Shown here: positions 1-64,000 of the stretch, piece by piece | How positions within the stretch are numbered: the stretch's first letter is position 1 | Layout: each line of letters starts with the position of its first letter | Origin: Natrinema sp. SYSU A 869 | GTDB taxonomy: Archaea; Halobacteriota; Halobacteria; Halobacteriales; Natrialbaceae | Assembly: GCF_019879105.1 (NCBI RefSeq) | Contig: NZ_CP082249.1 | Location: 496,001 to 560,000, forward strand | DNA length: 64,000 nucleotides | Direction of reading: 5' to 3' | Notes under the pieces: model-generated | The model's database searches: none | What the model was told of the DNA's origin: nothing | The model's input: the letters and a program-made list of their open reading frames with translations, nothing else | Position numbers and translations under genes: made by a program

Positions 1-154
1 CGACTGAAATCATCATACCGATCCCACATCAGCGTGAAATCGGCTTTACAGTGACTATTATCGCCCTTGTAGTCGTTTGGGTGGTTGCCCCACACCCCAG
101 CGCCGGAGCGCCAAAGAGAAAGGGATTAAGAGCCTCTAGACGGAACCACTCTAC

Positions 155-346
155 ATGGCAATCAAACCGGCCTACGTCAAGAAGACCGGGAAGCTCCTCC
201 TGGAGCGGTATCCGGAGGCGTTCACGACCGATTTCGAGCAGAACAAAGAGAGCGTCACCAAGCTCACGAACGTCGAGTCCAAGGGCGTCCGCAACCGCAT
301 CGCGGGCTACGTGACGCGAAAGAAAGGCGCAGAAGTTCCCGCGTAA
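155..346 (+). CDS. rps17e: 30S ribosomal protein S17e
   Basis: A 63-residue protein with the full S17e family sequence: a basic N-terminus (MAIKPAYVKKTG), then LLERYPEAFTTDFEQNK and a C-terminal RNRIAGYVTRKKG. This is a small-subunit ribosomal protein found in archaea and eukaryotes but not bacteria, and the length is normal for archaea. It is basic, unlike most proteins in the window, as expected for an rRNA-binding protein. The ATG at 155 opens directly into the conserved N-terminus. The asd gene follows about 630 bases downstream with a small opposite-strand gene between. Identification is by family recognition and is secure. Confidence 0.96.
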   Translation: MAIKPAYVKKTGKLLLERYPEAFTTDFEQNKESVTKLTNVESKGVRNRIAGYVTRKKGAEVPA

Positions 347-494
347 GTCGATATTCTCACCTTGAGCGAGTCTCCGTGATCACGAGCGAGCAACTGCAGT
401 CGGCTGGATTTCTCGAGACGGGTAATCGCCGAGTGAACGGACAGTTCCATCATCGACCGAGCGCCCAGAGAACAGTCTGACTCGATACGCGCCG

Positions 495-752
495 CTACTG
501 GTCGAGGCCGGGTTCCATGTACACCGCGGCGACGAACGCGACGAGAGCAATCCCGAACCCGAACAGGAGCCCGATAACGCCGGTCAGGATGTTCAGATCC
601 AGGCCGATTACCGGGAGCATCCCATCGTTGTAGCCCGTCCAGGCGAAGATGACGCCTAGCAGCGCCGCGACGGCCGCGATGGCTGCCGCACCGATGCTGA
701 ACCGGGTGTCGAACAGTCCTCGGTCACTGGTGTTCGCAGTCGAACTCGTCAT
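495..752 (-). CDS. Small two-helix membrane protein, unknown function
   Basis: An 85-residue protein with a short polar N-terminus and two hydrophobic segments, about residues 19-39 (SIGAAAIAAVAALLGVIFAW) and 54-77 (NILTGVIGLLFGFGIALVAF), separated by a short loop containing YNDG. It ends in an acidic tail. A longer reading frame extends to 1073, but its upstream part is arginine-rich and runs over the start of asd, so the ATG at 752 is preferred. It is convergent with S17e and divergent from asd. No family is recognised; it resembles the many small membrane proteins of haloarchaea. Confidence 0.7.
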   Translation of the reverse strand: MTSSTANTSDRGLFDTRFSIGAAAIAAVAALLGVIFAWTGYNDGMLPVIGLDLNILTGVIGLLFGFGIALVAFVAAVYMEPGLDQ

Positions 753-976
753 CGGGACCACCACTGGCCGACGGCCTCGAGTCGATCCTGTCGATAATGC
801 ATCGGTCGATAGCTGGCGCTCCCGTTTCTTAATATCTTCTATCCGTCCACAGCACGCCGCTACAGACGACTGTCGAATCATGCCGTAGAACTGAGTCAAC
901 GTGAGCAACTCCGGCGATTGACACGCGCTACCGTAAACCCAAACGGTTTTGCGGACACAACTCGGAGTGGCGGAAA

Positions 977-2011
977 ATGGCAGTACGAGTAGGCGTACTC
1001 GGTGCGACCGGAGCCGTCGGACAGCGACTGATTCAGCTACTCGATCCCCATCCGGACTTCGAGATCGCTGCACTAACCGCGAGCGACTCTAGCGCCGGCA
1101 AGACGTATCGACAGGCCGCGAAGTGGCGCGTCGACAGCCCCATCCCCGACGACGTCGCCGGCATGACCGTCACGGCGACCGATCCCGACGAGGTCCCCAA
1201 CGACGTCGACCTGATCTTCTCGTCGCTCCCCTCGAGCGTCGGCGCGGCGGTCGAATCCGGCTTCTGTGAAGAGGGGTACGTCGTCTCGTCGAACTCCTCG
1301 AACGGCCGCATGGACGACGATATCCCGCTCGTGATTCCGGAGGTCAACGCCGAACACCTCGACTTGCTCGAGGTCCAGCGCGACGAGCGCGGCTGGGACG
1401 GCGCGATGGTCAAGAACCCCAACTGCTCGACGATCACCTTCGTTCCTACGCTCGCGGCCCTGACCGACTTCGGCCTCGAGAAGGTCCACGTCTCGACCCT
1501 GCAGGCCGTCTCCGGGGCGGGCTACGACGGCGTCAGTTCGATGGAGATCATCGACAATGCCATCCCCTACATCGGCGGCGAAGAGGACAAACTCGAGACC
1601 GAGTCCCGCAAACTGCTCGGCGAGTTCGACGGGGCCGAACTGTCGCACAACAGTATGGACGTCGCGGCCTCCTGTAACCGCATCCCGACCATCGACGGCC
1701 ACCTCGAGAACGTCTGGGTCGAGACCGACGAGGAGCTGACCGCTGACGCGGCCGCCGAAGCCATGCGCGAGTACCCCTCGCTGGATCTGCGTTCCTCGCC
1801 GGACCCGCTCATCCACGTCTTTGAGGAACCTAACCGACCACAGCCTCGAATGGACCGCACGCTCGGCGATGGGATGGCCATCGCCGCTGGCGGTCTCCAA
1901 GAGTCGCCCTTTGGCCTGCAGTACAACTGTCTGGCCCACAACACGATTCGCGGTGCCGCCGGTGCGAGCGTACTCAACGGCGAACTCCTGCTCGAGAACG
2001 GCTACATCTGA
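977..2011 (+). CDS. asd: Aspartate-semialdehyde dehydrogenase
   Basis: A 344-residue enzyme that reduces aspartyl phosphate to aspartate semialdehyde with NADPH, the branch step toward lysine, threonine, methionine and isoleucine. The N-terminal Rossmann motif GATGAVGQR starts at residue 9. The catalytic cysteine is C150 in NPNCSTI, and RIPTIDGH at about 235-242 supplies the conserved substrate-binding histidine region. It has the compact archaeal/fungal-type length. The ATG at 977 begins right at the Rossmann strand (MAVRVGVLGATG). It is monocistronic as far as can be seen, with about 200 gene-free bases before the next gene. Confidence 0.96.
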   Translation: MAVRVGVLGATGAVGQRLIQLLDPHPDFEIAALTASDSSAGKTYRQAAKWRVDSPIPDDVAGMTVTATDPDEVPNDVDLIFSSLPSSVGAAVESGFCEEGYVVSSNSSNGRMDDDIPLVIPEVNAEHLDLLEVQRDERGWDGAMVKNPNCSTITFVPTLAALTDFGLEKVHVSTLQAVSGAGYDGVSSMEIIDNAIPYIGGEEDKLETESRKLLGEFDGAELSHNSMDVAASCNRIPTIDGHLENVWVETDEELTADAAAEAMREYPSLDLRSSPDPLIHVFEEPNRPQPRMDRTLGDGMAIAAGGLQESPFGLQYNCLAHNTIRGAAGASVLNGELLLENGYI

Positions 2012-2208
2012 GGACGCGACCCGTGTTCCGCGGTCGACGTTCGTTCGGCGTCGAATGTCGACTCCTGCAGACTCGTAAGACCGCTTGAAACGGATCTTCT
2101 CAGCTGAGGCCTCGCCTCGAGAGCCCCGGCCGGCCGTGACGCGACCGGCTCTCACGTATTGCTATACTATAACAACCATCGTCGCGTAGTCGAGAGAGTG
2201 AGCTCGCC

Positions 2209-2853
2209 ATGGTTCTGATCGTCGAGTTCGAAATCGCAACGCCAATCCTCCGGCGGACGGTCGACGCCGTCTCGAGGATCGACGTCGAAGAGATCTATCA
2301 GTCCGAAGCGGAGGAGACGAAACTCATCTGCTGGGTCTATGGCGACGAACTCGAGAGCGTCGAGACGGCGCTGGATGACGACGACACCATACAGACGTTC
2401 TCGCTGCTCGAGGTCGAGGAAGATCGTCGCCTCTACAGCGTCACGCTATCGGAGCGGGGAGAGACACAGCTGACCTATCCCACGGCGGCGGAGTACGATA
2501 TCAGCTACCACGAAATCACCGTCACGAGGAATACGAAGATTCGCGCTCGCGTCCCGACGCGAGAGGCGCTGTTCGCGTATCGCGACGTCTGTCAAGAGAA
2601 GGATATTCCGTTTCGGATTCAGCGTATCTTTCAGGGATCAGACCCTTCCGGAGACCGATACGGGATCACCGACAGACAGCGAGAAGCGCTCCAGATCGCC
2701 CTCGAGGAGGGATACTTTGACGTGCCGCGGGGAACGACGCTATCGGCGGTCGCCACGAAACTCGATATCTCGGATCAAGCCCTGTCCGCTCGTCTTCGGC
2801 GAGGGGAGGCCAATCTGCTCCAAAATACGATCGGGGAACGGACCCCCACTTAA
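2209..2853 (+). CDS. HTH_10 (bacterio-opsin activator-type) DNA-binding regulator
   Basis: A 214-residue regulator. The N-terminal 150 residues are a mixed alpha/beta sensor-like region of the haloarchaeal Bat-associated kind. The C-terminus from about residue 156 (GITDRQREALQIALEEGY) is a classic HTH_10 domain with the recognition part LSAVATKLDISDQALSARLR. HTH_10 proteins are haloarchaeal transcription regulators; the target here cannot be read from the sequence. A TATA-like element (about 2163-2172, ATACTATAAC) lies near -40 from the ATG. The HalOD1 gene follows 53 bases downstream in the same direction, so the two may be co-transcribed. Confidence 0.87.
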   Translation: MVLIVEFEIATPILRRTVDAVSRIDVEEIYQSEAEETKLICWVYGDELESVETALDDDDTIQTFSLLEVEEDRRLYSVTLSERGETQLTYPTAAEYDISYHEITVTRNTKIRARVPTREALFAYRDVCQEKDIPFRIQRIFQGSDPSGDRYGITDRQREALQIALEEGYFDVPRGTTLSAVATKLDISDQALSARLRRGEANLLQNTIGERTPT

Positions 2854-2906
2854 TAGGTTGACCATTCAATCGTAGTCACTTCCCACATTGGACCAGTAAA
2901 GGGGGT

Positions 2907-3215
2907 ATGGAAACTGAGCCTTCAACCGGCGAGTCACGTCTACAAGAGGGGAACACTACGTATCAGTTCGAACCGGACACACCTCTCAGCGAAACGGTCA
3001 TCGCCGCACTCGCGTCGGAATCGGGGATGGACGTGCTCGAAATCGCGGACGAGTTCGGACCGCTCTACGACGCGGTCGATCCGACCGCGCTGGATTCGCT
3101 GTTCCAGTCGACGGAACGGACGAAGCGGTCCGTCGGGTCCGTCACGTTCGAATACGCTGCCTACCGAGTCACGGTCGATCAAACGGGGCAGGTACTGCTC
3201 GAGGATCAAGAGTAA
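2907..3215 (+). CDS. HalOD1 output domain protein
   Basis: A 102-residue single-domain protein. The HalOD1 core is visible from about residue 20: PLSETVIAALASESGMDVLE, then DPTALDSLF, and a C-terminal beta part VTFEYAAYRVTVDQTGQVLL. HalOD1 is a small domain found almost only in haloarchaea, alone or fused to sensors, with no proven activity. It follows the HTH_10 regulator on the same strand, so a shared regulatory role is a reasonable inference. A second HalOD1 protein is at 42.4-42.7 kb. Confidence 0.86.
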   Translation: METEPSTGESRLQEGNTTYQFEPDTPLSETVIAALASESGMDVLEIADEFGPLYDAVDPTALDSLFQSTERTKRSVGSVTFEYAAYRVTVDQTGQVLLEDQE

Positions 3216-3303
3216 CCGTTCTTCGAACGAGCGAGCCGAGACCGGCCGCACAAGTACGTCGGAGGGGAACGGATACCGATCGAGGTCCGTCCCAGTATCC
3301 CGA

Positions 3304-3735
3304 CTAGCTGTCGGTTCTCGGCAGCGCGACCACCGGCACTGAGGCTTCCTTTACTAATCGGCGAGCCACATCGCCAGTCAGTAGTTCCACGAACCGGTTC
3401 CCGTCGCGGGGCTCGAAGACGACCGCGTCGATGTCGCGCTCTTCCGCCGCCTCGAAAATCGTCTCGACCACGTCGGTTCCGAAGAGGATTGCCGTCTCGA
3501 CCGACCCCGCTCGCTCCTCGAGTGGCCCGCGGGCGCGCTCGAAGATTTCCCGCGCGTACTCCTCGCGCTGTTCGACCGAGGCCTTGTCGGGCGCGCCCCC
3601 CGCTTTCTCGATTACGTTGACGACGATCACCCGGGTCGAGGGCTCGAGGTACGGTGCGAGTGCTGCCGCGGTCTGCTCCCCGTCGTCGGGATCGGCCGCA
3701 GGGACGAGGATCGTCCCATCGAACGTCAGCGGCAT
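3304..3735 (-). CDS. Universal stress protein (UspA family)
   Basis: A 143-residue UspA-type protein. It starts MPLTFDGTILVPAADPDD and contains the conserved strands and helices of the fold, with a central acidic stretch GGAPDKASVEQREEYAREIF and the end VVETIFEAAEERDIDAVVFEPRDGNRFVELLTG followed by ASVPVVALP. The canonical ATP-binding glycine loop is altered (EPRDGNRFVE in place of GxxG-9x-G-S/T), so nucleotide binding is doubtful. The start at 3735 is chosen because the family fold begins there; an upstream in-frame extension to 3822 is not conserved-looking. Two further family members are at 31.4-32.3 kb. Confidence 0.88.
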   Translation of the reverse strand: MPLTFDGTILVPAADPDDGEQTAAALAPYLEPSTRVIVVNVIEKAGGAPDKASVEQREEYAREIFERARGPLEERAGSVETAILFGTDVVETIFEAAEERDIDAVVFEPRDGNRFVELLTGDVARRLVKEASVPVVALPRTDS

Positions 3736-3893
3736 CGTGTACCTCCCGCGTCCACTTGCGCGGTACATCCCGTTCGATTCATTTCCGCACCTGATGAGAT
3801 AGTCACATTCGTGGTTCGTCACAGGAGGTCAAAAAGTAAGTCGGATGACTCGAGCGGCGATCGTCCGGGTTCGAACGCAGTCGAACGGCCCCG

Positions 3894-4865
3894 TCAGGGG
3901 AGTACCTGCTTCTCGAGGTCGGAATCGGAGTTCGGCTCGTCGAACCGACGGCGGTTTTCGGCGACGATGTCAGCCAGCCGATCGTAGTACTTCGGCGTAT
4001 GACCCGCGTTATGCGGCGTTATCTGAACGTTTTCGAAGGTCCACAGCGGGTGTTCCTCGGGCAGCGGTTCGGGGTCGGTGACGTCCAGCGACGCGCCGCG
4101 GATCCAATTCGAGCGCAGCGCCGCGACGAGCGCGTCAGTGTCGACGACCGGACCGCGAGCGATGTTGACGAGGACTGACTCGGGATCCATCGTGACGAGC
4201 GCCTCGCGGTCGATCAGTCCGCGCGTCGTCTCCGTGAGCGGACAGGCGAGGACGAGATAGTCCGTCCGCGCGAGCGCGTCATCGAATTCGGCGTCCTCGA
4301 AGCCGATTACCTCGTCCGTCGGGCCGCCCTTCTCCGGGGTGTAGCGCACGCCGATCGTGTCGACGCCGAAGGGCTCGAGACGATCACAGACCGACTGCCC
4401 AATCGCACCGAGGCCGACGACGGTGACCGTCGATCCCTGTAGTTCGGTAGCCTGATAGTGACGCCACTCGCGGCGGCGCTGGCGGCGTTCGCCGACGTGG
4501 AACCGCCGGGTGAAATGGAGGATCGCACCCAGTACGTGCTCGCCGATATTCGGCCCGTGGACACCCGAGGCGTTCGTCACCGCGACGCCTCGCTCCTCGA
4601 GTTTCTCGAGTGGCAGATGTCCGGTGCCCGCGTAGGCACAGGCGAAGACCTCGAGGGATTCTGCGGCCTCGAGCAAGTCATCCTCGAGGGTCATGCCGGT
4701 GACGAAGCGGGCGTTTTCGATCCGCTCTCGCTCTTCGGCCGGCGTTCGTGCGAGGTCGACAGTGTGGTCCGGTAGCCGATCGCGGATCGCGTCGGCGTAC
4801 TGTTCGATCGGCGTCCCGTGGGTTCCCTTTCGCAGGACGAGGATGTCCGGCGCGTCGTCGCTCAT
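3894..4865 (-). CDS. D-isomer-specific 2-hydroxyacid dehydrogenase
   Basis: A 323-residue NAD(P)-dependent oxidoreductase of the D-2-hydroxyacid dehydrogenase family. The nucleotide-binding motif is VVGLGAIGQSVCDRL, and the catalytic set is present in the usual order: arginine in NIARGPVVD, glutamate in DPEPLPEEHPLW and histidine in ITPHNAGHTPKY. The substrate (phosphoglycerate, glyoxylate, or another 2-keto acid) cannot be fixed from sequence; the ACT domain typical of long SerA enzymes is absent. The ATG at 4865 is preferred over one nine codons upstream because MSDDAPDILVLR leads straight into the first strand. Confidence 0.9.
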   Translation of the reverse strand: MSDDAPDILVLRKGTHGTPIEQYADAIRDRLPDHTVDLARTPAEERERIENARFVTGMTLEDDLLEAAESLEVFACAYAGTGHLPLEKLEERGVAVTNASGVHGPNIGEHVLGAILHFTRRFHVGERRQRRREWRHYQATELQGSTVTVVGLGAIGQSVCDRLEPFGVDTIGVRYTPEKGGPTDEVIGFEDAEFDDALARTDYLVLACPLTETTRGLIDREALVTMDPESVLVNIARGPVVDTDALVAALRSNWIRGASLDVTDPEPLPEEHPLWTFENVQITPHNAGHTPKYYDRLADIVAENRRRFDEPNSDSDLEKQVLP

Positions 4866-5262
4866 GTCCCAGCCGTCGGTCGGTGCAATCAAAAGGGTTC
4901 GTCTCGCGGCACCCTCATCGACTCGAAGATCGTCGGGAGTAGCACTCGAGCGTCACGGAGTCAGGGCGCACCGAACTGGAGCGGACGGACTTCTCACGCC
5001 GGCAACAGGGGATTTCCACATCCTCCTCAGCCGATTTTTCTTACGGGTGCGACGCACCCGTTCGCATGGTCCGCGGGACCGTCGATCCCGTGCTATTTGC
5101 TTTCCGAGGTGCTCGCGTGGCTCGACCTCGCGACGCTCGGACGGCCGACATCGTACGCTACTGCACCGCAGTTGGCCGATCCTGACTGATATGACGGATG
5201 ACTCGAAGAACTGAAAGTTCACCTCGCAGTTTTTATAATGACCCAATGAGTCCAAACGGCGT
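4866..5262. other. Gene-free interval with a perfect hairpin and a promoter
   Basis: No convincing gene is seen on either strand in this 397-base interval. It holds a perfect inverted repeat at 5043-5061 (8-base arms ACGGGTGC and GCACCCGT, 3-base loop) and a second shorter one around 5068-5080 (GGTCC/GGACC). At its right edge, TTTTATAATG at 5231-5240 is a good archaeal TATA box about 27 bases before the ATG at 5263, which indicates leaderless transcription of the geranylgeranyl reductase gene. The role of the hairpins is unknown. Confidence 0.6.
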
Positions 5263-6653
5263 ATGGAACGCGTAGACGTCGCGATCGTCGGCGGAGGGCC
5301 CGCTGGTGCGTCCGCGGCCGAACGGGCCGCCGCTCACGGCGCAGAGACGGTCCTCTTCGAGCAGGGGGTCCCTCGAGAGGACCGCGAGGGCCAGGGCCGG
5401 ATTCGACCGATGCCGCTGGAATGCTCGACTACTGGATCGATATCATGGGCTTTGACTACCGGGAAATCCCCGACGAGGTCATCCACCGGGAACTCGAGGC
5501 AACCGAGTTCGTCGGGCCGAACAGCAACGTCGAGTTGACCTCGACCGGGATGGAGGCCAGCTACCCCAAGTTCGGCTACACCTTCCATCGCACGCGCATG
5601 GACGACTGGCTCCACGAACGCGCGGTCGATGCGGGCGCTGACTTGCGCGTCGGGACTGGCGTGAAGGACTTCGAGACTGACCTTCGCGCCTCGAGTTCGA
5701 AGGGACCGACCCATACGCTGACGCTTTCGAACGGCGAGGAACTCGAGGCCCAGTACGTCGTCCTCGCGGACGGCCCACAACGGCGGATCACGCTTGACGC
5801 GCTCGACCAGTTCACGGCACCCGGCCGGAGCGTCTCCGATCACCTCTCGCCGCCGAAAGCGAATCACATCGCCTACCAAGAGTATCGGGAGTTTCCCCCC
5901 GAACTGTTCGAAGAGTTCAAGGACCGACTGAAGTTCTGGTGGGGGTACATGCCCGGCGAGACCGCCTACCCATGGGTGTTCCCGAACGACGGCACGGTCG
6001 CCCGCGTCGGGCTGACGATGCCGATCGGCATGGATCTCGCGGACGTCGACGACCCCGGCTCTTACAAGCTCCTGCGGCCCGACGACGAGCGGATTCCCTC
6101 GGGCGCGGAGTACATCACTCGCCTCTTAGAGCAGGAGTACGGCGACGAATACGACATCGAAGCGGACATCCCGCGCGTCGAAGACCGCGGCAAGTCGAAG
6201 GGGACCGAAACCTATCCGATCTCCTCGACGCGGCCGATCGAGTCGCCCGTCGGAGCAAACATCGCCGTCGCCGGCGGTGCGATGGGCACTACCTCCGCCT
6301 TCCACGAGGGTGGCTATCACGTCGCCGTCCGCACCGGCAAGATCGCTGGCCGACTCGCCGCGACGAACTCCATCGCGAACTACAACGATGTCTGGAAACG
6401 CGCGATCGGCGACGAGATCCTGCGTAACGTCGCCTTCGCGGACATCGTCGCCGACTACGGGCCCGACGACTGGGACTGGGCATTCGACACCATCACCGAC
6501 ATGCAGGGCAGCGGCTCGACCGACGGCCTCGTGAGCAAGACGTACTCCGCCGGCCTCGGCGCGGCCAAGGTCATGGCGACGTACAAGCGCCAGAAGTTCA
6601 AATACCGCGACGGTGGCTACGTGCAGCTCTCGGAGGACGACTACTTCTACTGA
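5263..6653 (+). pseudogene. Geranylgeranyl reductase family FAD protein, broken by a one-base frameshift
   Basis: An FAD-dependent reductase of the geranylgeranyl / digeranylgeranylglycerophospholipid reductase family, which saturates the isoprenoid chains of archaeal lipids or quinones. The N-terminus has the FAD motif VDVAIVGGGPAGASAAERAA. Translation stays in frame to about 5390, then the family sequence continues one base out of frame (the part just before MLDYWIDIMGFDYREIPDEV at 5421) to the stop at 6653. Restoring one base near 5390-5392 (GGGCCAGGG) would give a continuous protein of about 463 residues with family-like residues across the join (GPDSTDAAGMLDYW). The rest, including GANIAVAGGAMGTTSAFHEG, is intact, so a sequencing error is as likely as a real lesion. 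Confidence 0.85.
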
Positions 6654-6816
6654 ATCAGCCGAGTCGCCGACTCCTCGTCGCTGGTCACGCGAGCGAACTC
6701 GAGGAACTCGAGCGAGACAGGCGATCGCGTATCGGTCGGGAATCGTCGCAATGTAACGACGGCCTAACTGCCTATACGCGGTGATCCTTTTTCCGGATCG
6801 ACGTGGAAGCGGCCCT

Positions 6817-7725
6817 ATGACCTCTGGTGGACACACCGATCCGCCCGACGAGGACGCTCCTCGAGCCGATGGCTCCGGCCACCGTGTTCCCGAGGGGCAG
6901 GCACCCGAGGAGTACGGCGACCACCGCGGTCGCGGCGATCACGACGAGCACGAGCACCGCAGCCGCTGGCCGCTCGTCGCCGCCGCCGGGGCGGCCGGAC
7001 TCTACGGCGGGGTCGCGGTCTTCATCCTCGGGGACGAAACTGATCTCATCCCGCCGCTACTCGGCGTTGGCCTCGCTGTCGTCGGGACGATCGTCCTGCT
7101 TGCCGGCATCGCGGGCTGGATCGACCAGGCGTTTCTGGCACCCGCTCGCGATGCACAGGGAGCACGCAAATCCCGGGAGTCGTACGTCTCGACGACGCTG
7201 CTCTTCCTCACGACCGACGTCTCGACGTTCGGCGCGTTGTTTATCTACTACTTCTTCGTCAGAATTGGGACCTGGCCGCCCGAGGAGTTGCCGCCGCTGC
7301 TCGGCTCGCTCGTGATCGTCAACACCGCCATTCTGGTCGCTAGTAGCGTCACCTTCCACTACGCACACGAGGCACTCGAACACGACAACCGGAGACGATT
7401 CCTCGGACTGCTCGGGACGACGCTCGCGCTCGGCCTAGTCTTCCTCGCCGGGCAGGTCTACGAGTACTACGAGTTCGTCGCTCACGAGGGATTCACTCTC
7501 GCGAGCGGTATCTTTGGGACCGCCTTCTTCGGACTGACCGGACTCCACGGACTCCACGTCGCGTTGGGCGTCGGTGGCATCGCCGTGCTCTGCTGGCGAG
7601 CGTTCCGCGGTCACTACGGCCCAGATCGGGATACGTCGGTCGCGACCGTCTCGCTGTACTGGCACTTCGTCGACGTCGTCTGGCTCTTCCTTGTCGTCGT
7701 CCTCTACGTCGGCGCGTCGGTGTAA
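6817..7725 (+). CDS. coxC: Heme-copper oxidase subunit III
   Basis: A 302-residue membrane protein of the cytochrome c oxidase subunit III family. After a charged, His/Asp/Glu-rich N-terminus of about 50 residues it has seven hydrophobic segments. Family hallmarks are STTLLFLTTDVSTFGALFI, HYAHEAL, GQVYEYYEF, FFGLTGLHGLHV and the final SLYWHFVDVVWLFLV. Subunit III supports proton uptake and stability of the oxidase and carries no metal. Subunits I and II lie 3-6 kb downstream, separated by Mn-catalase and other genes. The ATG at 6817 is chosen; an upstream GTG at 6781 would add twelve residues. Confidence 0.9.
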   Translation: MTSGGHTDPPDEDAPRADGSGHRVPEGQAPEEYGDHRGRGDHDEHEHRSRWPLVAAAGAAGLYGGVAVFILGDETDLIPPLLGVGLAVVGTIVLLAGIAGWIDQAFLAPARDAQGARKSRESYVSTTLLFLTTDVSTFGALFIYYFFVRIGTWPPEELPPLLGSLVIVNTAILVASSVTFHYAHEALEHDNRRRFLGLLGTTLALGLVFLAGQVYEYYEFVAHEGFTLASGIFGTAFFGLTGLHGLHVALGVGGIAVLCWRAFRGHYGPDRDTSVATVSLYWHFVDVVWLFLVVVLYVGASV

Positions 7726-7788
7726 CAGGTCTCGCCGCCGATCGCCATCGCCATCAGAATCGGCGAACAGCGAATAGAGTGGGGTAGT

Positions 7789-7971
7789 TCACGGTATCTC
7801 GTCGTGGTCGAGATCGGTCTCGAGAACCTCCAGCGTCGGTGACTCACAGTCACAGAAATTCGACTGACCGAGGGGTTGGAGACTGCCATCGGGCCAGATC
7901 TGAACGATGCCGATCTCCCCGCAGTCGTCGCATTCAGCCGCCGCTCGCTGTTTATCCTCGTTGTTGCCCAC
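7789..7971 (-). CDS. Small zinc-ribbon-like haloarchaeal protein
   Basis: A protein of about 60 residues starting at a GTG (7971; a second GTG at 7980 is possible). It has a CxxC pair in ECDDCGEIGIVQIWPDG and a CxC in SNFCDCESP, spaced as in a one-site zinc ribbon, and an acidic C-terminus. Small zinc-finger proteins of this kind are common in haloarchaea and mostly uncharacterised. It is convergent with subunit III, with a 63-base gap. The high third-position GC and the cysteine pattern argue that it is real despite the non-ATG start. Confidence 0.68.
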   Translation of the reverse strand: MGNNEDKQRAAAECDDCGEIGIVQIWPDGSLQPLGQSNFCDCESPTLEVLETDLDHDEIP

Positions 7972-8088
7972 TAGAGTCACCTCTGGGACTGATCCGTACC
8001 ACAGCCACCGAGGAAAAACCCGGTGTCCGATCGGACACGAGTAACGGGTCCGACCCAGCGGACCCACCGCTCCGTTGGCACCGGCCGG

Positions 8089-8490
8089 TCACTCGAGACC
8101 GACGGTGACGAACCGTCGGCCGGCGGTTCCGGGCGATCCCTGAACAGCCCCGAACTCGAGCGACTGGTCCGGCTCGAGGGCCGCGTCGGGCTCAGTAAAG
8201 AGGAACGCACGATACGACGGCGCGTGGTCGTAGGCTATCACATTGGTCTGATAGGTGTCGCTGAATCGGTCCGGTTGCCAGTCGAGGCCCGACTCGACGA
8301 CGGTGAATCGGCTGTCCGGGGTGAACTGGTATGGATGTACCACCCCGTGATCGGCCGGCTCGGCGTCGGGCTCAGTCGAGCCCGATCCTACGTCGGCGCT
8401 CGCCCCAGAGGCCCCGAACAGCGTTCCCGTCGATACCGCGCCGTATTTGACGAACGTGCGTCGTGACGTCGACCATGGATCCTCACTCAT
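8089..8490 (-). CDS. Tat-exported protein of unknown function
   Basis: A 133-residue protein with a twin-arginine signal: SRRTFVKYGAVSTGTLFGAS near the N-terminus, so it is predicted to be exported folded. The mature part has no recognised domain; it contains VVHPYQFTPDSRFTVVESGLDW and TYQTNVIAYDHAPSYRAFLF, suggesting a small beta-rich extracellular domain. The ATG at 8490 is supported by a TATA-like element (GTTATAAT on the minus strand, about 8515-8522) 27 bases upstream, consistent with a leaderless mRNA. It is divergent from Mn-catalase. Confidence 0.72.
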   Translation of the reverse strand: MSEDPWSTSRRTFVKYGAVSTGTLFGASGASADVGSGSTEPDAEPADHGVVHPYQFTPDSRFTVVESGLDWQPDRFSDTYQTNVIAYDHAPSYRAFLFTEPDAALEPDQSLEFGAVQGSPGTAGRRFVTVGLE

Positions 8491-8700
8491 GCGCTGATCC
8501 CCGACCACCGACGCCATTATAACCGTTTGCCATGATGACACAACGATGGGTGTACGGTCTTTCGAGTGTCGATATCACACGTATCAGATTGTCTTCTGCC
8601 AGATCTGAACGGATCATATCGAACTATTACCAGTCGGTGGAAACTTCACTATCAGTCACAACAGTTGTTTATCCCTCTGGGTGTGGGCAGGGACCAGTGG

Positions 8701-9606
8701 ATGTTCTTCCAAGAACCGGAACTCCAGTACGAGGTTACCGTCGAACAACCGGACCCACACTTCGCGAAACTCCTCCAACAAGCGATCGGCGGCCAAGAAG
8801 GCGAGATGCGCGTCGCCATGCAGTACATGTTCCAGGCCTGGGCACTGCCCGAGGAATACGAGGAGTACCGGAACCTGCTGATGGAGACCGCGGCCGAGGA
8901 ACTCGGCCACATCGAAATGCTCGCGACCGCCGTGACGAAGAACCTGCGCGGCTCGCCCACGCAGATGAGCGATGATGCTCAGGAGACGGCGGCCGCTGCG
9001 GCGTCGATGACCGGACAGAACCCGCGGCAGTTTCTCTCGGCCGGCCAGTCGGCGATGCCAGTCGATAGTAACGGCGTCCCGTTCACCGGTGGCTACATCG
9101 CTGCATCGGGAAACCTCGCTGGCGACCTCTACGCGAACGTGATGGCTGAGGCGACCGGCCGTACCCTCGCAACACGGCTCTGGGAGTACACCGACGACCC
9201 CGGCATGAAGGACATGCTCTCCTATCTCATCGCCCGGGACACTATGCATCAAAACCAGTGGCTTGAGGCCTTGGAAACACTCGACGATCCAGTTCCGGTG
9301 CCCGCGAGCTTCCCGCAGGAACAGGAAAACCAGGAGTTCAACTACACGTTCATTTCAACCAGACGCGAGGAGCAACCGGATCCCGGCTACCCGTGGACGG
9401 AGGGCGAAGCGCCGGACGGCAAGGGCCAGTTCTCCTACGCAGCCGAACAGCCGGGTGACGGCGAAGTCGTCGCGCCCGAACCGGATCCGATGACGAACAA
9501 CGAGCCGAACGGGACCGCCCAGTCGGATCAGACGGATGACTCAGCCACCACCGACTCGGACGCTACCAACGAGTCAAACACCACCGACTCGAACGAGTCG
9601 GACTGA
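8701..9606 (+). CDS. Manganese catalase
   Basis: A 301-residue non-heme catalase that breaks down hydrogen peroxide with a dinuclear manganese centre inside a four-helix ferritin-like bundle. Metal-ligand motifs are visible: IGGQEGEMRVAMQYMFQAW, ETAAEELGHIEMLATAV and RDTMHQNQWLEAL. It starts MFFQEPELQYEV, the usual family start, so the ATG at 8701 is chosen over longer in-frame extensions. The last 40 residues are a low-complexity, Asp/Thr/Asn/Ser-rich tail (DDSATTDSDATNESNTTDSN), common in haloarchaeal homologues and likely disordered. Confidence 0.94.
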   Translation: MFFQEPELQYEVTVEQPDPHFAKLLQQAIGGQEGEMRVAMQYMFQAWALPEEYEEYRNLLMETAAEELGHIEMLATAVTKNLRGSPTQMSDDAQETAAAAASMTGQNPRQFLSAGQSAMPVDSNGVPFTGGYIAASGNLAGDLYANVMAEATGRTLATRLWEYTDDPGMKDMLSYLIARDTMHQNQWLEALETLDDPVPVPASFPQEQENQEFNYTFISTRREEQPDPGYPWTEGEAPDGKGQFSYAAEQPGDGEVVAPEPDPMTNNEPNGTAQSDQTDDSATTDSDATNESNTTDSNESD

Positions 9607-9748
9607 CGCGTTACATCGTTCCATCGCAGTCGGGTCCCGCGATCGACACCGCTCGAGATCGCTTCTCGGTCGCAGTCGGGTTTCTCTTTCAGTGGCGAGG
9701 ACTGTCGGCCATCGCCAGCCGTCCGTGTCACCGCCTTTGAGCAGCCGA

Positions 9749-10333
9749 TCAGTCCGTCCGATCGCGCCGCATCCGCTCTTCGAACCCCGCCATCTTCCGG
9801 TATATCGGCGGCGTCAGGACGCCGATGACACCCATGAGGATCGCGATCGCGCCGATCGGAAACAGCAACGGTGAAACCTCGAGACAGGAGTTCTGGGACG
9901 CAATCTGGACGTAGTAGCGTTCGCCCTCGTAGTCGACAACCGCCCCCTCGAGCAGCGCCTGTCTGTTCGCCATCTCGCCGTCAACTGTCGCCTCCTGAAG
10001 CGGGCTATCGATCGCCTCCTCAAGGGCCGCTCGCTCGGCCGACGAGAGCTCCGTGGCTGGCAGTGTCTCGACGGTCTCCGGTGGGGTCTCGCCCTCGGCG
10101 ACGGGGTCGGCCGTGATACTGGGGTTCCCACAGAGTCCTATCCCGTCCTGAATGACGACGTAGCCGCCGGCGATCGCGAGGGGGAGGCCGACGGCGATCA
10201 GGAGGACGCCCAGAAAGGGCGCAGCGTAGGTCAACACTAGCGATTCGGACGACGTCGTCGGCTCGACCGGTCCCGTCTCGTCGGTCGCGGGCGGCTTGGT
10301 CGTATCGGGGGACGAATTGTCACCGGCGCTCAT
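9749..10333 (-). CDS. Membrane protein linked to the terminal oxidase
   Basis: A 194-residue protein with a polar, Thr/Pro-rich N-terminus, one hydrophobic segment near residues 35-62 (YAAPFLGVLLIAVGLPLAIA), an outside-type loop of about 90 residues with two cysteines (IGLCGN and NSCLEV), and a second hydrophobic segment (LLFPIGAIAILMGVIGVL). The ATG at 10333 lies two bases after the stop of oxidase subunit I, so the two are almost certainly translated from one message. No domain is recognised; a role as an accessory oxidase subunit is inferred from position only. A longer frame to 10522 overlaps subunit I and is rejected. Confidence 0.78.
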   Translation of the reverse strand: MSAGDNSSPDTTKPPATDETGPVEPTTSSESLVLTYAAPFLGVLLIAVGLPLAIAGGYVVIQDGIGLCGNPSITADPVAEGETPPETVETLPATELSSAERAALEEAIDSPLQEATVDGEMANRQALLEGAVVDYEGERYYVQIASQNSCLEVSPLLFPIGAIAILMGVIGVLTPPIYRKMAGFEERMRRDRTD

Positions 10334-10335
10334 CG

Positions 10336-12617
10336 CTACTCGTCCTCCCCTGTCGACGGACGGCGTTGACGGCCACCGAGAAACGCGATCGCTCCCGCAA
10401 GTCCCAGTCCATAGATCCAGTGAGCGAGCAGGACGAACAACAGGTACGCGACCAACTCGAGGCCGGGTTGACCAGTGTAAAAGGCGAGCGCGAACCCCGA
10501 GGCGATGACCGTCGCATACCACAGCCCCGTTACGAGCGTGAGCTCGCCCGGCAAATACTCTCCCAATGACAGGAACAGAAGCGGCCAGACCGTCATTCCA
10601 CCGACGACGAAGAGTCCGTACCCGAACGCGAGATTCGACGGCAACCCGACGAACGTCGCAAGGGTCGCGAACGACTCGAGGTTGAACACGCCGAGTGCCA
10701 CTGCGACGAGAAGGACCCCCGTCATGAGCATCGTTCCGACGAACCCGCCGGCCGCACCGATACCGGCATCGTTCGCAACGGTTCGGGCAACCGGCTTGAT
10801 CCGCCCGTAGATCGACAATGGTCGCTCGTCCTGTGCGGGCACGTACGACGGGCGGACTTTGTCTGGTTCGCTCGGTGGCACTCCGCGCTCGCGCTCGAGG
10901 CGGTCCTCAAACCACTGCCACTCGGGCGTGAACTGCTCGGTCGCTTTGAGTTCCCAGGGATCAGCGGTCTCGATCGGCGTCCCTTGGAAGTACGACCAGA
11001 GCATGTTATAGAGCCACATGAGAACGCTGAGCCCGATGATGAACGCACCGATGGTTGCGACGATCTGCAGCCCCGAGTACCCCGGCGGGTAGGTCGCGTA
11101 CCGGCGGGGGAGCTCGAGGAACCCCAGCGCCATCAGCGTCATAAACGTGAGCGCGGAGCCGACGACCAGCAGCGATGACTGGAAAATCGCGAGCCGGCGA
11201 TCGTACATCCGGCCGGTGAGCATGGGATACCAGTAGTAGCTGGCGGCGAACATCATGAGCGGGATGATCCCCATGAGGATGAGATGGAAGTGACCGACGA
11301 CGTAGTAGGTCCCGTGATAGATGACGTCAACGGGGATGACGGCGAGGAAGATACCGGTGACGCCGCCGACGATGAACAGACCGATTGAGCCGATACAGAG
11401 GATCGTCGGCGCGGCGAGTCTCACATCACCGTTCCACATGGTGGTGATCCAATTGAATACCTTGATCGCGCTCGGGACGGCGATGGCGATCGAGGTAGCC
11501 ATGAAACTCGCCCGGACGCGCGGGTCAATGCCGGTCACGAACATGTGGTGGGCCCAAACACCGAAGGAGAGGACGCCGATGGCGATCGTCGAGTAGACGA
11601 TGAACTTGAATCCGAACAGCTTGCGGCCGACGAACTTCGGTAATATGAGGCTCATCAGCCCGGTCGCCGGCAGGAAGATGATATAGACCTCAGGATGCCC
11701 CAGAACCAGAGGAGGTGCTGCCAGAGGATCGGACCGCCGCCCTCGACCGCGAAGAACGTCGTCCCGAAGTTCCGATCGAACAGCAACATGAGCAAGGCAG
11801 TCCCGAGCAGGGGGAACGCAAAGACGATGATCGCGCTTGTGATGAGCATGTTCCACGAGAAGATGTCGAGGTTCGCCCAGCCGATTGACTCGTCTCGCTC
11901 ATAGATGATCGTCGTAATGAAGTTAATCGCACCGATCGTGGTAGCGATGCCACTCAAGTGGAGTCCGAGCAAGAGAAAGTTCGTCTGCGGATTCGGTGCC
12001 AGCGATAAGGGCGGATACATCGTCCACCCGATCGCCGGCTCCTGAAACGCCAAGAGGACCGAAATCCAGTCCGTTGGAACGACGACTGCGAGCACCGCTC
12101 CCGTCACTTCAGCGACGATCCCCAATCGGGCGAGCAAGAGCGAGGGCGGCAACAGCCAGAACCCGATGGCATTGAGCCGCGGAAACGCCATGTCGTCGGC
12201 CCCGATCAATAGAGGCAGGAAGTAGTTCCCGATCCCGAAGAACACCGGGGTGACAAAGAAGATCAGCATCGTCAACCCGTGCATCGTGAACAGTTCGTTG
12301 TACGTCTGCTCGGTCCAGATGTTCGCCTCGGGTGTCAACAGATGCGTCCGGATCATCATCGCGTCAATCCCACCCCAGATTGCCGCGACGGTGCCGAACG
12401 CAATGTAGAGCAAACCGATTTCGCGGTGGTTCGTCGTCGTCGTCCAGCGGACAGCGGCCGCCTTCGCGTCCCCGAGACCGAGCCGTCGCTGACGCCCCGT
12501 CGCGTACCCCCCGTCCGGCGACGCCTCGGCTCGGAAGCGCTGGGCGAAGAGGACGACTAGCAGACAGCTCACGACGACGACACCGAACAGCGAAACCTCT
12601 GCAAGCGCACGGTTCAT
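10336..12617 (-). pseudogene. coxA: Heme-copper oxidase subunit I with long C-terminal extension, broken by a one-base frameshift
   Basis: Catalytic subunit of a cytochrome oxidase. In the 5' part (12617 to about 11700) the heme ligand histidine is in FTMHGLTMLIFF. The frame then breaks in the highly conserved WFWG-HPEVY motif: one base is missing in or beside the CCCC run at 11698-11701. The second part carries HPEVYIIFLPA (CuB histidine and cross-linked tyrosine), WAHHMFVTG (two CuB histidines) and VVGHFHLILMG (two heme ligands). Restored length would be about 760 residues, long for subunit I: there is an extra N-terminal helix and, from about 10780 downward, an added membrane region (GAAGGFVGTMLMTGVLLVAV onward). 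All metal ligands are intact, so a sequencing error is more likely than decay. Confidence 0.9.
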
Positions 12618-12837
12618 CGCCGCCTATCACCACCGGCTGATCGACCGCACTGCTCGTCGCCGTGCATAGCCGTTGGCTCACCATCGCACCCAATAAAGAT
12701 GAATTGATAATTTCGTGAATATCTTCGTCCATGATGGGTCTACGCACGTCTATCTGTCGCCTATAATTGGTATGTAATCATGATATTCTACCAATCCATG
12801 AAGGCCGTATATCACGCCGGTCGTCGAATCGCCGCCA

Positions 12838-13617
12838 ATGGGTAGCCGCCGACGCACGATCGTCGCACTCCTCGTCACGGCGCTCTCGAGTTTTCTCATA
12901 CTGACCGGAACAGTCGCTGCACAGTCGGAAAACCGCGACCTCATCGACTCCCTCGAGTACCAACTCCTCTACGTCGCCCTGCCGCTGACCCTGTTCGTCC
13001 TCATGATCCTAATCTACGCGGCCGTGAAGTTCCACGACAACGATGATCCCCAACCGACTACGGAGGATCCCGCCCTCGAGATCACCTGGACCGCCGCGAC
13101 GGCTATCATCCTGCTGTTCGTCGGGCTCTCGGGCTACAGCGTCCTCGTTAATCCCTACGTGTCGCCGTCGCAAGCACTCGAGGACGATGACCGCAGTCAG
13201 GAGGGATTCGACTCGTTCGAGGACCTCCCCGAAACCGACGACGAGGTGGTACACGTCCGCGGCTACCAGTGGGAGTGGCAGGCGACCTATCCCGGCACGA
13301 ACGTAACGACGGAGAACGAGATCGTGATACCAGCCGACAAGGATGTCACGTTTTGGCTCACCAGTGATGACGTCATCCACTCGCTGTTCGTCCCGGATCT
13401 GGCTGTCAAACAGGACGCGTTCCCCGGTGACTACACCCGCGCTCGGACCATCGTCTCTGAACCCGGCCGTTACGACGCCGTCTGTTCCGAATTCTGTGGT
13501 GCCGGCCACTCACGGATGGACGCCACGGTCGTCGTCGTCGAACCCGAGACCTACGACCAGTGGCTCGAGGACAACGCGGGCAACGACAACGTCACCGCGG
13601 CACCGGAACCCGGATGA
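12838..13617 (+). CDS. coxB: Heme-copper oxidase subunit II
   Basis: A 259-residue subunit II that receives electrons from a donor through the CuA centre. It has a signal-like first hydrophobic segment (residues 8-29), two membrane segments (about 44-64 and 83-103) and a C-terminal cupredoxin domain. All CuA ligands are present: H181, C216, E218, C220, H224 and M227 in CSEFCGAGHSRM. The ATG at 12838 sits 26-29 bases after a TATA-like GTATATCAC (about 12807-12815), which fits a leaderless transcript. It is divergent from subunit I with 220 bases between, so the two oxidase transcripts probably share a regulatory region. Confidence 0.94.
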   Translation: MGSRRRTIVALLVTALSSFLILTGTVAAQSENRDLIDSLEYQLLYVALPLTLFVLMILIYAAVKFHDNDDPQPTTEDPALEITWTAATAIILLFVGLSGYSVLVNPYVSPSQALEDDDRSQEGFDSFEDLPETDDEVVHVRGYQWEWQATYPGTNVTTENEIVIPADKDVTFWLTSDDVIHSLFVPDLAVKQDAFPGDYTRARTIVSEPGRYDAVCSEFCGAGHSRMDATVVVVEPETYDQWLEDNAGNDNVTAAPEPG

Positions 13618-13728
13618 TCACCGGCAATGTTCGATCAGTACTCGAGTCCGAGGCGTCCATCTCCCTGCGGCTACGGTCGACTGCGCGGCGAGGGCAAGCC
13701 TGCAAGAGTTAAACGGGTCCCGTTCCTA

Positions 13729-13910
13729 GGAACAGTGCGTGCCTTCAGTCCCCGTCCGAGCAAACCCATTCGGGTGCGATGACAGTACGGCGAACCCGGG
13801 CACGCGACAGTAGTACTTCGAGGAACTCCCACGAGTCCCTCCGCCCGGCACGAGGGTTAGCCAGCCGACGCGGCACGCCGCCACGGGATGAGGCTGGACG
13901 TTAGTGTTCC
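13729..13910. ncRNA. Candidate multi-arm structured RNA (strand unknown)
   Basis: The gap from 13618 to 14144 holds no convincing protein gene but has nested inverted repeats. GGAACA (13729-13734) pairs with TGTTCC (13905-13910) and encloses three arms. Arm 1 is GCGTGCC (13737-13743) with GGCACGC (13799-13805), with an inner hairpin ACCC-ATTC-GGGT at 13764-13775. Arm 2 is 13822-13828 with 13833-13839. Arm 3 is CCAGCC (13861-13866) with GGCTGG (13892-13897), with an inner hairpin GCGG-CACG-CCGC at 13870-13881. Just left are two palindromes, AACGGGTCCCGTT and GTTCCTAGGAAC (13711-13733). Arm 2 pairs fully only on the minus strand (G-U), but a TATA-like GTTAAAC at about 13709-13715 favours the plus strand. 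No known RNA family is recognised. Confidence 0.4.
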
Positions 13911-14144
13911 GGGTGACATTTTCATAGAGCGGCTATCCTCAAGGGTCGAGTTTGTGGATTCCCAAACACTCAAACCGAGAGACACGGACCACTCGGCCTC
14001 GAGAGAAGATCGACTACCATTATTGGTTGCTAGATCAGTTTCCAATCCTATCGAATACGGGCGGAATAGCTGCTGAGAGTTCACGTTTCCGTTTGTGACT
14101 TCGGAAACGATTGTCGGGAGGTACGGAGCGGTGTGATGAGTGAA

Positions 14145-14561
14145 TCAACTCTCATCGTTCGTCGATTCCGTCAACGGATCACTATAGAGAAACGACTCAG
14201 TCGGATTACTACCTGTCAGGCCTACCGACTCGAGATCTCTCGCATGCTCGATAGTCACCCGTATCATATCGAAGTTTTCCCCACTAACGAAATCGCCACT
14301 TCGGTGATCGTACGTAATGATTCCGTGATCAGCGAGCCGCGGAAGGTGATTATGTATTAGTGATATTGTTATCGTCTCCTTCTCGTCTTCCGAAACTAAC
14401 TCGATCGCTTTGTCCTGTTCCTCAGCAGCAATCTGAAGGGCTACCCCATCGATGTTCGCATGCTCACTGTCCAAAAGATAGTACAAAATATATCGGCGAC
14501 GGGATTCCGAAAGGAGTTCGTAAATAGTGTCATGATCGAGATTTTCTACCCCTGTATCCAT
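14145..14561 (-). CDS. DUF7344-type winged-helix protein
   Basis: A protein of about 138 residues. Its N-terminal part, LDHDTIYELLSESRRRYILYYL, followed by a region ending in NHLPRLADHGIITYDHRSG, is the haloarchaeal DUF7344 pattern, a predicted winged-helix DNA-binding fold. Such proteins are abundant in haloarchaea and presumed transcription regulators. The ATG at 14561 is used; a TTG at 14582 is also possible and sits about 25 bases after a TATA-like AAATATTTTT (14600-14609, minus strand). Its codon use is more AT-tolerant than that of neighbours such as asd, which is common in accessory genes. Confidence 0.78.
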   Translation of the reverse strand: MDTGVENLDHDTIYELLSESRRRYILYYLLDSEHANIDGVALQIAAEEQDKAIELVSEDEKETITISLIHNHLPRLADHGIITYDHRSGDFVSGENFDMIRVTIEHARDLESVGLTGSNPTESFLYSDPLTESTNDES

Positions 14562-14699
14562 GATTTGGTCTTCCAGAGACAACTGGTTAAGACCCGCTCC
14601 AAAAATATTTGGTGTTGAGATGGCGACATTCTAGGGAGGCCGGTCTCTCCAAGCTATATAGTGAGTATAGTACTGCTTCTGAGGGGACGATATACGCAG

Positions 14700-14731
14700 A
14701 AAACCCCACACAGCACCGGCTGTGTGGGGTT
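14700..14731 (-). terminator. Hairpin terminator after the rRNA operon
   Basis: A perfect 13-base-pair stem, AACCCCACACAGC (14702-14714) with GCTGTGTGGGGTT (14719-14731), closed by a 4-base loop. On the minus strand it is followed directly by TTTTC. It lies 15 bases past the 3' end of 5S rRNA, where the operon transcript should end. The shape matches an intrinsic-type terminator, although archaeal termination needs only the T-run. Confidence 0.72.
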
Positions 14732-14745
14732 GAAAGTAGTATGAG

Positions 14746-14868
14746 TGGTGGCGGCGAAACGAATTTCCCAGAGGCTCGCGCACTCCAGTACTCACCGTAA
14801 CGCTGGCGAGCTTATCTTCCGTGTTCGGGATGGGTACGGGAGGTACCTCGCCGCTGTGGCCGCCCTAA
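14746..14868 (-). rRNA. rrf: 5S ribosomal RNA
   Basis: About 123 bases beginning TTAGGGCGGCCACAGCGGCG on the minus strand and containing the conserved haloarchaeal 5S core (CCTCCCGTACCCATCCCGAA) and the 3' half pairing back to the start (TTTCGCCGCCACC). It is the last rRNA of the operon, about 130 bases past 23S. Ends are estimated from the terminal helix. Confidence 0.92.
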
Positions 14869-14919
14869 TGCCGATCAACGGGATCGAACCGTTGTCATGC
14901 CAATATCGGTGGCGTGTCT

Positions 14920-14962
14920 AACCGTATGTACGTGTAGTCCAGTTTACGTCCGGACCCGTTCT
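14920..14962 (-). other. 23S rRNA processing stem, 3' strand
   Basis: This segment pairs with 17955-17997 on the other side of 23S. The outer helix is about 22 base pairs (ACCGTGTGTACGTGTAGTCC on the 5' side with GGACTACACGTACATACGGT on the 3' side), and an inner helix pairs GGACCCGTTC with GAACGGGTCC. Between them are short helices with offset unpaired bases (ACU on one strand, UAAA on the other), the bulge-helix-bulge shape cut by archaeal splicing endonuclease to release pre-23S RNA. Confidence 0.8.
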
Positions 14963-14999
14963 CGCGTCACGGATCCAATGCGATGTAATGTATGAATGT

Positions 15000-17913
<2,914 letters not shown>

Positions 17914-17954
17914 CATCGGATCGGCGGTTGCAAAGCAACCACGTAGTGACCCGG

Positions 17955-17997
17955 GAACGGGTCCAGTGGACGCCTGGACTACACGTACACACGGTCT
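17955..17997 (-). other. 23S rRNA processing stem, 5' strand
   Basis: The partner of 14920-14962. On the minus strand it reads ACCGTGTGTACGTGTAGTCC followed by AGGCGTCCACTGGACCCGTT. With its partner it forms the long helix that brackets 23S and contains the bulge-helix-bulge cleavage site. It lies between tRNA-Ala and the 23S 5' end. Confidence 0.8.
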
Positions 17998-18133
17998 CAT
18001 TTGCACGCCGTAGACGCGGCATGCATTAACCCTTCCCACCCGCGTTTACACGGGATGGTGCATCGGTTTCTTCGGATTAGACCAGAATCGTCTGCCCCAC
18101 TTAAGGGGCACGATTCGGTCGTCTTCCGAGCCA

Positions 18134-18205
18134 TGGACCCACAGGGATTCGAACCCTGGGCATCCTCCTTGCAAAGGAGGCACTCTACCACTGAGCTATG
18201 GGCCC
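18134..18205 (-). tRNA. tRNA-Ala (anticodon UGC)
   Basis: 72 bases in the 16S-23S spacer, on the minus strand. It has a 7-base-pair acceptor stem (GGGCCCA with TGGGTCC, allowing one G-U), a D-loop TAGCTCAGTGGTAGAGTG, an anticodon arm CCTCCTTTGCAAGGAGG with anticodon TGC, and a T-arm with GGTTCGAATCC. CCA is not encoded. The position in the spacer is the usual archaeal one for tRNA-Ala. Confidence 0.97.
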
Positions 18206-18240
18206 ACGTCCGCCCACGAAGGGCGGACAGAGCGTATCAC

Positions 18241-18257
18241 GTTAGCCTCGGTAGTTC
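18241..18257 (-). other. 16S rRNA processing stem, 3' strand (bulge-helix-bulge)
   Basis: On the minus strand GAACTACCGAGGCTAAC, which pairs over 17 positions with GTTAGCCTTGGTAGTTC in the 5' leader (19941-19957). Inside the helix, the 5' strand continues GGTG-ACG-CCC and the 3' strand GGG-CACC-TTT: a 4-base-pair helix (GGTG/CACC) flanked by 3-base bulges on opposite strands. That is the exact consensus shape of the archaeal bulge-helix-bulge cut by splicing endonuclease. Confidence 0.85.
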
Positions 18258-18349
18258 AAAGGTGCCCGATCGGCCATACGGTGGTCGATCGAACGTGGAA
18301 CCGCAATCCGCTAAGGTGGGTCAGGCGCGACGGCCTGATCCCGATCTGT

Positions 18350-19822
<1,473 letters not shown>

Positions 19823-19885
19823 GCTATATATGTACTCCCCATAGTGGGGAGGGTCTGTTGGCGGTGAATGTTGCAAACACACTCA

Positions 19886-20223
19886 CACATAAATGGTCCA
19901 CGTTCAATGACGCTGGTCGGATGACCAAGCGGGCGTCACCGAACTACCAAGGCTAACATCAGATCCCATCTGTACGGCGGACCGCAGGGGTAGGATCCTC
20001 ATCTCCTTCGGATGTATTCGTACTCCCTCCGGGGTACATAACCCCTTCGGAGACGAACCATCCGAGATGACGGAGCGAGTTGAACGCCCCGTCGATCACG
20101 TCTTCTTTCGCGTTCATATCCAACTGCCCTCGTACATATAAGGGCATCGGATCACGTCCGCTCCGGGAATCGCATCCGGCGGGGACTTCCGCGTACTCTA
20201 AGAGACGCGCCCCGATTATATAA
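19886..20223 (-). promoter_or_regulatory. Tandem promoters of the rRNA operon
   Basis: Upstream of 16S on the minus strand there are at least three TATA elements in similar settings: CGACGCCCTTATATAATC (TATA about 20215-20223), CGATGCCCTTATATGTAC (about 20134-20142) and CGAAGGGGTTATGTACC (about 20035-20043). Each has CGA a few bases before the TATA. A fourth, weaker candidate (CATTTATGTG, 19886-19895) lies between the leader processing strand and 16S. Multiple tandem rRNA promoters are known in haloarchaea; transcription starts here are inferred, not seen. Confidence 0.75.
19941..19957 (-). other. 16S rRNA processing stem, 5' strand
   Basis: GTTAGCCTTGGTAGTTC on the minus strand, followed by GGTGACGCCCG, in the leader about 120 bases before 16S. 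It pairs with 18241-18257 past the 3' end of 16S to form the bulge-helix-bulge processing stem described there. Confidence 0.85.
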
Positions 20224-20643
20224 GGGCGTCGTATCGTAACGCCGGCGAGCGGCGTCAGTCGCGTTGAGTCCAAATGCCCTCGAGACGAAGCTACGGATCA
20301 ATCCGCTGCTTCGAGAGGGTGGATATGATGCCTGCCTCCGTGCCGGGTCGCGGCCGGAGGGAACGTGGCGGCGAGCGCCACGTCGTTCGCATTACTGTCG
20401 AAAGCCGGGTGAACACATAAGGCCGTCGTCTCGGGCGTTCATTGCTCTATGTTGGGCATTCACGAGAAAGATACAGTCACCAGAAACAAGATCGAGCAGA
20501 CGAAATACGACAGACGGCGGTCATCGGGACGAACACGCCACTCGAGGGTGGAAGCCATACAACGGGTTCGGTGATCGCACCCGGTTACGATCACCGACCT
20601 ATGAAGCATGGTCCCTTTTGTCACCAGCCGTCGGACGAACGGT
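20224..20643. other. Gene-free interval between rRNA promoters and the beta-propeller gene
   Basis: About 420 bases in which reading frames exist but none has a recognisable protein or a convincing start. The left part is probably the upstream region of the rRNA promoters. The right part (about 20430-20640) is less GC-rich and should hold the promoter of the divergent gene that starts at 20644, though no clear TATA box stands out at the right spacing. Confidence 0.45.
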
Positions 20644-21951
20644 ATGGACGGACAACAGGAGAGCGATGGGGGCGACTGTAGATCGACCCCGAGTACGGGC
20701 TCGACTGATCCGTTCGCTAGCGGCGTCGATCGACGACGACTCCTCGAGTCGTCTGCGACCGTGGGTGCGACGATCTCCGTGGCAGGCTATCTCTCTCAGG
20801 AGAGTACCGAGCGCGCGCCGACGATGTTCGTGTTCAACAACGGCGATCGGACGGTGAGCGTCATCGATACCGAGGCGGACGAACTCCTCGAGAGCCCCTT
20901 TCTTGATACGACAGCGTCGTTCCCCGCCAATCAGTACGGAACGAGTGCCGACTCGAGGTACGACGTACTCTGGCTCAACGTCACTGGCGGCGTCCGGGCG
21001 TTCGACCAACATACGCTCGAGGAGATCGGCAGCGTGGAGACGGGTTTTGGGCCGAATTATCCGAATCTGACGCCGGACGAGAAGCATTTGATAGTCGCTT
21101 CGGGTGGGACGACGACGCTCGAGCCCGATCCGGACGAGTCCGAGACGCACGCTATCGTCCGGATCGATGCCGACCGTGAGAGCGACGAGTTCGGGGAGGT
21201 GACCGGCGAGATCGAGACCGAATACACGGGGCCCTGCGACGCGACGCTCGGACCGGACGGTGAGTACGTCTTTGTGCCGGAAATCGCAAACGAGACGGTG
21301 GCCGTCGTTGACGTTGATCCGTTCGAGGTCGTCGCGCGGGCCGACGTCGGCGAGCCCGTCGATGACGGGAACGTCTTGCCGTTCATGGGGACGGCCTCGT
21401 TCGGGGGAGAGACTCTGGTCGTCGAAAACGGCGAAGGAGAGTTAGGATCCGATCCAGCGGTGCCACGTGAGGGATCGGAGAGCATCTGGGACATTTCGGA
21501 CCCTACAGCGCCGGTCGAGCGGGAGCGTATCACGCGCGATGACGGATTACCGGCGGCCCCAATCACGAGCGAGATCGGTCCCGACGGGGAGGTAGCATAC
21601 CTCTTCACGCCGGATGCGGCGGTCGTAACGGTGATCGACTGCGAGGCCGGAGCGGTTGACCGCGAACTCGACGTCGGCGGGCGGTCGATCTCGGGTGCGT
21701 GGGGGCCCTCTCGTGAGAAACTCTACGTCCCGGTACAGACGGCAAATCACGTTGCGGTGATCGACCACGCCAAGCGAGAGATCACGACGATGATCGATGC
21801 AGGCGAATCACCGACAGGTGCGGTCGCTGGAACCGTTCGTCCGAATACAGATATGAGCCAACGGTTCCTCGGCTCGCTCTCGACGCTCGGCATCGACGTC
21901 GGTGACCAGGAAATGGCATTCTGTCCAGACGGCAACTGTTACTGCGGCTGA
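20644..21951 (+). CDS. Exported YVTN/YncE-type beta-propeller protein with C-terminal cysteine cluster
   Basis: A 435-residue protein. A twin-arginine-type signal (GVDRRRLLESSATVGATISV) near residues 30-50 suggests export. The rest consists of repeats of about 40-45 residues with blades such as NNGDRTVSVIDTEADELLES, VFVPEIANETVAVVDVDPFE and LYVPVQTANHVAVIDHAKRE, the pattern of seven-bladed YVTN/YncE propellers. It ends DQEMAFCPDGNCYCG: three cysteines within seven residues (C..., C, C) at the very C-terminus, which could bind metal or form disulfides. It is divergent from the rRNA operon. The function is not known; the ATG at 20644 is chosen because the signal follows. Confidence 0.8.
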   Translation: MDGQQESDGGDCRSTPSTGSTDPFASGVDRRRLLESSATVGATISVAGYLSQESTERAPTMFVFNNGDRTVSVIDTEADELLESPFLDTTASFPANQYGTSADSRYDVLWLNVTGGVRAFDQHTLEEIGSVETGFGPNYPNLTPDEKHLIVASGGTTTLEPDPDESETHAIVRIDADRESDEFGEVTGEIETEYTGPCDATLGPDGEYVFVPEIANETVAVVDVDPFEVVARADVGEPVDDGNVLPFMGTASFGGETLVVENGEGELGSDPAVPREGSESIWDISDPTAPVERERITRDDGLPAAPITSEIGPDGEVAYLFTPDAAVVTVIDCEAGAVDRELDVGGRSISGAWGPSREKLYVPVQTANHVAVIDHAKREITTMIDAGESPTGAVAGTVRPNTDMSQRFLGSLSTLGIDVGDQEMAFCPDGNCYCG

Positions 21952-21979
21952 GTATTAGGGCTGAGGAACGACCAGTTAT

Positions 21980-22609
21980 TCATCGTCGGTTCGTTTCGTT
22001 CTGACTCGAGGCGGTATCCCGCCCCAGAATTGCAGTGACTGTTCGGGCGCTCGCCTGCAGGCACTCCCGGAGGACGGGAGCGCCGTCGAGAAGCCAGACG
22101 AGCATCGCGAGTCCGGCGAGTCCGACTTGTATCCAGAGGTACGTCGAGAGGTCACCGGCGAGGATGGTCCTCGAGTAGCGACCGATCAGCATGGAAAATA
22201 CCTCGAGGACATCGGGTCCGGGTGGATGGCCCTCGACTGGTGCGATAGGCCAGAGCATGATCTCGATGAGGAAGGAACCTTGTCGAAATACGGAATCGAC
22301 GACATCGGCGAAGGGATGCGACAGGTAGCCGAGTCCGAACGCGAGGCCGGCCAGCGGTCGATCGGCTATGCGTGCGACCGTTCCGACGAAGATCGCCAGC
22401 GGCACTGCGAAAAAGATCGAGTGGCCGATCCCGTAGCCGACATCGAAGACGCCGTAGTTCCACGCGAGGGGTTTGTCGATCAGGTCCGGGAGGACCGACG
22501 CGAAGACGACGGCGAAGGCATCGAGTCCGCCGGGCGAATCACGAACGACGACGTGACAGAGCAGTGAATACAAGAGATAGGCGACGATCGCGTGTTCCCA
22601 TGGCCACAT
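21980..22609 (-). CDS. YdjM/DUF457-like membrane protein (putative metal-dependent hydrolase)
   Basis: A 209-residue membrane protein. It begins MWPWEHAIVAYLLYSL and contains VFASVLPDLIDKPLAW, GIGHSIFFAVPL and LGYLSHPFADVVD, with the His and Asp residues spaced as in the YdjM/DUF457 family (described as membrane-bound metal-dependent hydrolases). It has about five hydrophobic segments. A longer frame to 23308 runs through non-coding sequence and a pseudogene, so the ATG at 22609 is used. A second, longer family member is at 28.0-29.0 kb. It is convergent with the beta-propeller gene, 29 bases apart. Confidence 0.82.
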   Translation of the reverse strand: MWPWEHAIVAYLLYSLLCHVVVRDSPGGLDAFAVVFASVLPDLIDKPLAWNYGVFDVGYGIGHSIFFAVPLAIFVGTVARIADRPLAGLAFGLGYLSHPFADVVDSVFRQGSFLIEIMLWPIAPVEGHPPGPDVLEVFSMLIGRYSRTILAGDLSTYLWIQVGLAGLAMLVWLLDGAPVLRECLQASARTVTAILGRDTASSQNETNRR

Positions 22610-22924
22610 ACGACGGTGGTGCAGTGGGCGCAGAATAGTTATGCAGCGCTTGCCGACGCTGAATGATGGAGGGAGCCCGTTCTTGAGACCCGTATCAGCG
22701 CGAAAATTTATCAGTAGGCTGTTATGCGCAGGAAACATCGGATTACGGACGACGGACATCGGGCAAATCCGAACGGTTACGGCGATAATCAAGACGCTGG
22801 CGACGGTGTTGTGACCGACCGCCGGCTCGGTAACGAACGGGCTCGATATCGTCTCGGAATCGGGAGCATGCGTGCGCCGGTCAGAGACATGGTTTAGGGG
22901 ACGAGTATTGGCCCGGAGCAGACG
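22610..22924. other. Gene-free interval left of the ABC remnant
   Basis: 315 bases with no recognised gene. Short plus-strand readings such as TDIGQIRTVTAIIKTLATVL are hydrophobic and end at a stop; they may be debris of the neighbouring transporter locus, but nothing can be assigned. The right edge grades into the ABC ATPase remnant. Confidence 0.4.
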
Positions 22925-23500
22925 GATCGTGAAAACCGCCAGTTCGCGCGTGTCGACGAAGACGGCGTGGCGCGAGGCACGGATCGACGACCTGCTCAAG
23001 CTCATCGAGCTAACAGACGTCGCGGATGAGACCGCCGACGACTTCTCCGGCGGGATGAAAAAGTGCCTCAACGCAGCGACCGTACTCATCCATCGGCCGT
23101 CGCTGGTCTTCCCCAACGAGGGGATGACCGTCTTTCTGACGACCCAGAACCTCGAGGAGGCCAACCAGCTGTCGACCGTCTGTCGGTCATTCAGAACGGT
23201 GACGTCGTCGCGGAGGGCACGCCCGACGCGTTGAAACGTCGCGGCGGCAAGATCCATACCGTCGAACTGGGGACGCTGACGAGAGTGAACCAGCCGTCTC
23301 GATCGCATGCGAGGGGGCTGTTCGCGGACGGCACGGTGATCGAGCTGAGCGAGTTAGGACTGACGATGACTTCGAGTAGCGGGCGGGCGCTCGGAAGGGG
23401 CTTGCTGGTCGCCCTTTGCGACGCCGGCATCGGCGTCGTGGGAGTCGATGTCCGAACACCGACGCCCGATGGCGTGTTTCTCACGGTAACCGACGAGTGG
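22925..23500 (+). pseudogene. Decayed ABC transporter ATPase (DrrA-like)
   Basis: Fragments of one ABC ATPase in order, in different frames. They are RENRQFARVDEDGVARG (about 22930), then REARIDDLLKLIELTDVADE with the signature region DDFSGGMKKCLNAATVLIHR (to about 23130), then TVFLTTQNLEEANQL, then after a one-base loss near 23175 DRLSVIQNGDVVAEGTPDAL and the C-terminal VALCDAGIGVVGVDVRTPTP. The Walker A part is gone. Walker B is altered to VFPNEG and joined directly to MTVFLTT, an internal loss of roughly 25 codons. This is the daunorubicin-resistance (DrrA) type. It is genuinely dead: several lesions of different kinds. No permease partner is seen. Confidence 0.82.
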
Positions 23501-23777
23501 AACGGCGACGCTTCGGGGGCTGGAAACGAGCCGGCACCGACTGACGCCGTCCGGTCCGGGACGGTCAGTGATGGTGGCTGTGACTCGAGCAAGCGGTCAC
23601 CGAGCGGTAACGGTGATCAAACGGAGAACGAGGTGGACCAATCAGCACGCCGAGCGTCTGTCATTGAGATCGCTCGAGTATCCGAGCCGCCAGTACCGAC
23701 CGATGGTGAGGGGCCCGATGATCGGGTGAACGTGACGTAACCGACATAATTTAGCGACCGCGGTCGTAGGAGAGCAC

Positions 23778-23999
23778 ATGGACCGATCGGGATTCGTCAA
23801 ACTCGCGGTCATCGCGTTCGGACTCGTCATTCTGAGCTTCTTCATCCGGGGACTCAGTCGAATCGTCCTCGAAATGGAGACCGCAAATCTTCTGCAGGCA
23901 CCGTTCGCCATCGTCGGCTTCGTACTCCTCGTCTACCTCTTCGTCAGGGCGACACTGGATTTCGTCGGGATCTGGGATGTCAAGAATCCCGACGCGTGA
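23778..23999 (+). CDS. Small two-helix membrane protein
   Basis: A 73-residue protein with two hydrophobic segments, about residues 8-24 (KLAVIAFGLVILSFFIRGL) and 41-61 (APFAIVGFVLLVYLFVRATL), and a conserved-looking end DFVGIWDVKNPDA. It lies just upstream of hisD on the same strand, with 120 bases between. No family is known to me. The strong third-position GC and clean ATG start support it being a real gene. Confidence 0.75.
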   Translation: MDRSGFVKLAVIAFGLVILSFFIRGLSRIVLEMETANLLQAPFAIVGFVLLVYLFVRATLDFVGIWDVKNPDA

Positions 24000-24119
24000 G
24001 ACGCTCGGGTGTGTGCCGGTCGATCGCAACGCCGTGGTGTGATCGATCCGGTATCGATCTACAGTCGACCGTCTGACCGGAAGGAAACCGTTTTTCGACC
24101 GCCCCACGAACTTCGAGGC

Positions 24120-25421
24120 ATGACAATCGACGTGCAGACGATCGCCGACCTCGGGCCGGACGACCGCGTCGCCTTCTTCGATCGCGACGCTGGTATCGAA
24201 TCGGTCAGGGGAGACGTCCGGGAGATCGTTGAGCGGGTTCGGAAGGAGGGTGACGTCGCCGTCCGCGAGTTCACCAGCGAGTTCGACGGCGTCGAGGTCG
24301 GCAACCTCGAGATCACTGACGACTGTGAGCGCGCGTACGACGAGATCGACGACGGGATTCGGGACGCGATCGAGACGGCCGCAGCGAACGTCCGCGAGTT
24401 CCACGAGGCACAACTCCCCGAGGACTGGCAGCGGGAGTTCGACACGGGCCGAGAGCTCGGCCGCCGGTTTCGACCGATAGAGCGCGTCGGCGTTTACGTT
24501 CCCGGCGGTTCGGCGGCCTACCCCTCGAGTGCGATCATGGGCGTCGTACCGGCGGTCGTCGCTGGCGTCAACCACGTGTCCGTGGTCACGCCGCCGGCAG
24601 ACGACCTGAATCCGGTGACGCTGGCAGCGATCCACGCCGCGGGTGCGGACGCGGTCTTCAGCGTCGGTGGCGCACAGGCGATTTCGGGACTGGCCTACGG
24701 GACGGAAACGATCACCCGCGTGCAGAAGATCGTCGGCCCAGGAAACAAGTGGGTGACCGCGGCCAAGGCCGACGTTCGGGGCGACGTCGAGATCGACTTC
24801 CTCGCGGGGCCGAGCGAAGTGGTCGTAGTGGCCGACGAGAGCGCGGATCCGAAACTCGTCGCCGCGGAACTGGTCGCGCAGGCGGAACACGATCCCAACG
24901 CCTCGGTCGTGGCCGTCACCGACGACGAAGACACTGCCGACGCGGTGGCCGCAGCCGTCGACGAGCAGGCCGGCGCACGCGAGCGCGAAGACGTGATTCG
25001 AGATGCGCTCGCAAACGACGCGAGCGGCGTCCTCTGCGCTCGCTCGATGAGCGAAGCAATCCTCTTTACCGAGGAGTACGCCCCCGAACACCTCGCGATT
25101 ATCGCTGAGGATGACGAATCGCTCCTTGCACGCATCGACAGTGCCGGGAGTGTCTTCCTCGGCCCGAACACCCCCGTCGCGGCGGGCGACTACGCCAGCG
25201 GGACCAACCACGTCCTGCCGACCAACGGCGGTGCGCACGTGACCGGCGGGCTTGCCGTCGAGACGTTCCTCCGGTCGACGACGGTCCAGCGACTCTCCGG
25301 TGAGGGCCTCGCCGACTTGGGCGAAACGATCACCACGCTCGCGGAGGCCGAAGGGCTCGAGGCCCACGCTGAGAGCGTCCGGGCTCGACTCGACCAACGC
25401 GAGGACGATGCAGAACAGTAG
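24120..25421 (+). CDS. hisD: Histidinol dehydrogenase
   Basis: A 433-residue NAD-dependent enzyme that catalyses the last two steps of histidine synthesis, oxidising histidinol to histidine. Family motifs include YVPGGSAAYPSSAIMGVVPA, IVGPGNKWVTAAK, DFLAGPSEVVVVAD, LVAQAEHDPNAS (zinc and catalytic region) and SGTNHVLPTNGGA. Length is normal. The ATG at 24120 (MTIDVQTIADLG) is preferred; a frame from 24009 adds a non-conserved leader. It stands apart from other his genes, as is common in archaea. Confidence 0.96.
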   Translation: MTIDVQTIADLGPDDRVAFFDRDAGIESVRGDVREIVERVRKEGDVAVREFTSEFDGVEVGNLEITDDCERAYDEIDDGIRDAIETAAANVREFHEAQLPEDWQREFDTGRELGRRFRPIERVGVYVPGGSAAYPSSAIMGVVPAVVAGVNHVSVVTPPADDLNPVTLAAIHAAGADAVFSVGGAQAISGLAYGTETITRVQKIVGPGNKWVTAAKADVRGDVEIDFLAGPSEVVVVADESADPKLVAAELVAQAEHDPNASVVAVTDDEDTADAVAAAVDEQAGAREREDVIRDALANDASGVLCARSMSEAILFTEEYAPEHLAIIAEDDESLLARIDSAGSVFLGPNTPVAAGDYASGTNHVLPTNGGAHVTGGLAVETFLRSTTVQRLSGEGLADLGETITTLAEAEGLEAHAESVRARLDQREDDAEQ

Positions 25422-25510
25422 CAATTGCCACCAGTAATGCCTCTATCGCGGTTTCAGTGGACGGAAACACAGACTGGTTTACGTAGCTGGAAGCTGGAGT
25501 AGAGACCGAG

Positions 25511-25720
25511 ATGGAACCGCGTGTCGATCCGATGGACGGGCGCGTCCTCGAGCGAAACTACGACTACGCACAGCGGAACGTGCGGCTCCTCTCGATGTGG
25601 TACGACTGCGAGCTCGAGCGGATGCTCGAACTGCTGGCGGAACACGATATCGAGCTCTCGCGCAACGACGAGCGACAGTTCGGGACGTGCTATCGATCGC
25701 TCCGTCGCGCGAACTGTTAG
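25511..25720 (+). CDS. Small hypothetical protein
   Basis: A 69-residue charged protein, mostly helical by composition: RVLERNYDYAQRNVRLLSMW, then YDCELERMLELLAEHDIELS and a C-terminal TCYRSLRRANC. The codons have strong G/C in third position throughout, typical of expressed haloarchaeal genes and unlike antisense shadow frames. No family is recognised. It sits between hisD and the IscA-type gene on the same strand, with about 90-105 bases on either side. Confidence 0.62.
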   Translation: MEPRVDPMDGRVLERNYDYAQRNVRLLSMWYDCELERMLELLAEHDIELSRNDERQFGTCYRSLRRANC

Positions 25721-25825
25721 ACGGGTCGATATCACACGATCGAGGCCGCACGTAACCGAATTTAGCTAGTTCCGTTGTGCGAGAATGGCGTCACAGTTAA
25801 CATCGTCGCGCCGGAATGGAGTGGT

Positions 25826-26200
25826 ATGAGCACGGATAGTATGGATGGCGGGGAGACGGACACGCGCCCGAAAATTGAAGTGACCGAAGACGCGGCCGAA
25901 CAGGCGCTCTCCCTCCTCAAGGGCGAGGACCTGGACGTGACGGAAGCCGGGCTTCGGCTGTTCGTCCAGCAGGGTGGCTGTGCCGGTCTCTCCTACGGTA
26001 TGCGGTTCGACGACGCGCCGGACGAGGACGACACGATCTACGAACACCACGATCTGCGCGTGTTCGTCGATCCGGCGAGCCTGAAATACATCGAGGGCAG
26101 CATCCTCGACTACGAAGACGGTCTGCAGGCCGAAGGGTTCCACGTGGACAATCCGAACGTCGTCAGCGAGTGCGGCTGTGGCGAGTCGTTCCGGACGTAA
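25826..26200 (+). CDS. HesB/IscA-type iron-sulfur cluster assembly protein
   Basis: A 124-residue A-type carrier that passes iron-sulfur clusters to target enzymes. After a polar N-terminus the fold begins KIEVTEDAAEQALSLLKGED. The three cluster-binding cysteines are in place: one in QQGGCAGLSYGM and two in SECGCGESF near the C-terminus. The length fits the ErpA/IscA family. The ATG at 25826 is chosen over an upstream frame start at 25775. No other iron-sulfur assembly gene is adjacent. Confidence 0.92.
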   Translation: MSTDSMDGGETDTRPKIEVTEDAAEQALSLLKGEDLDVTEAGLRLFVQQGGCAGLSYGMRFDDAPDEDDTIYEHHDLRVFVDPASLKYIEGSILDYEDGLQAEGFHVDNPNVVSECGCGESFRT

Positions 26201-26348
26201 TCGGATTCGTCCGCACCGCGTTTCGCATCGCTCCCCCGTTTTCGACGTTTTGACGCTCGACTGGCAACCGATAGTCGGGGGTCCGGAGACTAGCTCTGAA
26301 AGAAGGGGGCGATCACGAGCAGCAGGCCAGAACTGCCGCTCCGATCGG

Positions 26349-26549
26349 TTACTCCTCGAGTTCAAACGCGACGGTGACTTCGGCTTGGTACTCTCGGTCG
26401 TCCACGCTGGCAACTTCCACGCCGAGTTCGTCGACTTCGATCCACTGGACGTTCTGAAGGGTCGCTTCTGCGCGGTCGATGGCGTCGTCGGCCGCGGCGT
26501 CGAAGCTTTCGGGACTGGTGCCAATGAGCGTTATTTTCTTGAAGACCAT
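26349..26549 (-). CDS. Dodecin (flavin-binding)
   Basis: A 66-residue protein that matches dodecin along its whole length: [20 protein letters not shown], then [20 protein letters not shown] and a final [15 protein letters not shown]. Dodecins assemble into 12-subunit hollow spheres that bind riboflavin or lumichrome pairs between tryptophans; the key tryptophan is in [12 protein letters not shown]. In haloarchaea the protein is thought to store riboflavin and protect against light damage. The ATG at 26549 is the natural start. Confidence 0.95.
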
Positions 26550-26635
26550 GGCCACAGCACCTACACCTCGTAGCGACGTAAAACACGGCGTCCGTTCAGA
26601 CCGAGAGTGGCCTATCGTCACCGATGCCGTCCGAG

Positions 26636-27295
26636 TTAGTCGTCCCGCGCGTCGAATCGGTCGCGGATCGCGCCTTGAACGTCGGAGAGATAGGCACCGC
26701 CCCATAGCGCGACGAGCAGGCCGCCGATCGAGTTAAAGACAAAGTCGAGCATCGTGTCGTTGAGGCCGTACTGCGTGAGAACAGCCCTGATTCCCAACGC
26801 CTGCGCCGAGAGCGCGATAGCGAACTCGAGGATTTCCCAGAGGACGCCGAAGGCAATGACGAACAGGAGGATGAACACGGCGACGAACTTCCGCGGGAGG
26901 TGGACGCCCTCGGCGTGTTCGTCGAACGCGCGGACGGTGGCGTACCCGACCCCGGCGACAAGCGACGCCGACAGCGCGTGGGTCATGTGATCCCACCACC
27001 AGACCTGACTGTAGAGTGTTCTGGTGGCCCCCGGGAGCCCGACGGTACCGAACGCGTGGAGAAAGACGGCAGTGGTGATCCACAGCGTGAGCCGCGGATC
27101 CATCGGAATCTCGTAGTCGCGCTCGAGGATCGGGGGGAGTTGGGTCACGAGCAGCGCGACGCCGGTGTTGATCACGATGCCGCCGTTGCCGCGGTCAATG
27201 CCGACGAACAGCATCCCGATTAGCCCGATTTCCATGAGATAGGAGAGTTGGCGCTGGCGATGCTGGGACGGCAGTCGGCTCGCGAGGCTACGCAT
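26636..27295 (-). CDS. YjdF/DUF2238-like membrane protein
   Basis: A 219-residue membrane protein with about six hydrophobic segments. The centre has [20 protein letters not shown] and [11 protein letters not shown], with the charged WWDHMTH motif inside the membrane region, the YjdF/DUF2238 pattern. The function of the family is unknown. Its start overlaps the end of the upstream gene by eight bases (27288-27295), so the pair is an operon. The longer frame to 27388 is rejected because it runs inside that gene. Confidence 0.8.
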
Positions 27296-27908
27296 TATCT
27301 CCCTCGGCGACCGACTGGACCTCCTCGGGAAGGCGCTGTTCGAGGCGGGCGAGCCGTCTGAAGTACAGTTCGAAGACGACGCCGGCACCGAGGCCGGCGA
27401 CGGCAGAATACACGAACTCCCACATCACCGCGTCGTGGTCGGTGGTAAACGGGACCCCGAGCGTCTGAGACGCGCTCCATCGAAGCAGGGCCCACAGCCC
27501 CGCCGCGGCCATCGTCGCGACGACGACCAGGACGATGGCGAACGTCGAGGTCATCCGCACGGACGTAAATGACTGGAGTTCGACGGAGAGGACGAGCGCG
27601 ATAGCTGCGACCGAGAGGTACGCCGCGAAGTGACCGGTCAATCGGTCCGCACCGATGGCCATTCCGAGGACGGGCAGGGCCGCCAGAAGCAGGACCTCCC
27701 AGGGAAGCATCACGAATCCCGAGCGAAAGGCGATCGGAGGAAGCAACGCCAGTGCCACGAGTACTGCCGCAAACGTCGCCCACAGGAACCCGCTACCCGT
27801 CAGGAGTTCGCTGACGCCGATCGCTGCGATCGCGGCGACTAACACCCACGCGATCGCCGCGTTGGTCCGGCCGTCAGCGATCAGTTCCTCGAGTGAAGTC
27901 TGAGACAC
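27288..27908 (-). CDS. Membrane protein co-transcribed with the DUF2238-like gene
   Basis: A 206-residue protein with about six hydrophobic segments and a charged C-terminus (RRLARLEQRLPEEVQSVAEG). Sequence features include GVSELLTGSGFLWATFAAVL, PWEVLLLAALPVLGMAIGAD and HDAVMWEFVYSAVAGLGAG. It has the same layout as its overlapping downstream neighbour, including a W/E-containing late segment (MWEFVYSAVAG compared with [12 protein letters not shown]), so the two may form a heteromeric membrane pair or be distant relatives. No specific function is known. Confidence 0.76.
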   Translation of the reverse strand: MSQTSLEELIADGRTNAAIAWVLVAAIAAIGVSELLTGSGFLWATFAAVLVALALLPPIAFRSGFVMLPWEVLLLAALPVLGMAIGADRLTGHFAAYLSVAAIALVLSVELQSFTSVRMTSTFAIVLVVVATMAAAGLWALLRWSASQTLGVPFTTDHDAVMWEFVYSAVAGLGAGVVFELYFRRLARLEQRLPEEVQSVAEGDNA

Positions 27909-27985
27909 AGTGATCGATACTGACTGTTCTCACTAAAACGTATGTCGTCTCTTGAACGAATATGTGAGGCCGAAAGGCAAACCGG

Positions 27986-28978
27986 TCACGCTGGACCGAC
28001 GAGAAACAGGTAGACAGTGGCGTACGCAACGAGCGCAACGGTCACGGCAGCAAGCGCAGTAAGTGCGATCTCGAGAACGCCGTCGGGAGACGGCGATCCG
28101 CGATAGCTCGCGCGAGAACGTGCCAAAGAGGGAGTCTCCCGAACGACGCCACAGAGGAGGCCGACGCCGAGAATGGAGAAGACGAAGTGATAGGACACCG
28201 CCAGCGTCGGCGGCGTCACTGCGAGCGCGGCCACGCCGTAGACCACGCCAATCCCGGCCCGACGGTCGATGGCCGCGAATATCGAGCGATCGGTGAGCCG
28301 GCAGACGACCGCGAGTGCGAGCCAGATCGTCGCGAGTTCGATCCCGAACGCGCCGAGCAGGTGCAGTGTCGGGTCCGAGTGAAGGACGAGACGCGACTCG
28401 AGAACGGGAGAGGGAAACGGGAAGAACCAGTCGGGGGGCGATCCGGTGACGAGGTCGCCCCACGGGTGCGACCAGAGCCCCCAGAGCGCAGCGATAGCGA
28501 CCGTCGCCGGCGAGAGCGTCGACGCTCGAGCGACGCCGCGTGCGACGAGGAGGCCACTCGCCGCGAATAGGCTCATGACGAGTGCCGCGATCGGGCCGTC
28601 CCAGACGAAGGCAATCGCGACGAGTGCCGCGAGGAGGCCGATCGCAGCGACACGGGCAAATAGCGCGCGATCGGAACTGCTGCGGGCAGCGAGCAGTCCG
28701 AACGCCGGTGCGGCGACCGCGCCGACGACCAGCGAGTGGGTGACCGATCGGTGGACATCACGGCTCGCGTCCCAGAAGGCCGTCGATGCCCCGAGCGCCC
28801 CGTCCGCCGCCTGCCACTCGAGGAGGCCGACGAGCGCGTACACGATGTCGATGTCGGGAATCGTCGCAAACACACCGGCGACGGCACCGACGAGGAGGGC
28901 CCGTCGGGGCTCCCAGCCTCGCCAGTCGGCGGCGAACGCCGCAACGGCAAACGCGAGGAGTCCGTGGCCGATGAACAC
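27986..28978 (-). CDS. DUF457/YdjM-type membrane-bound metal-dependent hydrolase
   Basis: A 330-residue membrane protein. The N-terminus MFIGHGLLAFAVAAFA, then VFATIPDIDIVYALVG and DVHRSVTHSLVVGA, gives the family signature of a buried histidine, a PDIDI acidic motif and a THS histidine motif; LWGLWSHPWGDLVTG adds another His/Asp pair. The family is annotated as metal-dependent hydrolase, with no defined substrate in archaea. It has about eight or nine hydrophobic segments. A CTTAAG element at about 29004-29009 (minus strand), roughly 28 bases before the ATG, may serve as its TATA box. Confidence 0.86.
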   Translation of the reverse strand: MFIGHGLLAFAVAAFAADWRGWEPRRALLVGAVAGVFATIPDIDIVYALVGLLEWQAADGALGASTAFWDASRDVHRSVTHSLVVGAVAAPAFGLLAARSSSDRALFARVAAIGLLAALVAIAFVWDGPIAALVMSLFAASGLLVARGVARASTLSPATVAIAALWGLWSHPWGDLVTGSPPDWFFPFPSPVLESRLVLHSDPTLHLLGAFGIELATIWLALAVVCRLTDRSIFAAIDRRAGIGVVYGVAALAVTPPTLAVSYHFVFSILGVGLLCGVVRETPSLARSRASYRGSPSPDGVLEIALTALAAVTVALVAYATVYLFLVGPA

Positions 28979-29172
28979 GATAGATCGAATATGTGTTGAG
29001 TCGTCTTAAGGGACTCGCAGCCGCGGTCTGCGCTACCAATCATCGTCTAGTGACGCGTGGGCCGGCGGGAAACTGAGGCCGAGACCGAGAGACGAGCCGT
29101 GCTTCGACCGATCGGGCCTTGTAATTCGCCGGTGCCGGTAGGTCTTTGCGAGTGGCACGCGAGCACATACCC

Positions 29173-30384
29173 ATGGCTCAGGACGCGTTGAACGAGGCGG
29201 CTCGAGCGCCATCCGTCGGCGAACTCACACCACCGGATCGGACCCTGATGGGGCCCGGACCGAGCGACGTGAACCCGCGTGTACTCCGAGCGATGAGCAC
29301 GCCGCTCGTCGGCCACCTCGATCCCTCGTTTATCGAGATCATGAACGAGGTTCAGGAACTGCTCCGCTACACGTTCCGAACGGACAACCAGTGGACGATT
29401 CCGGTCTCGGGGACCGGGTCGGCCGCGATGGAGGCCGCGATCGGCAACGTCGTCGAGCCCGGCGACACGATGCTCGTCCCGACGAACGGCTACTTCGGCG
29501 GCCGGATGGCCTCGATGGCTCAGCGAGCGGGCGGCGAGACCGTCGAGGTCGACGCGCCGTGGGGCGAACCGCTCGAGCCCGATGACGTCGCGGACGCGCT
29601 GGCCGAACACGACCCCGACGTCTTCGGGTTCGTCCACGCCGAGACGAGTACCGGCGTCCTCCAGCCCGACGTGCCGGAACTGACCGCCGCGGCCCACGAC
29701 CACGATGCCCTCGTGATCGCCGACAGCGTCACCTCGCTGGGCGGCGTCGAACTCCAGGTCGACGAGTGGGGCATCGACGTCGCGTACTCGGGTCCACAGA
29801 AGTGTCTCTCCTGTCCGCCGGGTGCAAGCCCGCTCACCCTGTCGGACACTGCGATGGAGAAGGTCCTCTCACGGGATGAAGACCCCCGCTCGTGGTATCT
29901 CGATCTCTCCCTGCTCGAGGGATACTGGGGCGAGGAACGGGCCTACCACCACACCGCGCCGATCACGAACGTCTACGCGATTCGGGAGGCCCTGCGTCTC
30001 GTCGCAGAGGAAGGCATCGAGGAACGCTGGGCACGCCACGAGCGGCTGGCCGGCGCGCTGAAAGCCGGTGTTGAAGCGATGGGGCTGGCGATGAACGCGC
30101 CCGACGAGTACTGGCTGCCGAGTCTGAACGCCGTCCGCGTCCCCGAGGGTATCGACGATGGTGAGGTCTGTGACGCCCTGATCGAGCAGTACGATCTCGA
30201 GATCGCCGGCGGACTGGGTGATCTCGCCAGCGAAATCTTCCGGATCGGCTGCATGGGATACTCCGCACGGCCCGAAAACGTGATCTACGTCGTGACGGCG
30301 CTCGGTGGCGTCTTAGCGTCGATGGGCGCGGACGTCGATCCGGGCGCAGGTGTGACTGCGACGCGCAACGCGCTCGAAGAATAG
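29173..30384 (+). CDS. Class V aminotransferase, alanine-glyoxylate aminotransferase type
   Basis: A 403-residue PLP enzyme. It begins in the family manner with [20 protein letters not shown]. The cofactor site shows [10 protein letters not shown] (about 79-88), D184 in [11 protein letters not shown] and the Schiff-base lysine K210 in [13 protein letters not shown]. The C-terminal domain ends [20 protein letters not shown], which carries an arginine probably contacting the substrate carboxylate. Family members transfer amino groups between alanine or serine and glyoxylate or related keto acids; the true substrate is not decided by sequence. The ATG at 29173 is used over one nine codons upstream. 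Confidence 0.92.
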
Positions 30385-30404
30385 GGTGGTAGTAGCTGCC
30401 GTTT

Positions 30405-30728
30405 TTACGCTGTTACTCGCGGTCCTGGTGGTGCTCGTTCGACCTGATAGTCTTCCCCGTCGACGATGATGATGGCCCACTCGTAGTTCGGGTTCGTCTG
30501 CTCGAGTCGCGCCTCAAGGTCGTCGGCGTCCTCGGGTTCGGCGACGAAACAGTGGAACTGTCCCGACGCAGACGATGGGAGCTCTCCCGTCTCGAGGACG
30601 GTATTTACATGGACGACTTTCCATGCTCGTTCGGCGCGGAACTCAGGGCCGTTGCCTTCGACGGTGTAGCCCAACTCAGCGAATATCGACCTGGCCTGCT
30701 CGACGAGTCGCATGTTAACAGGACCCAT
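30405..30728 (-). CDS. DUF7116-type haloarchaeal protein
   Basis: A 107-residue soluble protein. The recognisable core is MRLVEQARSIFAELGYTVEG, GPEFRAERAWKVVHV and the end NPNYEWAIIIVDGEDYQVER, a pattern kept in a haloarchaea-only family of unknown function. The start may be at 30728 or five codons in, at the MRLV methionine; a TATA-like CATTTATGG lies at about 30755-30763. It is convergent with the aminotransferase gene, 20 bases apart, with a TTTTT run between them that can end the upstream transcript. Confidence 0.78.
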   Translation of the reverse strand: MGPVNMRLVEQARSIFAELGYTVEGNGPEFRAERAWKVVHVNTVLETGELPSSASGQFHCFVAEPEDADDLEARLEQTNPNYEWAIIIVDGEDYQVERAPPGPRVTA

Positions 30729-30944
30729 TCACTACTACCTATGTCGGCATCCACCATAAATGTTAGTACGTGACAAGAAGGACCGGGGCGGGTCCCGAGG
30801 AGTCGAATCTATCCCGAAATTTCGATTCGTCCGTGTCGTAGCGGAGAGAGGGTTCGGTCAGTAATAGTCTATTACCGGCCATCCTCTCGGTTGCACAGCC
30901 GATGGGGTGTTCATCGAGAAGACTCGAACGGATTCCAATACTGA

Positions 30945-31184
30945 TTACTCGTGAGCGGCGTCCCACTCGGTCGGTTTGCGGAAGTTCCCACACCGGTTGC
31001 ACTTGATTCGGCCCATCGCGTCCATCGCGTTGTCGAGGCTCTCACAGTTCGTACAGAACCAGCCATAGCGGTGCTCCGCATCGGACGACTCGTAGGCGAC
31101 GAGAAACGGTCCCTTCGATCCCCTGTCGCCGTCCGTCTCCGAGACGTAGACCGTGTCGCCGTCGTCGGTCGACCAGGTTTGCAT
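30945..31184 (-). CDS. Small zinc-ribbon haloarchaeal protein (DUF5816-like)
   Basis: A 79-residue protein with a single zinc ribbon formed by WFCTNCESLDNAMDAMGRIK and CNRCGNFRKPTEWDAAHE: two CxxC pairs 18-20 residues apart. The N-terminal part (TVYVSETDGDRGSKGPFLVA) is predicted beta-strand. I recall this as a conserved haloarchaeal family, probably DUF5816, with no known function. The ATG at 31184 (MQTWSTDDGDTVYV) is preferred to a much longer frame whose N-terminal part is not conserved-looking. Confidence 0.75.
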   Translation of the reverse strand: MQTWSTDDGDTVYVSETDGDRGSKGPFLVAYESSDAEHRYGWFCTNCESLDNAMDAMGRIKCNRCGNFRKPTEWDAAHE

Positions 31185-31374
31185 GCCCGTGCGTAACCTC
31201 GCTCGCGGTAAATGACTATCTTTCCGGGTCGGATTCGCCGGCTCGAGTGGCTCACTGGAGCGGCGGAGCCCGGATGAGTTCACCGAATGGTATGGGTCGC
31301 CACATGAGACAAGTTCGCAGTGTGAACTGTCCGTACTGAAAGGTTTACCCGCCCGGGAATCGTTCGAACGCCTA

Positions 31375-31785
31375 ATGTCGCTGGTCGTGGTTCCCGTTCG
31401 GTATCCGCTGTCGAAACACTCGCGGCGAACGCTCGAGCAGGCGATCGAGGTCGCCCGCGAGCGCGAGGCAGCGCTGACGATACTCCACGTCGACCTCTAT
31501 CAGAACGGGAAAAAAGTAACGCGTATGGATCTGAAAAACGCCGTCGAACGGGCCTTCGGACGGCTCGAGAGCGCTCGGTACGTCGTCCGCACTGGCTTTC
31601 TCGTCGAGGAGAGCATCCTCGATGAAGTCGCCGCGGAGCGGGCCGACGCCGTCGTCATCGGTAGTAAACAGGCGAGTCGCCTGCGACGGATCTTCCAGCG
31701 GTTTACGGATAATCCGGATATCGACCACTATCTGCGGACCCATCTCGACTGCGAAGTCATTACGGTCGATGGCGCACGCGCCTGA
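31375..31785 (+). CDS. Universal stress protein (UspA family)
   Basis: A 136-residue UspA-type protein. It begins MSLVVVPVRYPLSKHSRRTL, continues with LTILHVDLYQNGKKV, and ends HYLRTHLDCEVITVDGA. The ADAVVIGSKQASRLRRIFQR segment stands where the ATP-binding GxxG-9x-G-S/T motif would be and only partly fits. It is convergent with another universal stress gene 22 bases away. Confidence 0.87.
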   Translation: MSLVVVPVRYPLSKHSRRTLEQAIEVAREREAALTILHVDLYQNGKKVTRMDLKNAVERAFGRLESARYVVRTGFLVEESILDEVAAERADAVVIGSKQASRLRRIFQRFTDNPDIDHYLRTHLDCEVITVDGARA

Positions 31786-31807
31786 GTTCGGCCGAGAGAC
31801 CGGCCGC

Positions 31808-32251
31808 TCACTCGTCGTTGCCCGCGTTTCGCACGACGAACACCGGAATCGAGGCGTTGTCGACGACTCGCTCCGAAACGCTCCCCAGCGATGTCACCTT
31901 CTCTCGCGGGCTCTTCCCCCGCGTCCCGATCACGATCAGGTCGATCCCTTCTTCGTCGGCGTACTCGAGGATCGTCTTCGCGGGCGTCCCCTGACGCACT
32001 TCACCGACGGTCTCGAGCCCCTCGGCTGCCGCTCGCTCCTCGACAGCGGCGACGGCCTCCCGACCCTCATCCTCGAGCGAGCGCTCGAGATCGGTACTGG
32101 TCTGGTCGCCGGCCGCGGCGGTGACGCGGCTATCGACGACGTACAGCGAGTGGACCGTCGCGTCGTTGTCCGCGGCGATCGGCAGACCGTGGGCGAGCGT
32201 CTCGGGAATCGTGTCGCTGCCGTCGGTGGGAATGAGAATGTCGTCGTACAT
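31808..32251 (-). CDS. Universal stress protein (UspA family, ATP-binding type)
   Basis: A 147-residue canonical UspA protein. It starts MYDDILIPTDGSDTIPETLA and carries the nucleotide motif VIGTRGKSPREKVTSLGSVS (G-x2-G-x9-G-S) followed by VVDNASIPVFVVR, so ATP binding is likely. The ATG at 32251 matches the family start; an earlier in-frame start adds a non-homologous leader. It is convergent with the plus-strand stress gene and lies just downstream of the MscS channel gene on the same strand. Confidence 0.93.
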   Translation of the reverse strand: MYDDILIPTDGSDTIPETLAHGLPIAADNDATVHSLYVVDSRVTAAAGDQTSTDLERSLEDEGREAVAAVEERAAAEGLETVGEVRQGTPAKTILEYADEEGIDLIVIGTRGKSPREKVTSLGSVSERVVDNASIPVFVVRNAGNDE

Positions 32252-32439
32252 CTGTCGACTAACGGTGAATTGAACCGGAGATAGCATAAATCACCCCCAC
32301 AGTATCGGCCGATAGAAAACGCGGACAGCGAGCTCTCGGTTGAGCAGTGCTAGGCGATAGCAGACAGTGCCGAGCAACAGCGCAAACATCGGCTCGATGA
32401 CGATCGAGTAGCCCCCACTCGAGGGTGCACTGGCCACCG

Positions 32440-33423
32440 TCACTGATCGGTCGTATCCGCGGGACTCTCACCCGTCGAACCCGGCGATCGGGGCGAGTCT
32501 GCACGCGGTCGCTCGAAGCCGGAGTCGTCGACAGACAGCCGTGCAATGCCGCTGGTTTCGTCGAAGACGTGGTGGCGACGCGGGTAGGCGAACTCCGCGT
32601 CGATGTCCGCGAAGCGCTCGCCGATGGCGTCCTGGACTGCCGACCGGATGACGGTCTGTTTGTAGGGATGTTTCATCCAGAAGAATAGTTCGAGGGCGAT
32701 CCCGTGATCGCCGTATTTGTCAATATAACAGGAGGGGGCTGCGGCGTACCGAGCGCTGCCGATCCGGATATCCGGACCGCCAGAGATGACGTTGTCAACG
32801 CTTCTCGCCGCCCGTTCGGCGGCCTGTCGTGCCGCCTCGAGATCGCTCTCGTAGGTGATATCGAACCCGACTGAGACTCGCGTCCGCTCGTCCTCCGCGG
32901 AATAGTTGACGACGTCGCGGGCGTGAATTTCGGAGTTGGGGATAACGATGAAGGTGTTTTGGAGCGTGAATATCTTGGTGTAGCGGATCGTGATGTCCTC
33001 GACGAACCCGCGGTGGCCGGCGTCGGTGACCTCGATCATGTCGCCGATCTCGTAGGGCCGGTCGGCGAGGACGTAGAGGCCGTTGATCAGGCTCCCGACC
33101 AGCGGTGCGAGTACGATCGCAATCACGGCCGAGATGACGGTCACCGAGAGGAGGATCTGCGTGTCGCCGACGCCGAGTATGCCGGCCGCGACGACGGCCG
33201 CCCAGAGGAGAACGGTGATTCTGACACCACGCAGGACGGTCCGCGTGACGCTTGGCCGTTCGATCCTGCGTGCGACTGTGCGACCGGCGAGCCGGACGGC
33301 GAGCTTCGAGAGGTACCAGCCGATGACGAGGACGACGACCGCCAGAGCGATCTCGACCGCCAGTTCGGACGTACTACCTGGAATGGCGCCCTGAACCGCC
33401 TCGACCGCTGACCTCACGTTCAT
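32440..33423 (-). CDS. Small-conductance mechanosensitive channel (MscS family)
   Basis: A 327-residue membrane channel that opens under membrane tension and protects against osmotic downshock. It has about three hydrophobic segments (for example LAVEIALAVVVLVIGWYLSK and VLLWAAVVAAGILGVGD), then the pore-lining and beta region LVGSLINGLYVLADRPYEIG and TIRYTKIFTLQNTFIVIPNS, the core MscS signature. The C-terminal alpha/beta region is followed by a disordered Ser/Pro-rich tail. The ATG at 33423 is chosen over one five codons upstream. Confidence 0.93.
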   Translation of the reverse strand: MNVRSAVEAVQGAIPGSTSELAVEIALAVVVLVIGWYLSKLAVRLAGRTVARRIERPSVTRTVLRGVRITVLLWAAVVAAGILGVGDTQILLSVTVISAVIAIVLAPLVGSLINGLYVLADRPYEIGDMIEVTDAGHRGFVEDITIRYTKIFTLQNTFIVIPNSEIHARDVVNYSAEDERTRVSVGFDITYESDLEAARQAAERAARSVDNVISGGPDIRIGSARYAAAPSCYIDKYGDHGIALELFFWMKHPYKQTVIRSAVQDAIGERFADIDAEFAYPRRHHVFDETSGIARLSVDDSGFERPRADSPRSPGSTGESPADTTDQ

Positions 33424-33579
33424 CTGAGGACCCCGCACATACCAAGAGGCTCAGGCCCGTTGTGGTTAAGGGTTCTGACCGTCAGGTTCGGGTACTGAAA
33501 CCATCACAACCCGATTTCGAAAACGAGTGCTACTCAGAATATAATAAATCATTTATCGATCGGAAGTGTAGGGTCAGAT

Positions 33580-34647
33580 ATGGCACCAGATGAACTTCGC
33601 TCGACCGTCGAGCGTGTCGGGGATCGGTTCAACCTCGGCGAGTACGAGATCGACGCCTACCTCACCGTCTTAGAGCAGGGACAGCTCACGGCGAGTGAGA
33701 TCGCGGACCGAACGGAGATTCCCCAGCCCCGCGTCTATGACACCGTGCGCAGCCTCAGCGACCGCGGACTGGTCGAACTGCGAGAATCCCGTCCCATGAA
33801 GGTCGTCGCGATCGATCCCGGGGAGGCCTTCGACGACGTCCAGACCTCCTTCGAGCAGATGATCTCGGAGCTCGAGGCCCGATACACCGCGCCGGCTCGT
33901 GATACTGAGGCCGTCTCCCTCGTGAAATCGCGATCGACGATCCTGCGCTACCTCGAGGAGGTCATTGACGCTGCGGAGTACGAACTCTCCCTGTCGTTGA
34001 CGCCGGACCTGCTGACCCGGTTCGAAGCGGAGCTACGTGCGGTCGTCGAGGCCGGTGTGAGCGTCGATCTGATCGTGACGCCAGCGAGTGAAGCGCCCGA
34101 TCCGTCGGAGTTCGAGTACGGCGAAATCGCCACGACGGCCCGTGCTCGGCGGGGCATCACGACGCCGGTCGTTGCCGTCGCCGACGGCAACTACTCGGTC
34201 TATGCGACGCAGGATGCCCTGCGTGACGATCAGGACCGGTATGGCGTCATCTTCAACCGATCCGCGCTCGGCTTTCTCATCTCCGGGTTCTTCGGAACGG
34301 TCCTCTGGACGACCGCCGAACGGGTACTCGGCGAGGATGGTACTGCCCGGACGTACCCCCGGAGGTACGCCTCGATCCGCCGGTGTGTAAAGGACCTCCT
34401 CGACGAGGGCGGCGAGTTTTACGCGACCATCGACGGCCGCGACGTCGAAGTCGGTGGCCAGCGAATCGTCCGCGGTCGCATCCGCGACGTTTCCTTCGAG
34501 GTCAGCGAGGAAGTTGCCAGCCTCATGATCGAAACCGAGGAGGGCGAGGATGTCTCCGTCGGTGGCCGCGTCGCCGCCCTCGAGGACGTCGAAGCCCACG
34601 AGATCCACATCGGTCGGAACGAACCGCCGACGCTCGAGGATCGCTGA
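33580..34647 (+). CDS. TrmB-family sugar-responsive transcription regulator
   Basis: A 355-residue regulator of the TrmB family. Residues about 20-85 are the winged helix ([40 protein letters not shown]); a helical linker leads to the C-terminal region found in long family members. In haloarchaea such proteins control sugar uptake and central carbon genes. It lies upstream of and in the same direction as the ABC transporter genes, so it is the likely local regulator. A TATA-like stretch (ATAATAAATCATTTAT, about 33541-33556) precedes it. No clear copy of the published Halobacterium TrmB half-site was found by eye. Confidence 0.9.
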
Positions 34648-34957
34648 TCTCGCCGCTGGGAAATCACCATCGCTGGTAGCCGACGGCCACCACAGCAACT
34701 CGGCCGGACACGCCGAACCTGTGCAGTGAATTCGCCCGGCTACGTACAGCGAGCAGTATCGTAGTCTGTTGGCTGGCACCTGCCGACCGTCGGAGGGCAA
34801 TAGGTGATTAGCGATTCCGACTGCAAACGAGCCGATGTCCCGTCCCTCCGGCAGTCGATGATGGGTTGTCATAACCAAAACGAGATCCGAACACTCACAT
34901 TTTATTACAATATTTATAGCTAACAATTAAGGTGCAGAACGTGGTTCGTTGCTGCGC
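34648..34957. promoter_or_regulatory. Intergenic control region of the sugar transporter operon
   Basis: 310 bases between the TrmB gene and the binding-protein gene, without a gene. The last 80 bases are AT-rich. TATTTATAGC at 34911-34920 is a good TATA box, predicting a start near 34940 and a short leader before the ATG at 34958. This is the place to expect the regulator's binding site; no unambiguous palindrome was found by eye. Confidence 0.6.
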
Positions 34958-36424
34958 ATGGGACGCAATACCACCAGCCAACGCGACTGCGCCCGTCTGA
35001 AACGACGGTCGTTCCTGCGGGCTGCATCGGCATCGACAGCGGGAGCGATCGCCGTTACCGGCTGTCTCGGCCGGGGTCGCAGACCGAATACGGTGGTGAT
35101 GACCGCTGATACGGGCGTCGAGGGGATCATCAACAGCGACGGCGACGGCCCCTCGGTCCAGCAGGCCCTCTGGGATGCCGGGCTGGACGAGGACATCCGC
35201 CTCGAGATCCAGACCGTCGTCAGCGACTCTGCATCCCGAATGCAAACGGCCCAGTCAGCCCTCGAGGCGGGTCGCTCGCCGCCGGACATCCACATGATGG
35301 ACAGCGGCTGGACGGTCCCGTTCATCCTTCGAAACCAGACGGTCAACCTGACCGAGCGGCTCTCGGAGGACGTGCTCCAACGCGTCAACAACGACTACCT
35401 CGAGGCCATCCTCGAGACGGCGCGCCACCCCCAGACCGGAGACCTCCACGGACTGCCCCTATTCCCCGACCTGGGGTTCATGCTGTACCGGCAGGACCTG
35501 ATCGAGAACGCTGGCTATGATACCAGTGGCTGGGGAACGAATCCGCCGTCCTGGGAGGAGTTCGCAAACGCGGTCAGCGACGCGAGAGATCAGGCCGGCG
35601 TCGACTACGGGTTCACCACGCAGGCGGCCGCCTACGAGGGGCTGTCCTGCTGTACGTTCAACGAAGTGATGACGTCCTGGGGCGGGGCCTACTTCGGCGG
35701 GACCGATACCCTGTTTACTGCCGGTGAACGGCCGATCACCGTCAACGAGCAGCCGGTCATCGACGCGATCCGAATGATGCGCTCGTTCATCGACAGCGAG
35801 GACGAGAACGCGATCGACAAGTACGCCCAGATCTGCCCGTCGGCGATCGTCCAATGGACGGAACAGGAGTCGCTCAACCCGTTCGACAGCGGCGACGCCG
35901 TCTCGAACCGCAACTGGTCGTTCGCGATCGCACAGACCGGCGCGGAGGAGGTCTTCGGCGAAGATCTCGGGGTCATGACGAGACCGTACGCGGTCTCTCA
36001 GGAGAACGCCGAGTATGAGGGAACCGGCGGAACCAGTTCGGCGCTCGGCGGCTGGAACCTCGTCGTGAGCCCGTTTTCGGAGCGCCAAGAGGAAGCGCTG
36101 CAGGTCCTCGAGGCGTTCGCCACCGAGGAGGTCATGCTCACGGTCTTCGAACTCGGCGGCTACCTCCCGCCGAACCTCGAGTTGGTTTCGGAGGCTGATC
36201 CCGAAGAAATCGGCCCCGTCGCTCGCTACAGCGACGTGGTCGAGTCGGCCAGCGAAAACGCGGTTCCGCGACCGGCGACCGACCTCTGGCCCGAGCAGTC
36301 AGCACTGATCTATCAAGAGGTCAACGCGGCGTATCGCGGGACGAAAACGCCCGAGAACGCGATGAGCGATCTCGCGGAGCGGCTCAAACGGAGTGAAGCG
36401 GAGGTACAAACAAATGGCAACTGA
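34958..36424 (+). CDS. ABC transporter extracellular solute-binding lipoprotein (sugar type)
   Basis: A 488-residue family-1 solute-binding protein. The N-terminus has a twin-arginine signal ending in a lipobox (LKRRSFLRAASASTAGAIAV followed by TGCLG), so it should be Tat-exported and lipid-anchored. Family features are SALEAGRSPPDIHMMDSGWT, LYRQDLIENAGYD and TGGTSSALGGWNLVVSPFSE. It delivers a sugar or oligosaccharide to the permease pair encoded next. Its end overlaps the next gene's start by 11 bases, showing translational coupling. The ATG at 34958 is used; a TTG three codons upstream is unlikely. Confidence 0.93.
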   Translation: MGRNTTSQRDCARLKRRSFLRAASASTAGAIAVTGCLGRGRRPNTVVMTADTGVEGIINSDGDGPSVQQALWDAGLDEDIRLEIQTVVSDSASRMQTAQSALEAGRSPPDIHMMDSGWTVPFILRNQTVNLTERLSEDVLQRVNNDYLEAILETARHPQTGDLHGLPLFPDLGFMLYRQDLIENAGYDTSGWGTNPPSWEEFANAVSDARDQAGVDYGFTTQAAAYEGLSCCTFNEVMTSWGGAYFGGTDTLFTAGERPITVNEQPVIDAIRMMRSFIDSEDENAIDKYAQICPSAIVQWTEQESLNPFDSGDAVSNRNWSFAIAQTGAEEVFGEDLGVMTRPYAVSQENAEYEGTGGTSSALGGWNLVVSPFSERQEEALQVLEAFATEEVMLTVFELGGYLPPNLELVSEADPEEIGPVARYSDVVESASENAVPRPATDLWPEQSALIYQEVNAAYRGTKTPENAMSDLAERLKRSEAEVQTNGN

Positions 36425-37451
36425 TACCGATACGGAGGGTTTGACCGGCGGTGAGTCCGGCACGGAGCGGGACCGGACCGGTAACGCAGTCGTCAACTGG
36501 ATGGAGAGTCTGAGCGAGGCGGCCTACGCGTACCTGCTGTTGCTACCGGCGTTCGCGCTGTTGACGCTGATCGCGTTCTACCCGCTGCTCAGGACGTTCA
36601 TCATGTCGCTACGGGCCGATCAGACGCGCGGAATGGAGCCGCTCGGGGCGTTCGTCGGCGTCGAAAACTACGTCGACATCCTCACCGGGAACGCGAGACT
36701 GGCTCGGCAGTTCCTCGACGTATCGCTGTCAACATCGTTCCCGTTCATCGAACTCGGTGTACCGTTCTTCCAGCAGGCGCTGTTCGTCACGCTCGCGTTC
36801 GCGATCATCAGCGTTCTCTTCGAGACGATCATCGGGTTCGGTCAGGCCTACGTGCTCGATCAGGAGTTTACCGGGCGACGCTGGGTCCGCGTGGCGATCA
36901 TCCTCCCGTGGGCGGTTCCGATCGTCATTCAGGGGATGATCTTCTTCCTGCTGTTCCAGCCGGAGGTCGGCTTCGGCACCGACATCATGCAGTGGCTCGG
37001 GATCTTCAGCGCCAGCCCGCTGGCCAACAGCCGGGACGCGTTCATCATCATCCTCGTGGCCGACATCTGGAAGTCGTCGGCGTTCATGGCACTGTTGATC
37101 CTCGCGGGGCTCCAGAGCGTCGATCGGAGCCTCTACGACGTCGCCCGCGTCGCGGGTGCCTCGCCCTGGCAACGATTCAAGATGATTACGCTGCCGCTCG
37201 TGATGCCGGCGCTGTTGGTCGCAATGCTGTTCCGAACCATGGACGCAATGCGGGTCTTCGGACTGATCGAGTCGACCGCCGGCTGTACGACCGTGCCGTC
37301 GCTGACCTGCCTCGTCGTCGAGGCGATGTTCGGCGGCACCCGAATCTTCGCGACGGCAGCTACCGTCGCGTTCACGACCGCACTTGTGATCGGCCTGATC
37401 ATCGGCGGCTACGTACTGCTCTTCCGCGACACCGAAGGAGGGATGTACTGA
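36414..37451 (+). CDS. Sugar ABC transporter permease (MalF-like)
   Basis: A 345-residue inner-membrane permease with about six to seven membrane segments. The EAA-type loop that docks the ATPase is YDVARVAGASPWQRFKMITL, followed by PLVMPALLVAMLFRTMDAMR. It starts inside the binding-protein gene (11-base overlap) and its TGA overlaps the next ATG by one base. Such close packing indicates one message for the whole transporter. Confidence 0.92.
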   Translation: MATDTDTEGLTGGESGTERDRTGNAVVNWMESLSEAAYAYLLLLPAFALLTLIAFYPLLRTFIMSLRADQTRGMEPLGAFVGVENYVDILTGNARLARQFLDVSLSTSFPFIELGVPFFQQALFVTLAFAIISVLFETIIGFGQAYVLDQEFTGRRWVRVAIILPWAVPIVIQGMIFFLLFQPEVGFGTDIMQWLGIFSASPLANSRDAFIIILVADIWKSSAFMALLILAGLQSVDRSLYDVARVAGASPWQRFKMITLPLVMPALLVAMLFRTMDAMRVFGLIESTAGCTTVPSLTCLVVEAMFGGTRIFATAATVAFTTALVIGLIIGGYVLLFRDTEGGMY

Positions 37452-38536
37452 TGACCGATCCAACAGACTCCACCGACTCACCGAACGACACCGGAGGAAT
37501 CGACGAGACCGGCGGCGAACGACGCCGAGATCCGACGCTCCGCCGACCCGACGGCGGTCGACCGACGGACGCGTCTTCGCACCGCACCGACGACGGCACG
37601 GCGATCCTCGAGGACGATCGCGAGGCGGAACTCGACCGCGGCCCGTTCCAGCGGTGGGTCGCCGACTCCATCGAAAACCCCGGCCGAGTCTACCGGGCGA
37701 TGTTCTACGTCGCGGCGATCTTCTTCCTCTTTACGACGCTGTTCCCCTTCTACTGGCTGCTCATGGTCGCACTGACACCGGAGGGACAGCTTCAGAACAT
37801 CGTCTTCACGCCGAACGGCTTCAACCCGGGAGCGTTCATCGAGGTCTTCGAGACGATCCCGTTCCACTGGTACATGTTCAACAGCTTCGTGATCGCGCTG
37901 GCCTCGACAGTCGTCGTCCTCATCGTCGGCAGCCTCGCGGGCTACGCGTTCGGCCGTCTCGAGTTCCCCGGCCGCATCCCGCTCATGCTGCTCGTACTGG
38001 TTATTTCCTTCTTCCCGCCGGCCGCGTTCTTCATCCCGCTGAACGACCTGTTCAACACCTCCTTTGCGGTCCTCGAACCGCTCACCGGTGACGGGACCCT
38101 CTACAACACGCCATTCGCGATGGTGACGCCGTTGTCGGCAATCTTCATGCCACTCGCGATCTTCATACTCACGACGTTCTACGGGCAAATTCCGGACGGC
38201 CTCGAGGACGCGGCGCGCGTCGAGGGGACGACCCGGCTGGGCGCGCTGTTCCGGGTCATCATCCCGCTGTCGGCACCGGGCGTTGCGACAGCCGGCGTGT
38301 TGACCTTCATCGCCGTCTACAACGAGTTCTTCTTCTCGTTCCTGATGACGGACGGTCAGCCGGAAAACTGGGCACCGATCCTTGAGGGGATCCTCGCCTA
38401 TCAGGGCCAATACGAGGTGCTGTACCACCTCATGGCGGCCGCGAGCATCATCGGGGTCATCCCCGTCGCGATTCTCGTGGTGATCGCACAGGAAAAGATC
38501 GTCAGCGGGCTGACTGCGGGAGCACTCAAAGAGTAA
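37451..38536 (+). CDS. Sugar ABC transporter permease (MalG-like)
   Basis: A 361-residue permease with a long charged N-terminal tail (about 80 residues, rich in Asp, Arg and Thr) before the first membrane segment RAMFYVAAIFFLFTTLFPFY. The EAA loop is LEDAARVEGTTRLGALFRVI, then PLSAPGVATAGVLTFIAVYN, typical of MalG-type partners. The start at 37451 overlaps the previous stop by one base (TGATG). The ATPase gene begins four bases after its stop. Confidence 0.92.
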   Translation: MTDPTDSTDSPNDTGGIDETGGERRRDPTLRRPDGGRPTDASSHRTDDGTAILEDDREAELDRGPFQRWVADSIENPGRVYRAMFYVAAIFFLFTTLFPFYWLLMVALTPEGQLQNIVFTPNGFNPGAFIEVFETIPFHWYMFNSFVIALASTVVVLIVGSLAGYAFGRLEFPGRIPLMLLVLVISFFPPAAFFIPLNDLFNTSFAVLEPLTGDGTLYNTPFAMVTPLSAIFMPLAIFILTTFYGQIPDGLEDAARVEGTTRLGALFRVIIPLSAPGVATAGVLTFIAVYNEFFFSFLMTDGQPENWAPILEGILAYQGQYEVLYHLMAAASIIGVIPVAILVVIAQEKIVSGLTAGALKE

Positions 38537-38540
38537 GACA

Positions 38541-39728
38541 ATGTCACGAGTACGACTCGAGAACGTCACGAAACGGTACGGAGAGGAAACGGCGGTCGAC
38601 GACATCAGCCTCGAGGTCAAAGACGGTGAGTTCGTTACCCTCGTCGGTCCCTCGGGCTGTGGAAAGTCGACCACGATGGAGACGGTCGCAGGGTTAACCC
38701 AGCCGACCGAGGGGCACGTGTATATCGGCGACGACGACGTCACCAACCTCGCACCCAAGGATCGCGGGGTGGCGATGGTCTTCCAGAACATCGCACTGTT
38801 CCCGCACATGGACGTCTACGAGAACATCTCCTTCGGGTTGCGGCTCCGGAAGTACGACGACGAGGAAGTCCGGCGTCGTGTCGAACAGGCCGCCGACATC
38901 GTCCAACTCGAGGGGATGCTCGACCGGATGCCAAAGGAGATGTCCGGTGGCCAGCAACAGCGGGTTGGCATCGCCCGTGCAATCGTTCGCAACCCGGACG
39001 TGTTCCTGATGGACGAACCGCTGGCGAACTTAGACGCAAAGTTGCGAGTCCACATGCGGACGGAACTGCAGCGACTCCACCGGGAACTGGACGCGACAGT
39101 CATCTACGTCACTCACGACCAAGCCGAGGCGATGACGATGTCGAACCGAATTGCCGTCCTGAACGACGGCAGGCTCCAGCAGATCGCGCCGCCGCTGGTC
39201 TGCTACAACGAACCCACGAACCTGTTCGTTGCAGGCTTTATCGGCTCGCCGTCGATGAACTTCATCGAGGGAGAACTCGTCGAGAATGGCCTCGAGACGA
39301 ACAACTTCACCATCGATCTCGACCCGTCCCGTCTTCCCGGCGTGACCGTTGGCGACGACGTCACGCTCGGCATCAGACCGGAGGACGTTCATCTCTCGGA
39401 GTACGCCGACTCGCTCGCCTCGTCGACGGACAGGATCGATGCCCGAACCGACGTCTTGGAACCGATGGGCGACGAGGTCTTCGTCTATCTGTTGCTCTCC
39501 GAGGCCGCCGCGGGATCGATGGATCAGGATCCCGCCACGTCACCGAACCAGTTGCTCATGAGTGTTACCCCCGACACGGACATCGAGGCGGGCCAAGACG
39601 TCGACGTCGTCCTAGACCGATCGAAGATCCACCTCTTCGAGACGGCCACTGGAAATGCGCTGGTCCACGGCATCACCGACCTCCCGGAGCGAGAGCCCGG
39701 CACGACACCAACGGAAGCGGACAGCTGA
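38541..39728 (+). CDS. Sugar ABC transporter ATP-binding protein (MalK/UgpC type)
   Basis: A 395-residue ATPase that drives the permease pair. Walker A is GPSGCGKST (36-44), the signature MSGGQQQRVGIARAI (134-148), Walker B VFLMDEPLANLD and the switch histidine YVTHDQAEAM. From about residue 240 the C-terminal regulatory domain of the MalK type follows, with two beta-rich halves (LGIRPEDVHL is conserved). The end of the protein is acidic and probably disordered. Confidence 0.94.
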   Translation: MSRVRLENVTKRYGEETAVDDISLEVKDGEFVTLVGPSGCGKSTTMETVAGLTQPTEGHVYIGDDDVTNLAPKDRGVAMVFQNIALFPHMDVYENISFGLRLRKYDDEEVRRRVEQAADIVQLEGMLDRMPKEMSGGQQQRVGIARAIVRNPDVFLMDEPLANLDAKLRVHMRTELQRLHRELDATVIYVTHDQAEAMTMSNRIAVLNDGRLQQIAPPLVCYNEPTNLFVAGFIGSPSMNFIEGELVENGLETNNFTIDLDPSRLPGVTVGDDVTLGIRPEDVHLSEYADSLASSTDRIDARTDVLEPMGDEVFVYLLLSEAAAGSMDQDPATSPNQLLMSVTPDTDIEAGQDVDVVLDRSKIHLFETATGNALVHGITDLPEREPGTTPTEADS

Positions 39729-39908
39729 ATGTTCGCTCCGGTGACAAGACCGCTCTCGAGGGGACACTGGTCTCCGGTTCCCGGTCGATGAGTGCCCGGT
39801 CGTTTGGCGACGGACGGAAGTTCCTCGAGTCAAAGGATTCGATATAGCGGGTATGGGTGTATCGGGCTGAAACGAGACGAATGCCAGCAGTGCCAGAACA
39901 ACAGGGAA

Positions 39909-40982
39909 ATGACACGAGATCGAGCAGAAATAGAAACCGGGATCGTTGGCCTCGGAAACATCGGCCAGTACCACGCCGAGCGACTCGTCGACCTCGGCGT
40001 GAACCTCGCCGGGGGGATGGACGTCGCCGCCGAGGCGCGAACGCGCTTTGCACGACGGTACGACGTGGACGTCTACGATGACCACCACGAACTGTACGAT
40101 ACCGTCGACGCGGTCATCATCACGACACCGAACAAGTATCACGAAGAGTACGCGATCGATGCCTTCGAGCGGGGCCTCCACGTCCTCCTAGAAAAGCCAC
40201 TGGGTCACTCGATCGAGAGCGCCGAGCGGATCGCCGACGCAGCGGCAACATCGGACGGCTACGCCATGGTGGGGTTCAACAACCGCTTTGCGAACACTGT
40301 CCGGGTTGTGAAAAACCGGATCGATCGGGGCGATCTCGGCACCGTCACCCACCTCGAAGCAAACTACGTCCGGCGGCGCGGCATCCCGGGGAGAGGGTCG
40401 TGGTTCACCCGTCGACAGGTCGCCGGCGGCGGTGCGCTGATCGATCTCGGCGTCCACGCCATTGATCTCGCCCTCTACCTGCTTGGCTACCCCGAGGTCG
40501 AGGAAGTAAGCGGCATCGCTCGTAGCGAGTTCGGTTCCCGCGAAGAGTACGCCTACCTCGACATGTGGGCCGACGACGCGGGCCCCGAAGGGTTCGACGT
40601 CGACGACTCGGCCAGCGCTTTCATCCGCTGTGCGGGGAACCGAACCATCTCGCTCGAGGTCGCATGGGCGACCAACCGGCCGGCGACTCACGAGTTCGTC
40701 GCCCGCGGGACCAAATCAGCGGCCCGATTCGATCTCCTCGACGGCGATCTCACGATCCACTCGGCGAGCAATATTGGGCCGGACCACCTCGAGGACACGA
40801 CCATCGAGACGCGACAGAACGATACCCACACCGATGAGCAACGGGAGTTCTTCGATCGGATCATCAGCGAGGGCGAGCGCGAACGCGGTAACAGCATCGA
40901 GGAGGCCCTCGCGGTTCAGCAGGTCATCAACGGCATCTACCGCTCGAGTGAGGAGGGACACACGATCGCCATCGGGGAGTAG
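39909..40982 (+). CDS. Gfo/Idh/MocA family NAD(P)-dependent sugar oxidoreductase
   Basis: A 357-residue dehydrogenase. The Rossmann motif is GIVGLGNIGQYHAERL (11-26), the conserved active-site EKP is at 95-97 in LLEKPLGHS, and GGALIDLGVHAIDLALYLLG (174-193) is the second signature with the catalytic His/Asp. Family members oxidise sugars, inositols or sugar derivatives at a ring hydroxyl. It lies downstream of the transporter in the same direction, 180 bases after the ATPase, so it likely acts on the imported compound. The ATG at 39909 is used because the earlier in-frame leader is not family-like. Confidence 0.9.
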   Translation: MTRDRAEIETGIVGLGNIGQYHAERLVDLGVNLAGGMDVAAEARTRFARRYDVDVYDDHHELYDTVDAVIITTPNKYHEEYAIDAFERGLHVLLEKPLGHSIESAERIADAAATSDGYAMVGFNNRFANTVRVVKNRIDRGDLGTVTHLEANYVRRRGIPGRGSWFTRRQVAGGGALIDLGVHAIDLALYLLGYPEVEEVSGIARSEFGSREEYAYLDMWADDAGPEGFDVDDSASAFIRCAGNRTISLEVAWATNRPATHEFVARGTKSAARFDLLDGDLTIHSASNIGPDHLEDTTIETRQNDTHTDEQREFFDRIISEGERERGNSIEEALAVQQVINGIYRSSEEGHTIAIGE

Positions 40983-41035
40983 ACGGGGCAGTTTCGTGCA
41001 CGACGTTTACGGCAGGGAGCCACCAACGCCCGGAT

Positions 41036-41281
41036 ATGGAAACGCCTCCCGAACTGGAAGACGTCGCCGGCGACGAGGACAAGATCACGATCACTAACCG
41101 CGAGTACGAGGGTGAGAGCGTCATCGCCGTGGACTTCGGCCAGACCGGCGAGAAGCCGTCGGTTGACGTCGTCGGCGAGACGGCAATCGTCACCGTCGGT
41201 GGGAATCAGTTCGAGTTCGACGTTCCGTCCGATGCGAGCGATGTCACCGTCAACGACGGTATTCTGACGATCAGGGGGTGA
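41036..41281 (+). CDS. DUF7127-type small Hsp20-like protein
   Basis: An 81-residue, very acidic protein. The pattern SVIAVDFGQTGEKPSVDVVG, ETAIVTVGGNQFEFDVPSDA and VTVNDGILTIRG is a small alpha-crystallin-like beta-sandwich, known from a haloarchaeal family (DUF7127). It is only about a beta-domain, without the arms of true small heat-shock proteins. It sits between the sugar dehydrogenase and the sugar isomerase gene, about 50 and 105 bases away; whether it belongs to that pathway is unknown. Confidence 0.76.
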   Translation: METPPELEDVAGDEDKITITNREYEGESVIAVDFGQTGEKPSVDVVGETAIVTVGGNQFEFDVPSDASDVTVNDGILTIRG

Positions 41282-41385
41282 CGAATTCCTCAGGTCGCCG
41301 AGCCGAGTCAACGAGGGCGTCAAACGACCGCGAACGAATGCCTGCCAGCCCTCGTTTTATTTCCCCGGCGATAGTCGTTTGGCCT

Positions 41386-42354
41386 ATGGATATCGGTGTA
41401 CACACGCCACCGCTGGCCGATGAACCGCTCGAGAGCGCGTTGCCGTACCTCGATGGGCTCGGTGTCGGAGCGATCGAACCAGGCGTCGGCGGGCATCCGG
41501 GCCAGGACCACCTCACTCGGTCGGAGTACCTCGACGACGAGACCGAACAGGCCGAACTCCACGACCTGCTCGCGGAATACGACATGCGAATCAGCGCACT
41601 CGCGACGCACAACAACCCGCTCCATCCCGACGACGAGCGGGCCGAGGAAGCCGACACCGAACTTCGCGAGGCGATCCGACTGGCCGCCCAGCTCGAGGTT
41701 GGGACCGTAACCTGTTTCTCGGGACTCCCGGCCGGCGGGCCGAACGACGAGGTGCCAAACTGGATCACGGCTCCGTGGCCGCCCGAACACGCCGACGCGC
41801 TCGAGTACCAGTGGGAGCAAGCCGTCGAGTACTGGGGTGAGATCGCCGACTACGCCGCCGATCACGAGGTCGATATCGCGATCGAGATGCATCCGAACAT
41901 GCTGATCTACGAGCCCCACGGGATGGCGCGGCTGCGCGAGGAGACCGGCGACCGGATCGGCGTGAACTTCGACCCCTCGCATCTCTACTGGCAGGGGATC
42001 ACGATCACCGACGCGATTCGGTATCTGGGTGAGCACGAGGCGATCCACCACGTCCACGCCAAGGATACCAAGATCTACGACGCACAGGCCCGCGAAAAGG
42101 GGGTACTGGATACGACCGCCTACGACGACGAGCCCAACCGCTCATGGCTCTTTCGGTCGGTTGGCTACGGCCACGACGAAACCCACTGGAAGGACATCGT
42201 CTCGACGCTCCGGATGGTCGGCTACGACGGGGCCCTGAGCATCGAACACGAGGACTCCCTGACCAGTTCGCGGGAAGGCCTCGAGAAGGCGACTGACCTC
42301 CTCGAACGGGCGATTTTCGAGACCCAACCCGGGGGAGCCTACTGGGCAGAATAG
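41386..42354 (+). CDS. Sugar phosphate isomerase/epimerase (xylose-isomerase-like TIM barrel)
   Basis: A 322-residue AP-endonuclease-2-type TIM barrel. The metal-binding residues typical of this family are seen in order: glutamate in DIAIEMHPNMLIYEPHG, Asp/His in GVNFDPSHLYWQG, His in HHVHAKDTKIYDA and Glu in GALSIEHEDSLTS. It follows the Gfo/Idh dehydrogenase, a pairing often seen in pathways that oxidise a sugar and then isomerise or split the keto product. The ATG at 41386 opens on the first barrel strand (MDIGVHTPPLADEPLE). Confidence 0.92.
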   Translation: MDIGVHTPPLADEPLESALPYLDGLGVGAIEPGVGGHPGQDHLTRSEYLDDETEQAELHDLLAEYDMRISALATHNNPLHPDDERAEEADTELREAIRLAAQLEVGTVTCFSGLPAGGPNDEVPNWITAPWPPEHADALEYQWEQAVEYWGEIADYAADHEVDIAIEMHPNMLIYEPHGMARLREETGDRIGVNFDPSHLYWQGITITDAIRYLGEHEAIHHVHAKDTKIYDAQAREKGVLDTTAYDDEPNRSWLFRSVGYGHDETHWKDIVSTLRMVGYDGALSIEHEDSLTSSREGLEKATDLLERAIFETQPGGAYWAE

Positions 42355-42386
42355 ACCGCGTCGGGAACGGCCTCTTCTCCCGACGG

Positions 42387-42695
42387 TTACTCTCCGATCG
42401 GGCCGTTGACCGAGTCGGTAGACGAGGAGTCGCGGACGTCGACGTCACTGCCCGGCCGGACGACGACCTCGTACCCTTCGTACTCGAGTCGGACCACTAC
42501 GTTGCTCGCGGTGCCGGCGGTCGTGTGGAACAGTGCGTTGAGCGCCTCCGGATTGACGACCGTAAACAACGGGTCGTACGCGGGGGGCTCGACCTCGGTG
42601 ACGTCGATGCCCTTGTGTGCGGCAATCGCCTCGATGATGGCTTGGGTTGGCGGTACCTCGCCATCGGGCGTCGACATTTCGTCCCGGGAGGACAT
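42387..42695 (-). CDS. HalOD1 output domain protein
   Basis: A protein of about 102 residues with a HalOD1 domain: PTQAIIEAIAAHKGIDVTEV, then PLFTVVNPEALNALFHTTAG and VVRLEYEGYEVVVRPGSDVD. A second in-frame ATG at 42677 lies nearly 30 bases after a TATA-like AATATCTTA and could be the true leaderless start. It is convergent with the isomerase gene, 32 bases apart. Its function is unknown. Confidence 0.84.
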   Translation of the reverse strand: MSSRDEMSTPDGEVPPTQAIIEAIAAHKGIDVTEVEPPAYDPLFTVVNPEALNALFHTTAGTASNVVVRLEYEGYEVVVRPGSDVDVRDSSSTDSVNGPIGE

Positions 42696-43107
42696 ACTAG
42701 CGCCTAAGATATTCCAGCTGATAAGGGTGATGGCAAATATAATTGATCGATGCCCCTCGGTAATATCTGGTTCGGCATCCGATTACTGAATCAGAGATCC
42801 GTCCTCGAACGATAGTTGGACGCTCCGCTATTCCAGAGCCTCGCTGCGCACCCGTTCGAAGCGTTCGATGACCCAGTCCTGACGATCGGTGTGGTGGAAC
42901 TAGAGGAAATTGAGAGAAACGATGAGATGGACGATGCGATTAGTGACGAAGCTCGAGTCATGGGAGTCGGTGGGCAGTGGAAAAGCACCTGTAGACACGA
43001 TGGCGAGTGGTCCATCGAGAAGAGTCAGTTGAGACCAGGAACGCAGACGCAGTCTCTAATTCCCATCAAGAGAAAGGGTTAGTATTGCAAGGGTTGTGAT
43101 GCCGAGC
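42696..43107. other. Gene-poor accessory interval
   Basis: 412 bases without a recognised gene, with visibly lower GC than the flanks. A plus-strand reading from 42816 to 43082 (88 residues, containing AFDDPVLTIGVVELEEIERN) has no family likeness and no promoter, and its codon use is atypical. An AT-rich stretch near 42730-42745 (AAATATAATT) may be a promoter for the HalOD1 gene on the minus strand. Otherwise nothing is seen. Confidence 0.4.
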
Positions 43108-43521
43108 TCAACAACCAGCAGTTCGCGATTCGATAGTGATGTCCCACTGTCCGCTATTTATCATCGCTTCGTTGACGAACTCGACATAGTAGTTACCAGA
43201 TGTATCTGCGGTTATAGTCCGCCGGATGTTTTCGGAGGGGCCGACTTCCGCAATCGTATTTCCATTCGGATCTTTGACTTCGAGCTTTGGTCTGGCCTCT
43301 TCGCCGCTCTGAACGGCCTTCATTTCTAACTCCGCTCCCTCTTCGAGGTCAAAGCGCCATGTAATGGACTCCCCAGCACTATATGTATCAAACTCATCAA
43401 CTACTGTCTCTTCGTGACAATTTCCTCCGTCACTACTCCCGCTGTCACCACTCCCAGTACATCCTGCAACTGAGAGGGCGACGCCAGAGCTAATCATACC
43501 GAGGAAACTTCGTCTCTCCAT
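43108..43521 (-). CDS. Tat lipoprotein with pre-peptidase-like beta domain
   Basis: A 137-residue lipoprotein. The signal is MERRSFLGMISSGVALSVAG, with the lipobox cysteine next (CTGSG). The mature part is a beta-sandwich-like domain: SAGESITWRFDLEEGAELEM, VKDPNGNTIAEVGPSENIRR and GNYYVEFVNEAMINSGQWDI. That order (polar start, PNG turn, GxYYVEF) resembles bacterial pre-peptidase C-terminal or emp24-like sugar-binding domains. A TATA-like GCTATTTACTAA is about 27 bases upstream of the ATG. It is less GC-rich than most of the window, fitting accessory DNA. Confidence 0.76.
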   Translation of the reverse strand: MERRSFLGMISSGVALSVAGCTGSGDSGSSDGGNCHEETVVDEFDTYSAGESITWRFDLEEGAELEMKAVQSGEEARPKLEVKDPNGNTIAEVGPSENIRRTITADTSGNYYVEFVNEAMINSGQWDITIESRTAGC

Positions 43522-44314
43522 ACACTGGAGCAGTGGATCACTTAGTAAATAGCTAATGAATGAAAGGGAAACGAAATCGAATAATTGGAGACAAGTCCAT
43601 CAGTATACCTCTGGAAGACAATACATTTACTAGTGAAAATCACGGTTTATATATTCTATATGATAGTCACCCGGGCGGTACCGAGCGGCACAACGGAACG
43701 GTACCGAACGGCACAGCGGGACGTATGACTAGGCGCGCGAAGATGAGACCGAGGGTGACGATCCACCACTCGTCGATGAGGATAACCGCGCGCTCAGAGC
43801 GATGCTTGGAGCGATGGCTGTATTCGCTGGTATGAAGATTATGAGTGCGTTCCCCTCTACGATTATAGTGCAGATTATGGTTCTCGCCGCCGATTGTTAC
43901 AATAATGGGAGTGACGAGCGATCGGTACTAATCTCGTCGACCTCATCATGCAGGTTCTCCGGGACGGCCGGGACATCGGACTCGAGGAAACCAATAAGCC
44001 ACAAACACTCTGGCATCGTCCAACGACACCAGCGATCCGAATACGGGTAACCCTGCACCGATGAAACCCGTGACGGTGCCTACGAATACCTCCAAGAATG
44101 CATCGATCGACTCGAGAGCGATAGCTATCGATGAAAGTACTTCTTAGCTGATAGTAATGAGTTCGTGAACGTATTTCTTCATCTATACGTAGGGAATAAC
44201 AATACCTGTTTCCGCAGACTCACGGGATGTGGAACCCGTTCCCCTCTCGGCCGATCCGTTCGGTCTCCGCTGATTGATCACAGTCGCGCCGGGGAACGGC
44301 CACGACAGACAGCT
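43522..44314. other. Gene-free accessory interval with broken reading frames
   Basis: 793 bases, less GC-rich on the left, with no intact gene that I can support. Short plus-strand stretches read like protein pieces, such as NLVDLIMQVLRDGRDIGLEE (about 43936-43995) and GAYEYLQECIDRLESDSYR ending at a stop near 44134, in frames that do not connect. Inverted-repeat-like text GCGGTACCGAGCGGCAC / GAACGGTACCGAACGGCAC occurs at 43674-43712 as an imperfect direct repeat. It may be a remnant of an integrated element. The right end holds the leader of cetZ. Confidence 0.45.
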
Positions 44315-45478
44315 ATGAAACTCGCACTCATCGGTTTCGGTCAAGCAGGCGGGAAGGTCGTCGACGAGTTCCTCGCCTTCGACGACGCGATCGACGGCGG
44401 TTTCGTCGAATCGGCGGTCGCAGTCAACTCGGCGACGACGGACCTCAAAGGCCTCGAGCACGTCTCCGAGGAGAACCGCATCCTCATCGGACAGGCGCGT
44501 GTGAAGGGCCACGGTGTCGGTGCGGACAACGAACTCGGCGCGGAAATCGCCGAGGCGAACATCGACGAGCTACAGGGCACGATCGATCGGATCCCGGTCC
44601 ACGAAATCGACGCGTTCCTCGTCGTCGCAGGCATGGGCGGTGGCACCGGATCGGGTGGCGCACCCGTCCTCGCGAAACACCTCCAACGGATCTACACCCA
44701 GCCCGTCTACGGGCTCGGTATCCTCCCCGGGACGGACGAGGGCGGCATCTACACGCTCAACGCGGCCCGCTCGTTCCGGACGTTCGTCGACGAGGTCGAC
44801 AACCTGCTGGTCTTCGACAACGACGCCTGGCGCAGCGCCGGCGAGTCCGTCGAGGGTGGCTACGACCGCATCAACCGTGAAATCGTCGAGCGGTTCGGCC
44901 TCCTCTTCGCTGCCGGCGAGGTCCGAGAGGGCGATCACGTTGCCGAGAGCGTCGTCGACTCGAGCGAGATCATCAACACGCTCTCGTCCAGCGGCGTCTC
45001 CACGATCGGCTACGCCAGCGAGACGGTCGAGACGGGCGGCGGTCTGCTGTCCTCGCTGACCAGCGGCGACGACGACTTCGACGACGGCGCGGCGACGAAC
45101 CGGTTGACCAGCCTCGTTCGCAAGGCCGCTCTCGGCCGGCTCACCCTTCCCTGTGACGTCGGTAGCGCCGACCGCGGCCTCGTCGTTGCGAGCGGCCCAC
45201 CGAGCTATCTCAATCGCAAGGGCGTCGAACGCGGCCGCCAGTGGCTCGAGGACGAGACCGGCAGCATGGAGATCCGCGGCGGTGATTACCCGATCACGGA
45301 TCGGGACGAGGTCGGCGCGATCGTCCTGCTGTCGGGCGTGACCGACGTGCCACGGATCGACCAGCTCCAGCAGGTCGCGATCGAGGCTCAGGAGACGACC
45401 GCAGACGTCCGGGCGAACGCCGAAGAAGACTTCGCGTCGCTGATGGACACCGGCGGCGAACTCGACGCGCTATTTTAA
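44315..45478 (+). CDS. cetZ: CetZ, tubulin/FtsZ-superfamily cytoskeletal protein
   Basis: A 387-residue CetZ. Key parts are MKLALIGFGQAGGKVVDEFL (N-terminal nucleotide motif), RVKGHGVGADNELGAEIAE and the GTP-binding tubulin signature GMGGGTGSGGAP (107-118). CetZ proteins polymerise with GTP and shape haloarchaeal cells (rod development and motility in Haloferax); the sequence is closest to the CetZ1 type from memory. It lacks an FtsZ-like C-terminal partner-binding tail. The ATG at 44315 is the family start; an in-frame leader from 44165 is not conserved-looking. Confidence 0.93.
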   Translation: MKLALIGFGQAGGKVVDEFLAFDDAIDGGFVESAVAVNSATTDLKGLEHVSEENRILIGQARVKGHGVGADNELGAEIAEANIDELQGTIDRIPVHEIDAFLVVAGMGGGTGSGGAPVLAKHLQRIYTQPVYGLGILPGTDEGGIYTLNAARSFRTFVDEVDNLLVFDNDAWRSAGESVEGGYDRINREIVERFGLLFAAGEVREGDHVAESVVDSSEIINTLSSSGVSTIGYASETVETGGGLLSSLTSGDDDFDDGAATNRLTSLVRKAALGRLTLPCDVGSADRGLVVASGPPSYLNRKGVERGRQWLEDETGSMEIRGGDYPITDRDEVGAIVLLSGVTDVPRIDQLQQVAIEAQETTADVRANAEEDFASLMDTGGELDALF

Positions 45479-45588
45479 ACGCCACCGCAGCCCGATCGGT
45501 TTTCTCGCCGACGAGAGATGGGCGACTTCCTCGAGAAACGTGTGAGTTCGTCACTGACGGTCTCGTTGACTGCTCGCGGATTCGTCGC

Positions 45589-45846
45589 CTATCGTCTGGT
45601 TCCGTCCACTGTCGGCTGATTCACCTCGCCCGGAGCCGTCGCGTCCTGTCGGTTCTTCGCCGCAAGGACGACGAACAGCGCGAGTCCGATACCGCGAAGC
45701 GTGAGATCGAGCAAGAGCGCGTCGACCGAGGCGGTCACGCCGACGAGTCCGAAGAGACCGAAGACCGACGTCGAAAGTAGCCCCGGTGCCATGAGCAGGA
45801 GCGAACTGAGCGCGAAGCCGGATCGCTCAACCCGATCCGTTCCCAT
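45589..45846 (-). CDS. Small membrane protein, unknown
   Basis: A protein of about 85 residues with two or three hydrophobic segments: GFALSSLLLMAPGLLSTSVF, LFGLVGVTASVDALLLDLTL and RGIGLALFVVLAAKNRQ. A TATA-like TATATAT overlaps the chosen ATG (45846), so the true start could be the upstream in-frame GTG or ATG codons (frame open to 45873) or a downstream methionine. It is convergent with cetZ. No family is recognised. Confidence 0.62.
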   Translation of the reverse strand: MGTDRVERSGFALSSLLLMAPGLLSTSVFGLFGLVGVTASVDALLLDLTLRGIGLALFVVLAAKNRQDATAPGEVNQPTVDGTRR

Positions 45847-46038
45847 ATATAGCTCCGATGATGGTCGCACCAAGCAAGTCGCCGATGATCCAGTTCGAGA
45901 CGAGCAGACCAGCGGAGAGCCGAGAGATCTCGGACTCGGGGGTATAGGGACGGACTACCACGGATCGGAGCTATCGAACCCCGTGTCGGTCAGTATAGTG
46001 AGACAATAACCAACTGTGATATTCGAGATAGACTGACC

Positions 46039-46227
46039 ATGAGGGGTCAGGAGAACGGTACCACGACGCGATCGACGATGCGGAAAGCACTCGAGGCGGT
46101 CTTGCTCCGGAGCGACGACGGAACGGTCATCGAGGAGTGCCGTCGGTGTGGCACGACGCTCGAGTCGACGCTCGCGAGCTGTCCGTCCTGTGGCTGTAGC
46201 GATATCGTCGAGTATCGGATTCAGTGA
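46039..46227 (+). CDS. Small zinc-ribbon protein
   Basis: A protein of up to 62 residues (a second methionine at 46078 gives 49). It has one zinc ribbon, ECRRCGTTLESTLASCPSCG, with two CxxC pairs 12 residues apart plus an extra cysteine in the second knuckle (CPSCGC). It is followed by SDIVEYRIQ and the stop. It is convergent with mptE. The function is unknown; such mini zinc proteins are widespread in haloarchaea. Confidence 0.7.
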   Translation: MRGQENGTTTRSTMRKALEAVLLRSDDGTVIEECRRCGTTLESTLASCPSCGCSDIVEYRIQ

Positions 46228-46291
46228 TCGGGGCCAGATGTCACCGGGGGGAAGCCGGCGACATCGGTCGGGCGGGAGTCGGCGAGTATCG

Positions 46292-46993
46292 CTACGCGAT
46301 CGGGAGGTCGCCCGTCTCAATTGCGTCTCGTCGCCCGTCTAGCACCGCGAACCGCTCGTCGCGACGTCCCTCGAGCCAGGAGAGGAGTCGTTCGGCCCAC
46401 TCGAGTTTGCGCGCTTTCAGCGGGTCGACCGCGGGGTCGTCGAAGTCCCAGCCGACGAACGTGAGTTGGGCGGCCCCGAGGTGATCCACCAAAAACGCCG
46501 CTCGGTCGCCGTCTGTGAAGCCGCCGAAATTGTGGATTGGGTCCCGAGGTGCGGCCTGTGTCGTCGGCAGGACGTACTCGTGGTCGCAGCCCGGAACGAC
46601 CGCACGGATCGCGTCGAGATTGTCACCATGGCCGTGAACCGCGACCGGAACGCCTCGTTCGGTGAGTCGCTCGACGGTCGCCGGGTTCTTGTCGAGATCG
46701 GTCACCATGCAGTCAGTGGTGACGCCGTGGCTCGCGAGCGTGTCGACGGCCGTGGACGCGGCGGCGACGACATCGGCCTCGCGCGCTCGCTCGAGATCCT
46801 GGTCGGTCTCGAGGGATGGTCCGGCACCCGCGACGGCGACGGTCGTGTCGGAACCGATCGGCAACTCGGTGGGGTCGAACGACGCCTCGAGAAGGGAGCC
46901 GAGGAGGTCACGCCCTCGCTCGTCGCCGGCGCGCTCGTAGCCGAAATCCCGGAGGATCGCCTCGTAGACCGGCTCCCATTCGTCGAACTCCAT
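46292..46993 (-). CDS. mptE: 6-hydroxymethyl-7,8-dihydropterin pyrophosphokinase, MptE-type
   Basis: A 233-residue DUF115/MptE-type enzyme, the archaeal replacement for bacterial FolK, which adds pyrophosphate to 6-hydroxymethyldihydropterin. Motifs include VAVAGAGPSLETDQDLERAR, VVAAASTAVDTLASHGVTTD, CMVTDLDKNPATVERL and VAVHGHGDNLDAIRAVVPG. It lies next to folP, whose enzyme uses the product, on the same strand, 268 bases apart. The ATG at 46993 (MEFDEWEPVYEAIL) is the family start; the longer frame covers intergenic DNA. Confidence 0.92.
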   Translation of the reverse strand: MEFDEWEPVYEAILRDFGYERAGDERGRDLLGSLLEASFDPTELPIGSDTTVAVAGAGPSLETDQDLERAREADVVAAASTAVDTLASHGVTTDCMVTDLDKNPATVERLTERGVPVAVHGHGDNLDAIRAVVPGCDHEYVLPTTQAAPRDPIHNFGGFTDGDRAAFLVDHLGAAQLTFVGWDFDDPAVDPLKARKLEWAERLLSWLEGRRDERFAVLDGRRDAIETGDLPIA

Positions 46994-47175
46994 GTGTAAT
47001 ACCCGTCTTCGTCGCTCGATCCGTTTGTGTGTTCGGTCTCGAGAGGACCGATAGATAGTCGTGGCGTCAGTACGGTCTGATATGGTGTCAGAAATGGTAT
47101 ATGTTGGCGTTAACACACCACGCTGGACCCAGCCGGTGCTGTGCAACATAGTAGCACAATAATTCCGTGTTATGG

Positions 47176-47221
47176 GCCGGGGGTCGCCTCCAAAGTACCC
47201 CTACCCGGGAGGCTGCCCGGC
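47176..47221 (-). ncRNA. Candidate structured RNA between folP and mptE
   Basis: A strong two-part hairpin: GCCGGG (47176-47181) pairs with CCCGGC (47216-47221), and inside it GCCTCC (47086+100: 47186-47191) pairs with GGAGGC (47208-47213), leaving a 16-base loop. It lies 41 bases past the folP stop on the minus strand. A TATA-like AGCTTATGC sits at about 47249-47257, about 25 bases before the 5' flank of the hairpin, so a short separate transcript is possible. It is not a tRNA (too short, no T-arm). It could also be a folP terminator, but there is no T-run. Confidence 0.4.
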
Positions 47222-47261
47222 GTCCAATCCCCCTTTCGAAGCATACGGCATAAGCTTTCTC

Positions 47262-48455
47262 TTAACGCAGCAGCTTTGACAGCTTCTCTCCGAGGCCGTC
47301 GAGGCTGCCACTTTTTCCGTTGAGACGACCTGAAACATCGGAAACGGCTGTCGTCGATCCCATAAGAAGGAGGCGGCCGTCAGACGTGCGTTGGACGACC
47401 GCGCCGTGGTCCGCTGCGATCGATATCAACTGCTCGCTGGCGTCGGTGTCGAGTCCCTCGACCTCGAGGAGTTGGGTCCCCCAATCGTCGGCGAACGCGG
47501 GATCGATGCCGCGCTCTCTGAGCTGGAGGCGGAACTCACGGGTCGAGTTCACGTCCAGTCGCGAGATCGTAATCCCGTCGACGCTGGCACTCGCACGCTC
47601 GGTGAAGGCTTTCCCGATCAGGGCTGCGTCCCGCGTTTCGGCCACGTCGTGGGTTCGGATCACGTGTGCGCCGCGCTCGACTGCCATCGAGGTCGCTGCC
47701 AGACTCACCGGCAGCCGTTCGTCGGTCTCGCGGCCCGCGATTTCGCCGAGGAAGTTCTTGCGGTTGATTGAGACCAGCATCGGCCGGTCGAGCGCACGGA
47801 GTTCGCGGAGCCGGCGGAAGGTTTCGCGGTCGTCCTCGAGCGTCTGAGCCTCGCTCCACCCGCCGAACGCGGGGTCGATGATCGTCTTGTCGGTCAGCCC
47901 GTTCTGTTTCAGTGCCTCGTACACCTGGTCGACGTAGTCGGCGTCCGCTGCCCAGTCCGGGGACTTCCGTGCCGCCCAGTCGGTCTCCTCGATGACACCC
48001 GGCCGCTCGATATCGGGCGGACTCGCCATCTTCGCGACGGCGACGTCGTGCTCCTCGCAGATGGTCGGCATCTCGGGGTCGGCGAACCCACAGATGTCGT
48101 TGACCATGTCGAATCCCTGGGAAAGCGCCTCGTCGGCGACCTCGGCGTACCGGGTCTCGATCGAGAAGATCGCGTCCCCGGAGACGCTCTCGATCGTCTC
48201 GAGTGCGATGTGGAGTCGCTCGAGTTCTTCGTCGGCCGAGAGCACGTCGAAGCGCTTGTTCGCCGACTCGAGGCCGATATCGACGATATCTGCACCCTCA
48301 TCGATCAGGTCCGCATCAACGTAGCGGGCCGCTTCACTGGGGTCGTCGAAGACGCTCGGGTCGTACGGAGACTCTTCGCTGACGTTCAACACGCCCATGA
48401 TCCGGGGCGGATGCTCGTCACCGATCCCTAGGCCGGCGGCATCGACGCTGTTCAT
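47262..48455 (-). CDS. folP: Dihydropteroate synthase, archaeal type with C-terminal extension
   Basis: A 397-residue enzyme of folate/pterin synthesis that joins pterin pyrophosphate to a p-aminobenzoate unit. TIM-barrel motifs are PRIMGVLNVSEESPYDPSVF, DEGADIVDIGLESANKRFDV, GFDMVNDICGF, KTIIDPAFGG, SINRKNFLGE and VIRTHDV. The barrel ends near residue 280. The remaining 115 residues (ASVDGITISRLDVNSTREFR through GLGEKLSKLL) are an extra domain not found in bacterial FolP. The start at 48455 follows the family pattern. It works with mptE next door. Confidence 0.9.
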   Translation of the reverse strand: MNSVDAAGLGIGDEHPPRIMGVLNVSEESPYDPSVFDDPSEAARYVDADLIDEGADIVDIGLESANKRFDVLSADEELERLHIALETIESVSGDAIFSIETRYAEVADEALSQGFDMVNDICGFADPEMPTICEEHDVAVAKMASPPDIERPGVIEETDWAARKSPDWAADADYVDQVYEALKQNGLTDKTIIDPAFGGWSEAQTLEDDRETFRRLRELRALDRPMLVSINRKNFLGEIAGRETDERLPVSLAATSMAVERGAHVIRTHDVAETRDAALIGKAFTERASASVDGITISRLDVNSTREFRLQLRERGIDPAFADDWGTQLLEVEGLDTDASEQLISIAADHGAVVQRTSDGRLLLMGSTTAVSDVSGRLNGKSGSLDGLGEKLSKLLR

Positions 48456-48533
48456 ACCCGGTCTGCGGAAGCGAGGCAAAAAGGTATCGCGGTTCCGGCG
48501 AGCCAGTGAACCGAGCGGCGACGAGCGGGCAGG

Positions 48534-49763
48534 CTACTCCTCGTCCTCGAGGACGGCCAGCCGCGAGTCCCGGAGGAGCACCTTCTTGACGATCGAGGGG
48601 TTCTCGAGGAGGCGGTGTTTCGCGTGTGCACCCCGGCCGCGACCCCGGCCCTCGCGCTCGGACTGGATCACGTTGAGGAAGTTCTGTTCCTGGAGGATTT
48701 CCTGAACCCGGCGTTCCGAGAGAACGTCAAAGTCGAGCCGGCGAGCGACCTCCTTGTACTGGTTGTAGATGATCTTCGTGGGGAACTCCTTTTCCGAACT
48801 GTTCTCGGTCAGCAACGTCAGCGAGTAGAGGATCGCCTTGGCCTGCTGTGGGGAGCCCTCGATCAACTCGTTGAAGCGGTCGGCCTCGGTCTTCTCCTTG
48901 GCGTCCCGGACGTGATCCGCGGTGACCCGCGTATCGTTTCGCTTCTTCGCGATCCGACCCGCGTTCCGGAGGATGTCGATCGCCTTGCGTGCATCCCCGT
49001 GTTCCTGTGCGGCAAGTGCAGCGGTCAGCGGAATCACGTCGTCAGAAAGCACCCCGTCGTGGAAGGCATCGCGTCGTTTCTCCAAGATTTCGACGAGCTG
49101 GTTGGCATCGTACGGCGAAAAGACAAGTTCGTCCCGCGAGAGGCTCGATTTGACGCGTTCGGAGAGGTGATCGGGGAAGTCGATCTTGTTCGAGATGCCG
49201 ATGATACCGATACTCGAGTCCGAAATCCGTCGGTTTTCGCCGGCTCGAGAGAGCTTCCGGAGGACTTCGTCGTCCTCGAGCATGTCGATCTCATCTAAGA
49301 TGACGATGGTCACGTCGGTACAGTGATCGATGGCCTGCCAGAGGCGCTTGTAGTAGTCGCCGGTACCCAGCCCGCGGTCGGGGATGGTGACCCCACTCAG
49401 GTCGGGTTCGTTGACGATCTGAGCGATCGTCTTGACGATAGATGCTTCCGTGTTCTGTTCGCCGCAGTCGATGAAGGCGTACTTGACCGTGATATCGTCG
49501 TGCTCGGCTTCGGTGATCACGCGCTGGGTGACTGACCGCGAAATGAGCGATTTGCCGGTGCCGGTCTTGCCGAAGATGAACAGGTGGTTGGGTTCGCTCC
49601 CGAAAATCGCGGGATTCAGGGCGTCCGCAACCCGTTGCATCTGCTCGTCGCGACCGACGATCCGATCCGGACCGGGCAGGTGCGTGATCTCGAGCAGGCG
49701 CTCGTCGGCGAAGACCGGATCGTCGTACCGAAAGAGCGGGTCTCGATCGTCGTTGGCGGACAT
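48534..49763 (-). CDS. orc1: Orc1/Cdc6 replication initiator
   Basis: A 409-residue AAA+ initiator that binds origin repeats and loads the MCM helicase. Walker A is GKTGTGKS (65-72), Walker B VTIVILDEIDML (151-162), and the sensor-1 region IGIIGISNKIDFPDHL follows. The C-terminus holds a winged helix (SLTLLTENSSEKEFPTKIIY, ERRVQEILQEQNFLNVI). The ATG at 49763 is the natural start. Immediately upstream lies a repeat-rich non-coding region read here as its origin. Confidence 0.94.
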   Translation of the reverse strand: MSANDDRDPLFRYDDPVFADERLLEITHLPGPDRIVGRDEQMQRVADALNPAIFGSEPNHLFIFGKTGTGKSLISRSVTQRVITEAEHDDITVKYAFIDCGEQNTEASIVKTIAQIVNEPDLSGVTIPDRGLGTGDYYKRLWQAIDHCTDVTIVILDEIDMLEDDEVLRKLSRAGENRRISDSSIGIIGISNKIDFPDHLSERVKSSLSRDELVFSPYDANQLVEILEKRRDAFHDGVLSDDVIPLTAALAAQEHGDARKAIDILRNAGRIAKKRNDTRVTADHVRDAKEKTEADRFNELIEGSPQQAKAILYSLTLLTENSSEKEFPTKIIYNQYKEVARRLDFDVLSERRVQEILQEQNFLNVIQSEREGRGRGRGAHAKHRLLENPSIVKKVLLRDSRLAVLEDEE

Positions 49764-49932
49764 TGCGATATCCAGTCTCTTCCGACTGAATTGAAATAAA
49801 GGTATGGAGATCGATCGCGTATGTAAATATACCGTATGAGCGCTCGAAATAGGAGATAATAGCGGTATACTCGGAAAGATGGTACAGGGCCACCCTCGCG
49901 TATCTAACTGAGACAGGAGCGAGCCCCGAGAC

Positions 49933-49955
49933 GGACACCCCCATCGCGGATGTAA
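49933..49955 (-). repeat. ORB-like repeat 1
   Basis: On the minus strand TTACATCCGCGATGGGGGTG followed by TCC. It shares TTACA..CGCGA and the G-run plus TGTGT/TGTCC end with the other three repeats but has a different middle. It is the outlying copy, closest to the initiator gene. Confidence 0.72.
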
Positions 49956-50099
49956 GGCTCGGACGATCGAGTCGGTATGAGAGCCACTCGATCCGGTTCC
50001 GGGAGTTGGATTCCGTCCTTTCGCTAGGGACAGAGTTACCCGATACTCGCAGAATACAGTCTCTTCAGGCTGTGAGAAGTTGATTTTCAGATTCCATAC

Positions 50100-50130
50100 G
50101 GGGGACACACCCCCCTCGCGTTTGTAACGG
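50100..50130 (-). repeat. ORB-like repeat 2 (inverted partner of repeat 4)
   Basis: On the minus strand CCGTTACAAACGCGAGGGGG followed by GTGTGTCCCCC. Apart from one extra G in the G-run and the flanks it is identical to repeat 4, 120 bases away in the opposite orientation. A near-perfect inverted pair of about 27 bases of this kind is the strongest single sign of an origin here. Confidence 0.85.
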
Positions 50131-50197
50131 CAATAGCGTGGGGGTGGGAGCAGTTGATTCCGGAATATCCGGATCGAAACCCCTATTCCGGATCGAA

Positions 50198-50225
50198 TTT
50201 ACATCCGCGACGAAGGTGTGTTTCC
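50198..50225 (+). repeat. ORB-like repeat 3
   Basis: TTTACATCCGCGACGAAGGT followed by GTGTTTCC. It matches repeat 1 in its left half (TTACATCCGCGA) and repeats 2 and 4 in GGTGTGT, so it is a weaker copy facing right. Confidence 0.7.
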
Positions 50226-50249
50226 AAACAGGGTCCCCCCACAGAAATC

Positions 50250-50277
50250 CCGTTACAAACGCGAGGGGGTGTGTCCC
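50250..50277 (+). repeat. ORB-like repeat 4
   Basis: CCGTTACAAACGCGAGGGGG followed by TGTGTCCC on the plus strand. It is the inverted partner of repeat 2, with the G-rich end pointing toward the AT-rich tract at 50350-50415. Confidence 0.85.
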
Positions 50278-50355
50278 TCTCTCACTGAGGACGTTACCGG
50301 TCTCTGCCGCAGAAAACCCAAACACACGTGTTCGAGGCGGCGTATTTCCCTCGAG

Positions 50356-50415
50356 GAACTATAGAAACTAGTTACTAATACTGTTACTAGTACTAGTACT
50401 AGTTTGAATAAGAGA
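50356..50415. repeat. AT-rich tract with ACTAGT repeats
   Basis: A 60-base AT-rich stretch (CTATAGAAACTAGTTACTAA onward) with the palindromic hexamer ACTAGT at 50368-50373 and three head-to-tail copies at 50386-50403. It lies about 80-100 bases beyond repeat 4. It is a plausible DNA unwinding element. The simple repeats may also be an effect of low complexity. Confidence 0.6.
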
Positions 50416-50633
50416 GACGAAAGAGAGAGGAAAGAGGAGAGGTGACATGTTCTCCTATTGGAGCCGATCGATCGAGGCGGCGAACACGCTCCTTTTTGCG
50501 TTCCCGCTCGGACTCCGGATATGAACGCGACCACCGGTACGTCGTTTCCGTCGACCACGATCACACCCGATTATCTCGGAACCGAACCGAGACGGGAACT
50601 CCCTCGCCTCGAGTCCACTGCTCCAATGAGCCA

Positions 50634-51395
50634 ATGAGCGACGAATCATCCGATACCGACCGTTCTATGGATCGAACGTCGCCGGTCGTCGCCGTCGTTG
50701 ACGCTCAGTCGCCGGGCAACGTCGGCACGATCGCTCGCGCCATGAAGAACTTCGGCTTCGAGGACCTCCTGCTCGTCGACCCGCCTGAACTCGACCCCGA
50801 CGGTGAGGCGTACGGCTTCGCTGGGCACGCTCGAGAGGACGTCCTTCCGAACGCCGAGGAGATCACCTTCGATCACCTCGCCGAAAACTACCATACGATT
50901 GGCTGTACGGCGGTAACCAATGAGGACGATCACAGCCATATGCGGTTCCCCTACTCGACCCCGGCCGGGCTGGCCGAGCGGTTACCGACCGTCGAGGCAC
51001 CGACTGCCCTCGTCTTCGGCCGCGAGCGCGTCGGTCTGACGAACGAGGAACTCGCCCGGATCGACGAGATCTGCTCGATCCCCGCGAACGCCGAGTATCC
51101 CGTGCTCAATCTCGGGCAGGCCGCCACCATTACCCTCTACGAACTCCGCTCGCTCACTCTCGAGGAGACGCAGTTGCCCGATCTCGAGCGCGTCCGCGCG
51201 CCTGAGTCGACGATCGATCGGCTCTATGACCAGTGGGCGGCGCTGCTCGAGGAAATCAACCATCCCGAGGAGAAACGCGACAAGACGATGCGGATGCTAC
51301 GACGGGTGTACGGGCGGGCCGACCTAACCGAACGCGAGGCGAACACGCTGCTGGGACTCATCCGGCGGGCGACCGAACGGCCGGCCGAGGACTAA
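50634..51395 (+). CDS. SPOUT-family RNA 2'-O-methyltransferase (TrmJ/SpoU type)
   Basis: A 253-residue methyltransferase with the trefoil-knot motifs: VVAVVDAQSPGNVGTIARAM (motif 1), ALVFGRERVGLTNEELARID (motif 2) and IPANAEYPVLNLGQAATITL (motif 3). It uses S-adenosylmethionine to methylate a ribose 2'-OH in tRNA or rRNA. The archaeal TrmJ assignment (position 32 of tRNA) is likely because of the C-terminal helical extension, but unproven. The ATG at 50634 is chosen; the frame upstream runs into the origin. It is divergent from orc1. Confidence 0.88.
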   Translation: MSDESSDTDRSMDRTSPVVAVVDAQSPGNVGTIARAMKNFGFEDLLLVDPPELDPDGEAYGFAGHAREDVLPNAEEITFDHLAENYHTIGCTAVTNEDDHSHMRFPYSTPAGLAERLPTVEAPTALVFGRERVGLTNEELARIDEICSIPANAEYPVLNLGQAATITLYELRSLTLEETQLPDLERVRAPESTIDRLYDQWAALLEEINHPEEKRDKTMRMLRRVYGRADLTEREANTLLGLIRRATERPAED

Positions 51396-51483
51396 CTCCT
51401 CGATCAGAAGGTGTCAAATCGATCAACACAGCCGCTCTTGACGGCCATTACAGTAATACGGCCCCAGTAACCACGACTACTGG

Positions 51484-52521
51484 ATGACTGAATTTCGTCG
51501 ACGGAAAGCGTTGCATCTGCTAGGCGGTGGCATGGCGTTTCTGGCCGGGTGTTCGGAGACATCCGACGGAAACGGCAACGGAACCGACGAGAGCGACTCG
51601 AATAACACGTCCGACTCGATCGAGGGCGACCTCCCGCCGTACGCCTCGATGCTCCCGATGAATGATCGCTCGGCGTACTTCTACGGCGCGATCGACGTTG
51701 AAACCATGAGTACCCTGCTCAACGACGAGGGTGCTGAAGCCGGAGCGGAACCGACGGACCCGCTCGTCGGTAACCCCGTCATCGTCGCGCTTCTCTGTTC
51801 GTTCGGGCTCCAACAACTCGGCACCTCCGCCGGACTTGGTGCGTACACCGACCACAACGAGACGGCCGACGGCGAGGAACAGTTCGTCTACGCCGACGGC
51901 GTTTACGCCCTCGTCGGCTCGTACGATCGTGACGGCCTCGCGACGGCTCTCGAGGCGGCGGGCTACACCGCCGAGAGCGAGGCGGACGCGTACGCCGTCT
52001 ATACCGACGGCGAGAGCGACGAGGTTGTCGGCGTGTCGGACGATGTCTACGCCTACTCGTATCCGAACGAGAGCGGGTCCGCGTTCGATCCGGTCACAGC
52101 GGTCGAGCGAACGGTCGCGACGGCGGCCGGCGATCGAACGCCGAAACACGAGGACGACGACGGTTTCGACCGACTGCTTCGGGCCGGCGAGAACAGCGGC
52201 ATTACGAGCTGTCTGTACACCGACGGTGACGAGTTCGATGCGGACTCCCTCTCGAGCGGTCGAGCGACCGACGAGGACGGCCTGCAGTTCGAGTTCGACG
52301 CCTTCAAGGGGGCGAACGGCGTCCACCAGCAACTTGCGGTAACCGACACTGATGCGGCCGCGACCGCGAGCGCCGTCGTCACCTACAGCAGCGAGGACCA
52401 AGTCGACGAGGCCCGCCTCGAGTCGTCGCTGGGAACGGAAGCGGAGGCGGTTGATTTCGTCACGACCGCCTCGAGCGTCGAAATCGACGCCGAGTACAGC
52501 GGGGAATTCGCCCGCGAGTAG
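51484..52521 (+). CDS. Tat-exported lipoprotein, unknown function
   Basis: A 345-residue lipoprotein. The signal has twin-arginine residues and a lipobox (RRRKALHLLGGGMAFLAGCS), followed by an Asp/Asn/Thr/Ser-rich linker. The mature part is acidic and has two similar repeats of a fold, with VGSYDRDGLATALEAAGYTA and TDGDEFDADSLSSGRATDED. No known domain is identified. It is not close to any operon partner; the flanking genes face different ways. Confidence 0.72.
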   Translation: MTEFRRRKALHLLGGGMAFLAGCSETSDGNGNGTDESDSNNTSDSIEGDLPPYASMLPMNDRSAYFYGAIDVETMSTLLNDEGAEAGAEPTDPLVGNPVIVALLCSFGLQQLGTSAGLGAYTDHNETADGEEQFVYADGVYALVGSYDRDGLATALEAAGYTAESEADAYAVYTDGESDEVVGVSDDVYAYSYPNESGSAFDPVTAVERTVATAAGDRTPKHEDDDGFDRLLRAGENSGITSCLYTDGDEFDADSLSSGRATDEDGLQFEFDAFKGANGVHQQLAVTDTDAAATASAVVTYSSEDQVDEARLESSLGTEAEAVDFVTTASSVEIDAEYSGEFARE

Positions 52522-52630
52522 CCCAAAACCGTCGACTGAGTTGGGACCAACTCGGTCCTCAAGTCAAGTCCAGGGTTCTTCAAGTCCGGCGGTTCCTCGA
52601 GTCCGACTGGATCCCGTTTTTCGGGGAGTA

Positions 52631-53295
52631 TTAGTGGGTTTCGACGACAGATGAGTCACGCTCCCGTGCGGGCCGGTCCGATTGCGACTCGTACCGTCCG
52701 GATTCGGTGACGGTGCCGAGCCAGCCACAATCGCTACAGGCGAACAGTCCTTGCCCGCCGATTAGCGACCCACCGCAGTCGGGGCACGTATCCACCGTCG
52801 CCGACTCGAGGCCTTCGTCCGCGTCGGCGATCGACCCGAGCGGTGTCGGGAGTTCGCCGGTTCGAAGCGTCGCGATCGCCTCATCGGTGGTGTACGTATC
52901 CTCGGTCGCCTCGTCGGAGTGGGGGAAGACGCCGATCAGTTCGTCGTCGGCATAGAGCTCGAGACACAGCAGCGGCGTCACGAGCAGCTCTCGGGTCTTG
53001 CCGGTTACGTGGGACGTCGTCGAGCGCTCCCGGAACGGCGGCCGGACCGTCACGCCTCGCTCGTCGGCCCACTCCGAGAACCGCTCATAGTTCTCGAGGA
53101 CTTCCTGATGGGGCTCTCCTCGGACAGCGAAACCTCCTTCGGCCAACTCCGGAGCAACAGGTCGTCGATCGCGCCCTCCGACTCGCAGGCCTGCAGCGTC
53201 TCGATCTGGGCGTCGACCGGCTCGAGCAGCAGTGGTGCGCGGACGTGACACACCGCAGTAAGTGCCGTTGGATCAGTTTCTCTCGTCACAGTCAT
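52631..53295 (-). pseudogene. Haloarchaeal HTH-associated/zinc-ribbon protein, broken by a one-base frameshift
   Basis: A soluble protein of about 221 residues if restored. The first part reads TALTAVCHVRAPLLLEPVDA and ends SWPKEVSLSEE; the family sequence continues in the next frame with PHQEVLENYERFSEWADERG and runs to the stop at 52631. One base is missing in the GGGG run at 53110-53113 (CCCC on the coding strand). The C-terminus is a zinc ribbon, CPDCGGSLIGGQGLFACSDC. The rest is undamaged, so a sequencing error is likely. Its family is known to me only as a haloarchaeal protein of unknown function. Confidence 0.78.
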
Positions 53296-53449
53296 CAATC
53301 AGGTGTTTGGGCAACGTGTGTATCAATAAATGTTTTCGATAGTGTAGATATGAACCATAACCTGCTGGACCTGACTGTCCGGTGCGGTCGGAAACTACCG
53401 TGACCGATCAAACTCGTCTGTCAGTGCCGGTCAGAAACCGGTATCGACG

Positions 53450-53479
53450 GGCCCACGATCGACCGGCCCACGATCGACC
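53450..53479. repeat. Two-copy 15-base tandem repeat
   Basis: GGCCCACGATCGACC occurs twice back to back at 53450-53464 and 53465-53479, in the gap between the zinc-ribbon gene and the EamA gene. The repeat is exact. Its role is unknown; slippage between short repeats can make such arrays. Confidence 0.7.
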
Positions 53480-53531
53480 GGGCCGTTCGGGGGATGGCGA
53501 AACAGTACCGCCAGCCTCGCAATGGGGTCGA

Positions 53532-54482
53532 TCACGGAGTCGTGGTGGACGGACGTCCGAGAGCCGAGCGAAGCAAGGACCGCAGTGCCTCACGTTTGAT
53601 TATGACGAAACCTGCGAGGATCGTCACCAGGCCGACGAGCGTGAGCGAATCGACGAGGTATCCCAACACGACCCAACTCACGCCCATCGCAACCACCGGC
53701 TCGGCGTAGCTGACGAGGATGACCTGCGTCGCTCCGCTTCGCTCGAGCAGTTGGAAGTAGAGGAAGAACGCGAACACGCCGGAGACGAGCGTCAGATAGG
53801 CAAACGAGAGCACCATCGCCGACGTTAGTTCGATCGCCGCGACCGATTCCCCGCGCAGGAACGCCCATCCGAGCAACACGCCGGCTCCGATGAGCATCGC
53901 CCACGCCTGGAGCGTCTCGATCGGCAGCGCCGAGTCGATCGGCCGGACGAGTACGCCCCCGAGTGCGAACGCGATGGCCGAACCGAACACGAGGGTAGCA
54001 CCGACTGTGACATCGTTTCCGAGTGCGGCTGACGACGGCTGGACGACGGCAATCACGCCCACCAGACCGAGCACGAAGCCCACAACTCCGGCGGGTGCCA
54101 GCCGCTCCTCCGGGAGCACCACGGCGGCGAACGCTGCTGTCAGGATCGGGGCCGTACTGACGATCGTTGCCGCCACCGCGCCCGAAACGTACAGTTCGCC
54201 GAGATACAACAGTCCGTGATAGAGCGCGATGACGAACATGCCGGCGATAGCGACGGCCGCCCATTCCCCTCGACCCACCGGTCGAACCCGATCGTTTACC
54301 ACAGCCGCGTATCCGAAGACGATTGCGCCCGCGATCGCGTAACGAAAGCCGGCGAACAGGAGCGGCGGGACGTACTCGAGTCCGATCTCGATTGCGACAA
54401 ACGAACTCCCCCAACACAGTGCGAGTATCGAAAAGAGCACCGCTTCGCGGTACCCATCTGGAACCGAACCGATTGTATTCAT
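53532..54482 (-). CDS. EamA/DMT-family transporter
   Basis: A 316-residue membrane protein with ten hydrophobic segments in two EamA halves. It begins VLFSILALCWGSSFVAIEIG; the second half has LVFGSAIAFALGGVLVRPID and QVILVSYAEPVVAMGVSWVV, the conserved end-of-domain motif. Such proteins export amino acids or metabolites. The ATG at 54482 is chosen because a TATA-like TCTAAATATG (about 54504-54513, minus strand) is about 28 bases before it; two ATGs at 54503-54506 would fall inside the promoter. It is divergent from the AsnC gene, so that regulator may control it. Confidence 0.87.
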   Translation of the reverse strand: MNTIGSVPDGYREAVLFSILALCWGSSFVAIEIGLEYVPPLLFAGFRYAIAGAIVFGYAAVVNDRVRPVGRGEWAAVAIAGMFVIALYHGLLYLGELYVSGAVAATIVSTAPILTAAFAAVVLPEERLAPAGVVGFVLGLVGVIAVVQPSSAALGNDVTVGATLVFGSAIAFALGGVLVRPIDSALPIETLQAWAMLIGAGVLLGWAFLRGESVAAIELTSAMVLSFAYLTLVSGVFAFFLYFQLLERSGATQVILVSYAEPVVAMGVSWVVLGYLVDSLTLVGLVTILAGFVIIKREALRSLLRSALGRPSTTTP

Positions 54483-54635
54483 ATTCCATTCGGAAATCGC
54501 CATCATATTTAGACCCTTCTACAAGCACGCGGTGTTTTGAAAATCAAAAATCACACATATGAATGTATTCCGAATCAGCCACCACATAACGGACTATCCT
54601 TGGAGAAATATTCAATTACGTCGGTCGGAAAACAC

Positions 54636-55145
54636 ATGTCGCCCGGGGCCGAACCTCGTCCTATGGACGAACGCGACGTGCGCCTCCTCAAGGCGATCGC
54701 CGAACTCGAGACGGGGAGTCCCGAACGGCTCCACGAGGCGACCGGCATTCCGATCTCGACGATCCACTATCGCCTCAACAATCTCCGGGAGGAGGGAATC
54801 ATCGAGAACGACCACTACGATATCGATCTCGAGGAACTCGGTCTGGGCGTCACCGTGCTGATCGAGGTTCACGCGGACTATCAGGGCTCCTACGAGACGT
54901 TCGCGGATCGGCTACTGACCGTCGAGGGAGTCACGAACGTCTACTTCACGATGGGCGAGACGGATTTTATCGTCATTGCGCGCCTGAGCGACAGCGGCAT
55001 GGTCGAACGCCTGATCGCCGAATTCGAACAACTCGAGGGCGTCGAATGGACCGACTCGACGTTTGTCATCTCGGCGATCGAAGAACGAGACGCGCTCCAA
55101 AGCTATAGCCTCGAGACGCTGCTCGAGGAGCTAGTCGGTGAGTGA
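54636..55145 (+). CDS. Lrp/AsnC-family transcription regulator
   Basis: A 169-residue regulator. The winged helix is MDERDVRLLKAIAELETGSP, LHEATGIPISTIHYRLNNLR, followed by the RAM effector-binding domain (VTVLIEVHADYQGSYETFAD, EGVTNVYFTMGETDFIVIAR). Lrp/AsnC proteins sense amino acids and control transport or metabolism. The start at 54636 is 27 bases after AAATATTC (54606-54613), suggesting a leaderless mRNA; the internal ATG at 54663 is the alternative. It is divergent from the EamA transporter. Confidence 0.9.
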   Translation: MSPGAEPRPMDERDVRLLKAIAELETGSPERLHEATGIPISTIHYRLNNLREEGIIENDHYDIDLEELGLGVTVLIEVHADYQGSYETFADRLLTVEGVTNVYFTMGETDFIVIARLSDSGMVERLIAEFEQLEGVEWTDSTFVISAIEERDALQSYSLETLLEELVGE

Positions 55146-55181
55146 AAGAAGCGGGGTCAACAGGACTCCGGTTCTAGCGGG

Positions 55182-57098
55182 CTACGCTCGTTTCTGAATC
55201 TCCTCGCGCAGGACCTCGCTGACGAGGTCGCCGTCTGCCTTCCCGCGGAGCGCACCCATGCACTCGCCCATGAGTCCCGAGAAAGCCTGCATTCCCTCTT
55301 CTTCGACCTGGCCTTCGTTTCGTTCGACGACCTCAGCGATTGCCTCCCGGACCTCGTCCTCGTCGGCTCCGCCGAGCCCGGCGTCTTCGGCCGCCTCCTC
55401 GGCTGCCCGATCCGGCTCCTCGGCCAGCACCGTGAGCAGGTCCGGAACACCCTCGTTGGGGAGGTCGCCCGCCTCAACCATGAGGAGGACACCCTCGAGG
55501 TGGCCCCGAGTCAGATTCTCGATGGAGACGTCGTCGCGCCGGAGTTCGGTTAGCGTCGACTCGAGCGTGGTCGCGGCCAGCGTGGGGTCGACACCGTCGG
55601 ACGAGTCCGACGAGCCTCCGCTCGCGTCGCTCGCGGAGATTCCGTCGGCGACGACGTCCTCGAACAGCGGCATGTACTCGCCGTAGGCAACCTGTTCGGC
55701 CAGCCCTTCGCCGAGGTCGTACTCGTCCTGGTAGCGATCTACCTTTTCGGTCAGGAGTTCGGGCTCGGGGACCTCGCTCGGATCCGGTTCGACCGACGGG
55801 ACGTCCGTCTCGGGGTACATCCGCGCCGCGCCGGGCAGCGGCCGCAGGTACCGGGTCGTCCCGTCGTCGTTCGCACCGCGGGTCTCCTCGGGGATCCCCT
55901 CGAGTGCGGTTCCCGCGCGCTCTGCGACGGCCTCGATGGCCGACTCCGCGATCTCGGTGTCGGCGGCGACGATCGCGACGGCGTCCTCGGATCCGGCGCC
56001 GACCGCATCGCGAAGGTTGGCGGCCTCGTCCTCCGTAACGCCGTACGCAGGCAGTTCGTCGGTGTGGAAGATGCCGCCCGCGCCGTGGCGCTTCGCGTGA
56101 TCGGAGAACTCGGTTCCGAGCCGGCGGTCGGGCGCGATTTCGCGACCGACGATGCCGTCGAAGCCGTAGAGGGGCACCGCCATCACGGAGCCACCTGAAC
56201 CCAGCGCACCGCCGATGACGCCGCTCTCGGTATCCTCGAACACGTCGGTCACGTCCCGTACGTCACCGACCGACGCCTCGAGAGCCACGAGTTCGTCTCG
56301 GATCTCGACGAGTTCGGCCTGTCGAGCGACCTCGTTGCGCACGATATCGTCGATATCGTCCAAGCTCTGGACACCCTTGATCTCGACGCGCGCGCCCTCC
56401 TCGATGGAGACGTTGACGTCCTGACGAATCGTCCCCAGTCCGCGCTTGACTTTCCCCGTCGAGCGCAACAACATCCCGATCCGTTCGGCCGCTTCGAGGG
56501 CCTGCTCGGGGCTCGAGATGTCCGGGCTCGTCCCGATCTCGACCAGCGGGATTCCCAATCGGTCGAGGCTGTAGCGCACCCCGTCGTCGGTCTCTGCGAC
56601 GCGCTGGGCGCTCTCCTCCTCGAGGAGCATGTCCTCGATGCCGACAGTGCCCTCGCTGGTTTCGATTGCGCCGTCGGTGGCGATCAGCGACGAACGCTGG
56701 AAGCCCGTCGTGTTCGAGCCGTCGACGACGATTTTGCGCATGACGTGGGCCTGATCGACCGGATTCATATCCATCAGCTGGGCGACCTCGAGGGTCGTCT
56801 CGAGGGCTTCCTCGTCCAGCTTGTGGGGTGGTTCGTCGTCCTCCTCGACGAGACAGGTCGTGTCGTAGGCGAGGTACTCGAACTCGCGTTCGACCTTGCT
56901 CTCCTCGACGGCGGCGTCGTCGAGTTCGCCCAGTTCGCTCCGGGTGGGGTGGAGGTAGCGCGTAAATCGGCGCGTCGACTCCTCGGGTTCGCGGAGGTCG
57001 GTCGGACACTGGCAGAACAGCTTCGTCGCCGTATCGAGTTGCTGGTGGATCTCCAGCCCGGCGACGAGTCCGAGAGACTCGTAATCGTAGTCGGCCAT
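55182..57098 (-). CDS. gatE: Glutamyl-tRNA(Gln) amidotransferase subunit E
   Basis: A 638-residue GatE, the archaeal-only subunit that with GatD converts Glu-tRNA(Gln) to Gln-tRNA(Gln). The N-terminus GLVAGLEIHQQLDTATKLFC is the amidotransferase B-like domain with zinc-binding cysteines (FCQCP). The middle has DVNVSIEEGARVEIKGVQSL, and an inserted AspRS-like region with GGIFHTDELPAYGV. The C-terminus is the tRNA-binding YqeY-like domain (AFSGLMGECMGALRGKADGD). Length is typical. The partner gatD is not in this window. Confidence 0.96.
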   Translation of the reverse strand: MADYDYESLGLVAGLEIHQQLDTATKLFCQCPTDLREPEESTRRFTRYLHPTRSELGELDDAAVEESKVEREFEYLAYDTTCLVEEDDEPPHKLDEEALETTLEVAQLMDMNPVDQAHVMRKIVVDGSNTTGFQRSSLIATDGAIETSEGTVGIEDMLLEEESAQRVAETDDGVRYSLDRLGIPLVEIGTSPDISSPEQALEAAERIGMLLRSTGKVKRGLGTIRQDVNVSIEEGARVEIKGVQSLDDIDDIVRNEVARQAELVEIRDELVALEASVGDVRDVTDVFEDTESGVIGGALGSGGSVMAVPLYGFDGIVGREIAPDRRLGTEFSDHAKRHGAGGIFHTDELPAYGVTEDEAANLRDAVGAGSEDAVAIVAADTEIAESAIEAVAERAGTALEGIPEETRGANDDGTTRYLRPLPGAARMYPETDVPSVEPDPSEVPEPELLTEKVDRYQDEYDLGEGLAEQVAYGEYMPLFEDVVADGISASDASGGSSDSSDGVDPTLAATTLESTLTELRRDDVSIENLTRGHLEGVLLMVEAGDLPNEGVPDLLTVLAEEPDRAAEEAAEDAGLGGADEDEVREAIAEVVERNEGQVEEEGMQAFSGLMGECMGALRGKADGDLVSEVLREEIQKRA

Positions 57099-57226
57099 TG
57101 GCGGCCACTCGGTGGCGGAGGGGTAAAAAACCGTCCAGTCCGGCTCGCTACTACGGCCGACTCGTCTCCCGCGACCGACGTGATTACGGCGACCGAAAAC
57201 GGGGCGTCGGAATCCGACGGGACGGA

Positions 57227-57805
57227 TCAGTACCCTGTCTCGGAGTCGGTCGTCTCGTTCCCGGATTCCTGCTCGGTTTCGTTCTCCGTTCCGTTCCCGT
57301 CCTCGTCATTGCCTTCCTGCGGCGAGAGATCGAACCCGTCATCGAACTCGACGTCGCCGCGCATCGCCTCGGGATGGTACTCACAGAAGTACTCGGCGGC
57401 GTCCTCGCTCGCTTCGAACGTCATCGACACGGCCTCGCCGGCCATCTCCGAGGAGTCGGATTCCTCGAGTTCCTCGCCGTCTTCGGATTCGATGATCAGT
57501 TCGTGCTCCGCGCCGTCGACGTTAATCCAGACGAGGTCGTACTCCTGACCGTCCTCGAGATTCAGCGTCGGGTTCTCTTCGCCTTCGATCTCCTGCGGTG
57601 CGATGCCGTACCAGTACTCGGTTCGACCCGCGAGGATGATCGGTTGCCGGTCGGCTCCTTCGTCCTCGCCCTCGTCACTGTGTCCATGATCGTCGTGATC
57701 GCCTTCGGTCTCCTGGGCCGTCACTACGCTCGTCGCACCGGTGACCGCAGCCGTTGCCCCGATGAGTTTGAGTGCCGTTCGCCGCGTTCGTGTAGAGCGG
57801 GTCAT
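57227..57805 (-). CDS. Halocyanin-like cupredoxin (Tat-exported)
   Basis: A 192-residue blue-copper-like protein. The Tat-type N-terminus (RTRRTALKLIGATAAVTGAT) is followed by a His/Asp/Glu-rich linker. Likely copper ligands are a histidine in VDGAEHELIIE (about 101), and Cys141, His144 and Met148 in YFCEYHPEAMRG. A long acidic Asn/Glu/Thr-rich tail follows. Its role is probably electron transfer outside the membrane, perhaps to an oxidase, but the redox partner is unknown. The ATG at 57805 is the natural start; a longer frame to 58255 reads through the gap. Confidence 0.88.
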   Translation of the reverse strand: MTRSTRTRRTALKLIGATAAVTGATSVVTAQETEGDHDDHGHSDEGEDEGADRQPIILAGRTEYWYGIAPQEIEGEENPTLNLEDGQEYDLVWINVDGAEHELIIESEDGEELEESDSSEMAGEAVSMTFEASEDAAEYFCEYHPEAMRGDVEFDDGFDLSPQEGNDEDGNGTENETEQESGNETTDSETGY

Positions 57806-58055
57806 GCATTGTGCCCGACGTCCACGGCGAAGAAAAAGACGTGCTCCCGTTTCTCGAGACAGAACGCGGTTTGACGGTGGAACCGTCGATAGCCACTCCC
57901 TAGCGACTGATTGGTACCGCTCGTCGGGCCGCCGGAAAACCGCACTGAGACGCGACGATTCCGACCGCTCGACTCGCGGTTCAGTTTCCCCGATCGAGCG
58001 CCGCTCGCGTAAATCACCGCTTGCACGCTCGAGCGGCCCTGGCGGCCGGTACCGT

Positions 58056-59438
58056 TCACCGTTCGCTGCCGTCAGTCGTCGAATCGATCTGCGTCGACGA
58101 TTGCGACCGCGATCGCGATCGACTTCCGCTAACCGTCGAGAGCGCCTCAAGTACGCGACTTCCGGGGACTTCGAGTCCTCGTTCTCGGTAGGCCTCGTAG
58201 CGCTCTCGAGCCGCGCCGCCAGCGAAGTTCCGCTCGGCGAACGGTCGCGTCTCAACCAGGACGAGCGCGTCCGTCTCGTCGAGGGTCTCGAGGAGGGACT
58301 GGTTGCCGGACCCTACCACGAAATCCGCGAGGATCGTCGCATCGGCATCCCGAATCAGCGACGCAACGCTCTGACGCTCCGTCGAGGAGAGTTGAGCGAA
58401 CGGCTCGGTCTCGACGGTATCGACCCCGATCGATCGGGCCGTCTCCGCTGCCGCATCGCCCCTGGAGACCGGGCCGAGCGTGACCTCGAGTCCCGCGGCC
58501 GCGAGTCGTGCGACGACGCCGGCAGCGGCCGTTCCCGTGCCCAGCACGTGCACTCGATCCGGGAGTGGCGTCGCCTGCCGGTCGGCCGCAAACGCGGTCA
58601 CCGTTTCGGTCCCCGTCACCGGATTTGGCGTGACGACCGCGTTCGCCTCGAACGAGTCCGCGAGCGCGTCGCCGGTCAGCACCTCCGAGGGCGGCCCATC
58701 CCGGCTGACCACCCCGTCGGCGAGCACTACGAGCCGATCGCAGTACCGCGCCGCCAGATCCAGGTCGTGAATCGCCGCGACTATGGTTCGGCCCCCATCA
58801 ACCAGTTCGCGGACCAACTCGAGCGTCTCGACCTGATGATTGATATCGAGACTGGCAGTCGGCTCGTCGAGCAGCATGACCGGCGTTGCCTGAGCGATCG
58901 CTCGCGCCAGCACGACGCGCTGGCGCTGACCGCCGCTGACCTCGTCGATCGGTCGGTCGGCCAGGTCGGCCGTGCGCGTCCGCTTGAGGGCACGCTTGAC
59001 AGCGTCGTGATCTTCGGGCGTCGGCGAGGAGAACCGCGAGCGATGTGGATGGCGGCCCATCTCGACGACGTCCCGGACAGGGAACGAAAACGAGAGCGTC
59101 GTATCTTGGGGGACCACTGAGACGAGCCGACTCGAGGCCCGTGACGAGATATTGTGGATATCGACGTCATCGATCGCGACGGTCCCGGAATCGGGCTCGA
59201 GCGCGCCGCTGATGAGGCGAAGCAGCGTCGTCTTTCCCGCCCCGTTCGGGCCGACGAAGCCGACGAACTCGCCCGGTTCGATCGTAAGGGAGACGTCCTC
59301 GAGCACCGAGAGATCGCCGAACGACAGTGAGCAGTCGTCGACGGTGATCGTCACTGGCTCGGTCGCCGTCCCTGACTCGGTCGCCGCCCCCGACTCGGAT
59401 CCGGATTCCTCGGCTTCGCGACGGTGGGGGCCGGTCAT
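58056..59438 (-). CDS. btuD: BtuD-type cobalamin/heme ABC ATPase with Rossmann-like C-terminal domain
   Basis: A 460-residue ATPase of the cobalamin/iron-chelate import class. Walker A is GPNGAGKT (63-70), the signature VSGGQ (167-171) and Walker B VMLLDEP (187-193). Beyond the ATPase (about residue 285) there is an extra domain with a nucleotide-binding-like [20 protein letters not shown] (297-316) and [20 protein letters not shown]-like later part. It overlaps btuC by four bases, so both come from one message. Substrate (vitamin B12 or another corrinoid) is assigned by family. Confidence 0.88.
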
Positions 59439-60532
59439 AGCGAATGCACCTCCTGACGGGTGAGTAGAAACAGGAAGAACGGCGCGCCGAGTGCCGCCGT
59501 GATGATACCGACCGGAACGACGGCCGGTCCGGTTCGGGCGAGCGTGTCAGTCGCGACCAGAAACGACGCGCCGGCGAGTGCACTGGTTGGCAACAGGATC
59601 CGGTGGTCTGGACCAACAATCAACCGCATGATGTGTGGGACGACGAGCCCGACGAAGCCGATGATGCCCGCGACCGCGACGCCGGCAGCGGTGACGATAG
59701 TCGCCACCGTGAGCAGGAGGAGTTTGGTCCGTTCGACCTCGATGCCAAGGTGGTGAGCGTCCTCTTCGCCGAGGAGCAAGACGTTCAGCTCCCGCCGGAA
59801 CGCACAGAGCACGAGGACGCCGACCAGCGTGATCGGCAAGGCGAACTGCACGTCGCTCCACTGGCTGTTGTTGAGATGCCCCATCATCCAGAAGACGGCC
59901 TCCCTGAGCGAGTCGCCGCTGTGGACGAGCATGTAGGAGATCATTGCGCCGAGAAAGGCTTGGACCGCAACGCCCGCGAGCAACAGCGTCGCGACCGGCG
60001 TTCGCCCGCCGTCGGTCGCGATCGCGTAGACGAGAAATGCCGTCCCGAGTGCACCGACGAATGCAGAGAGATGGAGGCTGCCGAACGGGATCAGCGACGG
60101 AAACGCGATCGCGGCGACCGCCCCCGCGGCGGCACCGGACGACACGCCGATGATCGACGGATCCGCCAGGGGATTTCGAAAGAACCCCTGCATCACCGTC
60201 CCCGCAGCGGCGAGTGCGAGGCCGATCGTCGCCGCGAGCGCGATGCGGGGCAACCGAATGTCCGCGACGATGATCTGACGCGTCGCTGGCACGTCAAAGG
60301 AAAAGACCGCAGCGTACTCGATTCCGGGGACCGGAACCGAGACGCCGAGGATGGGGACCGACGCGCTACCGACCGTCACACCGGCGGGGACGACGATCGC
60401 GTTCAGCATCGCCATCGCGACCGTGAGGAGGTCGATCCTGACCGGGCCGAGTGCAGCGCTGGCGAGGACAACGGTAACGAGCAGGACGACTAACCCGGCC
60501 AACCACGCCGCCGTTCGGGCCGGTCGATACAT
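59435..60532 (-). CDS. btuC: BtuC-type cobalamin ABC permease
   Basis: A 365-residue permease with about ten membrane segments. Family features are [40 protein letters not shown] and the second-half [20 protein letters not shown], the FecCD signatures. It carries the cobalamin or siderophore from BtuF across the membrane. The ATG at 60532 lies about 28 bases from the palindromic CAAATATTTG at 60556-60565. Its stop overlaps the btuD start by four bases. Confidence 0.93.
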
Positions 60533-60555
60533 ATGACAACCAATCTTGCAGTAGG

Positions 60556-60565
60556 CAAATATTTG
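60556..60565. promoter_or_regulatory. Palindromic TATA box shared by btuC and btuF
   Basis: CAAATATTTG is a perfect palindrome midway between the divergent start codons: 28 bases from the btuC ATG (60532) and 30 from the btuF ATG (60591). Either strand reads as an acceptable archaeal TATA element, so one site could place two leaderless transcripts. The whole intergenic gap is only 58 bases. Confidence 0.65.
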
Positions 60566-60590
60566 TTGAAGTAGAGTGGAGGATGGAGCG

Positions 60591-61655
60591 ATGCAGCGAC
60601 ACCTATCCGTTTTCCTGGCCGTTCTGATCGCCGTTTCCGCGTTCGCGCCTGTTACAGCCGGGCAGTCGAACGGCGAAACCGAATCGACCCTCGAGTGCGA
60701 GTTTCCGCTCGAGGTGACCGACGCCACAGGCGAGACGATCACGCTCGAGGAACCGCCCGACTCGGTCGTGGCGCTCCAGCCGAGCGATGCCCAGACGGTG
60801 TTCGAGATCGGTGCCGAGGATCGCCTCGTGGGACTGCCGGACAACCCGGCGACGAGCGATCTCGAGATCGGTGACCGAACGGCCGTCACCGACACGTACC
60901 AACTCGTTCCCGAACGGGTCGTCGATCTCGACCCCGACCTCGTTCTGGCCGCCAATGCGACGGACGAGGGGAACGTCGAACAACTCCGCAACGCCGGCCT
61001 CACCGTCTATCACTTCGCGGATGCCGAATCGCTCGACGACGTTCGCGAAAACGTCCTGACGACCGGCGAACTCACCGGCGAGTGCGACGGTGCCGAGGAG
61101 ACCGTCGACCGGATGGACGAGCGACTCGAGATCGTCGATCGAGCGCTCGAGGGGACTGACCGACCGCTGGCGTACTACGCGATGGGCGACGGCTACACCG
61201 CCGGCTCGGGCACGTTCATCCACGAAGCGATGACGACGGCTGGCGTCGAAAACATGGCGGACCGTGCCGGAATTCAGGGCTACGGCACGATCAATCCCGA
61301 AACGGTCGTTAACGAGAACCCCGACTGGATCATCTATCCCGACGACAGGGAGGAGCCGCCGATTCACGAGTCGGTCCGGGCGACGACGGCATACCAAGAG
61401 GACAACGTCCTCGCCGTCAACGCGAATCAGATGAGCCAACCGGCCCCGCAGATCGTCGACGCGATCGTGGCGATCGTCGAAACGGTCCACCCCGAGGCCT
61501 ATGAACAGGCGAGCGACGAACTCGAGGCGTCCGACGAGAGCGCTGCCGATGACGGCAACGAATCGGATGAGGAAAGCGCTATTCCCGGATTCGGAGTGTC
61601 TGTCGCCCTCGTTGCAGTGCTGGCAGTGACCGGATTCATCGCGCGGAATCGATAA
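60591..61655 (+). CDS. btuF: BtuF-type cobalamin-binding protein with PGF-CTERM anchor
   Basis: A 354-residue extracellular binding protein of the periplasmic-binding (TroA-like) fold. After a Sec signal (about residues 1-26, [18 protein letters not shown]) the domain shows [40 protein letters not shown] and [20 protein letters not shown]. The C-terminus has an acidic linker and the PGF-CTERM tripartite tail ([20 protein letters not shown] then RNR), which an archaeosortase is expected to cut and lipid-anchor. It faces away from btuC and btuD. Confidence 0.92.
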
Positions 61656-61731
61656 GACTGGTCCGCTGGTTCCGTTCGCTCGACGTATCGTTTTGAAAAG
61701 CGTTTACTCGCCGGACCTCCCAGGAAAGTGC

Positions 61732-62013
61732 ATGGTCGAGAACGTCATCTGGCCCGCCTATCTCGATGCGGCCCTCTCGCGGGCCGAGGGACGGCGCGTG
61801 TCCGAGGACCTGGCAGTCGAGGAGCCGACGGTCGACGAGATCGCGAAGGCCGTCCAGCAGATCGGGTACGATGCCACGATCGAGCGAGACAAGTCCTACT
61901 CTCGAGAGCACTGGGCCGATCGGGGCCGGGTCGTCGTCCGCGGGGCCGACGATTCGACGAAAAACGACCTCGTACAGGCCGTCGCGGCGTACGTCGTCGC
62001 GATGCGTGAGTAA
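61732..62013 (+). CDS. srp19: Signal recognition particle 19 kDa protein (SRP19)
   Basis: A 93-residue SRP19, which binds 7S RNA and helps SRP54 join the particle. It has the family core [20 protein letters not shown], then [20 protein letters not shown] and [20 protein letters not shown]. The ATG at 61732 ([10 protein letters not shown]) is the natural start. The gar1 gene begins two bases after its TAA, so both are co-translated. Confidence 0.95.
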
Positions 62014-62014
62014 C

Positions 62015-62275
62015 ATGCGCCGGGTTGGCGCAGTCGTCCGTACCGCACAGGGGCTCGCGATCTTGCGGGCGGACGAGGTTGACGGTGACGGGCCTACCAC
62101 CGATATCGAGGTCCACCGCGACGAGATCGGCACGATGGTCATCGATGACGATCTCGAGACGGTCGGCCGCGTCGTCGACGTCTTCGGGCCCGTCTCGCGG
62201 CCCTATCTGGCGGTGACGCCCGATGACGGCGTTCACCTGCCGTCGCTGGTCGGATCGACGCTGTACACACGGTAG
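62015..62275 (+). CDS. gar1: H/ACA RNA-protein complex subunit Gar1
   Basis: An 86-residue Gar1, part of the pseudouridylation complex that modifies rRNA. It is a small beta-barrel: MRRVGAVVRTAQGLAILRAD, then ETVGRVVDVFGPVSRPYLAV and DGVHLPSLVGSTLYTR. The VxDVFGPVxxPY element is the family signature. It directly follows srp19, a common pairing in haloarchaea. Confidence 0.94.
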   Translation: MRRVGAVVRTAQGLAILRADEVDGDGPTTDIEVHRDEIGTMVIDDDLETVGRVVDVFGPVSRPYLAVTPDDGVHLPSLVGSTLYTR

Positions 62276-62425
62276 CGTCCAGACCGTTCGGCCGTCGATC
62301 ATCCGACCGTCCGGCTGTCCGGCCGTTCCTGTCCGGGTTCGGTCCGCTCGGTCCAGAGATTCGGCCGCAGTTTTCGCGAACGCGGAGTGGAAAAACCAAT
62401 AGGAGCGGGGTGCAAACGCCGCGCT

Positions 62426-63520
62426 ATGAACGACCGAACCCGGATCCTCGCCGCAGTCGGCGCGACGGTCCTCCTGTTTCTCGGCGTCCAGCTCGGCGCG
62501 CTGGCGTTGGTCGACCCGTTCAGCGAATCGGGCCGGCAGGCCGTCGAGAATCCCGAGGATCCGACCAATAGTATCCTCTACGTCGGCGTCATGCTCGTCG
62601 CGACCGGGCTCATGCTCGCCGCGTTCAAGTACGACCTCGACTGGCTCATCAGGCTCTTGCTTATCGGCGTCAGCGTGATGATCTCGTGGTACGTCTTCGC
62701 CGAACTCGTCCCCTCGATTGTCGGACCGTTCGTCTCGAACGGGGTTGCAAGTGGCCTTGCAATCGTCGCCTCGCTGGCCGTCGGGGGCGCACTGCTGTGG
62801 TATCCCGAGTGGTACGTTATCGACAGCGCGGGCGTGATCATGGGGGGCGGTGCCGCCGCCCTGTTCGGGATCAGCTTCGGCCTCCTCCCCGCACTGCTAT
62901 TGCTCTCCGTGCTCGCGATTTATGACGCCATCAGCGTCTACGGCACCGAACACATGCTCGACCTCGCCGAGGGCGTCATGGACCTCAAGATCCCCGTCGT
63001 GCTCGTCATCCCAATGACGCTCTCGTATTCATACCTCGCGGCCGGCAGCACTGACGACGTCCTCGAGGACGGCGGCACTGAGACTGAGACTGAGGCCGAG
63101 ACCAACGGCGATATCCCCAGTGATACTCCCGGCAACGACACCACTGACGAGACGACCGGCGGTGCAGCCCAAACCGACGATACTGCCACGGCCGAAAACG
63201 ACGGCCAGACCGAGGAGGGCGCGCTCGATCGCGACGCGCTGTTCATCGGCCTCGGCGACGCCGTCATTCCGACGGTCCTCGTCGCCAGTGCAGCCGCCTT
63301 CCTCGACGTCGGAACCCTCGCCGTCCCCGTTATCACGCTGAACCTGCCGGCACTCGGCGCGGCGCTCGGAACGATCGCCGGCCTGCTCGCGCTCATGTAC
63401 ATGGTGCTCGAGGGGCGAGCCCATGCCGGACTGCCGCTGCTCAACGGCGGTGCAATCGGTGGCTACCTGCTCGGCGCGCTCGCGAGCGGGCTCTCGCTCG
63501 CCGCCGCGATCGGCCTCTGA
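62426..63520 (+). CDS. Presenilin-type intramembrane aspartyl protease (PSH)
   Basis: A 364-residue membrane protease with about nine hydrophobic segments. The two catalytic aspartates are in AIYDAISVY (D167) and FIGLGDAVIPT (D278), and AGLPLLNGG near the C-terminus stands for the PAL motif. Between the two catalytic segments lies an acidic, Thr-rich linker (about residues 207-268) that is likely disordered. The archaeal homologues (PSH) cut membrane-spanning helices; natural substrates are unknown. The ATG at 62426 is used over an earlier in-frame start. Confidence 0.92.
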   Translation: MNDRTRILAAVGATVLLFLGVQLGALALVDPFSESGRQAVENPEDPTNSILYVGVMLVATGLMLAAFKYDLDWLIRLLLIGVSVMISWYVFAELVPSIVGPFVSNGVASGLAIVASLAVGGALLWYPEWYVIDSAGVIMGGGAAALFGISFGLLPALLLLSVLAIYDAISVYGTEHMLDLAEGVMDLKIPVVLVIPMTLSYSYLAAGSTDDVLEDGGTETETEAETNGDIPSDTPGNDTTDETTGGAAQTDDTATAENDGQTEEGALDRDALFIGLGDAVIPTVLVASAAAFLDVGTLAVPVITLNLPALGAALGTIAGLLALMYMVLEGRAHAGLPLLNGGAIGGYLLGALASGLSLAAAIGL

Positions 63521-63594
63521 ACGTAATCGTGAAATCGCGGGTCACATCGGTATCGCGTCGCCGAGAATTGCCGGCCGTCGATCACCGATCTCGT

Positions 63595-64000
63595 TCACTC
63601 CTCGTCGCCGTCCCCACCGTTCTCGACGATATCGACTTCGAGGTCGTCGTAGCTCTCGAGGCCGCGGATCAGCGTATCGATTCGCTCTCGCTCCGACCCG
63701 CCGGGAAGGACATTGTCGGCGGGGTAGACGGCGGCCACGACGATGTGGTCGTCTTCATGTTCGCGCTGGACGATCTCGAGGACGACATCGACTTCGTATT
63801 CATCTTGTAGCATCGCCGTACCGGCGTACGACTGCAACGAAAAGCGTTCGCCCAGCGCCTCGAGCGCGCGGCCGCCGACGGCCCGGTCGATCTCGAGTCC
63901 CTTGTAGTCGTTCTGAAGGCGACTGGCGATCTCCCGGTTCGAGAGGTCGCTGACCGGGTTGAAGTCCTCGTCACCGACGCGGACCTGCGGTGTCGTGAGC
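63595..64000 (-). CDS. Partial gene, unknown acidic protein
   Basis: The gene continues beyond the window end; the visible part has 134 residues in one frame. It contains NPVSDLSNREIASRLQNDYK, RALEALGERFSLQSYAGTAM and VLEIVQREHEDDHIVVAAVY, ending in an acidic tail. The start codon lies outside. No family is recognised with confidence; it is a soluble alpha/beta protein by composition. It is convergent with the presenilin-type gene. Confidence 0.68.
   Translation of the reverse strand, partial: LTTPQVRVGDEDFNPVSDLSNREIASRLQNDYKGLEIDRAVGGRALEALGERFSLQSYAGTAMLQDEYEVDVVLEIVQREHEDDHIVVAAVYPADNVLPGGSERERIDTLIRGLESYDDLEVDIVENGGDGDEE

Follow-up and report, generated by a model that had tools for sequence, protein, structure and literature searches.

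A predicted double H/ACA guide RNA gene, with a hairpin spacer of variable length, beside the rRNA genes of Natrinema sp. SYSU A 869

Known double H/ACA guides and the Natrinema locus

The closest described system is the double H/ACA RNA of Haloferax volcanii, in which the two hairpins are named HP1 and HP2 (Grosjean et al. 2008, PMC2584109) or Hvo1 and Hvo2 (PMC4652768). In PMC2584109, HP1 is predicted to guide Psi2621 and HP2 to guide Psi1956 and Psi1958 via alternative pairing; halobacteria are said to conserve both hairpins, which a long spacer separates, and HP1 and HP2 are described as homologous to stem II and stem III of Pf7. The same text presents eukaryotic U19 and yeast snR191 as cases in which one H/ACA snoRNA guides both helix 69 pseudouridine equivalents. 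The three positions Psi2621, Psi1956 and Psi1958 are also given for the Haloferax guide in PMC4652768, and RNA-Seq in H. volcanii shows a single transcript that carries both H/ACA hairpins (PMC6490895). Pyrococcus Pf7/Pab40 and Archaeoglobus Afu4 have three adjacent hairpins, while the RNA reported here has two with a spacer between them, and lacks the first hairpin. Eukaryotic H/ACA snoRNAs are not known to have the kink-turn in its archaeal form. The haloarchaeal RNA formed by HP1 and HP2 is also known as sR-h45.

We analysed a window of 64,000 nts of Natrinema sp. SYSU A 869 (contig NZ_CP082249.1, positions 496,001 to 560,000 of the forward strand), to which all coordinates below refer. The window includes archaeal 16S, 23S and 5S rRNA genes on the minus strand (14746-19822, with the 23S rRNA gene at 14995-17915). 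The segment of interest, 13735-13922 on the plus strand, lies in the gap between the end of coxB at 13617, a gene identified by its COX2 domain, and a DUF7344 protein on the minus strand (14145-14582), which itself sits between the segment and the 5S rRNA gene. As the first-pass annotation had stated, this gap has no convincing protein gene. We conclude with near certainty that 13735-13922 (+) is a haloarchaeal double H/ACA guide RNA gene, corresponding to HP1 and HP2 of H. volcanii, and we infer its transcription and modification activity in this organism. It shares with the H. volcanii RNA described in PMC2584109 the order of its two H/ACA hairpins, a long spacer, the three predicted 23S targets, and an HP2 that fits in two registers. 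Unlike in Haloferax, the spacer has a different length and sequence, and the genomic neighbours are different (coxB here). The kind of RNA is already known; this locus adds a new, unannotated member, whose spacer may hold a new feature.

Two conserved hairpins and their rRNA targets

The RNA is present once in its own genome. A DNA search matches the locus in 122 of the 125 genomes of the family, mostly with a single match, and the alignments show two conserved blocks (13735-13810 and 13841-13922) with a variable spacer between them. Covariance models for HP1 (model R2) and for HP2 (model R1) each match 115 of 116 sampled genomes of the class, always with exactly one copy of each hairpin and with the two together; the matched loci are in Haloferax, Haloarcula, Natronomonas, Halorubrum and others. 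In Haloferax marinum and Haloferax profundi, both models match in the same order and on the same strand. Outside Halobacteria, 21 of the 101 genomes sampled from the phylum give a weak match to the HP2 model, which agrees with the homology to Pyrococcus Pf7 reported in the literature. Three genomes of the family (G064, G074 and G124) have no match in the DNA search, and G064 has no match to either covariance model. These absences are probably due to an assembly gap beside the rRNA operon, since many of the matches in draft genomes are at contig ends near that operon. In a metagenome-assembled genome (locus L107), HP1 and HP2 match on opposite strands, at 120-199 (+) and 579-653 (-), which is either an inversion or an assembly error.

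Alignments of 54 sequences per hairpin show the same architecture in HP1 and HP2: a lower stem, an internal pocket, an upper stem, a GA/GAUGA kink-turn, and then ACA. HP1 (13735-13810, +), delimited by alignment, pair counts and covariance model, has its lower stem at 13736-13743/13799-13806, a kink-turn formed by GA 13758-13759 with GAUGA 13778-13782, and an ACA box at 13807-13809. HP2 (13841-13922, +), delimited in the same way, has its lower stem at 13842-13848/13909-13915, its upper stem at 13861-13866/13892-13897, a kink-turn formed by GA 13867-13868 with GAUGA 13887-13891, and an ACA box at 13916-13918 with a T-run directly after it (13919-13922). Most sequences have ACA or AUA 3' of each lower stem, with a shift of one base or an altered box in some relatives. 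The kink-turn motif is conserved in both hairpins, and L7Ae is predicted to bind it.

The covariation analysis across relatives that the first-pass annotation had proposed finds compensatory changes in the stems while the pockets are almost invariant, as expected if the pockets pair with conserved rRNA. In HP1, AGUCCCC is almost invariant and GAACCC is invariant; in HP2, GGCACGAGGGUU is invariant in the 5' guide region and CGUUAGUGU in the 3' guide region. Each hairpin has six pairs with two-sided changes and approximately 98% of its cells paired, and in both the pairing is lost once the partner is offset by 1-3 columns. The wobble pairs determine the strand: when read on the plus strand, HP1 pair 6/73, for example, has nine U-G wobbles and HP2 pair 3/74 has thirteen G-U wobbles, all of which the opposite strand would turn into A-C mismatches, so the RNA strand is plus.

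These results also change the proposed extent of the element. The first-pass annotation had drawn, over 13711-13910, one element closed by a 6-pair outer stem, with three arms inside and two abutting palindromes at its left edge. The three arms (13736-13806, 13820-13841 and 13861-13897) are all found in the DNA. The outer two are real, with 97.8% and 98.2% of cells paired and 24 and 27 two-sided changes, versus 3.9 and 5.4 in shuffles, and the middle one is the spacer hairpin described below. The two arms of the outer stem, GGAACA (13729-13734) and TGTTCC (13905-13910), do delimit a 182-base segment in this genome, but the stem is not conserved: its left arm, upstream of the putative RNA start, varies freely across relatives (GGAACA, GGCCAA, GAACTG, GAGACA and others), and its right arm forms the end of the invariant pocket and stem of HP2. 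The palindromes (about 13711-13732) are not kept in relatives, where the conserved feature is instead GTTAAAC at 13708-13714. Both the outer stem and the palindromes look like chance. From sequence comparison, the true element is 13735-13922 (+). The proposal of a structured RNA holds, with two tandem H/ACA units joined by a spacer hairpin in place of one closed element.

Upstream of 13735, the alignment of relatives conserves only the TATA-like GTTAAAC (13708-13714, +) and a short CTA. A box resembling GTTAAAC or TTTAAAC occurs at a constant distance in most aligned relatives while the bases around it vary, and its centre is about 24 nts upstream of the putative start. The guide RNA would be transcribed from its own promoter, starting near 13735 and ending at the T-run after 13918.

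The target scan covered 810 uridine sites in the 16S and 23S rRNA of the same organism. The best-scoring site for HP1 is 23S U2618 (GGGUU-UA-GAC; numbering of this gene, at 15298 on the minus strand), the equivalent of Haloarcula Psi2621. For HP2, it is U1953 (UAAC-UA-UGACCCUC; 15963, minus), with U1955 (15961, minus) in a register shifted by two bases; these are the equivalents of Haloarcula Psi1956 and Psi1958. The predicted sites are in helix 69 (U1953 and U1955) and beside the peptidyl transferase centre (U2618). In HP1, the 3' guide AACCCG (13793-13798) pairs with GGGUU just 5' of U2618, and the 5' guide UUCAGUC (13744-13750) pairs just 3' of the target UA with only three contiguous pairs, to the GAC after U2618. 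In HP2, the 5' guide GAGGGUUA (13852-13859) forms eight pairs with UGACCCUC 3' of U1953, and the 3' guide GUUAGUG (13900-13906) pairs with UAAC 5' of U1953 or, when shifted, with ACUA 5' of U1955. All these guides are on the plus strand. Shuffled guides equal the real fit at the exact site with p from 0.0001 to 0.0006, but 7-25% of them fit some rRNA position elsewhere equally well, so that the search over all sites is not significant alone. The target assignment therefore depends on agreement with known sites: the top sites of both pockets coincide with the published H. volcanii guide sites.

Most of the protein partners are identifiable. The genome has Nop10 and L7Ae domains above the Pfam cut-offs and a single TruB-family protein, also above cut-off, which is the candidate Cbf5. 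A Gar1 candidate at 62126-62269 scores 26.6 bits, below the Pfam threshold of 29.3. Within 61693-62275, this candidate is just downstream of an open reading frame that resembles SRP19 by eye, and places a candidate H/ACA protein gene 48 kb from the guide RNA in the same window. In the mechanism that we propose, each hairpin would bind L7Ae at the kink-turn and Cbf5-Nop10-Gar1 at the pocket and ACA box. The HP1 pocket would open around 23S GGGUU-UA-GAC for Cbf5 to convert U2618 to pseudouridine, and HP2 would pair with helix 69 so that U1953 is modified, and U1955 after the two-base pocket shift. The spacer hairpin would act as a linker, not as a guide.

Rival readings of the locus

The coxB gene ends 118 bases before the RNA, in the same orientation, and is directly upstream at about a third of the loci found. 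This could point to a regulator of oxidase expression within the coxB mRNA, in the form of a 3' UTR or attenuator-like element. We consider this very improbable. In most other haloarchaea the RNA is present without an adjacent coxB, which is upstream only in part of the family, and outside some genera the neighbour gene changes; the RNA also has its own conserved TATA-like box, and it is rRNA, not coxB, that its invariant parts match. The length and nested arms would loosely fit another housekeeping RNA that escaped detection, such as RNase P RNA or SRP RNA. Both of these score above the Rfam cut-offs at other places in the genome, which refutes that identity and leaves the reading vanishingly improbable. 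The first-pass annotation had suggested a search with the Rfam models, including RNase P and SRP; Rfam 15 has no match between 13500 and 14700 at gathering score, and up to an E-value of 10 there are only chance matches.

A remaining reading, in which the arms are palindromes that arose in a GC-rich gap by chance or from a mobile element, agrees with the lack of conservation of the outer stem and edge palindromes. It also agrees with the folding of the single sequence: the minimum free energy of 13711-13910 has z-scores of 0.25 on the plus strand and -0.47 on the minus strand relative to dinucleotide shuffles, so that these 200 nts fold no better than shuffles on either strand. The initial argument that so many arms are unlikely by chance is thus not settled by one sequence, and the relatives decide. 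Conservation across the class as a single copy with compensatory changes, and the one copy in its own genome, refute the reading for both main hairpins and make it extremely improbable overall. The same class-wide conservation and covariation, together with the empty Rfam search, bear out the suggestion of a structured RNA that common annotation missed. We keep the identification as a double H/ACA guide RNA.

A spacer made of hairpins

In the window, the spacer (13811-13840, +) has 30 nts and one hairpin (13820-13828/13833-13841). This hairpin covaries among close relatives within the genus, with 95.8% of cells paired and 22 two-sided changes versus 6.6 in shuffles. Across 137 distinct haloarchaeal loci, the spacer length ranges from 0 to 251 nts. 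Perfect hairpins of at least six pairs occur at 20.5 per kb in these spacers, versus 2.2 in shuffles and 1.9 in the flanks, and 52 of the 137 spacers have no such hairpin. Spacers of at least 40 nts have a mean folding z-score of -3.1, compared to 0.07 and -0.5 for the flanks. The long spacers string together as many as nine hairpins in tandem, a tenfold enrichment relative to flanks and shuffles, and alternate two hairpin kinds, as in GGTGATTCCTGACGGAATCACC and GCC-TC-GGCGG...CCGCC-TC-GGC. Examples of loci with hairpin chains are L129 (731-981), L160, L058, L059, L062 and L071. The two Haloferax species have spacers of 54 and 136 nts, versus 30 nts in the window. The spacer of H. profundi (L110, 2227-2362) includes approximately 80 extra nts in one long near-perfect palindrome that H. 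marinum (L101, 1954-2007) does not have, and which looks like a recent insertion.

We have considered several roles for the spacer. A third guide unit is rejected: the hairpins have neither kink-turn nor pocket, and their sequence is not conserved. Dispersed mobile repeats are also rejected, from the one genome of Halorhabdus salina, whose 251-nt spacer has no second genomic match. The data suggest a structural linker or a stability element. A neutral chain is possible, given the 52 spacers without such a hairpin. Tentatively, and at somewhat under an even chance, the spacer could be a fast-evolving module specific to haloarchaea, a tandem chain of 0-9 perfect hairpins, alternating between two kinds, which grows and shrinks from one species to the next. 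It would be a selected structural linker, a protein-binding array, or a processing or stability device between two H/ACA particles. As a selected module, the hairpin-chain spacer would be comparable to an rRNA expansion segment. PMC2584109 speaks only of "a long spacer", and in the literature searched we found no description of the hairpin chain.

The analysis places a near-universal haloarchaeal housekeeping RNA in a genome where Rfam misses it, and the hairpin alignments could seed an Rfam family. Because pseudouridines are few in haloarchaeal rRNA, the three predicted 23S sites may all depend on this single gene. The chain of hairpins in the spacer, which was unexpected and is unexplained, may deserve separate study.

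Follow-up and report, generated by a model that had tools for sequence, protein, structure and literature searches.

In the haloarchaeal oriC1-Orc1/Cdc6A system (Wu et al. 2012, PMC3528665; Wu et al. 2014, PMC3936714), an orc gene lies beside inverted ORBs with extended G-strings, and an inner G-rich repeat is present. The locus described here is built likewise. For oriC1 of Haloarcula hispanica, it is reported that the inner repeat enhances initiation and that the G-strings are essential (PMC3936714). According to PMC7776575, each ORB is bound by a single Orc in a defined orientation, with the AAA+ part touching the G-string. A second type of system comprises other, later-acquired origins beside orc/cdc6 genes, such as oriC2-cdc6E of Haloarcula hispanica, a lineage-specific origin with its initiator, which is added to a chromosome carrying oriC1; the locus described here would likewise be such an addition.

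The candidate origin belongs to a known class, and an ortholog is already published as a predicted oriC, namely oriC9 (ARS-5) of Natrinema sp. J7 (PMC5350488). This correspondence was made via Natrinema gari rather than the J7 genome: both ARS-5 primers match perfectly in the Natrinema gari orthologue, where they span the whole array and the gene. In PMC5350488, oriC9 is listed with one ORB, as called by Ori-Finder 2, while the Natrinema gari orthologue shows six cores.

We consider it likely, from sequence comparison, that the locus is a second origin with its own initiator, and that this Orc1 is an autoregulator with predicted sites at the origin core and at its own promoter (ORB6, probably also ORB5).

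The array, the initiator gene and their genome setting

The stretch of DNA that was analysed (the window, 64 kb) corresponds to C3:496001-560000 of a 5.67 Mb genome with contigs of 3.90, 0.89 and 0.88 Mb. The host is a Natrinema-like haloarchaeon, and Orc1 orthologues from named Natrinema are 97-99% identical. The orc1/cdc6 initiator gene (48534..49763, minus strand) is intact and codes for a full-length protein of 409 aa, which is above the 300 aa taken as the minimum for this class of locus. It has the AAA+ and winged-helix domains (TIGR02928, Cdc6_lid, Cdc6_C). The score against TIGR02928 is 412.5 bits (cut-off 181.3), which bears out the Orc1/Cdc6 gene that the first-pass annotation had placed beside the repeats. 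Four winged-helix arginines are said to mark initiators (PMC9738581), and all four appear to be kept in the alignment, in which we matched the residues ourselves. By its sequence, the protein is of the initiator type.

On its left, orc1 is flanked by a gene for a folP-like pterin-binding enzyme (47262..48455, minus strand; PF00809), and a gene for a trmJ-like RNA methyltransferase (50634..51395, plus strand; TIGR00050, above cut-off) lies to the right of the array. The 16S rRNA gene (18349..19822, minus strand, which is C3:514349-515822; RF01959) is about 30 kb from the candidate origin and is transcribed away from it, a layout described at Haloarcula and Haloferax origins (PMC4441112). A CetZ-type tubulin gene is found at 44315-45478, about 5 kb from the origin.

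A profile search finds 23 Orc-like places above the family cut-off in the genome. Each of the two contigs of about 0.9 Mb carries a full-length 16S rRNA match (G000:C1:100132-101604 and G000:C2:132279-133752), and they may therefore be secondary chromosomes instead of plasmids. Two pairs of Orc genes, L006/L008 and L014/L015, have upstream ORBs that are much alike (compared by eye, unaligned). As such Orc genes occur on both of these large extrachromosomal contigs, the question of origin compatibility arises.

The region from the start codon of orc1 to trmJ holds six ORB cores, and the exact core TTASANNCGCGA is not found anywhere else in the 64-kb window. The first-pass annotation had counted four repeats, two facing each way; with six cores, four are on the minus strand and two on the plus strand. 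Two strong ORBs carry an extended G-string: ORB1 (50251..50277, core 50253-50264, plus strand) and ORB3 (50102..50129, core 50116-50127, minus strand). The adjoining intergenic region thus has at least two inverted G-string ORBs, plus four more cores. These are ORB2 (core 50199-50210, plus strand) and three on the minus strand, ORB4 (core 49944-49955, with a G-string), ORB5 (core 49896-49907, starting 144 nt before the ATG) and the promoter-proximal ORB6 (core 49815-49826, starting 63 nt before the ATG), which is devoid of a G-string. A TATA-like box of orc1, TTTAT, is called by pattern only at 49796..49800 (minus strand).

ORB1 and ORB3 had been described as near-identical over about 27 bases in opposite orientation, and they are in fact identical over 27-28 nt, save one extra C. 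Exact inverted matching extends over 20 nt at most, and the best of 30 dinucleotide shuffles gave 16 nt. When the 20-mer GTTACAAACGCGAGGGGGTG is searched in the 5.67-Mb genome with up to 3 mismatches, three places are found, two being copies in the window (0 and 2 mismatches) and one being elsewhere (3 mismatches). An inner inverted repeat sits between ORB1 and ORB3. Its G-rich arm GTGGGGGTGGGA (50138..50149, plus strand) is mostly kept in an alignment of 38, and its C-rich partner GGTCCCCCCAC (50232..50242, plus strand) is mostly conserved.

Two AT-rich flanks had also been noted previously, and these stand out at the two ends of the array from a window with 62% GC. One (49764..49880, 41% GC) contains ORB6 and the orc1 promoter. 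The other (50341..50430, 37% GC), beyond ORB1, has ACTAGT repeats and is partly conserved; it is a possible unwinding element. GC is 54.5% between ORB1 and ORB3. A run of ACTAGT-type repeats with 27% GC is located at 50367-50411 and is similar in some, not all, Natrinema relatives.

Conservation and possible activity of the candidate origin

Of 72 matched loci, the scan covered 58 (L047-L104) and left out 14 paralogues or fragments with 31-47% identity. The neighbourhood is common to 45 of the 58 scanned loci (Orc1 91-99% identical), with trmJ in 44 and folP in 40 of these 45 relatives within the sequence examined. In the DNA of the other 13 loci (64-87% identical: L089-L092, L094-L097, L099-L102, L104), no neighbour gene of the window was detected, which is why they are outside the set of 46 loci formed by the window and its 45 relatives. 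These 46 are not independent, since many are from close Natrinema or are near-duplicates. The first-pass annotation had made its reading depend on matching repeats beside the same initiator in relatives, and all 45 same-neighbourhood relatives have them, with equal core spacings. It had taken as known that haloarchaeal origins pair an initiator gene with inverted ORBs, which agrees with the orc-adjacent, cognate inverted ORBs conserved in these 45 relatives.

Spacing is rigid in the origin core, where ORB1 and ORB2 are 54.2 +/- 0.8 and ORB2 and ORB3 82.5 +/- 0.8 apart (46 loci, with sites chosen inside preset position windows). ORB2 is found in 46/46 loci with 0-2 mismatches. The place of ORB4 differs between relatives, the standard deviation of the spacing being 74 for ORB3-ORB4 and 39 for ORB4-ORB5 (46 loci, same position windows). 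The distance from the gene to the core ranges over hundreds of nt.

This strictly held core spacing bears on whether the origin fires. The first-pass annotation had inferred an active origin bound by this initiator, whereas we regard its activity as a possibility. A dormant or relic origin, in which array and initiator persist but are normally silent (perhaps serving as a backup), is a possibility that we regard as real but rather doubtful. Dormant orc-linked origins are reported in Haloferax mediterranei (PMC4595724), and the plasmid pFJ5 with J7 ARS-5 gave less than 10 cfu/ug (PMC5350488). The GC skew also fits a dormant origin. The switch at 50 kb that the first-pass annotation had suggested as a check is absent, and no lasting switch occurs over 414 kb. 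Left and right of the locus, GC skew is +0.008 and -0.027 within 20 kb and -0.005 and -0.004 within 100 kb, and the minimum of the cumulative skew (at 575,989, in 414 kb) is not centred on the locus. A dormant origin is, however, at odds with the core spacing in 46 loci and with the fact that pFJ5 did replicate; its authors report structurally stable, independent replication (PMC5350488). The poor transformation could equally mean incompatibility, as described for Haloarcula hispanica oriC2 plasmids (PMC3936714). For the origin in the window, weak function in plasmids, incompatibility with a resident copy and dormancy are all conceivable.

The promoter module and the ORBs of other orc genes

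Rigid spacing is also seen next to the gene. When forward cores up to 150 nt from the ATG were searched with at most one mismatch and no position filter, they were found only at -143 to -145 (ORB5) and at -62/-63 (ORB6), and this in 46/46 loci. No reverse core was detected within 300 nt of the ATG in the 46 loci under the same settings. The distances of ORB5 and ORB6 to the ATG differ by no more than 2 nt among all 46 loci, a result that was repeated without position filter. The spacer between ORB5 and ORB6 is kept in length and not in sequence, with a median identity of 0.38 in the 37 of 45 loci that have equal length. As judged from these distances, the array consists of an origin core (ORB1-ORB2-ORB3) and a promoter module (ORB5-ORB6-TATA-ATG) on linkers of variable length in 46/46 loci.

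Downstream of the ORB6 core, a TTAT box starts after 15 nt in 52 of 59 loci, after 16 nt in three and after 25-26 nt in three more; it was not found in one of the 59 (L099). About one helical turn separates the 15-nt and 25-nt classes. ORB6 also occurs in loci of Halorussus and Halogranum in which no neighbour gene of the window was detected, and the TTAT spacing holds in Halorussus. Because of this fixed spacing to ATG and TATA box, and because of its presence in loci devoid of the window's neighbours, we conclude that the place of ORB6 tracks the promoter of the gene and not the origin core. The promoter of orc1 (its TATA box being called by pattern only) thus contains ORB6 and ORB5, which are predicted sites for its own product.

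Orc1 binding at the ORBs is deduced from their sequence conservation. In the proposed mechanism, Orc1 would bind the strong inverted pair ORB1/ORB3, together with ORB2 and the inner G-rich repeat, and load MCM there. It would also bind ORB6, probably with ORB5, directly upstream of its own TATA box. As the AAA+ part sits on the G-string side of an ORB, Orc1 bound at ORB6 would face BRE/TATA, most likely hindering TFB/TBP. Abundant Orc1 would then repress its own synthesis. Each replication round would double the sites, so that Orc1 would be titrated and repression relieved. That the sign is repression rather than activation is a guess. ORB6 may bind poorly, which would fit a weak site that is filled last. 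Such an affinity ladder would not be general, because the promoter copy carries a G-string in several other families.

We analyzed whether other orc genes have an ORB at this place. Among 19 of the genome's Orc places, many have their own family-specific ORB in the last 130 nt, mostly facing the gene, and the expectation ("about -80 to -40, forward") was set from this genome before other families were analyzed. The search pattern missed 13 loci, mostly oriC1-type and L019-type, and the oriC1-type genes were examined separately later. In a cognate-score test, 40 genes were entered and 34 had distal repeats. Within the 110 nt nearest the gene, mean scores are 14.9 for the cognate ORB and 8.1 for non-cognate motifs; the cognate ORB comes first (ties counted) in 24 of the 34 genes. 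The reversed cognate motif scores 10.6 (background 7.3); forward exceeds reverse in 24 of 34 genes and is below it in six.

For the position test, we discarded near-duplicates by visual inspection and kept 33 genes (17 from this genome, 15 from eight other-family genomes, and L110). Repeats were not found in two of them (L019, L144), so that 31 dereplicated divergent orc genes remained. A forward own-ORB centred at -80 to -38 is found in 22 of the 31 and a reverse one in L139. No site was found in the position window for the other eight (L004, L012, L013, L018, L020, L133, L150, L110). Visual inspection shows an ORB-like half adjoining the TATA box of L012 and L110, and L004 has an ORB directly before the ATG. 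Genes from other families that have repeats show a forward site in 11 of 14 cases. The motif models were built from repeats anywhere upstream, and 20,000 rotations gave a mean of 6.3 and a maximum of 15. With the null confined to the last 400 nt, mean and maximum are 9.7 and 20. These comparisons are optimistic, as the method was refined twice after results had been seen; the cruder versions gave 12 forward and 5 reverse sites among the 31, and then 20 and 3. For L004, L005 and L018, start codons were assigned manually. L005 has no proximal site if the automatic start is used, and the count without L005 is 21/30. Across families, nine spacings fall in a 70-90 nt bin and hint at a further forward ORB that far upstream of the promoter ORB, which is not claimed.

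Eight oriC1-type genes were examined. A forward ORB about 25-32 nt before the ATG is seen in L159, L146 and L152, which is not where other Orc families have it; four genes show none close to the chosen start codon, and the eighth lacks a usable one. As oriC1-type genes deviate, a rule is claimed for non-oriC1 Orc families only, and our confidence in the general reading was lowered slightly after they had been examined. With this restriction, the balance tips modestly towards the view that non-oriC1 haloarchaeal initiators would, as a rule, control their own supply through a family-specific forward ORB directly upstream of their own TATA box. Initiator and origin would evolve as a unit of two rigid modules, one for loading and one for feedback at the promoter, with a linker that is free in length.

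Two alternatives concern the promoter-proximal ORBs. They might serve the origin itself, for instance by bordering an unwinding element within the AT-rich DNA of the promoter, the fixed distance to the gene reflecting a promoter constraint with no autoregulation. The stretch around ORB6 is AT-rich (41% GC), and archaeal ORBs are described as typically flanking AT-rich DNA (PMC7776575). This reading is nevertheless unlikely: the distances between ORB5, ORB6 and ATG are almost constant, whereas the gap to the origin core varies by hundreds of nt, and divergent orc families tend to carry an ORB of their own, with another sequence, in a comparable position. Alternatively, ORB6 and ORB5 might activate orc1, either through its product or through another Orc paralogue. 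We give this little credence as well, even though a position just upstream of BRE/TATA would also suit an activator, as would the two spacing classes one helical turn apart, and nothing decisive stands against it. The match between the gene's own ORBs and the promoter ORB favours its own product over a paralogue. Autoregulation of orc1 by its product is the preferred reading.

Relation to oriC1, history of the locus and comparison with known systems

It was first assumed that the locus is oriC1. This was dropped on the basis of scores against NF001625, the conservation of another Orc gene elsewhere, and differing repeats. The NF001625 equivalog, which we take to stand for the oriC1 type, gives 320 bits with the Orc1 of the window, below the cut-off of 501, and 652 bits with the product of an Orc gene on the same chromosome (L017, C3:2219433-2220974). 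The L017 protein is 69-83% identical (in the best aligned segment) to Orc proteins in seven of ten other-family genomes; the remaining three (G030, G037, G040) have a split match of the L017 type. A whole-genome search with the Orc1 of the window in 15 other-family genomes gave a best identity of 49-50% in five, and no match at E <= 1e-110 in the other ten. Among Orc genes taken from nine of the ten genomes compared with L017, it is at most 51% identical, and those matches prefer other paralogues; the tenth of these genomes, G040, has a 73% match. The region upstream of L017 has its own inverted repeats with a differing sequence, which reads TCCACTCGAAA...AGGGG, while the core in the window is TTACAAACGCGA. 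The Orc1 of the window is thus not of the conserved oriC1 family, and its ORB sequence is not oriC1-type. As L017 is oriC1-type with its own inverted repeats, the chromosome has at least two orc-linked origin candidates. The candidate in the window looks like the secondary one, specific to its lineage and with an initiator of its own beside it.

That it is instead the conserved main origin oriC1, firing every cycle, is very improbable: its orc gene, inverted G-string ORBs and inner G-rich repeat are all oriC1-like, and the rRNA operon 30 kb away is directed away from it, but its Orc1 is poorly matched in other families, where matches prefer other paralogues, and it fails NF001625, which L017 passes with repeats of its own kind.

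The history of this secondary origin can be approached through its neighbours. Among eight trmJ stretches from other families, three have folP nearby in divergent orientation, and small genes, including a conserved one, stand between the two; neither an orc gene nor an exact ORB core is present between folP and trmJ in those three. In L199, L200 and L204, a small gene between folP and trmJ, the product of which has KVSIGLRGWRF near its start, is located where the window's relatives carry orc and origin. Most simply, the locus would have arisen by insertion of initiator and origin at the folP/trmJ junction in an ancestor of most Natrialbaceae, with loss elsewhere as the alternative. Insertion is consistent with the model of later-acquired origins (PMC3528665).

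A plasmid search with the origin gave a single match, which is the same locus in a 987-kb replicon of Natrinema thermotolerans. In strain A29, the locus (L178, CP031304.1:694975-707160) is accompanied by folP, trmJ and a gatB/E-like gene on this plasmid-labelled record, which is suggested to be a split chromosome or a mislabelled contig. The idea that the locus is the sole origin of the 987-kb replicon was abandoned, as the replicon holds four more Orc matches, of which three are strong and the fourth is weaker (185.8 bits, cut-off 181.3).

In the literature searched, which excludes subscription papers and supplements, we did not meet the two-module anatomy or a promoter-embedded cognate ORB. 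The nearest published statement concerns one Haloarcula origin, for which loss of the cdc6 promoter is reported to have abolished plasmid replication (PMC4441112). A 2024 review states that it is not yet clear how archaea restrict origin firing (PMC7617429), and a family-matched ORB in the orc promoter would be a concrete mechanism for such restriction. If true, it helps to explain how about 23 Orc-like places keep initiator levels and origins separate, and also why initiator genes stay beside their origins. For plasmid replication in Haloarcula hispanica, cis linkage of the initiator gene is reported to be unneeded (PMC3936714).

Outside the archaea, bacterial dnaA likewise has initiator sites (DnaA boxes) in its own promoter beside the origin, as mentioned in PMC3936714. 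The machinery is, however, unrelated, as the window has an AAA+ Orc1 with TBP/TFB transcription, and autoregulation is a prediction here. Within the archaea, Orc1-2 of Saccharolobus, a member of the Orc1 family, is described as regulating transcription (PMC9738581). It is a non-initiator, while the Orc1 of the window appears to keep the arginines attributed to initiators in that paper. Compared to the oriC2-cdc6E type, the locus lacks a downstream ORB cluster (there is no further exact core in the 64 kb), and regulation is proposed to occur at the initiator's promoter. With oriC1, it shares an inner G-rich arm that resembles the enhancer repeat, but it differs in its Orc family, its ORB sequence and its neighbours (folP, trmJ), and it has six ORBs arranged in two rigid modules.
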